39,121 nucleotides of DNA from Deltaproteobacteria bacterium (GTDB taxonomy: Bacteria > Desulfobacterota > Desulfuromonadia > Desulfuromonadales > BM103). The stretch is from the NCBI GenBank assembly GCA_024636155.1, contig JAGXHM010000094.1:1-39121 (forward strand). Direction: 5' to 3'. A program made the position numbers and the translations under genes. Shown one piece after another: positions 1 to 39,121 of the stretch (the stretch's first letter is position 1; every line of letters begins with the position of its first letter). The notes below the pieces were generated by a model. It did no database searches. It was not told where the DNA came from and worked only from the letters and a program-made list of their open reading frames with translations.

Positions 1-2
1 CC

Positions 3-311
3 TTAAGCTTCAATATTCATAATTTTGAGACGGGTGAGGGGCTGACGGTGGCCGTACTTCTTGCGATAGTTCTTACGACGCTTTGATTTGAAGACCAGGA
101 TCTTTTTGTCTTTACCCTGTTCGACAATCACTGCTGTTACTTTCGCATTAGGTAAGAGAGGTGTTCCGATTTTAACCTCTTCTCCGCCAACCATGAGGAT
201 TTCGTCCAGTTCGATGGTATCACCCACCGCACCTTCAAGTTTTTCGATCTTAAGAAGATCGCCTGCGGAAACTTTATACTGCTTTCCTCCGGTTTTAATG
301 ACCGCGTACAT
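3..311 (-). CDS. rplU: 50S ribosomal protein L21
   Basis: This is a 102-residue protein, the normal length for bacterial L21. It opens MYAVIKTGGKQYKV and has the basic KSKRRKNYRKKYGHRQ stretch near the C-terminus that contacts 23S rRNA. L21 is a structural protein of the large ribosomal subunit. The ATG at 309-311 is preceded by a GAGGTGA ribosome-binding site about 8 nt away. The stop codon lies three bases from the window edge, so rpmA (L27) and obgE, which usually follow, would be outside. RNase G lies upstream on the same strand, 115 bp away, with a separate promoter in the gap. Identification is secure. Confidence 0.97.
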   Translation of the reverse strand: MYAVIKTGGKQYKVSAGDLLKIEKLEGAVGDTIELDEILMVGGEEVKIGTPLLPNAKVTAVIVEQGKDKKILVFKSKRRKNYRKKYGHRQPLTRLKIMNIEA

Positions 312-371
312 AGCCTGTTCACCTCGCTTTCGTTCCTATAATTACGGATCTAGTCCGTTCAGGAACTGGTA

Positions 372-401
372 CTTATACTTTCGCCGGTACAGGCATGTCA
401 A
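372..401 (-). promoter_or_regulatory. Sigma70-type promoter of rplU
   Basis: On the minus strand TTGACA (396-401) is followed after 18 nt by TATAAG (372-377), a near-consensus housekeeping promoter. It sits between the rng stop codon and the rplU start and would give a leader of roughly 50 nt. That leader contains a short CGGA/TCCG hairpin around 342-354. The ribosomal genes can therefore be transcribed independently of the upstream genes. Confidence 0.65.
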
Positions 402-426
402 GAAAAAATCCTGAGTAGATGCGAAA

Positions 427-1938
427 TCAGCCGACAATGATCTCGAATTGCTCGAGATGAAAATTCTGGCGCGCCGTAATCGTGATCTGTTTTTCGAATT
501 TCTTCTCCAACTCCTCGATTCCGTGACGTTCGTCATCATAGAGGAGAGAAGCAATGTCCGGGTGAACCAGTAAGGTCATGCGGTAGCCCGGTGCCGGTCC
601 CATCTCGCGCTGGAGTTCACGGAAAATTTCGTAAACAGTGGTTATCCGGCTTTTCACGTAGCCCTTGCCGTCGCAGTAGGGGCAGGCTTCGCACAGCGTT
701 CTGCCGATACTCTCTCGGACTCGCTTGCGGGTCATCTCGACCAGACCGAGCTCCGAAATCTTGAGAATGTTGGTCTTCGATTTGTCGTTTTTGAGGGCCT
801 CTTCGAGTGAGCCATGCACTTTGTCGCGGTGGGCCTCTTTTTCCATGTCGATGAAATCGATGATGATCAGGCCACCTATATTGCGCAGGCGAAGCTGGAA
901 GGCGGTCTCTTTGACGGCCTCCAGGTTGGTTTTGAGAATGGTGTCTTCGAGGTTGTGTTTGCCGACAAAGCGGCCGGTGTTGACATCTACGGCTACTAAC
1001 GCTTCCGTTTGCTCAATAATGATGTAACCACCGCTCTTCAACCAGACCTTGCGACCCAGGGCGCGGGCTATTTCCACCTCGAGACCGAAGGCGTCGAAGA
1101 TTGGCTCACTGCCAAGGTATTGCTCGACCTGGAAGCTGTGACCGGGCATGAAGGTGTTGAGAAAACGGACAATCTTGGCGTGTTCGACGGGGCTGTCAAC
1201 GACGATTCGTGAGACATCCTCGGTGAGAATGTCGCGTAGCACTTTGCTGGTGACATCAAGGTCAGAATGAATCAGGCAGGGAGCCCCCTTGCCCTCACTG
1301 TGTTCGCTGATATGTTCCCAGAGATTGACCAGGTAGTCCATGTCTGACTTGAGCTCTTCGCCGTCGCGGCTCTCAGCGACCGTACGAACAATGAACCCCG
1401 TCCCGGCTGGACGCATGATGTCTACCAGGTGACGCAGACGCTCGCGCTCCTCTTCATTCTCAATCCGACGGGAGATGCCGACGTGGTCAACCGTTGGCAT
1501 GTACACCAGATTGCGGCCCGGCAGGGAGATATGTGAGGTAATGCGCGCGCCTTTGGTGCCGAGCGGTTCTTTTGCCACCTGGACCAGAATCTCCTGACCC
1601 TCTTGCAGTAATTCCTCGATCGGCGGTAGTGGTGGGCGCTCTTCACCGGCTTCTTCACTTTGCTGCTCGTGGCGGTGGCCGACTTCAACGTAGTGCTCGA
1701 CAGCATCCATTTCGTCGAGTACGTCGGCGACGTAAAGAAAGGCCGCTTTTTCCAGGCCGATATCGACGAAGGCTGCCTGCATGCCGGGCAAGACCCGGAT
1801 GACGCGCCCACGATAAATGTTGCCAACAATACCGAGTTCACGGCTGCGCTCGATGTAGAGTTCGGCAATATGTCCGCTCTCCAAAAGCGCGAGCCGCGTC
1901 TCGTGGGACGTGGTGTTGATGACCAGTTCTTTGGTCAT
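427..1938 (-). CDS. rng: Ribonuclease G (RNase E/G family endoribonuclease)
   Basis: This 503-residue protein is the single-domain RNase G type and lacks the long C-terminal scaffold of RNase E. It cuts single-stranded RNA, for example in 16S rRNA 5' maturation and mRNA turnover. An S1 RNA-binding domain (about 38-125) contains an acidic insertion at 86-105. The DNase I-like catalytic core carries the metal-binding aspartates D318 (VDVNTG) and D361 (IIDFID). The zinc-link cysteines are C416, C419 and C422 (CEACPYC). The ATG at 1936-1938 has a strong AAGGAG site. It lies 90 bp downstream of the radical SAM fusion gene on the same strand and is probably cotranscribed with it, an arrangement common in Geobacter-type genomes. 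Confidence 0.95.
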   Translation of the reverse strand: MTKELVINTTSHETRLALLESGHIAELYIERSRELGIVGNIYRGRVIRVLPGMQAAFVDIGLEKAAFLYVADVLDEMDAVEHYVEVGHRHEQQSEEAGEERPPLPPIEELLQEGQEILVQVAKEPLGTKGARITSHISLPGRNLVYMPTVDHVGISRRIENEEERERLRHLVDIMRPAGTGFIVRTVAESRDGEELKSDMDYLVNLWEHISEHSEGKGAPCLIHSDLDVTSKVLRDILTEDVSRIVVDSPVEHAKIVRFLNTFMPGHSFQVEQYLGSEPIFDAFGLEVEIARALGRKVWLKSGGYIIIEQTEALVAVDVNTGRFVGKHNLEDTILKTNLEAVKETAFQLRLRNIGGLIIIDFIDMEKEAHRDKVHGSLEEALKNDKSKTNILKISELGLVEMTRKRVRESIGRTLCEACPYCDGKGYVKSRITTVYEIFRELQREMGPAPGYRMTLLVHPDIASLLYDDERHGIEELEKKFEKQITITARQNFHLEQFEIIVG

Positions 1939-2002
1939 AGGATGTCTCCTTCAAAGGTTAAATATTATGTATATGCTAATAGCGTTGAATTCATTATTGG
2001 TC

Positions 2003-2026
2003 GTAGAGGCAACGATACGTCTCTAC
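2003..2026. other. Inverted repeat just 3' of the radical SAM gene
   Basis: GTAGAG (2003-2008) and CTCTAC (2021-2026) form a 6-bp stem with a 12-nt loop, immediately after the stop codon of the upstream minus-strand gene and before rng. No T-run follows, so it is more likely an mRNA-processing or stabilising hairpin, or a fragment of a dispersed palindromic repeat, than a terminator. Confidence 0.3.
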
Positions 2027-2028
2027 TA

Positions 2029-4557
2029 TTAATCTACATTGGTCTCGGTATCTTTCAACTCGACAGCAGTTTTGTGAATCCCCAGAGCTCGAACCAGCTC
2101 AATATCCCTTTCGAGCAGATAGGCCGCCAGAAAAAGAGGGCTGCCGGAATGCATTTTCATACAGAGAACATTGTCTTCTCGTTGCAGATCAAGGACCCAG
2201 GGACGCAAGTCGAGTTCGCTGGTGCGGTTCTTTTTGCTCCGGGTCGTGATGACAGTCTCTTGTGCAAGGAAGTCTTTCAGCCGGTCTACAAGTTTCTCAT
2301 CCGTGTCCTCCGGCAAAGGCACTTTGAAGGTCGCAGCCAGGATACTGTTCGCCGGGGCTTCACCTTTGCGTGGCCAGAGTTCGGCCTTCAAGACACGAAC
2401 GCCTTCCGGTAACTCCTGGTTGAGTTTGTCCATCGTGTCCTGCGGCTGGCAGGGTGTGGTCAACTCCAGGTCAATAAGTTCCGCTTCGCTGGCAACGCCA
2501 AGCGGCAGTGCATCGCCGAAGCTGATGCGGGGGGCTGGATGGAAACCCTTCGAATATCTGATCGGCAACCCTGCGCGGCGAACCGCCCGATGAATCAGGG
2601 TCATGTACTCCAGGTGGCTGAGGCTGGCTGTCCGGTCGAGTTTGGTTATGGTCAGTCGCACTTTCGGTAGTAACAGTGGTTCGACAAGTTCAGCCTCAGG
2701 CTCAACAACTGGCGGTTCTAAACGACTGCTGTCCGCCAGGCGTGGTCGGACAGTCTCGAAATCGCAGAGACCGCAATAGCTGCATTCGCCGTTCCGGCAA
2801 TCCGGGGTGGCTTTGCCGAGCAGGCCGGCCTGACGTTCGCGCAGCAGGAATTCTTTTGTGACTCCGGCGTCGATATGGTCCCAGGGCAGGACTTCTTCTG
2901 GCAGTCGCTGGCGCAGGTACCAGCTTGGGTCAAGATCAACGGCGGCAAAAGCCTCTTGCCATAGGTCCCAACGAAAATGGTCACGCCAACCATCAAAGCG
3001 ACAACCGCGTTTGACCGCCTCTTCGAGAACATTTCCCAAGCGGCGATCACCACGGGCAAAGACACCTTCGAGAAAGGAAAGTTCCGCTTCGTGCCATTTC
3101 AGTCGCAGCTTCTTCTTTTTAAGGGATCCGCGTAAGTTGTTCTTGCGAGCCAGAGTTTCATCGATGCCGATCTGGGCGTCCCATTGAAAGGGGGTGTGGG
3201 CCTTGGGGACGAAGGTCGAGACCGACACGTTAACGTCTGCTCCGCCCTGTGTGCTGCGCCCGGCAGCTTTGACCCTGGCAGAAAGATCGACCAGCGCGGC
3301 GAGGTCTTCATCGGTTTCGGTTGGCAGGCCGATCATGAAATAGAGCTTGATGACTCGCCAGCCGAGTTCAAAGGCGGTGCGCGCGCTTTCGATCAGATCC
3401 TCTTCGAGAATCCCCTTGTTGATGACTTGTCGCAGACGTTCACTGCCCGCTTCGGGAGCAAGGGTAAAGCCGGTTTTGCGTACCTTCTTGATTTCGTCCA
3501 TCAACGCAGGGGTCAGCGAACCGACCCGCAGACTTGGCAGGGAGATCGCCACCTGCTGGTCGGCGTAGCAGCCCATGATGTTCTGCATCAGAATTTCAAT
3601 GGCACTGTAGTCACCGGTCGAGAGGGAGAGCAGGGAAACTTCGTCGTGGCCGGAATGACGCAGCAGTTGATCAATCAGGTTGCGGATTGTGTCTGGTTGG
3701 CGTTCGCGCACGGGCCGATAGATGTAGCCTGCCTGACAGAAGCGACAGCCACGGGTGCAGCCGCGTGCGACCTCGACTGCAACCCGATCATGGACGGTTT
3801 GCAAAAAAGGTACGATCGGCTGCTCCGGGTAGGGGGCAGAATCAAGATCAGCCAGAACCCGGCGGCGCACTTTCGGTTGTTGCAGGTCTTTAGGTGCGAT
3901 CTCTGTAATCCGGCCGTCCGGTTGATAGATGACGGAGAAAAAGGACGGCACATACATGCCTTCGATCGCTGCCAGACGTTTCAGCAGAGCTGCCCGGTTC
4001 TCGCCAGCCGCTTTGCTGGTGCGAACTGCGGCGCAGAGCTCAAGGACAACCTCTTCCCCGTCACCAATGACAGCGCAGTCGAAAAAGTCGGCGAGCGGTT
4101 CCGGATTAAAGGCACAGGGACCGCCCACTATAATCAATGGTGCTTCTTCCCCTCGTTCGCTGGCTCGCATCGGCAGGCCGGATAGATCGAGCATGGTCAG
4201 GACATTCGAATAGCAGAGTTCGTACTGCAGCGAGAAGCCAATAATGTCGAAGTCGGCCAGATTCCGGCCACTTTCGAGAGATGAAAGTAGCCTACCGTCG
4301 CTACGCAGTTGTGCCTCGCGATCCGGCCACGGTGTGTAGCTGCGTTCAGCGGCAATCCACGGTGTGTCGTTGAGAACCCGGTAGAGGATGGCCGAGCCGA
4401 TATGACTCATGCCGATTTCGTAGACATCGGGGAAGGCAAGGGCGAAAGTCACGTCGACCTGAGCCCAGTCTTTGGCTACGCTACCGCGTTCGCCACCGGT
4501 GTAGCGAGCCGGGCGTTGCAATTCGTAAAGTGAAGATTTTTGTGTCATGGGGAGCAT
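2029..4557 (-). CDS. Radical SAM protein fused to DUF2344 (TIGR03960/TIGR03936 type)
   Basis: This 842-residue fusion has three parts. The N-terminal region resembles a B12-binding-like Rossmann domain (FALAFPDVYEIGMSHIG). The radical SAM core carries the CX3CX2C cluster motif CTRGCRFC at about 267-274. The C-terminal DUF2344 domain begins near residue 630 (KVRLTITKLDRTASLSHLEYM). An extra Cys-rich segment, CRNGECSYCGLCDFE, near 590-605 may bind another metal site. The family recurs directly upstream of RNase G and L21 genes, suggesting a role in RNA or ribosome modification, but no reaction can be assigned from sequence. Neither the ATG at 4555-4557 nor the one at 4546-4548 has a convincing ribosome-binding site, so the start is uncertain by three codons. 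Confidence 0.9.
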   Translation of the reverse strand: MLPMTQKSSLYELQRPARYTGGERGSVAKDWAQVDVTFALAFPDVYEIGMSHIGSAILYRVLNDTPWIAAERSYTPWPDREAQLRSDGRLLSSLESGRNLADFDIIGFSLQYELCYSNVLTMLDLSGLPMRASERGEEAPLIIVGGPCAFNPEPLADFFDCAVIGDGEEVVLELCAAVRTSKAAGENRAALLKRLAAIEGMYVPSFFSVIYQPDGRITEIAPKDLQQPKVRRRVLADLDSAPYPEQPIVPFLQTVHDRVAVEVARGCTRGCRFCQAGYIYRPVRERQPDTIRNLIDQLLRHSGHDEVSLLSLSTGDYSAIEILMQNIMGCYADQQVAISLPSLRVGSLTPALMDEIKKVRKTGFTLAPEAGSERLRQVINKGILEEDLIESARTAFELGWRVIKLYFMIGLPTETDEDLAALVDLSARVKAAGRSTQGGADVNVSVSTFVPKAHTPFQWDAQIGIDETLARKNNLRGSLKKKKLRLKWHEAELSFLEGVFARGDRRLGNVLEEAVKRGCRFDGWRDHFRWDLWQEAFAAVDLDPSWYLRQRLPEEVLPWDHIDAGVTKEFLLRERQAGLLGKATPDCRNGECSYCGLCDFETVRPRLADSSRLEPPVVEPEAELVEPLLLPKVRLTITKLDRTASLSHLEYMTLIHRAVRRAGLPIRYSKGFHPAPRISFGDALPLGVASEAELIDLELTTPCQPQDTMDKLNQELPEGVRVLKAELWPRKGEAPANSILAATFKVPLPEDTDEKLVDRLKDFLAQETVITTRSKKNRTSELDLRPWVLDLQREDNVLCMKMHSGSPLFLAAYLLERDIELVRALGIHKTAVELKDTETNVD

Positions 4558-4720
4558 GTCTCAAGGCCCGAAGCTGGCCGATAGGTCTAAGGTTATGATT
4601 GTCAAACAGTTAATCTAGTAAAGTAGCATGATCTCTTTTCTATGAACAAGGGGATTGATAAGTAACTTTTGCGTATTTGGGCCAAGCGTTTGCGGAGGTA
4701 TGGAGAACTTAAAGAAAAGA

Positions 4721-4745
4721 GCCCGGCTGGAGAATCCAGCCGGGC
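4721..4745 (-). terminator. Intrinsic terminator of the cytochrome/barrel operon
   Basis: GCCCGGCTGG and CCAGCCGGGC form a perfect 10-bp GC-rich stem with a 5-nt loop. In the minus direction it is followed by TCTTTTCTTT. It lies 34 bp after the stop codon of the MtrB-like gene and before the upstream region of the radical SAM gene. Confidence 0.75.
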
Positions 4746-4778
4746 AAAACAAGAGGCAAATCTTTGTAGCTTTGTTGT

Positions 4779-7079
4779 TTAGAAGCGGTAACCAAGACCT
4801 ACGTAACTGTAGTAGGCTTTGCCGTCTTCATCTCCATAGACATACTCTTCATCGGAGTTGAACACGTCATAAGTGAACGTCGCCGTGGTGTACAACGCGT
4901 CGGTAAACCTGTATTCACCACCGACAGTGATTTGGTACTGGTCGTACGTCAGGTCGGAATACGAGTCAATCTCGTTGTTTTGCTCCCAAGTGTCGTAAGC
5001 GCCAAGTGGTGACCCACTAAGTGAGGTCATGGTCATGCGCTCCTGGAAATCCCAGTCCCATGAGTAATCGGCGTAATTGTAAACAAAGCTTGCATCAAGT
5101 CTTAACTTTTCTGTTGCCTGATAGTTTGCACTCAGAGCAACGGTATGTACATCGGTATCAGCTGTAGCGGTACTGCATATCGACCCCAACTGGGTCGACG
5201 AGTTGGTATCCGCTCAGCCATGGTACCATCCGACACACATCTGATTCTCTGTCTTCTGCTTGTTGAAGTTATAAGCCATGGATAGATTCAACTTGTCGGT
5301 CGGTGCATACCACAAGGTGACGCCAGGAACGTAGGTGTTCTCTTCGTACTTGACGGCGTCATTCTCCTCGTAACGATAGCGGAAATAGGCAGTCAATGCC
5401 GAGTTCGCCGTAGGTGACCACGTTGTGCTGATCTTTGCTTCCTGAACCTGATCAGGCTGGTTTGTCGCATCAAGTCCGCGAGAAGGATAGATGGTGTTCC
5501 AATAGTACACACCATCTGTATTCCCTTGAGCCAACGGGTCTGTGTTGGTTCCATCTGGATTCATGTAATCTTTTGTTAACAGGTAGGAGAGATCTCCATC
5601 GACAGTAGCATCGGGGTGTCCCTGGGCAATGCCTGTCGCATCTTCGCCATGGAATGGGTCGTCGATGTCTTGATACATGTAATTAAAGCGCGTGTTCAGC
5701 CCTTTAGCAATACGGCTGTTTACCGCAACGGTGTACGTATTTGTTTCGGTTTCGCCCAGTGTGCTTTCAGCGCGATCGATGTCTTCGTAGTCATAGCCGA
5801 GACGCAATGTAGTGCCTCGAGAGACGCGATACTTGGCATCAAAGCCAAGCTCTGTCACGTCACGACTTTCTGCCGACTCGTAATGTTCTTCTTGCTCAAA
5901 GGTGTTGTTGCTGCGGTCCATGACGCCGTCATGGTCCCAGTCAACATTATCAACCCGATCCGGGAAAGACAGGGTGTAGTCGGCCCCGTCGATATCGTAG
6001 GTTGACCCATGCATGGAAAGACGCCAATTGCCGATTCGTGTTGCACCCTTTAAGGCAAACAACTCAAGTGTGCTGGACAGTGTGTTGCTACCTACAAACT
6101 CATAGGTGCCCGGCTCGTCTTGCTTGTCACTTTCAATATCGGCATGAACATAGGTACCAGTAATGACCGAGCTGGCAGGCAGGTCAAGACGGGCATTAAC
6201 GGTGTGACTATCTTTTTCAGAGTCGGGAGTCTGGTTGTATTCCAGTTCCTCATTTATATACAGAAACTGAGCTGGGTCCTGACTTGCGTAACGCCACTTT
6301 GTACTGTTCCAATACTTATAGCTAGGACCAGTGTCGCCATCAAAATCGCGATTCAGGTACTCGTAATCAACAGTCAACATCCCAAATTTGCCAGTTACGC
6401 CTAAAGTGAGATCTTCTGTTCTCTCGTTAATGTCTTTAGGGTTCGCTTCGATGTGGCAAGCCGAACATTTGCTAATGGCAATGGCCTGCTCCATTCCCTC
6501 GCGCTCTTCAACGCGCTGGCCAGCATGGAACGTAATGTTAGGCATGCTGGGCACGATTACATCTACGTCAGTTTCAAACTCACTGCGTTTAATGAGGTAA
6601 TCTTGGTCCAGCTCCCAAGCGTACTGCTCAGGATCTTTTGTGGCGTTGGTAAAGACGCGAGGTTGATCACCATCAATGTCGCCAGTCATGGTGGCTCCGA
6701 GGTGCTCAAGATTGTCATGATCCTTCCAGTGTTCGAAAACCTGGTAGTCAAGGTCGAGCCGGAGGACCCTGTTGAAATCGGCCTTAAGTCCGTAGCCCTG
6801 ATCCGCTGGCCCTCTAACGTCTGTCTCCGCCTCGATCCAGATCCCCTTGTTCAGGTATTCCAGGTCCAGGCTGGGGGCGAAACTCAGACCGTCGTCAGGA
6901 CGATATCTTGAATATTCATTGACACGTGCAGGATTGTCTTTGGTATCCGCAGCCGCGGCGCCAACTTCCATATTACCGCTGAGATGAGCGGAATCTTCTT
7001 CCGCTATCGCCAGCGTGGAGGTCGCCGCCAGGGTCAGGATGGACAATAGTGCAAGCAACCATATAGTGCTTTGCTTCAT
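4779..7079 (-). CDS. MtrB/PioB-family outer-membrane beta-barrel with one in-frame UGA
   Basis: This would be a 766-residue outer-membrane porin-like barrel of the kind that holds a multiheme cytochrome across the outer membrane. There is a signal peptide (residues 1-26, ending LAIA). Many alternating amphipathic strands follow, rich in Y, D and N, and the C-terminus is aromatic (YVGLGYRF), as in barrel assembly signals. The frame is broken only once, by TGA at 5214-5216 after 621 codons. The next 144 codons stay in the same frame, continue the strand pattern and end naturally. No good start or ribosome-binding site exists after the UGA: the first possible initiator is TTG at 5187-5189. A CXXCH motif (CSACH, 205-209) could bind heme. 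The start has an AGGAGG site. It is either a recoded selenoprotein, a recent nonsense mutation or a sequencing error. Confidence 0.8.
5180..5216 (-). promoter_or_regulatory. In-frame UGA plus downstream hairpin, candidate bacterial SECIS
   Basis: In the minus-strand transcript the UGA (5214-5216) is followed, after 15 nt, by UCGACCC-AGUUG-GGGUCGA (5198 to 5180). This is a perfect 7-bp stem, extendable by one G-U pair. The loop starts 22 nt after the UGA and has G as its second base. These values fall within the known loose model for bacterial SECIS elements: a short stem, a small loop with an early G, and a loop 16-37 nt from the UGA. A self-complementary stretch of this size can also arise by chance, so this remains a candidate. 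Confidence 0.35.
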
Positions 7080-7097
7080 TTTTATTGCCTCCTAAGG

Positions 7098-8222
7098 TTA
7101 ACGGGTCAGGCCGCCACCGCTGAGCGGTTGAGACGGGAGGTCACTGCCATGAACAACTTGATGGCAGGTCGTGCATTTGGTGGCAAACGATGTCTGCCAT
7201 CCTTCCGCCCCATGCGGATTGGCCGCTGTTGTGGCCGCGGTGTTAGGTGTACTTCGAGAATAAACCGTCCACCGGTCAGGATAATCCTCGTTCATGAAGA
7301 AGCGGACATCCGGGTTGGCTGCTGAGACACTATCAAACTCGGCTTTTGCCTCAGCCTTAGTTGGAAAGCTTAACTTGTCATATGGCTTGACTCCGGTGTT
7401 AAACTTTGCCGTTGCAGGCACGGGATCAAATCCTTTGCGCAGCATATGGAAGTGCCCTTCGTGGCACTGCAGGCAGAGGAACGGTTCGTTCTGGACCAGC
7501 AGGTTGTTGGCAACGGAACCGTGTGGATCGTGACAGATGGTACAGTCATCTTCAACCGGGGCGTGACCGAATACGAAAGGGCCCTGATAGCGGCTGTGAC
7601 AGTCGAGACAGAGGTCGGTGGTGCGTTCCTGAGTATTCAGATCGCCATGCGGATTGTGACAATCGCCGCAGGTCATCTTGCCTTCCTTGATCGGGTGATG
7701 AGAAGGGAAGTTGGTCTTGGCTTGCTGCTCCTGATGGCAGGTATAGCAGAGTTCTGGATCTTGCTTCTTTAGGGCTGTTTTTTCGCCACCATGAATTGTG
7801 TGACAGTCGTTGCAGGAAACGTCGCTCAAGGCGTGCTCGCCATGAGTCCAGTCCATAAGCTTGCCGTCGGTGTGACATGTAGCACAGACTGCAGCGGATT
7901 CTTCTGGCAGCAGTTCACCAAACTTGAGAATTTGACCGTTGTCATCCGAGTTGACGTGCAGGCTGCCGCCGCCATGACAGGCTTCGCACCCTTCGGTGCC
8001 GCCCATATACTCGAATCCGGTCAAGCGCGAATGAACCCCCGCACTCATACCTTCGTGACACTCCGCGCAGGCCTCTTGGCCCACTGAAGTAGCGCCATCA
8101 ATGACTGGTAGTGTTAACTGCTTCTCCCTGATCGCTCCGGTGGCGCATGCCCCCAGAATGAGTAACAGGGGAAGGAGCTTGACCAGCCAGGGCGCCCTGG
8201 ATAGTGATACCTTCCTATGCAT
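7098..8222 (-). CDS. Decaheme c-type cytochrome lipoprotein, DmsE/MtrA-like
   Basis: This 374-residue exported protein has ten CXXCH heme-binding motifs: CAECH, CEACH, CATCH, CNDCH, CYTCH, CGDCH, CLDCH, CTICH, CLQCH and CTTCH. Nine are packed in the first two thirds. The tenth is separated by an insert of about 90 residues lacking heme motifs. The signal peptide ends in a lipobox, LGAC, with C26 as the lipidated cysteine, so it should be membrane-anchored. Its likely role is to carry electrons from the periplasm into the barrel encoded 18 bp downstream. I chose the ATG at 8220-8222 because AAAGGAG precedes it by 6-7 nt. An upstream ATG at 8252 lacks such a site. No outer-surface MtrC-like cytochrome lies beside it. 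Confidence 0.92.
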   Translation of the reverse strand: MHRKVSLSRAPWLVKLLPLLLILGACATGAIREKQLTLPVIDGATSVGQEACAECHEGMSAGVHSRLTGFEYMGGTEGCEACHGGGSLHVNSDDNGQILKFGELLPEESAAVCATCHTDGKLMDWTHGEHALSDVSCNDCHTIHGGEKTALKKQDPELCYTCHQEQQAKTNFPSHHPIKEGKMTCGDCHNPHGDLNTQERTTDLCLDCHSRYQGPFVFGHAPVEDDCTICHDPHGSVANNLLVQNEPFLCLQCHEGHFHMLRKGFDPVPATAKFNTGVKPYDKLSFPTKAEAKAEFDSVSAANPDVRFFMNEDYPDRWTVYSRSTPNTAATTAANPHGAEGWQTSFATKCTTCHQVVHGSDLPSQPLSGGGLTR

Positions 8223-8390
8223 GTTTTCTCCTTTCCACGTTGAATGCCTCAAAAAAAAACAGTAAACTAACGACTAGTGGCCTTTAGATCGAGTAAGCCT
8301 CCTTTGTAAAGTTCAGGCCGGAATCTGTGATCTCTTTCATTAGAATTTTGAAGAAGTGGTTCATTAGCTATTTAGAATCTGTTGTATGAT

Positions 8391-8420
8391 ATTCGTCTTT
8401 GATGATAGGGTAAAACGAAT
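8391..8420. promoter_or_regulatory. Inverted repeat in the divergent cytochrome/LysR intergenic region
   Basis: ATTCGT (8391-8396) and ACGAAT (8415-8420) are an inverted pair with an 18-bp spacer. They lie 60-90 bp upstream of the LysR start, in the shared upstream region of the divergent cytochrome operon. LysR regulators commonly bind dyads in the intergenic region they share with a target. Promoter boxes are not clear on either strand, so the assignment is tentative. Confidence 0.3.
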
Positions 8421-8480
8421 CATTCTAATGGCACACATAAGCAAGATTTATAGTTTTTAATGCTATATATGGATATTTAG

Positions 8481-9422
8481 ATGGAAACGCGTTACCTGAA
8501 TACTCTGGTCACTTCGGTTGAAGCAGGAACCTTTTCCAGGGCTGCGGAAATACTGCACATTACCCAGTCCGCTGTATCGCAGCGTATCAAATTTCTCGAA
8601 GAGTATTTTGGCCAACAATTACTCGACCGCTCCGGCCAAAGACTGGCTTTGACCGCGTCGGGTCAGGTGGTTTTTGCCAAAGCCAAAGAAATCCTTGAAA
8701 AAGAGCGCGAGCTGCTGAACTGTCTGCAAAAATCCGTCTCGCAAAAACGCCTGTCTCTCTGTTGTACGCCTACTTTCGGTATGGCTTATCTGCCTCGGGT
8801 CCTGAATGCCTTTCTGCGGATACATTCTGATCTGAGCGACCTCAAATTTGTTTTTCAGCAACCTGCAGAAGCTTTAAGAGGTCTGCGCCATGAAGAGTTC
8901 GACCTTGCTGTGATCGAGCACCGCCTGAATCTGGACTTTGCCGGTTTCGATTATTTCTCCCTGCCCGAGGATGAAATGTTGATGGTCGCGTCTGCCTCTG
9001 CTGCTATTCCTGCCATTGATGGGGTTATCCAGCTTTCTGATCTGAAGAAGTTCAGGCTCTTTGCTCGCCGCGACGGTTGCAGTTCCAAGGAGCTGTTGCG
9101 TCAGAATCTTGCGACACATGGTTTTGATTTCAGTGGCTTTGATGGTGTTCTGGTCTCAGATGACCTGCATTTTACGGTGCAGTCGGTTCTGCAGGGCGAT
9201 GGGATTGCTTATGTTTCGCAAGCTCTGGTCAGCAATTACCTGGCGAGCGGCGAGCTGGTCGGCTTTCGTGCCGAAGGTTTCGAACACCGGCGCGGTCGCA
9301 GTGTGGTGATGCTCCCGCAGCGGAGTGATGATGGTTTTCTGAAAGAATTTCTCGATTGTTTGTTCAATGAAGTGTCGCCGCTATCGCGCCCGCAGATGAC
9401 GAGCGGCGGTCTCGTGAGTTAA
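8481..9422 (+). CDS. LysR-family transcriptional regulator
   Basis: This 313-residue protein has a typical LysR winged helix-turn-helix at about 4-62 (AGTFSRAAEILHITQSAVSQ) and a periplasmic-binding-protein-like effector domain (about 90-295). The effector molecule cannot be deduced. It is divergent from the decaheme cytochrome operon and 72 bp upstream of a carbonic anhydrase gene on the same strand. Either could be its target: LysR genes often regulate a divergent neighbour, while the close tandem placement suggests a link to CO2/bicarbonate. The ATG at 8481 is the first codon of the conserved domain, although its ribosome-binding site is weak. Confidence 0.92.
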   Translation: METRYLNTLVTSVEAGTFSRAAEILHITQSAVSQRIKFLEEYFGQQLLDRSGQRLALTASGQVVFAKAKEILEKERELLNCLQKSVSQKRLSLCCTPTFGMAYLPRVLNAFLRIHSDLSDLKFVFQQPAEALRGLRHEEFDLAVIEHRLNLDFAGFDYFSLPEDEMLMVASASAAIPAIDGVIQLSDLKKFRLFARRDGCSSKELLRQNLATHGFDFSGFDGVLVSDDLHFTVQSVLQGDGIAYVSQALVSNYLASGELVGFRAEGFEHRRGRSVVMLPQRSDDGFLKEFLDCLFNEVSPLSRPQMTSGGLVS

Positions 9423-9494
9423 TGGCAGTGGGGTTGTGTATCGCGCTGGCAGAGTTTGCTTGGCTATGTGACTTAATTTGGCTGATGAGGATTT

Positions 9495-10121
9495 ATGGAG
9501 AAATTGTTTAAGGGAATTGCCAAGTTTCGCGAGAAAGATTTTGAGGCACACAAAGAGCTGTTCCAGAAGCTTGGTCGCCAGCAGAAGCCGCACACGCTCT
9601 TTATCGGCTGTGCCGATTCCCGGGTCGTTCCCGAGAGGCTTACACGGACCATGCCCGGCGAGCTGTTCACTGTCCGCAACGTCGCCAATATCGTGCCGCC
9701 TTTTCGGTTCACTGAGGAATACGTGGCGACGACTGCATCAATCGAATATGCAGTGCAGGTTCTTGAGGTTCAGAATATTGTGGTCTGCGGACATTCCAAC
9801 TGTGGCGGTTGCGCTGCACTGAACCAGTCTCAAGAGGAGTTGGCGCATATTCCGAATGTGCGTCGCTGGCTGGAAATCTCAAAGGAAGTAAAGGGTCGCG
9901 TCGATCGCCAGATGACTGAGGAATGCCCGGAAAAGCGCGAGTGGCTGACCGAGCAGATCAATATCCTGGTACAGATGCGTAATCTGCTAACCTACCCTTA
10001 CATCAAGCAGCGCTTTGCAGCAGGGACGTTGAATATCTACGGCTGGTACTACATCATCGAAACCGGCGAGATCTTCAATTTCAACGATAAAAGCCAGACC
10101 TTTGATCTCGTTGAGAGCTAA
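9495..10121 (+). CDS. Beta-class carbonic anhydrase
   Basis: This 208-residue enzyme reversibly hydrates CO2 to bicarbonate in the cytoplasm. The zinc ligands of the beta class are visible: C39 and D41 in CADSR with R43 as the Asp-Arg dyad partner, then H100 and C103 in HSNCGGC. The length is normal. A GAGGA site precedes the ATG. It follows the LysR gene in the same direction and ends 2 bp before the stop codon of a convergent J-domain gene, with no terminator between them. Bicarbonate supply would support carboxylating enzymes in an acetate-using anaerobe. Confidence 0.95.
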   Translation: MEKLFKGIAKFREKDFEAHKELFQKLGRQQKPHTLFIGCADSRVVPERLTRTMPGELFTVRNVANIVPPFRFTEEYVATTASIEYAVQVLEVQNIVVCGHSNCGGCAALNQSQEELAHIPNVRRWLEISKEVKGRVDRQMTEECPEKREWLTEQINILVQMRNLLTYPYIKQRFAAGTLNIYGWYYIIETGEIFNFNDKSQTFDLVES

Positions 10122-10123
10122 TT

Positions 10124-10420
10124 CTACGCGTTTTTGCCGTCACCCCAAACGGGATCTCCCTCAAACTGGCGACGCAGGCGTTCCTCGGGAAGCTGCTCCA
10201 GAAACTCCTCCTCGGTAAAACAATAGCGGTAGCCCTTGCAGTAAGCTATCAGAGTCTCATGGGCAGCATTGATCCTGCGAATCGTGTCAAGGTCGTCGCT
10301 GCCACGGTCCGGATGATGGTTTTTGACCAGTTGCCGATGGCGCGCCTTGATCTGCGCCAGGGTTGCCCGCCTGTCCAGTCCAAATACTTCGATTGCCTGT
10401 AACAACGCCTGATAAGTCAT
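10124..10420 (-). CDS. Small J-domain (DnaJ-like) protein
   Basis: This 98-residue protein is mostly one J domain. Helix II is basic (IKARHRQLVKNHHPD), the HPD tripeptide that stimulates Hsp70 ATPase is present at about 36-38, and helix III follows (INAAHETLIAYC). There is no Gly/Phe-rich or zinc-finger region, so it is a type III-like co-chaperone with an unknown client. The C-terminal tail (FLEQLPEERLRRQFEGDPVWG) is not recognisable. The ATG has a GGGAG site. It converges with the carbonic anhydrase gene. Confidence 0.88.
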   Translation of the reverse strand: MTYQALLQAIEVFGLDRRATLAQIKARHRQLVKNHHPDRGSDDLDTIRRINAAHETLIAYCKGYRYCFTEEEFLEQLPEERLRRQFEGDPVWGDGKNA

Positions 10421-10533
10421 TTTTGTCTCCCGTCAGAATTGCATCTGTCCTCAAATAGAACAGCAACTTCTTTGTTTATGCAAGGGGTAAGAGGCTCTTC
10501 CTGACCTCAGCTATATCGATTCATGAGACCGCG

Positions 10534-10586
10534 TTTTACATATGTTGTAAAAAATACCTTGTAAGTTTAGAGAATGAGGGTATGCT
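10534..10586 (+). promoter_or_regulatory. Promoter with upstream palindrome for the 59-aa ORF
   Basis: TTGTAA (10559-10564) and TATGCT (10581-10586) are spaced by 16 bp. Just upstream is a perfect dyad, TTTTACA-5-TGTAAAA (10534-10552), positioned like an activator or repressor site. The small ORF begins 43 bp downstream. The rest of the gap back to 10421 shows nothing recognisable. Confidence 0.4.
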
Positions 10587-10628
10587 TTTTCTGTCATTAG
10601 GCAAGTTATGTGACAAAAGGAGCCTCAT

Positions 10629-10808
10629 ATGGAAGATCTCTGGCGTATCAAGCGTTCCTCGGTCGACTTGAAAGACTTGGCCGATCTGGCTGAATATCAT
10701 CGTTTCCTCGATCGCTTCGAAACTGAGGAGGTGGACGAGAATCAGCGTTACCTGTTGTATGGTGATGCGCAATTCGGTTCGATAAAGAAGGTGAACCTAG
10801 AGGAATGA
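10629..10808 (+). CDS. Small acidic hypothetical protein, 59 aa
   Basis: The reading frame MEDLWRIKRSSVDLKDLADL... ends ...FGSIKKVNLEE. It is highly charged, predicted helical and has no cysteine, signal peptide or membrane segment. An AAAAGGAG site lies 6-7 nt before the ATG, and a promoter-like pair of hexamers lies upstream. The gene stands alone between the J-domain gene and the branched-chain aminotransferase. I do not recognise a family. The strong initiation signal and protein-like composition make it likely to be real. Confidence 0.65.
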   Translation: MEDLWRIKRSSVDLKDLADLAEYHRFLDRFETEEVDENQRYLLYGDAQFGSIKKVNLEE

Positions 10809-10926
10809 TCCCTTCTCACACTTCCTCTCCTGTCTGCTTAAAACTTGCGTAAGCGTTCTTTTCTGTGCTAAAAATTCCAGTAATGAAGCCTTGGAATAAG
10901 CCGTGTTTAGGGAGGACGTCAAACGT

Positions 10927-11994
10927 ATGGACCTGCAAATTCTGCCCCTGGAAAAACTCAAACCGCGCATCGAAGATGAAACCAAGTTGATCTTCGGTAA
11001 GCAGTTCACAGATCGCATGTTCGTCATGAATTATAAGACCGGACAAGGTTGGTATGATGCGCGCATTCAGCCTTATCAGCCTTTCTCTCTTGATCCTGCG
11101 GCAATGGTATTGCACTACTCTCAAGAGATTTTCGAGGGACTCAAGGCCTTCCGCCGCCCGGATGGACAGATTGCTCTCTTTCGGCCGACGGATAATTTCC
11201 GTCGTTTCAATCATAGCGCCCGGCGTATGTGCATGCCCGAAGTTAACGAAGCCTTTATGGTGCAAGCTTTGAAGGAGTTGATTCGACTTGAAGCCGACTG
11301 GGTGCCGCACAGTGAAGGAACCAGCCTCTATATTCGTCCGGCTATGATCGCTTCCGAACCAATGCTCGGTGTGCGGCCAGCCGATGAATATCTTTGTTAC
11401 ATTATTGTCTGTCCGGTGGGCGCTTACTACAAGGGTGGATTGGCGCCAGTCAAGATATGGATATCAGATCATTATGTGCGAGCGGCTCAGGGCGGTACCG
11501 GAGAAGTCAAGACTGGTGGTAACTATGCCGCGAGTTTGTACGCGGCACGTGAAGCGGCAGAAAAGGGCTATGACCAGGTCCTCTGGCTGGATGCCAAAGA
11601 TAAGACGTATGTCGAGGAAGTTGGCAGCATGAACATTTGCTTTGTTTGTGACGGCAAGTTGGTGACCTCGCCGCTGCACGGTACGATTCTGGATGGCATC
11701 ACTCGTCGCTCTGTTCTGGAATTGGCCCGGTATAATGGCCTGGCGGTTGAAGAACGGGCTTTGTCGGTTGACGAGATCTTTGCCGGAGTGGAAAGCGGGA
11801 GTATTACGGAAGCTTTTGGTACCGGTACTGCTGTAGTGATCTCTCCTGTCGGGCAGTTTACCTATCAGGATCGTACCGTAGTAATTGGTGACGGTAAAAC
11901 AACCGGCAAGGTGACGCAAGAGTTGTACGACACCTTGACAGGTATTCAGTATGGTCGCTTGCCTGATCCTCACGGGTGGGTTGAGCTACTCTGA
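10927..11994 (+). CDS. ilvE: Branched-chain amino acid aminotransferase
   Basis: This 355-residue class IV PLP aminotransferase is of the longer BCAT-like (eukaryote-type) form. It interconverts Leu, Ile and Val with their 2-oxo acids, using glutamate/2-oxoglutarate. The PLP-binding lysine is K195 in EVKTGGNYAAS. Other family motifs are the EIFEGLKAF region (about 68-75) and GTGTAVVISPVG near the C-terminus. I place the start at the ATG at 10927. An in-frame GTG at 10903 would add eight residues, but the AGGGAGG (10909-10915) then lies inside the gene. The gene stands alone with no obvious terminator; a separate promoter follows 48 bp after its stop codon. Confidence 0.93.
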   Translation: MDLQILPLEKLKPRIEDETKLIFGKQFTDRMFVMNYKTGQGWYDARIQPYQPFSLDPAAMVLHYSQEIFEGLKAFRRPDGQIALFRPTDNFRRFNHSARRMCMPEVNEAFMVQALKELIRLEADWVPHSEGTSLYIRPAMIASEPMLGVRPADEYLCYIIVCPVGAYYKGGLAPVKIWISDHYVRAAQGGTGEVKTGGNYAASLYAAREAAEKGYDQVLWLDAKDKTYVEEVGSMNICFVCDGKLVTSPLHGTILDGITRRSVLELARYNGLAVEERALSVDEIFAGVESGSITEAFGTGTAVVISPVGQFTYQDRTVVIGDGKTTGKVTQELYDTLTGIQYGRLPDPHGWVELL

Positions 11995-12041
11995 TTTATT
12001 CTGAGGTCGTTTGCGCTCTTAACGAATAAATTCCTCTACCA

Positions 12042-12102
12042 TTGACTTACCGATGGTTTTTTGTGGTACACTACTAATACCTCAAATGCAAAATGAGGTA
12101 TT
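12042..12102 (+). promoter_or_regulatory. Promoter with overlapping palindromic operator
   Basis: TTGACT (12042-12047) and TACACT (12067-12072) are spaced by 19 bp, with an extended TGG before the -10 box. Directly downstream, AATACCTCA (12076-12084) and TGAGGTATT (12094-12102) form a perfect 9-bp inverted repeat with a 9-bp spacer across the predicted transcription start. This suits a repressor operator or a 5' hairpin. A looser direct repeat of CAARTGCAAA also occurs (12083-12092, 12104-12113). Confidence 0.6.
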
Positions 12103-12126
12103 TCAAGTGCAAAGGAGGAAGACATT

Positions 12127-12171
12127 ATGCCCGTCTCTGATCCACCTGACCATTTAGGAAAATTCCATTAA
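12127..12171 (+). CDS. 14-codon micro-ORF in the orphan transcript
   Basis: MPVSDPPDHLGKFH is preceded by AGGAGG (12113-12118) 8 nt from the ATG, the best ribosome-binding site in this part of the window. It may be a leader or regulatory peptide, or simply mark the transcript as translated. It is too short for a family assignment, and the composition shows no run of a single amino acid that would suggest classical attenuation. Confidence 0.4.
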   Translation: MPVSDPPDHLGKFH

Positions 12172-12259
12172 TCTAAAACTGATAAAGTCTGGATTACAGT
12201 TGTTGAGTGGTCCAATTTAGATTCCCACGACGGGAATCGCTCAGAAAGCAAATGAATGC

Positions 12260-12289
12260 AAAACGCCCCGTAGATATTCGGGGCGTTTT
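12260..12289 (+). terminator. Intrinsic terminator of the orphan small transcript
   Basis: AAAACGCCCCG and CGGGGCGTTTT form a perfect 11-bp stem with an 8-nt loop ending in TTTTG. It closes the small plus-strand unit that begins near 12080. Confidence 0.75.
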
Positions 12290-12402
12290 GATGTTCTGAC
12301 CGCTTGTCTGGACGGTTGCTGGTGTCGATTCCACAAAGTAGCTCTCACATTGATTGAGGCTTTTGATCCATCTCATTTACGGTATGTTACGCGTCCCCAA
12401 GC

Positions 12403-12440
12403 AAAGCGCCTCCTGACCATATATCGTCAGGAGGCGTTTT
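12403..12440 (-). terminator. Terminator downstream of aceA
   Basis: CGCCTCCTGAC and GTCAGGAGGCG form a perfect 11-bp stem with an 8-nt loop, extended by A-T pairs and one G-T pair. It lies 24 bp beyond the isocitrate lyase stop codon, so it ends the aceB-aceA transcript. Flanking A and T tracts would let it act in both directions. The gap 12290-12402 shows no other feature. Confidence 0.75.
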
Positions 12441-12463
12441 GTCTCTAGTCCGGTTATCTCTTT

Positions 12464-14719
12464 TCAGCTTTTAGCAATAAGTTTTATCAGCTCCTGACTC
12501 TCCGGTTTCACCAGACCTTTAACTCGCTCAGTGTTGACGCGAGCAACAATGATTTGGCCAATCTCGGTTTGAATGTCTTCGTAGAGACCCAGGCCCAGCA
12601 TACCTTTGGCCTGCTGCTGATTGTCCTCGGTGGGGGTGACGTAGTGCACTGTGTCGACCTTGTAGCGGTGGATCAGAAAGAGTGAAATCAGGGTCATCAG
12701 GCGCTTCTGACGGAAGTCCTCACTGAAGGTATTCTGATCGCGGATCGATAACATGTTGCGGTCGCGGCGATCCTGCAAGGTGGCGAAGATGATGTTAGCC
12801 ATCTTGTTGTTGCTTGCATCGATAAGGGTCAACTCCAGCAGTTCCGAACCGGAGACGTGTGGCTTGAGAACGACCCTCAGCTTCGCATCAAGATTGTAGT
12901 GGCCAGTCCAGAGCTTGAGCCAGTCGGCGAGGCGTTTCGGTGGAACTTCAGTTTCGACCAGATGCTGGAACTGGGTGGAGCCTTTGCCCATAGCTTTGGT
13001 GGTGGCGGTGCCGCCGGACGTGGCCATAAGACCGGCATCGGAGCGTGGCCCACCGACGTAGCTTTGCGGGGTCTTGAAAGGTGAATCGATCAGTCTCAAC
13101 TTGCGTTGCAGACGGGCCAGGGCGAGCATGCCGTCTTCCTTGAGGGCAGTGGCAAATTCCTCGCCTGCCAGGCCGTCGACCTGATGACCACCGTAGGTAA
13201 TGAAGTTGAAGACAAAGCCCAGTTTGCCAAGCTCGGCCGGGAACTGACGCATGTCATCTTCACTCATGCCTGTGGTATCCCAGTTGAATGAGGGCGACAG
13301 GTTGTAGGCGAGCATCTTGTTGGGGTAAACCGCGTGGATGGCATCGGCAAAAATCCTGGCATCGGGCAGATCTGCGGTTTTGGTTTCCATCCAGATGATG
13401 TCGGCAAATGGTGCGACAGCGAGGGATTTGGCAATGGCGTAGGGGATACCGCCCCTGACCTGATAATACCCTTCAGGGGTGCGGGCAATGTCGCAGTTCC
13501 AGATAATGTTGAAGCCCATGGAACGCGCTTTTTCTCGAGCTTCGACGAACGAAGAGTTCTCCACATAAGTGTGCCATTCCTCAACGGTCATCGGCAGCTC
13601 TGAACCTTCGTCAATGTGGAAAGCCATAACGTCGGCAACGGCCTCGCCGTAGGTTTTGAGACAGGCTTCCATCTGCCAGAGTTCCAGCAGGCGCGTGGCG
13701 GCATGGTCGAGAGCTGCATTGATGTCGGCGGTGTTACGGCTCGGCATGGTTTTGATTGTTGCGTCAATCTCTGCAGACAGTCCGGTTTTGTCGAGCCACT
13801 TGTCGGCCTCTGCATAGAGATTCTCCGAGATGCGGTACATAAGGTGGCCGTTGATCTCGGCAACGCCCTTGCTGTTGAACTGGCGCATGATCGCCAAAAA
13901 GGATGTCTTGTAGTTGGGGATGTTGGTGTTGGTCGCCCCAAGGATGAAGTGGTGGTCGCGTTCGTCGCCGCGACCGTCGAGGAAAGTGGCTGCTTCCGCG
14001 TCGGTACGCGCTACGATAATCCCCGGCACCTTCATGATGTCGAGTTGCAGGCGGGCGGCGTTGAGGCGCTTGACCTGCTCATCCACCTGAACCAGTACCT
14101 TACCGGCCTGATGACCGCACTTTTTGACGCCTGGCTTCTGGTCTTCGATATGATAGCCAGCCACACCAACTTCAACAAATCGACGGATCAGGTTACGCAC
14201 ATGGGCGTCCCCGCCATGACCTGTATCGGCGTCGGCAATGATAAAAGGCCGGTAGTCGATCTCAGGGATCTGAGAGCGCTCTTCTTCACTCATGCGCAGA
14301 CGCAGAAAATACTGATTGCGGTCTGCGGCGAGCAGTGCTCTGACCAACGGCGCCGCTTCGTCAGGAACCTGACTTAAGGGGTAACTGGCCAAGTCAGGGC
14401 CAGGGTCCTCGTTGATCGAACCTTTGGACGAGGTGGCCCAGCCACCCAGGTAGATGCCCTCGATGCCAACACGCTTGATGGCGACAGCCTGGCTGGGAGA
14501 GTAGGGGCCGAAGGTGGTGATCGATTTGCCTGCGGAGAACAACTCCTGCAAACGGTCATAAAAGGCCACTGCCGCATCTCGGGCGATGGTGTAATCAACT
14601 GGAATCGTGCCACGCTGCTCAACAACCTGGTCGGCCGTGTAGAGTCGCAAGATGTCGGAAAAGCGAGGGCTGGCGAACCAGTCGCGGGTTATTTTAACCT
14701 CTTCATTGAATGTACTCAT
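12464..14719 (-). CDS. aceA: Isocitrate lyase, long ICL2-like form
   Basis: This 751-residue enzyme splits isocitrate into glyoxylate and succinate. The catalytic motif KKCGH is at 199-203, with C201 as the active-site cysteine, and the metal/substrate segment ADADTGHGG is at 162-170. Enterobacterial AceA is about 430 residues. Here an insert and a C-terminal domain of roughly 150 residues (from about 600) resemble the long mycobacterial ICL2, where the extra domain responds to acyl-CoA. Whether that applies here is inference. The ATG has a GGGAGGGA site and overlaps the malate synthase stop codon by 4 bp (ATGA), implying translational coupling. Confidence 0.93.
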
Positions 14720-16635
14720 GATTCCCTCCCGGCCGGCAACGTGTCCAGATTCTCAGTGATGCGCACGCCCATGTTCTTGAAAGTTTCTGTGTATTTGCTG
14801 ATACGTGCTCTGGCTACGCCCAGATCATGGTTGTTCAGATTAATGTTGAGCAGGTCGATGTACCAGGGTGCTTTGACCGGGTCAAGCACATAGGCTTCAA
14901 CAATGGCTCGTGCGATCGGCAGCGTGGTGGCCTTGGAATTGTCGTGCACGTCGCGGTTCCCGGCGGCCAGCAGCTTGGCGTATTCTTCTTCGAGCAGGCG
15001 GGCGAAGATCTCCACGCTGAAGACGTCACCGGCTTTTAAACCACTCTCGGCGTCGTCTTCGGTAAGGGCCGCCCCTTTGTGAATCCATTCCCAAAGGATG
15101 CTCAGGCGAATCTCGCCGGTGGCCATATCTTCCATCAGGTAGAGAATGTCGTCGTTGCCAAAGAAGTCCGCCGGTTTCAGAGCCGCGGCCTGAAGTCCCT
15201 GGCCGAAGGCGTTGCCATATTGGAGGGCCACACTCAGCAAGTTGCGCGCACCGCGTACGGTACGTGGAGCCGTCTCGAGCAAGGTCAGCCCTGCCGCATC
15301 GTCAGCCGTGTAGCCGAGGGCCGGGAAGTCACGACCGAGCTGATTGGCTTCACCAACGTCTTCCCAGACCGGACGAAGAATGTGAGCCATCTTCCAGTGA
15401 GCGATCCATTTGCCGCTGGCGCCTTCCTGCTGCTCACGAACCGCACCGGCTTTGGCCTTCTTCATGCTGCTGGCGACGCCTTCTTTTGAGCCGACCGGGA
15501 TATTCGGCTCCATGCCGCCTTGCCAGAGGGCATAGTTGCCATTGGCATCTGGAGTGTTGACGGCGCGGCGTACGCGATCTTCGTAATTACGCATGTAGCC
15601 GTAGGTCATAACGATTGATTCGATGTTTGGGTTCACAAAATCAGGATCCCAGCAATTGGCATCGGAGACGCTGTTGATGTAGTCCCAGCGGCCGGTGTTG
15701 AAGCCAACGAAATGCAGCCCCAAAGCAGCTCGGATTTCCATCAATTGAAAGGTTTGTTCCAGCTGCTCCACTAGCACGTAAGCTTTTATGGTGCCTTCGT
15801 CAAGTTCCAGGTGGCCTTCGAGAGCGGTCATCATTCGATTCCAGAATCCGGCTTCTTCAGCAGTCTGAATTTTTGGCAGGTAGAGAACGATGGAGGAACC
15901 GGCGTCGAGCAGAGCTTTATGGTTGTTAACCACATACAGAGTCATGTCGACGATTGATGCGGACAGCGATTCGCCATTCACGCGAATGTGACGGTCATCA
16001 AGGTGCAGGCCTCGAGCGCGGAAAATCTTGGTGGTGAAATCAAGCTGGGCGCGCCAGTCGATGATAATGCTGCGGCCGAAAAACTCTTGTGCCCAGATGT
16101 TCATCTCTACCGAGACCGCTTCGGCGACTTCAAGAAAGAGTGGATCGTGGGCAATGGCAAGTTTGAGGCTGACTTGGTTGTCGAGCGACATGGTGGTGAT
16201 CTGACCGAGGGCATCCTCACCGTCAAACATCCAGCCGTCGGCCCCGGAGAGGAGGGCATAGGCGACATTCCTCAAGTTTGCTTTGATCGGAGAATTGGGC
16301 TTGGCGGCCGGACCGGTGCCCTGTAGCCACTGACGTTGCAGATCGTGCGGAATGACGGCGCCGACAAATTTGCCGTCGCGTGCGTCCTGTACCTTGATGC
16401 CGGTTCCCTTGATAACGTCGTTCGGATCGAGAAAGGCAATGGGCTTCCATTGTTTAATACGTAAGGTGCGGCGTTGGTCTCGCTCAGCCATCAGGCGTTT
16501 TTGCTCGGTGTTGTGTTGGGCCATGAAAGTGAGAGCGACAAGTGCCTCTTGCGTATAGATATCTGCATAATCTTTTGCCAGGGTGTCTCTGATCTGTAGT
16601 CCCGAGCCTTGGTCGGTTGTTGCTGTTGTGTTCAT
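14716..16635 (-). CDS. aceB: Malate synthase (type A-like)
   Basis: This 639-residue enzyme condenses glyoxylate with acetyl-CoA to malate, the second glyoxylate-shunt step. Family signatures include [15 protein letters not shown] (about 150-165), [21 protein letters not shown] (about 320-340) and a late [23 protein letters not shown] segment. It is about 100 residues longer than E. coli AceB but much shorter than the G form, partly through an extended N-terminus. GGAGGGAGG precedes the ATG. It is the first gene of an aceB-aceA operon with a 4-bp overlap; a promoter/operator region lies upstream. Together the two enzymes bypass the CO2-releasing TCA steps during growth on acetate or fatty acids. 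Confidence 0.94.
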
Positions 16636-16692
16636 TTGTTCCTCCCTCCGACATGGTTAAAATCAATTTTTTCTGAGATTATAAGTGGCCTT

Positions 16693-16742
16693 CTAAATGT
16701 GACCATTTTAGTCAGTTAATATATTTTTACCTTTCAGGTCAA
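16693..16742 (-). promoter_or_regulatory. Promoter/operator region of aceB-aceA
   Basis: On the minus strand TTGACC (16737-16742) is a plausible -35 box, but the -10 choice is ambiguous in an AT-rich run (TATTAA at 15 bp or TTAACT at 17 bp). Two dyads overlap it: ACCT-3-AGGT at 16729-16739 over the -35 box, and CTAAATGTGACCATTTTAG at 16693-16711 (one indel from perfect) near the expected start. The arrangement suggests repression, as expected for a shunt induced on acetate; the regulator is not identifiable. Confidence 0.45.
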
Positions 16743-16874
16743 TAGATTTCTTAGCATATATAAAGTTTTTCACGACTATGGTTGATCGAAACTCAACTTC
16801 GATGATGAGCTCCTGATGACTTGTCGCACTTTAGGATATCGTACTTTCTGGCAGAAGAAAGAGTCTGTGCCGTT

Positions 16875-16896
16875 CGTGCAAAAGAAGTTTTGCACG
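16875..16896 (+). repeat. Perfect 9-bp inverted repeat upstream of the ABC-F gene
   Basis: CGTGCAAAA-GAAG-TTTTGCACG is a perfect dyad with a 4-bp spacer, about 100 bp before the ABC-F start. It could be a regulator-binding site or an RNA hairpin in a long leader. The poorly resolved promoter means its position relative to the transcript start is unknown. Confidence 0.45.
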
Positions 16897-16952
16897 TGAC
16901 AAAGGTTATGGTGTGTTGTAGAAGTGTGAAGCACGCTCTGCAAAATGATTTC

Positions 16953-16982
16953 CCGGGGAGCAGCCAGTTGGCTGCTCCCCGG
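16953..16982 (+). promoter_or_regulatory. Strong leader hairpin directly before the ABC-F start
   Basis: CCGGGGAGCAGCC-AGTT-GGCTGCTCCCCGG is a perfect 13-bp GC-rich stem ending 5 bp before the GAGG ribosome-binding site of the ABC-F gene (16989-16992). There is no T-run on either strand, so it is not a standard terminator. It may restrict ribosome access or act as part of an attenuator. Confidence 0.5.
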
Positions 16983-16998
16983 CTCTTTGAGGTAACAC

Positions 16999-18627
16999 AT
17001 GATTCATCTGACGAATGTCACCCGCCAGCACGGCACCCACATCCTGTTCCAGAACGCCAGTGTCCAGATCACTTCCGGTAGCCGCAGTGGACTGGTTGGC
17101 CCGAACGGGGCTGGCAAGTCGACTATTTTTCGCCTGATCACCGGCGAGGAAAGTCCCGACAGCGGCGAGATCAGCTGCAGTAAAAAGACCGTGATTGGCT
17201 ACTTCTCCCAGGATGTCGGCGAGATGGCCGGACGTTCGGCGCTGGCCGAGGTTATGTCTGCCTCTGCCCGCACCATGCACCTTGGTGACGAGATCAAAGT
17301 CATGGAAGTGGCGATGTGCGAACCGATGGCCGATGCTGCTCTGGCAGAGCTCTTGGAGAAGTATGGCGATGCTCAAGAGGAGTTCGAACATCGCGGTGGC
17401 TACGATCTGGAGCACCGCGCCCAAGCGGTTCTGACTGGCCTTGGCATCGGTCCTGAAGATTACGTCCGACCGGTGGAAAGTTTCAGCGGTGGTTGGAAGA
17501 TGCGCATCGCCCTGGCGAAGATCCTGACCATCAATCCGGATGTGCTGCTGCTGGACGAGCCGACCAACCACCTCGACGTGGAATCGATTGTCTGGCTGGA
17601 AAATTGGCTGGCGACCGAGTTTAAGGGCGCAGTGATGATGACCAGTCACGACCGGGAGTTTATGAACCGTCTCGTCACCCGCATCGTCGAGGTTGGCGCT
17701 GGCACCATCACTACTTATGGTGGTAACTACGACTTCTATCTGCGTGAGCGGGAAATTCGTTGCGATCAGCTGCTCGCCAGCCATCGTCGCCAGCAGGATA
17801 TGCTCGCCAAGGAAGAGGATTTCATCGCTCGTTTTGCGGCCAGAGCCTCACATGCTGCCCAGGTGCAGTCGCGAGTCAAGAAGTTGGAGAAGATCGAGCG
17901 GATAGTCATTCCCGCCGAACAAAAAGTCGTCAAATTCGAATTCACCGAGCCACCGCGCTCGGGCGATGATGCTGCCAAGGTTGAGAATCTGGCCAAGATC
18001 TGGCCGGGCGTTGATGGCCAGGAGAAATCGGTTTTCGGCGGTGTCTCCGGCTTGATCAGGCGCGGCGATAAGGTTGCTGTGGTCGGGGTCAACGGTGCTG
18101 GTAAGTCGACCTTTCTGAAATGCCTGGCTGGTGAGACCGAACCGACCTCCGGCAGCGTGACGATTGGCGCTAATGTCAACCTCGGCTACTTCAGCCAGCA
18201 CTCGATGGATCTGCTCAACCCGAAACAGACTGTCTTTGAGACCGTGCAGAATGTGATGCCAATGGCTTCAATCGGGGTGATTCGCAATCTCTGCGCCGCT
18301 TTTCTCTTTCAGGGCGATGATGTCGACAAACGGATCGCCAATCTCTCCGGGGGCGAGAAGAGTCGGGTGGTGCTAGCGATGCTGCTGGCTCGGCCGATCA
18401 ATCTTCTGGTGCTTGACGAGCCGACCAATCATCTCGATATTCAGTCGCGTGAGGTGCTGCTTGAAGCGCTACAAAAATTTGCTGGTACCGTGATTCTGGT
18501 TAGTCACGACCGTCACTTTCTGCGCTCGCTGGTTTCAAGGGTTTTTGCGATTGATCATGGTGAGATGATACCCTACGAAGGGAATTATGATTATTACCTG
18601 CAGAAGAGCGGGCATGAAAATTACTGA
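16999..18627 (+). CDS. ABC-F family ATPase (Uup/YbiT/EttA-like)
   Basis: This 542-residue soluble protein has two ABC ATPase domains and no membrane segment. Domain 1 has Walker A GPNGAGKST (about 34-42), signature FSGGW and Walker B LLLDEPTNHLD. Domain 2 has GVNGAGKST, LSGGE and LVLDEPTNHLD. The basic, helical linker between them (about 240-320) is the ribosome-contacting motif of the family. ABC-F proteins act on the ribosomal E site in translation regulation or antibiotic protection. Without a long interdomain arm or an antibiotic cluster nearby, a housekeeping role is more likely. The preceding leader carries two strong inverted repeats. Confidence 0.93.
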   Translation: MIHLTNVTRQHGTHILFQNASVQITSGSRSGLVGPNGAGKSTIFRLITGEESPDSGEISCSKKTVIGYFSQDVGEMAGRSALAEVMSASARTMHLGDEIKVMEVAMCEPMADAALAELLEKYGDAQEEFEHRGGYDLEHRAQAVLTGLGIGPEDYVRPVESFSGGWKMRIALAKILTINPDVLLLDEPTNHLDVESIVWLENWLATEFKGAVMMTSHDREFMNRLVTRIVEVGAGTITTYGGNYDFYLREREIRCDQLLASHRRQQDMLAKEEDFIARFAARASHAAQVQSRVKKLEKIERIVIPAEQKVVKFEFTEPPRSGDDAAKVENLAKIWPGVDGQEKSVFGGVSGLIRRGDKVAVVGVNGAGKSTFLKCLAGETEPTSGSVTIGANVNLGYFSQHSMDLLNPKQTVFETVQNVMPMASIGVIRNLCAAFLFQGDDVDKRIANLSGGEKSRVVLAMLLARPINLLVLDEPTNHLDIQSREVLLEALQKFAGTVILVSHDRHFLRSLVSRVFAIDHGEMIPYEGNYDYYLQKSGHENY

Positions 18628-18633
18628 GGCGTG

Positions 18634-18652
18634 GGGGTCTGGTGCAGACTCC
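18634..18652 (+). terminator. Weak hairpin after the ABC-F gene
   Basis: GGGGTCTG and CAGACTCC form an 8-bp stem (one G-T pair) with a 3-nt loop 7 bp after the stop codon. It is followed, after 8 nt, by TTTT. This is a plausible but weak terminator. The remainder of the gap to 18862 has no clear feature apart from a short GCCAC/GGCAC repetitive patch near 18709-18733. Confidence 0.35.
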
Positions 18653-18862
18653 TGAAGACCTTTTATGTAGTAGAGTTATTCTTACAGACTTATTGTCAAA
18701 ACAAAGGTTAGCCACTAAGCCACCGAGGCACGGAGTCAATCATCGCATTTTCCTCAAAGATCAAAGTTGCGAAATAGAAAAGATTGATCTTTGCCCTGTA
18801 AAATGCATTTCTTGGTGTCGTGGTAAACAAAACCTTCTTTTGGGTTATAGGGCCGTATTCTT

Positions 18863-21800
18863 ATGACTAAAGGGGCGCGCATACTGATTAGCTCAACCCT
18901 GCTGGTGCTGTTGAGCACGGTCGGTGGCCTCTGGCTCGCAGCCGATCGGTTGCTGGATGGGGTTGTCCGCTCCTGGCTGACAGCAAGAGCCGCCGTTGCA
19001 CTCGATGCAGAGGTTGCGTGTGAGAGGCTGGCATACGGCGATGGCTGGCTGCACCTGACCGGTCTGACCCTTACCAGGCCCAATGAACTCCAGCTCGACG
19101 TGGCCGCTATCGACGTCAAGTTTTCCTGGGCTGGCCTGTTGCAACGCCGGATCGACGAGCTGGTGGTCCGCGAACCGCAACTGATCTGGACGGCCTCAGA
19201 ACAACAGGCGGCCGAAGAGCAGGCCATCTGGCCAGAGGATCCGCCGCTGGGCATCGATACCTGGCGCCTCGAAAATGGTCGTGTCGAACTGACTTTTGGC
19301 GCGCGCAACTTCCTGCTCGACCGGATCGCTGCAGAGGGCGGTCTGGATCGACAGTTTCCCTTTGCCATCTCAGCCATCACTGGCACGGCCCCCGCTCTGC
19401 CGTTAAAATTGACCGGCAATGCTCGCTGGGAAGACGGCCTCACCTTGACCCTTGATGAACTCTCCTGGGATGGGAAAAATCTGCTCGCCCAACCGGTAAT
19501 ACTCGCGCCCGGATCCGATCAGACTCTTGGCGTGAAGCTGAGTCTGGCCCAACTCGATGACGCCGAACTCGGCGGGCTGCTCACCTCCCTGGGTGAACCG
19601 GTGCCATGGCCTAACAACCTGCACTGGCAACTGACCTCGCCTGTCCTTGATCTCCGCCTCCGCGATAAACGCCTTGAAGCCAGCCTGCAGACCGCTGCCG
19701 GTGCGCTGCAGATGGCTGATCAAAACTGGCCATGGCTGAATATAAATCTTGGGCTGCAGGGCGATGCAGCACGGCTGGAGCTGACCGGCAGTGTCGGGCT
19801 GGCCGGTGCCACGACGCTGGATTTGGCCGGGACCTGGGCCGATCAGCGTATGAACGGCAGCTGGAGTGTGGCGGTGGCGAGTCCTGCCGAATTATTAAAA
19901 AATGTCGGCATGGCCATGCCGACATCAGCCTTCGCGCCACGTGACCTGACGATGCAAGGCCTGTTCGAGGTTGGTCAAGATTCCGCCCGGATTAGCAAGG
20001 CACGGCTGGCGACCAACCTCGGTGAACTCGGCACTCTGGCGGGTGATGTGCACAGCGAGTGGCATGACGAACAGCTGACGCTTGGCTGTGAGCGCCTGAC
20101 TCTCACCGCTCTGGACGGCGTCTCCCTCCTGGCTGAGGCAACCCTGTCTCTGTCAGGGACTCCGGCTGAATCTGCCTGGCAGGGTGACTGGTCGCTGCAG
20201 GTGATCGACGTAGGGCGGTTGGCCAGCAAAGGCGGGTTTCCTCTGCCCGACGGCCTCCCCGATTTGCAAGAGCTGTCAGTGAAGGGCAAACTGCGCTTCC
20301 GGAATAGCCGCCTGAGCCTGCCGGGCGTCGACTTGACCGGCAAGGTGACCGGCGCCGGGTTCTCAGGACTTTTGCATGGGCGGCTCGCACTGCAGACAGC
20401 TCCCGACATTGATCTGGCGGTCACCTTTGAGTCCCTTGCGATGGACGCTCTTGACTACCAGGCTGAAGACGGTATGGCCGGCCTGATTGGCGGTAAACTC
20501 GATATGAACGGCCGTCTGGAATTGACCGGCGAGCGCTTGAGCTTTGATCTGTCCGGGCGGGTCGGTGCCACCGAGGCGCTACTGGATAGTTGGTATGGCA
20601 GCCTGCAGGAGCTACCCGCCAGCTTTGCCCTCAAGGGGAGCTGGCTGCGCGACCGGCAGCGTCTGGAACTGACCTCAGCCGAAGTCGACCTGGCCAGCCT
20701 GGTCAACGGTCGCTTTACCGGGGTGTTTGTCGACGGCGAGACCAGCCTGAGAGGACAAGTCGAAGTTCCGCAGATGAACGGTGCTTTTCAGCAGACGCTC
20801 CAGACCTTGACCGGTGAACTGCTGCCGGGCATCAACCGGGTCTCTCTGGATGGACGGCTGATGTTTGACGGTGCCGCCCGACATCGGCAGGGAAACTGGA
20901 ACCTTGATCTGGATATGGTGCCGACCGATGTGACCATCGCCTGGGGCAAGGACGCCAGGATCGACGGTCTGCACGGACGCTTGCCGATCCACCTGCGGCA
21001 AAGCGGCCCGGCGGCGGACGATCTGGCCGAAACTGCCAGCCTGCAGTGGTCGCGCTTGCAGGGTGGTCTGTTCAATTCAGGTCCTGGCCGGCTGGAGCTG
21101 CAGGCGTCTACCAACCGCTGGCATCTGCAGCAACCCCTCGAACTGGCCGTCGCCGGCGGCAAGATGCGGTTGACCGCCCTGCAGCTCGATCTGCCAGAGC
21201 TGGTGCCGCAGTTGCAGGCATCGCTCGAAGTGCAGGATGTCGAGTTGCATCAAATTGCCAAGAGTATGGCATGGCCTGAAATGGGCGGCCTGTTGAACGC
21301 CCGTCTGGGCGAAGTTCGCATCGCCAAAGATGAGATCAGCACCGTCGGTGACGCCTCGATGCATGCTTTTGGCGGCGCCTTCTCGGTCAACAATATGCGT
21401 GTGGAGGCGCCTTTCTCGCGTTTCCCGACCTATCATGCCGATGTTGATTTTAGCGGCATCGATCTCTACCAGCTGACCAACACCTTCGCCTTTGGCGAGA
21501 TGAACGGCATCGCCGACGGTTACATCCATGACCTGCGTCTGTTTGACGGCATCCCCTCGGAACTGCACGCCAAACTGGAGACCCGTCCCGAGGGAACCCG
21601 CAATATCAGTGTCAAGGCGATCCGCAACCTCAACACGCTCAGCATGGGCGGCCTCTCTGCAGCTCTTTCCCAGGGGATTTACAAGTTCATCGATTTTTAT
21701 CGTTACCGTAAGATCGGTATCATCTGCCAGCTGGAGAACGACCGCTTCCAGCTTGAGGGGACCGGTCGTGAAGGCTCTGATCAGTACCTGATTTATGGCG

Positions 21801-21901
21801 GTCTGCTGCCGCCGCGCATCGACGTGGTGGTGTCCTCGCCGACGGTTTCATTTAAGGAAATGGTGCGTCGTCTCAAGCGTATCGAACGAACTGATCGTTG
21901 A
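18863..21901 (+). CDS. YdbH-like AsmA-type intermembrane protein
   Basis: This 1012-residue protein has one N-terminal membrane helix (about 6-28, ILISSTLLVLLSTVGGLWLAA), and the rest is expected in the periplasm. That region is a long run of amphipathic beta-strand repeats (LDLRL..., LELTG..., LSLSG...), as in AsmA-like bridge proteins that carry phospholipid along a hydrophobic groove between inner and outer membranes. The gene downstream encodes a DUF1318/YdbL protein. That is the partner found with E. coli YdbH, which is why I favour YdbH over TamB or YhdP. Overall similarity cannot be measured here. The ATG follows a weak site, with no better alternative nearby. Confidence 0.75.
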   Translation: MTKGARILISSTLLVLLSTVGGLWLAADRLLDGVVRSWLTARAAVALDAEVACERLAYGDGWLHLTGLTLTRPNELQLDVAAIDVKFSWAGLLQRRIDELVVREPQLIWTASEQQAAEEQAIWPEDPPLGIDTWRLENGRVELTFGARNFLLDRIAAEGGLDRQFPFAISAITGTAPALPLKLTGNARWEDGLTLTLDELSWDGKNLLAQPVILAPGSDQTLGVKLSLAQLDDAELGGLLTSLGEPVPWPNNLHWQLTSPVLDLRLRDKRLEASLQTAAGALQMADQNWPWLNINLGLQGDAARLELTGSVGLAGATTLDLAGTWADQRMNGSWSVAVASPAELLKNVGMAMPTSAFAPRDLTMQGLFEVGQDSARISKARLATNLGELGTLAGDVHSEWHDEQLTLGCERLTLTALDGVSLLAEATLSLSGTPAESAWQGDWSLQVIDVGRLASKGGFPLPDGLPDLQELSVKGKLRFRNSRLSLPGVDLTGKVTGAGFSGLLHGRLALQTAPDIDLAVTFESLAMDALDYQAEDGMAGLIGGKLDMNGRLELTGERLSFDLSGRVGATEALLDSWYGSLQELPASFALKGSWLRDRQRLELTSAEVDLASLVNGRFTGVFVDGETSLRGQVEVPQMNGAFQQTLQTLTGELLPGINRVSLDGRLMFDGAARHRQGNWNLDLDMVPTDVTIAWGKDARIDGLHGRLPIHLRQSGPAADDLAETASLQWSRLQGGLFNSGPGRLELQASTNRWHLQQPLELAVAGGKMRLTALQLDLPELVPQLQASLEVQDVELHQIAKSMAWPEMGGLLNARLGEVRIAKDEISTVGDASMHAFGGAFSVNNMRVEAPFSRFPTYHADVDFSGIDLYQLTNTFAFGEMNGIADGYIHDLRLFDGIPSELHAKLETRPEGTRNISVKAIRNLNTLSMGGLSAALSQGIYKFIDFYRYRKIGIICQLENDRFQLEGTGREGSDQYLIYGGLLPPRIDVVVSSPTVSFKEMVRRLKRIERTDR

Positions 21902-21982
21902 TATTGGCCAGGCTTGGTGTATAGTCGATCTGTATGGTGTCATTATGAGAAAAATCCTTAATCACTCTGAACGGAGGTTTGC

Positions 21983-22552
21983 ATGAAACGTCTCATCCGA
22001 GGACTCTGCCTGTTGGCGATCGGCGCTGTAGTCTCCTGCGTGACCATCAACATCTACTTCCCTGCCGAGGAGATCCGCGGCGTTGCCGACCGCATCGTCG
22101 ATGAGGTCTATGGTGAACCGGCTAAGCCCGTTGACAAGGTGCCTGCCCAGCCAGGGAGCAGTTATCTCAGAATTTTCGAGCCGACGGTTGCCTATGCCGC
22201 TCCGGATCTCGATGTGACCACGCCTGAGATCCGCGCCATCAAGGCGGACATGACGGCGCGTTTCGAGCAGTTAGCACCCTTTCTCGATTCAGGGCACGTT
22301 GGCATCACTCGCGACGGCCTGCTCGAGGTTCGCACCGCCGAAGGGATCGGCCTGAAGGAACGGGCCGAGCTTACGCGCCTGATCAAGGCCGAGAACCATG
22401 ATCGATTGCGACTCTACAAAGAGATCGCCACGGCCAATGGCTTCCCCGATAAGGTCGACGAAATTCAGGCTATTTTTGCAGAGTCCTGGCGTGACAAGGC
22501 CCGCAAAGGCTGGTATCTGCAAGGAGCCAAAGGCGACTGGCAGGTCAAGTGA
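21983..22552 (+). CDS. Lipoprotein with DUF1318 (YdbL) domain, possible YnbE-YdbL fusion
   Basis: This 189-residue exported protein starts with a signal peptide ending VVSC (lipidated C19). It continues TINIYFPAEEI, a beta-strand resembling the short lipoprotein YnbE. From about 115 to the end it matches the YdbL/DUF1318 pattern: AELTRLIKAENHDRLRLYKEIA, then the closing GWYLQGAKGDWQVK. In E. coli, ydbH, ynbE and ydbL are three genes. Here the lipoprotein strand and the YdbL domain seem joined in one polypeptide next to the YdbH-like gene. The ATG has a GGAGG site. A strong terminator follows 15 bp after the stop codon and ends the unit. Confidence 0.82.
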   Translation: MKRLIRGLCLLAIGAVVSCVTINIYFPAEEIRGVADRIVDEVYGEPAKPVDKVPAQPGSSYLRIFEPTVAYAAPDLDVTTPEIRAIKADMTARFEQLAPFLDSGHVGITRDGLLEVRTAEGIGLKERAELTRLIKAENHDRLRLYKEIATANGFPDKVDEIQAIFAESWRDKARKGWYLQGAKGDWQVK

Positions 22553-22567
22553 TCAATTCGAAGAGTT

Positions 22568-22605
22568 AAAAACCCGCAGCGGAGTGTCCTTCGCTGCGGG
22601 TTTTT
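22568..22605 (+). terminator. Intrinsic terminator after the YdbL-like gene
   Basis: AAAAACCCGCAGCG and CGCTGCGGGTTTTT form a 14-bp stem with a 10-nt loop ending in a run of six T. The A/T flanks make it usable for the convergent aminotransferase gene as well, whose stop codon is at 22629. Confidence 0.85.
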
Positions 22606-22628
22606 TCGTTTGCGGAATGAGCCGAGAA

Positions 22629-23810
22629 CTATTCGGCGAGCGCTCTTTGCATGGCGGGCAGGGCGACGCCACGGTTGATGTCGGCGCCCAGGTCACCCAG
22701 CACCGACTCGAGGGCGCCGATGCAGAGCAGGATATTTTCAGCGCGACTGGCATGCCCCATAAGACCTATCCGCCAGACCTTCCCAGCCAAGGCGCCAAGG
22801 CCGGCACCGATCTCAAGGTTGTATTCGTTGAGCAGTCGATTGCGAACGGCAACATCGTCAACTCCAGCAGGGATGGTGACGGCGTTCAATTGCGGCAAAC
22901 GGTCGTCCTCTTTGACGATGAATGTCAGCCCCATTGCTTCCAACCCGGCCCTGAGTGCCAGGTGATTTTTCTGGTGTCGTGCCCAGGCGTTTTCCAAACC
23001 TTCTTCTTGTAGAATAACCAGTGCTTCATGCAAGGCATAAAGCGCGTTGATCGGAGCAGTATGGTGGTAGGCGCGCTTGGCTCCAGTTCCCCAATAGCCC
23101 ATAACCAGATTCAGATCCATAAACCAGCTCTGTACCTTGGTCTGACGATTGCGGACTTTCTCCAAGGCACGTTCGCTAAAGCTCACAGGAGAGAGGCCAG
23201 GCGTGCAGGAGAGACATTTCTGCGAGCCTGAGTAGATGGCATCGATCTCCCACTCGTCGACTTTGAGAGGTGTACCTCCCAAGGAAGTTACCGCATCGAC
23301 AATGGTCAGGCAGCCGTGCGCACGGGCCAGTTTAACCAGGGAGGACACATCAGACTGTGCCCCTGTGGAGGTCTCGGCGTGAACCATAGCGACGATCTTG
23401 GTATCCGGATTGTCTTTCAGCGCATCTTCAAGTTTGTCAATATTGATCGCCTCTCCCCAAGTATCTTCCACCATCACCGCAAAGCCGCCACTGCGTTCGA
23501 CGTTCTCTTTCATACGGCCGCCAAAGACACCGTTCTGACAAACGATAACTTTGTCGCCCGGTTCTACCAGGTTCACGAAACAGCTTTCCATACCGGCCGA
23601 TCCAGGGGCGGAGACCGGCATGGTCATAATGTTCCTGGTCTGGAAGGCGTATTGCAGCAACTCCTTTAGCTCATCCATCATGGTGATAAAGGCAGGGTCC
23701 AGATGGCCGATGGTCGGCCGAGAGAGCGCTTCAAGAATGCGGGGGTGAACGTCAGAGGGGCCAGGGCCCATCAGGGTGCGAACGGGTGGATTGAAAGAGC
23801 GAGTCAGCAT
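22629..23810 (-). CDS. Class V aminotransferase, alanine/serine-glyoxylate type
   Basis: This 393-residue PLP enzyme has the family opening GPGPSDVHPRI (15-25), the central VDAVTSLGG (171-179) and the PLP lysine K198 in SGSQKCLS. Relatives transfer amino groups from alanine, serine or aspartate to glyoxylate, making glycine. The donor cannot be assigned from sequence. Glyoxylate produced by the nearby isocitrate lyase would be a fitting substrate, but this is inference. The ATG at 23808-23810 is chosen because AAAGGA lies 7 nt upstream; an ATG 25 codons earlier lacks such a site. The gene ends convergently against the terminator of the YdbL-like gene. Confidence 0.88.
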   Translation of the reverse strand: MLTRSFNPPVRTLMGPGPSDVHPRILEALSRPTIGHLDPAFITMMDELKELLQYAFQTRNIMTMPVSAPGSAGMESCFVNLVEPGDKVIVCQNGVFGGRMKENVERSGGFAVMVEDTWGEAINIDKLEDALKDNPDTKIVAMVHAETSTGAQSDVSSLVKLARAHGCLTIVDAVTSLGGTPLKVDEWEIDAIYSGSQKCLSCTPGLSPVSFSERALEKVRNRQTKVQSWFMDLNLVMGYWGTGAKRAYHHTAPINALYALHEALVILQEEGLENAWARHQKNHLALRAGLEAMGLTFIVKEDDRLPQLNAVTIPAGVDDVAVRNRLLNEYNLEIGAGLGALAGKVWRIGLMGHASRAENILLCIGALESVLGDLGADINRGVALPAMQRALAE

Positions 23811-23931
23811 TTGATTGTCCTTTTGAGTGTTCTCAGGTTTCATTAAATCTATGGAGAATAATACCGCTTCTTCTTTACTGGTCAAGAAACGATTCTGTCT
23901 CCGCCCTCATGCTCAGCTTTCCAGGGAAAAT

Positions 23932-23968
23932 AAAAACGCCCTGCCGATTGTGACGGCAGGGCGTTTTT
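23932..23968 (-). terminator. Bidirectional intrinsic terminator
   Basis: AAAAACGCCCTGCCG and CGGCAGGGCGTTTTT form a perfect 15-bp stem with a 7-nt loop. It lies between the small Cys-rich gene (stop at 24032) and the aminotransferase start, so on the minus strand it separates the two into different transcripts. Confidence 0.85.
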
Positions 23969-24031
23969 ACAAGAGAGGGAGAAGTCTCGCTCCGGTGCTT
24001 GCAAAGAGCCCCGATCGGGTAGCTCCTCGGT

Positions 24032-24232
24032 TTATTTGGGCATCATCTGGCCGGTCGGTAGCATGTCCTCATGTGGCGGCGTTCCATGCTCCTTGCGGTA
24101 ATCCTTGCGTTTGCAGTCGTCTAGTTTGTCTCCTTTGCAGAAGGTTTTGATGAAGCCACGACAAGCGAAATCGTGCGAGTTCCCGTACTTTTTAAAAAAC
24201 CCGCAGGTGCTTAACAGTTCACATTCTTGCAT
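24032..24232 (-). CDS. Small Cys-rich protein, 66 aa
   Basis: This short cytoplasmic-looking protein opens MQECELLSTCGFFKKYGNS and contains five cysteines (C4, C10, C24, C32, C40), followed by a basic DDCKRKDYRKEHG segment and a Met/Pro-rich tail. The spacing suggests a metal or Fe-S site, but no named family is recognised. GAGGAG lies 6 nt before the ATG at 24230-24232; an earlier in-frame TTG is within that site and unlikely. A strong terminator follows about 60 bp later. It is monocistronic. Confidence 0.75.
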   Translation of the reverse strand: MQECELLSTCGFFKKYGNSHDFACRGFIKTFCKGDKLDDCKRKDYRKEHGTPPHEDMLPTGQMMPK

Positions 24233-24920
24233 AATCAACTCCTCGCGTCCCGAAAGTGTAAAGCTCTACAATCAGAGCTTATGGATAGGTCAAGGAATGG
24301 CAAATTGTATGCCATGTTTCTTTGTGATTTTGACGCCAAGGTTTGTAGCTTACGGATGTACCTAAATTTATTGAGCAAATTAAACTGATTTTTATGAGAA
24401 GCATTCTTTCGCAAAATCTGTTGCTTATGTGTCTATGTGTGTGGGTAGCTAAATAACGGTGTTTTTGTGTTAATTGGCGCGCGTTAGAAAACAAAGATTA
24501 CGTGACTTTATTGCTGAGCGCAGAGCGACGATGAGAATCTTGTCGACGATAAATAGTGATGTTGCCAGCAGGATTCGTTGTTATCATCCGATCATCTCCG
24601 GATTTATGCATGCGGTTGAGTCTTTATCATTTCAGCTTCCTGTAGAAAAGACGTTTCATGCTGGTTTTGGATTTGACTAATGGTTATGGTGTGTTAATAG
24701 GTTTCTTTGATCCCCTTTAGCCCTTTTATCTCTGGTGTGAAAACACTTTATACAACCGTGGTGAGACTGTCTGATTTGACCGTCCGTAGCGAGAGATTGT
24801 TTGTTCTGATGCTTTGAAGCTTTATGGTTCTTCAATAATAGTGTTGATGCAGCATGGGTTTTCTAACACCTGAATCCGCTAGAGGCACGTGGACCCAGGA
24901 AAGAGCAAGGGAGGTTGCAT
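24233..24920 (+). other. AT-rich gene-free region upstream of the AOR operon
   Basis: About 690 bp lies between the Cys-rich gene and the AOR operon. I see no convincing ORF: the longest plus-strand frame (24474-24680) starts with TTG and has no ribosome-binding site. No riboswitch is recognised, including a molybdenum/tungsten cofactor motif, and no sigma54 box fits. The only supported element is the promoter at 24673-24700. The upstream 400 bp may hold regulator sites or a decayed gene. Confidence 0.5.
24673..24700 (+). promoter_or_regulatory. Promoter of the AOR operon
   Basis: TTGACT (24673-24678) and TAATAG (24695-24700) are spaced by 16 bp on the plus strand. This would give a leader of about 210 nt before the ferredoxin-like gene. 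The long leader is unusual but I recognise no riboswitch fold in it. Confidence 0.45.
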
Positions 24921-25400
24921 ATGCAAAAATTGATTCGCATCGAACCGGCCAAATGTGTTGGCTGCAAAACCTGCGAACTGGCCTGTTCTTTTAAGAATGT
25001 CGGTGAGTTCGTTCCCAGTCGTTCCCGCATCTACAACGAAGTTTTTCTCGATGAAGCCAAGTTCATCACTGTGACCTGCATGCAGTGTGACGACCCCTGG
25101 TGCGAAAAAGCCTGTCCGAAAAACGCTATCACGAAGGACATGTCCAGTGGTGTTGTTACGGTTGACGACGTCAAATGCGTCGGTTGTCGGACCTGCGTTA
25201 GCGCCTGCCCCTTCGGTATGATCAAGTATGTTGACAGTACCGGCAAGGCGGACAAGTGTAACCTCTGCGGAGGGGACACTCCCGAGTGCGTGGCCTTCTG
25301 TCCGACCCAGTGTTTGACGCTGGGTGAGGAAGACACACCGTTGCGGCAGAAAGTGCTGCGTTTCGTCAACACGATGAAAGATGGGCAGATGGAGGTCTGA
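24921..25400 (+). CDS. aorA: AOR iron-sulfur subunit with four [4Fe-4S] clusters
   Basis: This 159-residue protein has 16 cluster-binding cysteines in four groups: C12/15/18/22, C53/56/61/65, C86/89/92/96 and C113/116/123/127. This is the DmsB/HycB-type polyferredoxin fold. It should relay electrons between the tungstopterin subunit encoded next and the FAD subunit or ferredoxin. The symbol follows the AorABC complex of Aromatoleum aromaticum, which has the same three-subunit order. GGGAGG lies 6 nt before the ATG at 24921. Its stop codon is 1 bp before the next gene, so translation is probably coupled. Confidence 0.9.
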
Positions 25401-25401
25401 T

Positions 25402-27207
25402 ATGGATAAGGGATGGAAAGGTAAATTACTACGCGTTGATCTGACGGCGGGTACCTGTAAGACCGAAGCGCTCAACGAAGCATGGGCCAAGGCTTATGTC
25501 GGCGGTCGCGGTCTGGCTTCAAAATACCTGGTCGAAGAGATCTCTCCGGAAGTCGAGCCGATGAGCCCGGAGAATAAATTAATCATGGCTACTGGCCCTT
25601 TGACAGGCACTTACGGTGCCGCTAATGGTCGTTACATGGTGGTGACCAAGTCACCTCTCACTGGCACCATTGCCAGTTCCAATTCCGGCGGTTATTTCCC
25701 CAGCGAACTTAAGTACGCTGGCTTCGACATGATCATCTTCGAAGGCAAATCGGCTCACCCGGTTTACCTGCAGATTCACAACGGCAAGGCCGAACTGATT
25801 GGTGCTCTCCACCTGTGGGGCAAGTCGACCAACGAGACGGAAGATGCGATCCTGGGCGAATTTCACGGTGATGCCAAAGTCGCCTGCATCGGTCCGGCCG
25901 GAGAGATCGGCGTGCATTACGCTTGTATTGTCAATGACAAGCATCGTGCCGCTGGCCGTAGCGGCGTCGGTATGGTCATGGGCAGCAAGAACCTCAAGGC
26001 CGTTGCCGTACGGGGAACTGGTGGCGTTAAGGTTGCCAATCCTAAAGCCTACCGTGACGCGGCTCTTGAAGCTTATGGCATGCTCAAGGAGAATCCGGTG
26101 ACCGGTGAAGGATTGGGTGCTTTGGGAACCCCGGTACTGGTCAACGTCATGAACCAGAGTGGCGGCCTGCCAACGCGCAACGCTCAGTCTGGAACCTTCG
26201 AAGGAGCCGAGGCGATCTCCGGTGAAGCGTTGGCTTCCAGCTACTTGAAGCGCAACAAGAGCTGTCTGGGTTGTATCATCAGTTGCGGTCGCGTAACCAA
26301 GCTGGTCGACAACAAGTATGCTGGTGCCGGTGAAGGGCCGGAATATGAGACGCTCTGGGCGCTTGGTGCGGCCTGTGGTATCTCCGATCTGGCCGCGATC
26401 ACCAAGGCCAACTATATCTGCAACGAGGCGGGTATGGACACCATAACGGCCGGTTCAACGATCGGCTGCGCCATGGAACTCTTCGAGAAAGGTTTGATCA
26501 GCGAAGAGGAAATCGGCATGCCTCTGAACTTTGGTGATGCCGATGCTATGGTCAAGTTGATTGAAATGACTGGTAAGGGCGAAGGTTTTGGCAAGAAGAT
26601 CGCCCTTGGTTCTTACCGCCTGGCTGAAAGCTACGGCGTCCCCGAGTTGTCGATGTCGGTCAAAAAACTCGAATTTCCCGCATACGACGCGCGTGCGGTG
26701 CAAGGCATGGGACTGGAGTACGCGACCAGTAACCGAGGAGCCTGCCATGTGCGTGGTTACCTGATTTCTCCCGAGATTCTTGGTCTGCCGGAGAAACTCG
26801 ATCCCGCTGAGACCGATGGCAAGGCAGGTTGGCTGAAAACCTTTCAGGATTTCACAGCCGTGGTCGATTCAGCCGGTGTCTGCCTCTTTACCACTTTTGG
26901 TATTGGCGTGCCGCAGTTTACTAAGTTCTGCAATGCGGCCACCGGCACAAGCATGAGCGACGCAGAGCTGCTCGAAGCGGGTGATCGCATCTACAACCTG
27001 GAACGGGTTTTCAACCTCAAGGCAGGGATTGATCCATCTCAGGATAAACTGCCGAAACGGATGCTTGAAGAGCCCCTGCCTGATGGTCCGTTCAAGGGTG
27101 AGGTTTCCAAGTTGCCAGCAATGCTTCCAGATTATTACGAAGTGCGTGGCTGGGGCAGTGACGGCATCCCGACCGGGGCAAAATTGCAGTCTCTTGGGCT
27201 CGCTTAG
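25402..27207 (+). CDS. aorB: Aldehyde:ferredoxin oxidoreductase, tungstopterin subunit
   Basis: This 601-residue enzyme oxidises aldehydes to acids, or reduces acids with low-potential electrons, at a tungsten-bispterin centre. The [4Fe-4S] ligands C288, C291, C295 and C494 fall at the same positions as in the well-studied Pyrococcus furiosus AOR. E314 and H449 match its active-site Glu and His within one residue. The N-terminal pterin-binding domain has [11 protein letters not shown] (33-43) and the TGPLTGTYG region. GGAGG precedes the ATG at 25402; the frame is open 21 bp further upstream but that would overlap aorA. Tungsten rather than molybdenum is inferred from the family. Confidence 0.95.
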
Positions 27208-27227
27208 ATCCTCTGCTTGCTGAATGT

Positions 27228-27256
27228 AGGGAGTCCGCATCTCTTGCGGGCTCCTT
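27228..27256 (+). terminator. Hairpin between aorB and aorC (possible partial terminator)
   Basis: An 11-bp stem including two G-T pairs (27228-27238 with 27246-27256) and a 7-nt loop is followed by TCCTTT. Within an operon this could act as a leaky terminator or 3' protection, making the FAD subunit less abundant than the two upstream subunits. Confidence 0.4.
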
Positions 27257-27278
27257 TCCTTTAATGTGAGGTTTTGGT

Positions 27279-28502
27279 ATGGCAGAAGCTTTCGATTACG
27301 TCATTGTTGGCAACAGTGCCGCGGGATTGCAGGCGCTTAAAACCCTTCGCAAACATACCGCTGATGCATCGGTGGCGATCATTGATCGCGAGGATTGTCC
27401 GGCTTACTCTCGGGTGATAACGCCCTACTTTGTGGGTGGCAAGACCGAGCGCGAGAATCTCTTCATCGTCGATCGCGACTACTATCAAAAGGCCGGGATC
27501 ACGACCCTGTTTGGCCGTAACGTCATCGCGCTCGATGCGGAAAGTCGGCAGTTGGAGATGGACGATGGCAGCCGCGTCATCTTTGGCAAGCTTTTGCTGG
27601 CGACCGGGGCCGAAGCACACCAGTTGACTGTCAAGTCTGACCGGTCCAGTGTGCTACGCCACTTGGCTGACGCCGAAAAACTGGCCGAGCTGATGCAGAA
27701 TGCCAAGTGTATAACGGCGATCGGCGCTGGTCTGGTCAGTCTGCCGCTGCTCTCACATGCTCCTGCGTCCGCCGAGAAGCATCTGGTGGTCGGATCCAAC
27801 CGAATTTTTAGCCGGATGCTCGATGCGGAAAGTTCAGCGATCCTTGAAAAACGATTTGTGGAGAATGGTCTGCAACTGCATAAACAAAACGATATCGTCG
27901 CGATCGAAGAAGGTGCTCGGCTGAAATTGCAGCTGGCCTCCGGCGACTGTTTGGTCAGTGACATGTTGATCGTCGGTAAAGGTGTAGAGCCGAACAATGA
28001 GCTGGCTCGTGCCGCCGGATTACAGGTCAATTACGGAGTTGTGGTCGACGACTACTGCCGCACTAGTCATGCCGATGTTTACGCTGCAGGAGACACCGCT
28101 GAAGGCAAGGATTTCGTCACCGGTGAACCGATCATTCAGGGCAATTGGATGACCGCTGTTGAACAAGGGGAGAACGCTGCTCTGAACATGCTGGGTATGG
28201 GTTGTGCCTATTCTGGAAGTCTGAAAAACAACATCACCGAGGTCTTCGGTGTCGACATCGCCGCCATAGGTGACTGCATGAATGACACTGCGCAAATCGT
28301 CAGTACTCATGATCAAACCACCGGGCGCTACCGCAAGGTTTTTCTCAACGAGCAGCAACAGGTGGTTGGCGCAGTACTGATCGGTGAGACCAATGATGCG
28401 GGCCTCTATTATCATTGGATCCGCACCCGGACAACGTTCCCCGGCAAGCAGGTCTTGAACGGCACCAACAGCTACGCTGCTTTCCAGCAGAGAATGGCCT
28501 AG
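27279..28502 (+). CDS. aorC: FAD/NAD(P)-dependent oxidoreductase subunit of AOR
   Basis: This 407-residue pyridine nucleotide-disulfide-type flavoprotein has an N-terminal FAD-binding motif YVIVGNSAAG (7-16), the CPAYSRVITPY segment typical of NAD(P)H-nitrite reductase and rubredoxin reductase relatives, and a second FAD motif, VYAAGDTAEG. It lacks a redox-active CXXC pair. Its position after the Fe-S and W subunits matches AorC of Aromatoleum aromaticum, which lets AOR use NAD. It is probably the NAD-linking subunit, although ferredoxin or rubredoxin reduction is possible. The TAG stop is contributed by the first bases of the MITE that follows, so the C-terminus may differ from relatives. 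Confidence 0.85.
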   Translation: MAEAFDYVIVGNSAAGLQALKTLRKHTADASVAIIDREDCPAYSRVITPYFVGGKTERENLFIVDRDYYQKAGITTLFGRNVIALDAESRQLEMDDGSRVIFGKLLLATGAEAHQLTVKSDRSSVLRHLADAEKLAELMQNAKCITAIGAGLVSLPLLSHAPASAEKHLVVGSNRIFSRMLDAESSAILEKRFVENGLQLHKQNDIVAIEEGARLKLQLASGDCLVSDMLIVGKGVEPNNELARAAGLQVNYGVVVDDYCRTSHADVYAAGDTAEGKDFVTGEPIIQGNWMTAVEQGENAALNMLGMGCAYSGSLKNNITEVFGVDIAAIGDCMNDTAQIVSTHDQTTGRYRKVFLNEQQQVVGAVLIGETNDAGLYYHWIRTRTTFPGKQVLNGTNSYAAFQQRMA

Positions 28503-28666
28503 CAGTCTGCCGGGCTATCAATGAACTGGCTGCAAATTCGCCTGTTTGGTCCATATCTCAGCTCCTTTTCGACCAATAGCTACGGCTATTATTCTCAAAT
28601 GAGCTAAAGTCTGGTCTCAAACATCCAACTTTTCGCTTCAGCCCTGATTGTCAGGCCGGCTGCTAG
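28499..28666 (+). mobile_element. MITE-like element, copy A (168 bp)
   Basis: The element starts CTAGCAG and ends CTGCTAG. It has imperfect terminal inverted repeats and is self-complementary along much of its length, with an inner hairpin AATAGC-TACG-GCTATT (cUACGg tetraloop). A second 168-bp copy lies at 35381-35548 in the same orientation and is nearly identical over the central 120 bp. It has no coding capacity, so it would need a transposase supplied elsewhere. CTAG at both ends may be a target duplication or part of the repeat. It sits exactly between aorC and the MoaD-like gene. Confidence 0.85.
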
Positions 28667-28677
28667 GGACGTAAACG

Positions 28678-28959
28678 ATGCTAAAAATCCAATTCTTCAG
28701 CTTGATCCGCATCCTTTTGAAGCGTGACGCTATAGATATTCCATGGGTTGAAGGCGATACCGTGCAGAGTGTGCTGAATAAAACCCAGGCACAGATCTCC
28801 ACGCCTTTTCTGCATAAACTGCTTGATGAGAAGGGGGCGTCCCACACCGGGACTATTATTCTGGTCAATCGTAAGAACATCCTGCATCTACAGGGGTTAC
28901 AGACGCCACTTTCTGATGGCGATGTCCTCGCGTTTTTCCCGCCTGGAGCCGGGGGCTGA
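28678..28959 (+). CDS. MoaD/ThiS-like sulfur carrier
   Basis: This 93-residue beta-grasp protein ends PPGAGG, with the C-terminal Gly-Gly that is adenylated and thiocarboxylated in MoaD and ThiS. In molybdopterin synthesis MoaD donates sulfur to make the dithiolene that holds Mo or W. The setting directly after AOR genes and before a ThiF/MoeB-like gene points to dedicated tungstopterin assembly. The ribosome-binding site AGGGA (28665-28669) spans the right edge of the MITE. The next gene starts 2 bp after the stop codon. Confidence 0.88.
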   Translation: MLKIQFFSLIRILLKRDAIDIPWVEGDTVQSVLNKTQAQISTPFLHKLLDEKGASHTGTIILVNRKNILHLQGLQTPLSDGDVLAFFPPGAGG

Positions 28960-28961
28960 AC

Positions 28962-29633
28962 GTGATTGAAACAGATCGTTACGCCCGACAGATTCTTCAC
29001 TGGGGTGCCGAGAAACAGCGGACCATAGAAGAGTCCTCTCTCCTGATCGCCGGCGTCGGTGGCCTCGGGGCAACAGTCAGTCAACTATTGGTGCGCGCCG
29101 GGATCGGTCGGCTTTATCTGGTTGATGACGGCTGCCTCGACTGGCCCGATCTGAATCGCCAGACCTTGTATGGCGAAAAGGACGTCGGTCGGGCCAAACT
29201 GCCGCTGGCTAAAGAACGACTCAATCAGATCAACTCATCAACAGAGATTGTCGAACTGCCAGGTCGTATCGATGACTCTTTCCTGCTACCTGATGGCGTG
29301 CATGGTGTAGCTGATTGCCTCGATAACTACCCGAGCCGCTTTAGCCTCTATCGTGCGACCCAGCCTGGAAGCTACTTTGTGCATGGTGGCCTCAACGGTA
29401 ATCATGGCCAGGTGTTGACCTTGTTGGCTGGAAAGTCACAGCCCTTCGACGAGATCTTCGCCGGAGCCGTGCAACCTGAAGGTACGATTCCAGTGACACC
29501 GGACAACGTGGTGATCATCGCTGGTCTGATGGTCAACGAACTCTTCAGTGTACTCTGGAAAACGCCAAAATTGCTCGACCGTTGCCTGGTCGTCAGCCTG
29601 GATGAGTTCAACATGGCGTTCCTCGATATCTAG
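28962..29633 (+). CDS. ThiF/MoeB/HesA-like adenylyltransferase
   Basis: This 223-residue E1-like protein has the nucleotide-binding loop AGVGGLGA (about 30-37), the acidic DDGCLDWPDLNRQ strand and the VADCLDNYPSR segment that binds Mg-ATP. It should adenylate the C-terminal glycine of the MoaD-like protein encoded 2 bp upstream. It lacks the two CXXC zinc pairs and the rhodanese domain seen in many MoeB proteins, so it is a compact version. A GTG start at 28962 is preceded by a GGAG/GGGGG stretch. An association with tungsten cofactor maturation is inferred from position. Confidence 0.88.
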   Translation: MIETDRYARQILHWGAEKQRTIEESSLLIAGVGGLGATVSQLLVRAGIGRLYLVDDGCLDWPDLNRQTLYGEKDVGRAKLPLAKERLNQINSSTEIVELPGRIDDSFLLPDGVHGVADCLDNYPSRFSLYRATQPGSYFVHGGLNGNHGQVLTLLAGKSQPFDEIFAGAVQPEGTIPVTPDNVVIIAGLMVNELFSVLWKTPKLLDRCLVVSLDEFNMAFLDI

Positions 29634-29657
29634 CTTTTGCATGCCCCCCTCCTCCGC

Positions 29658-29686
29658 TTGCCTTTGCCTGAAACCACGGGCATAAT
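29658..29686 (+). promoter_or_regulatory. Promoter upstream of the zinc-finger gene
   Basis: TTGCCT (29658-29663) and CATAAT (29681-29686) are spaced by 17 bp in the 105-bp gap after the ThiF-like gene. This suggests the small zinc-finger gene can be transcribed separately from the AOR operon. Confidence 0.4.
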
Positions 29687-29738
29687 GACAGTTAAAAATT
29701 TGGAGTATTGAACACGAATTCTATTGATAGGGTGTCAT

Positions 29739-29963
29739 ATGGCTCGCAGCAACGATATCGAAAGAGGCCTCTGGGTCTGCCACATCTGTGGTTACAAATC
29801 TGATGACGCCGAGAGCAAAGCGTGTGACCTCTGCTTCCGGGTGACTTGCTCGTTGCACTTGCGGCCAGCGTCTCTTTACAATGAGAAGAATGGCCTATAT
29901 GAAACGGCAGGGGTCTGTATCTCCTGCGCGGCTGATAATGCCAAAAAACAGCAGAACCTTTAG
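29739..29963 (+). CDS. Small eight-ligand zinc-finger protein (RING/FYVE-like spacing)
   Basis: This 74-residue protein carries C14-X2-C17, C29-X2-C32, C37-X2-H40 and C60-X2-C63. The pattern of four metal-ligand pairs resembles binuclear cross-brace fingers of the RING/FYVE/PHD type, in which pairs 1 and 3 and pairs 2 and 4 each bind a zinc. No other domain is present and no named family is recognised. The ATG at 29739 is chosen because AGGGTG lies about 6 nt upstream. It follows a ubiquitin-fold sulfur carrier and an E1-like enzyme but probably has its own promoter. Its function is unknown. Confidence 0.75.
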   Translation: MARSNDIERGLWVCHICGYKSDDAESKACDLCFRVTCSLHLRPASLYNEKNGLYETAGVCISCAADNAKKQQNL

Positions 29964-30043
29964 CCCTGTTAGTACTTCCCCTGTTGAAGAGTCGACGGGA
30001 AAAGCTAATATCCTTGAGTGTTTAAACAAGGGGTACCTGTGAT

Positions 30044-30967
30044 ATGAATTTTGTTGACGAAAAAATCCTCTTGTTCGACGGTGCCTGTGGCACCAACCTC
30101 CAGGAGATGAAGATACCGGATGCGGCCTGGCTGGGGTGTGAAGGTTGTAACGAACTATTGAACCTTACCTCACCAGAGACGATTGTTGCTCTCCATGAGT
30201 CGTTTCTTGAAGCCGGGGCCATGGTCGTCGAAACCAATACCTTTGGCGCAAGTTCCATCGTCCTGGCTGAGTACGATCTGGCTGATAAGACCGTCGAGAT
30301 CAACCGTGCGGCGGTGGCCAATGCGCGGGCAGCAATCGGTGACCGCAGCGGCTGCTACATCGCCGGTTCGGTCGGCCCGACCACCAAGCTGCCATCGCTG
30401 GCGCACATCAGCGTTGATGCCTTGGCTGAGTCTTTGCGCGAGCAGATGCGGGCCCTGGTCGAAGCCGGGGTCGATGCTCTGGTGATTGAGACCTGTCAGG
30501 ACCTGCTGCAGGTGAAAACGGCTGTGGTCGCTTGTTTTGAGGTGCTCGAAGAGACTGGTCGGCAGATTCCGGTGCTGGTTTCGGTGACCATGGAGCGTCA
30601 GGGCACCATGCTGGTCGGCAGCGACATCGCGGCGATCTGCGCCACCCTGGAGCCGTTCCCGATCTTGTCGCTCGGGCTGAATTGCGCCACCGGCCCGGCC
30701 GACATGGTCTCGCATATCCGTTACCTTGGTCACCATTGGCCGGGGCGAATCTCCTGCATGCCGAACCAGGGCTTGCCCAGCGTGGTCGACGGTAAGACCT
30801 TTTACCCGATGACCCCGGAGGAGTTCGTGCACAATATGCGCAAGTTCATCGAGAGCGACGGCGTTACTCTTGTCGGGGGCTGCTGCGGCACCACCCCTGA
30901 GCATATCCGTCAACTGGCCCTTGCCTGCAAGTCGCTCTCTCCAGCCAAACGGGAGGTGACGGTATGA
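30044..30967 (+). CDS. Homocysteine S-methyltransferase module of split methionine synthase
   Basis: This 307-residue TIM barrel equals the N-terminal homocysteine-binding module of cobalamin-dependent MetH. It has the opening FDGACGTNLQEM and ETNTFGA segments and zinc ligands C214 (LNCATG) and C280/C281 (GGCCGTTPEH). It activates homocysteine for methylation by methylcobalamin bound to the next protein. Its stop codon overlaps the next start (ATGA, 30964-30967), so equal production is likely. The ribosome-binding site AAGGGG (30028-30033) lies partly in a CCTTG/CAAGG hairpin (30012-30031), which could reduce initiation. A stand-alone BHMT-type enzyme is unlikely given the partner. Confidence 0.92.
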   Translation: MNFVDEKILLFDGACGTNLQEMKIPDAAWLGCEGCNELLNLTSPETIVALHESFLEAGAMVVETNTFGASSIVLAEYDLADKTVEINRAAVANARAAIGDRSGCYIAGSVGPTTKLPSLAHISVDALAESLREQMRALVEAGVDALVIETCQDLLQVKTAVVACFEVLEETGRQIPVLVSVTMERQGTMLVGSDIAAICATLEPFPILSLGLNCATGPADMVSHIRYLGHHWPGRISCMPNQGLPSVVDGKTFYPMTPEEFVHNMRKFIESDGVTLVGGCCGTTPEHIRQLALACKSLSPAKREVTV

Positions 30968-33414
30968 AGCCTTCCGTCGCGAGCCTCTACCAGGCCGTAG
31001 AAATCGCCCAGGATATCCCGCCACTGCTGATCGGTGAACGTTCCAACACCAACGGTTCAAAAAAGTTCCGCGATTGTCTGCTCGCCGAAGATTTTGATGG
31101 TTGCCTGCGTATCGGCCTCGATCAGGAGGCAAAGGGTGCGCAGATCCTCGATCTCTGCTCGGCCTACGCCGGTCGCGACGAGACCGCCGATCTGACACGT
31201 CTGGTCAAGCTCTACGCCGAGTCGGTCAAGATCCCGATCATGATCGACTCGACGACGCCGGACTGCATTGAGGCGTGTTTGAAGCTCTACCCTGGTCGTT
31301 GCATCATCAACTCGATTAATCTGGAAGACGGCGGCAAAACCCTCGATAAGGTTTGTCGGCTGGCGAAAAAATATGGCGCAGCGGTGGTTGCCTTGACGAT
31401 CAACGTCAAAGGCATGGCCATGACTGCCGACGAAAAGGTGGATACGGCTCGTCAGATCTATGAGCAGGCGGTCGGCAAACACGGCCTGCGCCCCCAGGAT
31501 ATCCTCTTTGATCCACTCACCTTCACTATCGGCGCTGGCGACCAGAGTCTGCTTGACGCCGCGATCCAGACCCTGGATGGTATCAAGCGTATCAAGCAGG
31601 AGCTGCCCGGTGTTTTTACCGTACTTGGTTTGAGCAACATCTCCTTCGGTCTGCCACCAGCGTCGCGCAAGATTCTGAACTCGGTGTTTTTGCACGAAGC
31701 GGTCGAACAGGGGCTCGATGCGGCAATCATTGATCCAGGCAAGATTCTGCCGCTGGCGCAGATCAGCGAGGAAGACCGAACCTTCTGCTTCGATTTGATT
31801 TACAACCGCGACCAGGGGTTGGAAAAATCGCCGCTGATGCGATTCATCGACCATTTCGCCGCGCGAGTCGACGTGGCTGAGGATGATGAGGCAGAAGTTA
31901 AGCGTCCCGAGGAGGCGTTGCATGTGAAGATTGTGCGTGGCGACAAGGACGGCATCGAGGATGTCCTCGCGGTGCTGCTTGACCGTTACCCGCCGCTCGA
32001 AATTGTCAACCAGATACTGGTGCCGGCCATGCGCCATGTCGGAGAACTCTTTGGCAAGGGTGAGCTGCTGTTGCCCTTTGTACTGCAGTCGGCCGAGGCG
32101 ATGAAGAAGAGTGTCGCCTGGTTGGAGCCGCACATGCAAAAAGTTGATCAGGAGGAGGGGACTAAAATCCTGCTGGCGACGGTGCAGGGCGATGTCCACG
32201 ATATCGGTAAAAACCTGGTGGATATCCTCCTTTCCAACAACGGCTACAAGGTGTTCAACATCGGTATCAAGGTGCCGGCCGAAACCATCATCGCCAAGGC
32301 TCGCGAGCTAAAGGTCGATGTCATCGGTCTGAGCGGCCTGTTGGTCAAATCGGCGATCGTCATGCAGGAGAGTTTGCCGCAGTACCGCGAGGCGGGGCTG
32401 ACAATGCCGATCCTGCTTGGTGGCGCCGCACTGACCAGTGAGTTCGTCGCCACCTCCTGCGTGCCGAATTACGATGCGCCGGTGGTCTACTGCTCGGATG
32501 CTTTTGCTGGGCTGAAGGCGCTGAAGGATTTTGAGGCCGGTCAGTTGACGGCGACGGTGGCGGCCCCAAAGGGTGGTCAGCCCCGCATGAAGCCGGGAGT
32601 GAAAGACGTCAACATCGATCGCAACCATCCGGCACCCGAGCCGCCTTTTTATGGTCTGCGTCATGTCACCGACATCGATCCGGCCAAGCTCTTTCCTTAT
32701 GTCAACGAGCAGGCTTTGTTTCGTGGTCGCTGGGGTTATCGGCGCACCGCCAGCAGCAGCGCTGAAGACTATGCTGAGCTGATGCAGACAACCGTCAGCC
32801 CGCTTTACGACGCACTTAAAGAACGCGCGCTTGCGGAGGGTCTGTTGCAGCCGAAAGCGGCCTACGGTTATTTCCGCTGTTACAGCGAAGGTGACACGGT
32901 GTTCGTCGAAACTGGCGACGAGGTTATGGCTTTTGAATTCCCGCGTCAGTCCTCGCCGCCGCATCTCTGTATTACCGATTATTACCGCACTCGTGAGGAG
33001 GGTGGAGATGTTGCGGCCTTCTTCGTCGTTACCATTGGTGAGCAAATAGCGGTCGAAACCAAGAAATTGTTTGAGGCTGATGCCTACCACGATTACCTGA
33101 TGTTGCACGGCTTCAGCGTTGAAGTCACCGATGCCTTGGCGGAATACTGGCACGAGGAGATGCGTCGCGAACTCGGTATTGCCAGGGAAAAGCCTTCGGA
33201 TATGACCGGCTATGTCACCCAGGGTTACCAGGGCTCACGTTACGGCTTCGGCTATCCGGCTTGTCCCGATCTCGATGCTCATAAAATGTTATTCAAGCTT
33301 CTCGAGCCGGAGGCCATCGGCGTGACCTTGACTGAGACGATGGAGATGGTTCCCGAGGTGAGTACCTCGGCGATCATTGCCCATCACCCGCAGGCGAAGT
33401 ATTTTGCGGTTTAG
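30964..33414 (+). CDS. metH: Methionine synthase, folate-cobalamin-activation modules
   Basis: This 816-residue protein has the remaining MetH modules in order. A methyltetrahydrofolate-binding TIM barrel (about 15-280, GERSNTNGSKKF) comes first, then the helical cap (about 310-395). The B12 domain has DXHXXG at 410-415 (H412 the cobalt ligand), and the C-terminal AdoMet activation domain has RYGFGYPACP. It transfers methyl from methyl-H4folate through cobalamin to homocysteine, giving methionine. Together with the upstream 307-residue gene it makes about 1120 residues, against about 1230 for one-chain E. coli MetH. The activation domain is present, so SAM-dependent repair of cob(II)alamin is expected. 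Confidence 0.94.
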   Translation: MKPSVASLYQAVEIAQDIPPLLIGERSNTNGSKKFRDCLLAEDFDGCLRIGLDQEAKGAQILDLCSAYAGRDETADLTRLVKLYAESVKIPIMIDSTTPDCIEACLKLYPGRCIINSINLEDGGKTLDKVCRLAKKYGAAVVALTINVKGMAMTADEKVDTARQIYEQAVGKHGLRPQDILFDPLTFTIGAGDQSLLDAAIQTLDGIKRIKQELPGVFTVLGLSNISFGLPPASRKILNSVFLHEAVEQGLDAAIIDPGKILPLAQISEEDRTFCFDLIYNRDQGLEKSPLMRFIDHFAARVDVAEDDEAEVKRPEEALHVKIVRGDKDGIEDVLAVLLDRYPPLEIVNQILVPAMRHVGELFGKGELLLPFVLQSAEAMKKSVAWLEPHMQKVDQEEGTKILLATVQGDVHDIGKNLVDILLSNNGYKVFNIGIKVPAETIIAKARELKVDVIGLSGLLVKSAIVMQESLPQYREAGLTMPILLGGAALTSEFVATSCVPNYDAPVVYCSDAFAGLKALKDFEAGQLTATVAAPKGGQPRMKPGVKDVNIDRNHPAPEPPFYGLRHVTDIDPAKLFPYVNEQALFRGRWGYRRTASSSAEDYAELMQTTVSPLYDALKERALAEGLLQPKAAYGYFRCYSEGDTVFVETGDEVMAFEFPRQSSPPHLCITDYYRTREEGGDVAAFFVVTIGEQIAVETKKLFEADAYHDYLMLHGFSVEVTDALAEYWHEEMRRELGIAREKPSDMTGYVTQGYQGSRYGFGYPACPDLDAHKMLFKLLEPEAIGVTLTETMEMVPEVSTSAIIAHHPQAKYFAV

Positions 33415-33469
33415 GTAAATAAAGATTTTGAATTTTTAATTGGGCAGGTTGGAACTTCAGGAGGATGAA

Positions 33470-33628
33470 ATGCGCTATATCTGTGCGAATTGTGGCTACA
33501 CTTACGACCCGGACCAGGGTGACCCGATGAATGATATCCCTCCGGGAACCGCTTTTGCCGACCTGCCAGATAACTGGGTCTGCCCCTTGTGCTATGCTGG
33601 CATGGATACTTTCGATCCTCTAGATTGA
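33470..33628 (+). CDS. Rubredoxin
   Basis: This is a 52-residue one-iron electron carrier with C5-X2-C8 and C38-X2-C41 ligands (CANCGY and CPLCYAG), the normal rubredoxin length and fold. It is typical of anaerobes, where it feeds oxygen or superoxide reductases and some oxidoreductases. AGGAGG lies 5 nt before the ATG at 33470; an in-frame upstream start would extend across that site. It lies 55 bp after metH on the same strand, so cotranscription is possible. No detoxifying partner is adjacent. Confidence 0.95.
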
Positions 33629-33745
33629 GCGAGGCGGAAAAAGCCAAGGCTTTAACTGGACGCTGATCAAATCTGATCAAAGCGGATAAAAACAGACCCT
33701 TAGCTCTTAAGTTCTGAATCTAAACCAGCGTCTGAAAGAAGGATT

Positions 33746-34486
33746 CTAAAGAAGTCCGTCCAGGTATTCGACCAGATCGACCCGGATCGGCATGAAGTAG
33801 AGGTTTGATTCACTTTGCCGGACGAACTCCAGCGCTTTTTTGGCGAAATGCCGGTTCCACTCCAGGGTCGGTTCGAAGTCTGGCGGGAAGATGGCGTTGT
33901 TGAGGTTGTCCCAGTAATCCTTGCTCCGCTCGCTCATGACCGGGCTGATCCCCCAGAAGATTTCAAGGCCGGAGAGAAGGTCCCGATAAATCTCCATCAG
34001 GCGCAGATCGAAGAACGGTTGGGTGAAAAATCCGTCTGCTCCAGCGTCTGTTTTACGCTTGGTATCATCGAGCTCGGCCTTGATCCCGGCACGGTAGGGA
34101 TCGATGCCGGCGTAGATTGTCAACTCTGGCATCTGGTTCTTAAGCGCGCGGATCAATTGGACCGAACTGGTGCGAAATACCCGGCGCGACATGTCCTGGG
34201 GCTGGTCGCCGGCGATCACCAGGACGCTGTCGATGCCGTGCTGTGTAAAGATCTCTGCCAGAGGGAAGGGCTTGCTCAGATCGAAGTCAATGGCCCGCAG
34301 GTGGGGTATGGCGTGCGGGAAAAGCTGCCTTGCCTGGCCGCAGGCCTCCCAGCTTCTTAACGGGAATTTGAGCAGGTCAGGGATGTTGATGGTGTCGATG
34401 ACCGGAAAGTGGTCACGCACCTCTTGTAAATCATGCGTTAGGGATTCCACACTGCGGGGGACCAGTTCTATGGAGATTTTGCGCAA
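33746..34486 (-). CDS. Short methylenetetrahydrofolate reductase-like protein
   Basis: This 246-residue TIM barrel resembles MetF. An early ELVPRS aligns with the catalytic-glutamate region, then INIPDL, VIAGDQP and KTDAGADGFFTQPFFDL follow, the last two being the FAD/folate-binding strands. MetF is usually about 290 residues, so this is a reduced, divergent member. It may be a true reductase making the methyl-H4folate used by the neighbouring MetH, or a relative with another partner. The start is TTG at 34484-34486, supported by GAGAGGA 7-8 nt upstream, and no ATG lies nearby. It converges with rubredoxin and diverges from the HAD gene. Confidence 0.78.
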   Translation of the reverse strand: MRKISIELVPRSVESLTHDLQEVRDHFPVIDTINIPDLLKFPLRSWEACGQARQLFPHAIPHLRAIDFDLSKPFPLAEIFTQHGIDSVLVIAGDQPQDMSRRVFRTSSVQLIRALKNQMPELTIYAGIDPYRAGIKAELDDTKRKTDAGADGFFTQPFFDLRLMEIYRDLLSGLEIFWGISPVMSERSKDYWDNLNNAIFPPDFEPTLEWNRHFAKKALEFVRQSESNLYFMPIRVDLVEYLDGLL

Positions 34487-34636
34487 AAGCTTATCCTCTC
34501 TGCTATGATCTAAAATGAAAATTTAAAGTCATAGTAGCGTGTTGCTTTGCCAATGACAATGCCTGAACCGCTGATATCCTGAGTCCCTTGAATTTTGCAA
34601 CAGAGGCGTCAAATACACCTTGCTACGGAGGACCCC

Positions 34637-35317
34637 ATGCCAATTACCATCGCTTTTGACGTGTATGGCACACTGATAGATACAGCCGGGATCGTCACTG
34701 CCCTGAGGCAACGGGTCGGCGCCCAGGCCGGGCCATTTTCCGATCTCTGGCGGGCCAAGCAGCTTGAGTACTCATTCCGGCGGGGATTGATGCAGAACTA
34801 TCAGGACTTCTCCGTTTGTACCCGGCATGCCCTCGATTTCTGTTGTGAGACACTTCAGGTCGCGTTGAGTGCCGCAGAGCGGGATAGCCTGTTGCAGGCT
34901 TATCGCTACCTGCCCGCATTCGATGATGCCAAGTTAGGGCTGGAACGTTTAAAGGCCGCCGACTGCAGGCTGTACGCCTTCTCCAACGGCAAGCCTGACG
35001 ACGTGCGCAACCTGCTGCAGCATGCCGGCATCGACCAGTTTTTACAAGGCGTGGTCAGTACGGATGAGATCAAGAGTTTTAAACCGAACCCTGCAGTTTA
35101 CGCTCACTTTCTGCGGCAGGCTGGCGCTTGTGGTTCGGAAAGCTGGCTGATCTCAGGCAATCCCTTTGACGTTATCGGTGCCATCTCAGCTGGTATGCGT
35201 GGTGCCTGGATCAAGCGTTCACCTCAGGCGGTTTTCGATCCCTGGGAGATTCAGCCGACCTTGACTGTCGGGAGCATTGTTGAGTTGTGTGAGGTATTGG
35301 GAGCTGGTGGTGCGTGA
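34637..35317 (+). CDS. HAD-superfamily hydrolase, 2-haloacid dehalogenase type II-like
   Basis: This 226-residue protein contains the four HAD motifs: the nucleophile D8 in FDVYGTL, FSNG, the lysine in KSFKPNP, and GNPFDVIGA. The FDVYGTL opening and helical cap after residue 15 are those of (S)-2-haloacid dehalogenases, but many such proteins are phosphatases. The substrate is not known. CGGAGGA lies about 5 nt before the ATG at 34637; an earlier in-frame start lacks a site. It is monocistronic with a terminator 22 bp downstream. Confidence 0.88.
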   Translation: MPITIAFDVYGTLIDTAGIVTALRQRVGAQAGPFSDLWRAKQLEYSFRRGLMQNYQDFSVCTRHALDFCCETLQVALSAAERDSLLQAYRYLPAFDDAKLGLERLKAADCRLYAFSNGKPDDVRNLLQHAGIDQFLQGVVSTDEIKSFKPNPAVYAHFLRQAGACGSESWLISGNPFDVIGAISAGMRGAWIKRSPQAVFDPWEIQPTLTVGSIVELCEVLGAGGA

Positions 35318-35339
35318 ATGGCTCGGGTTGACAGCTGTT

Positions 35340-35366
35340 ATTCGGCGCTTCCCTGAAGCGCCGAAT
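35340..35366 (+). terminator. Intrinsic terminator after the HAD gene
   Basis: ATTCGGCGCTTC and GAAGCGCCGAAT form a perfect 12-bp stem with a 3-nt loop followed by TGTTTAT. MITE copy B starts 15 bp further on. Confidence 0.75.
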
Positions 35367-35380
35367 TGTTTATAATGCCT

Positions 35381-35548
35381 CTAGCAGCCTGTTGGACAAT
35401 CAATGAACTGGCTGCAAATGCGCCTGTTTGGACCATATCTCAGCTCCTTTTCGACCAATAGCTACGGCTATTACTCTCAAATGAGCTAAAATCTGGTCTC
35501 AAACATCCAACTTTTCGCTTCAGCCCTGATTGTCCGACAGACTGCTAG
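35381..35548 (+). mobile_element. MITE-like element, copy B (168 bp)
   Basis: This is the same length and orientation as copy A at 28499. Its ends are better preserved: the first 21 bp and the complement of the last 21 bp agree at 19 positions, starting CTAGCAG and ending GGACAATC. The central region differs from copy A at only a handful of bases. It lies in the gap between the HAD terminator and aroC, so it disrupts nothing. Confidence 0.88.
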
Positions 35549-35576
35549 GGGCCTGTCGGAAAATCTGGGCTGCTAG
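35549..35576 (+). repeat. Extra terminal-repeat fragment next to MITE copy B
   Basis: Directly after copy B, GGCCTGTCGGA... runs to another CTGCTAG (35570-35576), repeating the right terminal motif. It looks like the remnant of a second insertion or a nested/tandem end. The rest of the gap to 35613 holds only the aroC ribosome-binding site. Confidence 0.5.
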
Positions 35577-35613
35577 TGCAAATTCAAACGACAATCCTTT
35601 TGGGAGTTTAAAC

Positions 35614-36696
35614 ATGTCCAGTTCTTTCGGTACGTTGTTTCGTGTCAGTACTTTCGGTGAATCTCACGGCATCGGCGTTGGTGCGATTGTCGATGGCTGC
35701 CCGGCTGGTTTGAAGCTGTCCGAGGCCGATATCCAGCCGCAGCTCGACCGTCGGCGTCCGGGGCAAAGTGATCTCACCACGCCTCGTGAAGAAGCTGATC
35801 AGGTGACGATTCTCTCCGGTGTCGAGAATGGTCTGACCCTCGGTACACCGATCGGTCTGCTGGTGCGCAACAAGGATCAGCGCCCCGGCGACTATGGTGA
35901 GATGGATGATGTCCCACGACCTTCCCATGCTGATTTTACCTATCAGGCCAAGTACGGCACCAGGGCCAGCAGTGGTGGTGGCCGTTCGAGTGCCCGTGAG
36001 ACAATTGGTCGCGTGGCATCTGGAGCCATTGCCGAAAAAATCTTGCGCGAAGAGTGGGGTGTCGAGATCGTCGCATGGGTCAGCGCCGTTGGTTCCGAGC
36101 AGGCTGATGAGATTGATCCACAGACGATTAATCGTGAGCAAGTTGATGTCAACCTCATCCGTTGTCCTGATTTGTCTGCAGCTGAGCGCATGGAAGCGAA
36201 GGTGCGGGAGATTCGTGATGCCAAGGATTCGATAGGTGGTGTGGTCAGTTGTGTCTGCCGCAATGTGCCAGCGGGTTGGGGTGAGCCGATCTTCGACAAG
36301 CTTGATGCCATGCTCGCTCATGCCATGCTGTCGCTACCAGCCACCAAGGGCTTTGAAATCGGCTCCGGCTTTGCCGGAACCCGGCTGCGTGGCTCGCAGC
36401 ACAACGACCCTTTCGTGCAGAAGGGTGATCGTCTTGGAACGGTAACCAATAATGCTGGGGGGGTACTGGGCGGTATCTCAAGTGGCGAGCCGGTCCTTTT
36501 TCGGGTGGCCTTTAAGCCGGTGGCAACGATCGGCCAATCCCAGCAGACAGCTGACTTTAATGGCACCCCGGTGATTCTCGAGGCCAAGGGCCGCCATGAT
36601 CCCTGTGTTGTGCCACGCGCGGTGCCGATTGTGGAGTCGATGGCGGCTCTGGTACTTATCGATTTGGCGATGCGGCAGAAAATGCGCAGCGCGTAG
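35614..36696 (+). CDS. aroC: Chorismate synthase
   Basis: This 360-residue enzyme converts EPSP to chorismate using reduced FMN, the last common step to aromatic amino acids and folate. Signatures include FGESHG (14-19), the [17 protein letters not shown] segment (about 47-63), [10 protein letters not shown] and the C-terminal [21 protein letters not shown] lies 7 nt before the ATG at 35614. The frame extends upstream into the MITE, but that part is not coding. There is no NAD(P)H flavin reductase domain, so it is monofunctional. Its stop codon falls inside a short repeat array. Confidence 0.96.
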
Positions 36697-36793
36697 CTGT
36701 AAGCTGTAAGCTGCAAGCGAAGACAGCATTAGGTGATAATTAAATCGATGTTTTTAGATTTTTCTTGTAGCTTCAAACTGACAACTTACAGCT
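36695..36793 (+). repeat. Tandem AGCTGTA repeats forming an imperfect inverted repeat
   Basis: Three 7-bp units (AGCTGTA, AGCTGTA, AGCTGCA) start within the aroC stop codon. A partly degenerate reverse copy ends at CTTACAGCT (36785-36793), giving at least a 9-bp perfect terminal match. The transcript could fold into a long imperfect hairpin between aroC and recQ. It resembles a dispersed palindromic repeat rather than a regular terminator. Confidence 0.5.
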
Positions 36794-36851
36794 GGTATCC
36801 AATGTTATGTAATCGGCGTCTGTACGCCCCCTTCTGAAGGTTGTTTCACTC

Positions 36852-38657
36852 ATGACAATATCAACAGGAACACGCCAGACCCTGCTTGAGGTCTTTGGCT
36901 ACAATGACTTCCGTCCACAGCAGGAAGAAATTGTCGAAGCCCTGATTTCCGGCCATGATGCTTTTGTGCTGATGCCGACCGGTGGTGGCAAGTCTCTTTG
37001 TTTCCAGATTCCCGCTCTCCATCGAGATGGTATTGCCATCGTTGTCTCCCCCTTGATTTCTTTGATGAAGGATCAGGTCGATGCTCTGGTCGTTAACGGA
37101 GTGCGCGCAGCCTTCTACAATTCTTCGCTCAATGCGGAGGAGTCACGCCAGACCTTGGCCCAGCTGCATGCCGGTGAACTTGATCTGCTTTATGTGGCTC
37201 CGGAGCGTCTCCTCAACGAGGTCTTTCTCAGTCGACTTAAAAGTATGACGATCGCTCTCTTCGCTATTGATGAGGCGCATTGTGTTTCGCAATGGGGGCA
37301 TGATTTTCGCCCTGAATATGTCCGGCTCGGCCAGCTACGTTCGCACTTCCCTGATGTGCCGATGGTTGGCCTGACCGCAACAGCTGACCCGCAGACTCGC
37401 CAAGATGTGTTGCAGCGACTGGGTCTGGAACAGGCACAATGCTTTGTCAGCGGCTTCGATCGGCCAAATATTCGCTACACGGTGGTCGAGAAGAAGAAAC
37501 CTTTTGACCAGTTGACAGGATTTCTTGCTGACCATCAGCAGGAGGCTGGTATCGTCTATGCCCTCTCGCGCAAGCGAGTTGAAGAGGTCGCCGAACGCCT
37601 TGCCGCGGTCGGTTACAAGGCGCGTGCTTACCATGCCGGACTGGGTGACAAGGAGCGCAAGAAAGTGCAGGAGATGTTCCTGCGTGACGACATCCAGATT
37701 GTCGTTGCGACAGTCGCTTTCGGCATGGGAATCGATAAACCGAACGTGCGCTTTGTTGTTCATTACGACCTGCCGAAAACCATTGAGAGTTATTATCAGG
37801 AAACCGGTCGTTCGGGGCGTGATAGCCTGCCCGCTGAAGCCTTGCTGCTTTTCGGCTATGGCGATATTGCTATCAGCCGTGGATTGATTGAGAAGGGTAA
37901 TAACCCTGAACAAAAGCGTATCGAGTTACACAAGTTGCAGGCGATGGCTGGTTTCGGTGAGGCACAGACTTGCCGCCGTAAGGTTTTGCTCGGTTATTTC
38001 GGTGAACGTCTTGAACAAGATTGTGGCAATTGCGATGTCTGCCTCAATCCGCCTGAAAGCTACGATGCTACAGTCGATGCGCAAAAAGCGCTCTCCTGTG
38101 TGTTTCGCGTCGGGCAACGTTTCGGTGTCGGTCACGTGGTCGATGTGCTGCGCGGGGCTCAGACTCAGCGCGTTATTGACTTAAAGCACGACAAACTCTC
38201 CACTTACGGTATCGGTGCCGAAAAGGTGGCAGATGCCTGGAGCAGCCTGATCCGCCAGCTGATTCATCGTGGCTACCTGCTGCAGGATGTGGCTAACTAT
38301 TCGGTGTTGAAATTAACGGAAGCGGCCCGACCGTTACTGCGTGGTGAAGAAGCACTGGTTTTGGCCAAGCCGCGCATCCGGGTTAAAACCTTGCATAAGA
38401 AAGGTCGCGCGCAGGTCGGTGATTTTGATTACGACGACGATCTCTTTGATGTCTTGCGCATCCGCCGCAAAAAATTGGCTGATGAAGCCGGGGTGCCACC
38501 TTACGTGATCTTCGGCGATGCCACCTTGGCCGAGATGGCAGCGAAGATGCCGACTGATGAAGAAGCGCTGCTGGTGATTAATGGTGTTGGCAAGCACAAG
38601 TTACAGCGCTTCGGCAGCGAGTTTATTGATGAGATTATCGGTTATATGTGTCGCTGA
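36852..38657 (+). CDS. recQ: ATP-dependent DNA helicase RecQ
   Basis: This 601-residue 3'-5' DNA helicase acts in recombination and replication-fork repair. Helicase motifs are present: FRPQQ (motif 0), LMPTGGGKS (Walker A), IDEAHC (DEAH box), GLTATA and QETGRSGRD (motif VI). The zinc-binding cysteines lie at CRRKVLLGYF and CGNCDVC, followed by the RQC winged helix and a C-terminal HRDC domain (about 525-600). Length and domain order match E. coli RecQ. The ribosome-binding site GAAGG is somewhat distant from the ATG. It converges with the KamA-family gene, with no terminator seen in the 32-bp gap. Confidence 0.96.
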   Translation: MTISTGTRQTLLEVFGYNDFRPQQEEIVEALISGHDAFVLMPTGGGKSLCFQIPALHRDGIAIVVSPLISLMKDQVDALVVNGVRAAFYNSSLNAEESRQTLAQLHAGELDLLYVAPERLLNEVFLSRLKSMTIALFAIDEAHCVSQWGHDFRPEYVRLGQLRSHFPDVPMVGLTATADPQTRQDVLQRLGLEQAQCFVSGFDRPNIRYTVVEKKKPFDQLTGFLADHQQEAGIVYALSRKRVEEVAERLAAVGYKARAYHAGLGDKERKKVQEMFLRDDIQIVVATVAFGMGIDKPNVRFVVHYDLPKTIESYYQETGRSGRDSLPAEALLLFGYGDIAISRGLIEKGNNPEQKRIELHKLQAMAGFGEAQTCRRKVLLGYFGERLEQDCGNCDVCLNPPESYDATVDAQKALSCVFRVGQRFGVGHVVDVLRGAQTQRVIDLKHDKLSTYGIGAEKVADAWSSLIRQLIHRGYLLQDVANYSVLKLTEAARPLLRGEEALVLAKPRIRVKTLHKKGRAQVGDFDYDDDLFDVLRIRRKKLADEAGVPPYVIFGDATLAEMAAKMPTDEEALLVINGVGKHKLQRFGSEFIDEIIGYMCR

Positions 38658-38689
38658 GGTTAGAAAAACACCGGATTTAAGCTCTTCAC

Positions 38690-39121
38690 TCAGCCGTTTT
38701 TGATGCTCTCGCCGCTCGCGTTGACCACTCGTAGAGGCTCCATGATCGGGGCCTGTTTCTGACCGTTGGCATAACGGAAGGTGTCCCCGAGGTAGTTTTT
38801 CAGCACGACTTCTTCGCCGATGCTTTGTAGATAGTCGGGCAGAATTGGAATCTTGCCGCCACCGCCAGGGGCGTCGATGACATATGCCGGTACGCCAAGC
38901 CCCGAGGTGTGCCCGCGCAGGGCACGGATGATCTCGATCCCTTCCTCGACGCTGGTGCGGAAATGATCGGTGCCCTGAACCATATCGGCCTGGTAGATGT
39001 AGTAGGGCCGCACGCGGATAGCGAGCAGCTTTTGCATCAGGCGCTTCATGACCGCCGGGTCATCGTTGACGCCACGCAGCAGCACGGTCTGGTTGCCGAG
39101 CGGGATGCCGGCATCGGCCAG
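38690..39121 (-). CDS. KamA-family radical SAM aminomutase (C-terminal part, cut by window edge)
   Basis: The last 143 residues of a lysine 2,3-aminomutase/KamA-like protein are present. The frame stays open to the edge and reads [20 protein letters not shown], then [18 protein letters not shown] and [14 protein letters not shown], all typical of this family near the PLP and substrate sites. The radical SAM CX3CX2C motif would lie upstream, outside the window. Members act on lysine (2,3-mutase) or, as EpmB, on elongation factor P; the C-terminal tail seen here does not distinguish them. Confidence 0.9.

Follow-up and report, generated by a model that had tools for sequence, protein, structure and literature searches.

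A predicted selenocysteine codon in the OmcL/GSU2204-family barrel gene of a porin–cytochrome gene pair

The window, as we call the whole 39,121-nucleotide stretch of DNA that was analysed, carries an outer-membrane β-barrel gene (4779..7079, minus strand) with a TGA inside its reading frame (5214..5216, minus strand), which raises the question of whether this codon ends the protein or is read through, and as what. The frame comprises 766 codons when UGA622 is counted as a predicted selenocysteine (Sec), followed by TAA. Translation confirms the claim of a preliminary description that the TGA at 5216–5214 is the sole internal stop and that no frameshift accompanies it: the context of codon 622 is CVGWYHG[U]ADTNSSTQLGSIC, and 144 further in-frame codons lead on to the TAA. 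In an alignment of relatives, the frame downstream of the UGA is conserved as far as the C-terminus.

The protein belongs to the OmcL/GSU2204 family of MtrB/PioB-like barrels. It matches the NCBIfam model NF041027, ‘GSU2204 family CXXCH-containing (seleno)protein’, at 594.8 bits (cut-off 350), residues 14–621 aligning with positions 2–580 of the 580-position model and the match ending just before the UGA, and it matches Pfam MtrB_PioB at 75.8 bits (gathering cut-off 23). The score against TIGR03509 (MtrB/PioB), 41.3 bits, is below the cut-off of 240.05; a sequence search of the PDB gave weak matches only (3dwo_X, E = 0.016; 6r2q_B, E = 0.033), and tblastn against plasmids gave none. Directly upstream of the barrel lies a decaheme c-type cytochrome of the OmcK/GSU2203 family (7098..8252, minus strand; NF041028, 431.3 bits, cut-off 325), which has ten CXXCH motifs, a lipobox-like LGAC near its N-terminus and a provisional start codon. 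A divergent LysR regulator of a multiheme cytochrome-associated family follows (8481..9422, plus strand; NF041036, 383.6 bits, cut-off 210).

The cytochrome partner recurs in relatives. Of the 43 UGA barrels for which 1000 nt or more of upstream sequence was available, 40 have a multiheme open reading frame (at least five CXXCH) directly upstream, a count that omits the 26 of 69 distinct UGA sites with less than 1000 nt; the 12 of those 26 with more than 500 nt all have 8 to 10 CXXCH there. In the exceptions, L030, L058 and L085, an interruption of the barrel frame ahead of the site means that the stretch examined probably lies inside the barrel. Judged from sequence, the gene is assigned as the barrel of an OmcK/OmcL-type porin–cytochrome conduit, predicted to carry electrons across the outer membrane. 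Elsewhere in the window, an open frame of 1012 amino acids (18863–21901, plus strand) has no Pfam or NCBIfam match at E 0.001.

The alignment of homologues at the UGA codon, which the preliminary description had put forward as a check, returned UGA, or Cys in one paralogue group, and Trp in no row. TGA occupies the codon column in 87 of the 98 rows of the profile alignment, Cys (TGC or TGT) in 8 and other codons in 3 (TTG, AGC and ACC, one each). These rows include repeats, as the window locus is present three times (L001, L002 and L073) and L032–L037 duplicate G-genome loci; judged over the UGA plus 45 nt, there are 72 distinct UGA sites. The underlying profile search yielded 166 domains, from which 106 rows were aligned, 98 of them with a residue at the column, and L028, L068, L069, L106, L107 and L109 have no alignable site. 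The share of Cys among the rows is not a frequency, because L052–L057 were chosen for matches without a stop. When the barrel protein was compared with 98 genomes, its own included, 49 had a match and 39 had a TGA inside a match (hand count).

A sample independent of the UGA is provided by NF041027, because that model stops just before the site. A search of 395 genomes from the phylum matched the model in 90 and exceeded its cut-off in 40, with 44 over-cut-off matches in total. Forty-one of these were read at the site, giving 38 UGA, 2 Cys (L103 and L105) and 1 Leu (L102), and the matches left unread are G429, G353:C233 and G237 (partial). The 30 best matches, the window itself among them, all have UGA. 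Since L102 is an over-cut-off relative with Leu, Sec or Cys at the column is not universal. L102 and one copy of L104, which has Ser, are long-branched in the tree, and L114, which has Thr, is a weak hit; these three may be misaligned at the column.

The tree is unrooted and covers 79 rows, the others among the 98 (repeats, L114 and UGA rows of short length) being omitted. The Cys rows form one group of six distinct rows (support 100/99), the sister of which is the UGA form L108 (100/98), and in this unrooted tree a Cys group nested beside a UGA form fits a Sec-to-Cys change. Cys and UGA forms also occur together in one genome, examples being G069 (L011 and L052) and G143 (L083 and L105). The Cys paralogue group (L052–L057, L103 and L105), which stands alongside the Sec form in several genomes, has the motif [FY][VI]G[C]FSESM. 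One member of the group, L105 of G143, contains a separate in-frame TGA 90 residues upstream of the Cys (LRSGY[TGA]TKSGSN); this codon could reflect a lesion or an error, or mark a second recoding site.

A SECIS-type hairpin (5179..5199, minus strand) starts at nucleotide 15 after the UGA. Its sequence is GUCGACCC-AGUUG-GGGUCGAU, in which 5199–5192 pair with 5186–5179 in an 8-bp stem that closes a loop at 5191–5187. The 7-bp hairpin originally described, UCGACCC/GGGUCGA with the loop AGUUG, is present as given and is extended by one pair, the outermost, which is G–U; the reported distance of 22 nt between UGA and loop also agrees, the loop starting at nucleotide 23 after the UGA. Bacterial SECIS elements follow a set spacing between UGA and loop and have an early G in the apical loop. 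The apical loop is AGUUG in the window and has GUU, GUA or GGU in most relatives. The UGA and the next 37 nt fold at −16 kcal/mol; shuffled versions average −9.07 (z = −2.63), and 2 of the 200 reach an energy this low. A search of Rfam gave no match at the UGA and hairpin site.

Stems were scored at SECIS-like spacing, with in-frame positions elsewhere in the same loci (n = 7064) serving as controls. The window hairpin scores 19.5, a value equalled or exceeded by 0.27% of the control positions. Mean scores are 17.2 for UGA sites, 10.0 for Cys rows (n = 8) and 7.3 for controls. A score of at least 12 is reached by 73 of 75 distinct UGA sites, 6.9% of controls and 3 of 8 Cys rows, and a score of at least 16 by 75% of UGA sites, 1.1% of controls and none of the 8 Cys rows.

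Covariation was measured in a gap-free alignment of 57 of the 72 distinct UGA sites, the other 15 being omitted for a shifted hairpin or an insertion (L010, L026, L064, L065, L067, L072, L074, L077, L082, L083, L089, L092, L093, L115 and L116); all 15 show some stem of at least 5 bp in a lenient best-of search. Covariation in the 9-pair helix scores 0.288 (n = 57); shuffles average 0.118, none of the 500 reaching the observed value, and slid partners give 0.046–0.114. Both sides are changed in 48 helix cells, compared with 22.3 in shuffles. Shuffles are not beaten by the number of both-side-changed pairs (5 versus 4.4) or of further pair types (14 versus 13.9), and on these two measures some slid helices are equal or higher. 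The outer three pairs of the helix are frequently unpaired (in 40, 25 and 17 of the 57 sequences). The pair between columns 23 and 33 occurs in all four Watson–Crick forms (CG 23, GC 16, AU 10 and UA 4; n = 57). Column 33 is the wobble base of a Gly codon and free at the protein level; in 53 of the 56 sequences with GG there, it pairs with column 23, the second and non-synonymous base of a variable codon. We read the pattern of this pair as selection on the RNA.

The genome has the machinery for Sec insertion. All four genes whose presence had been proposed as a check, selA, selB, selC and selD, were found over their cut-offs: tRNA-Sec at 68.4 bits (gathering score 47), selB at 397.7 bits (cut-off 242) and, by NCBIfam models, selA at 614 bits (cut-off 267.9) and selD at 363 bits (cut-off 125), the last three genes lying on one shared contig. 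The remaining nine matches of the tRNA search are under the cut-off. The same search gave some match in all 14 control genomes and one over the cut-off in 5. An over-cut-off selB is present in 37 of the 39 UGA-barrel genomes and in 46 of the 59 other genomes (hand count); the two UGA-barrel genomes lacking one, G059 and G071, are 87% and 84% complete. The co-occurrence of selB with the UGA barrel is consistent with Sec decoding but weakly discriminating, because 46 of the 59 others have selB too, and the exceptions are incomplete drafts.

Two further observations concern the same machinery. The tRNA-Sec gene directly follows yedF, which encodes a selenium metabolism protein (TIGR03527, 208.1 bits, cut-off 110; L051:4456-5212, G000:C52). 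An in-frame TGA also stands ahead of the selD frame, in the active-site region (SG[U]AAKMAPG; L050, approximately 4222–4225, minus strand; G000:C6), so that SelD is probably a selenoprotein too.

Computation thus supports Sec decoding through the alternation of UGA and Cys, the covarying hairpin, the Sec machinery and the conserved multiheme partner. The UGA at 5216–5214 is, from its sequence, almost certainly decoded as Sec, and this decoding together with the identity of the gene is very probable as a joint claim. SelB and tRNA-Sec would read the codon under the direction of the downstream hairpin, and the product would be an OmcL/GSU2204-type barrel with one covalent heme site and one Sec, partnering the ten-heme cytochrome.

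The preliminary description had named a recent nonsense change (for example, TGG to TGA) as the alternative, and a mutation or sequencing error of this kind would make the gene a pseudogene or a truncated barrel. A single substitution would be expected to leave just such a lone stop in a frame that is otherwise open, and the source genome is a draft, 71.8% complete in 137 contigs, but the UGA is shared by 87 of the 98 aligned rows, with Trp in none, and the frame beyond it is conserved to the C-terminus. This deep conservation across relatives contradicts a recent nonsense change, and the explanation has scarcely any probability left. A stop conserved across relatives could instead be a true one, leaving a functional barrel of approximately 621 residues and a C-terminal part that is internally started or made by occasional read-through. 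It had been claimed that no usable start follows the UGA, which is too strong, as a TTG-started frame of 136 amino acids exists mechanically at 4779–5189; nothing was found that suggests its use. Against a true stop, Cys replaces UGA in 8 rows, with frames running on past the Cys, the hairpin score is lower on average in these Cys rows (10.0 versus 17.2), and approximately five strands after the UGA would, by strand counting, be needed for closure of the barrel. We consider a true stop very unlikely.

A further possibility, which nothing found here favours, is that the UGA is translated as some different amino acid (a suppressor tRNA could insert Trp or Cys, for instance) or that the code is reassigned throughout the genome. 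Reassignment is at odds with the other frames of the window, which have ordinary stops and match families; either version is opposed by the presence of tRNA-Sec, selA, selB and selD in the genome and leaves a specific hairpin unexplained, and both together are improbable in the extreme.

If the codon is read as Sec, the barrel would combine this residue with a heme. Its single CXXCH heme-attachment motif, CSACH, spans residues 205–209 (6453..6467, minus strand), and C205, C208 and H209 are invariant in an 11-row alignment. Each of the 63 UGA barrels in which the upstream frame runs uninterrupted for more than 400 residues has exactly one CXXCH, located 376–487 residues before the Sec. Five of the six Cys rows also have one CXXCH, and the sixth, L105, was read only back to its other in-frame TGA. 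A Cys at −7 relative to the Sec is present in most but not all members and a Cys at +13 is not universal, so that no fixed Cys/Sec pair defines the family.

The AlphaFold model of the barrel is poor (pLDDT 40, from a 7-row alignment), and strands were counted from the sequence and the strand pattern of this model as a rough aid only. Counting from the C-terminus gives approximately 5 strands after the Sec loop and approximately 14 separating the CXXCH loop from the Sec loop. The C-terminus of barrels of this kind is periplasmic. With approximately five strands beyond it, the Sec loop would be extracellular, and the approximately 14 strands between the two loops would place both on the same side; from this count we infer that the heme site and the Sec lie on the same, probably extracellular, face.

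Electrons would pass from the decaheme protein to the heme of the barrel, where the Sec would tune, ligate or accept, acting either as a redox group of low potential or as a ligand of heme or metal. The idea that a heme and a Sec in extracellular loops form an outer electron-transfer or ligand site of the conduit is tentative and somewhat short of an even chance. That this outer-face pair is a catalytic or electron-exit site, making the barrel more than a sheath in a conduit that differs in principle from MtrCAB, is if anything a little more speculative. A structural role of the Sec, for example in a selenenyl-sulfide with the Cys at −7, is possible.

The view of the preliminary description that no Sec is known in this family is mistaken: the name of NF041027 includes ‘(seleno)protein’, and two reviews, in the portions available, tabulate an MtrB/PioB-type barrel as a selenoprotein family (PMC13188914, PMC9312934). 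The locus is another member of this already predicted selenoprotein family. No experimental test of Sec in a GSU2204/OmcL-type barrel was recognised in the literature searched, subscription papers being mostly outside that search. PMC2398784, which PMC13188914 cites for the family, does not contain the words MtrB, outer membrane, cytochrome, decaheme or porin in its main text as available, and ‘seleno’ is absent from PMC12133095 and PMC5539420. Added here are the RNA covariation test, the count of heme and Sec pairing, the nested Cys group and the link between OmcKL and selenium.

Compared with its family model, NF041027 (OmcL of Geobacter sulfurreducens), the window barrel shows no essential difference: the match covers the whole model, and the single CXXCH and the upstream GSU2203-family decaheme partner are shared. 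According to the available text of PMC4070692, GSU2203 is named OmcK, and GSU2203 and GSU2204 of G. sulfurreducens are up 2.68-fold and 2.36-fold on hematite and 1.65-fold and 1.53-fold on magnetite. The corresponding text of PMC10553843 names the pair OmcK/OmcL, the first being called an extracellular cytochrome and the second a porin, and reports expression of a homologous pair in HotSeep-1 at four times that of oetABI; the two sources taken together equate OmcL with GSU2204. As far as these texts go, the OmcKL conduit found in Geobacter and in HotSeep-1/Seep-SRB2, the latter being partners of ANME archaea, has the same GSU2203/GSU2204-family cytochrome–barrel pair as the window (PMC10553843, PMC4070692). 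It differs in that OmcL is described solely as a porin, the word ‘selenocysteine’ having zero occurrences in the available text of PMC10553843. The ExtKL multiheme selenocytochrome of Geobacter is likewise a predicted selenoprotein in an outer-membrane/cytochrome cluster but, by the accessible part of PMC5877670, is a cytochrome in a different operon, whereas the protein here is a barrel. Homology of the window barrel to MtrB/PioB barrels (MtrB, PDB 6R2Q) is distant, the TIGR03509 score being well under cut-off. The GSU2204 family is marked off from MtrB by the single CXXCH together with Sec. MtrB is not known to have either.

Joining the selenoprotein tables to the electron-transfer literature, in the parts of both that were available, suggests that selenium may be required by a conduit that is expressed on iron oxides and in consortia that consume methane. 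Gene callers ending at the UGA drop the Sec and the last strands, so that OmcL models or heterologous expression based on the truncation would be wrong. As each barrel has one heme site and one Sec, the role of the Sec is testable by single substitution. The source genome also encodes a second, distant barrel homologue (G000:C79:10034-11593, L107), an open frame of 689 amino acids with no internal stop.
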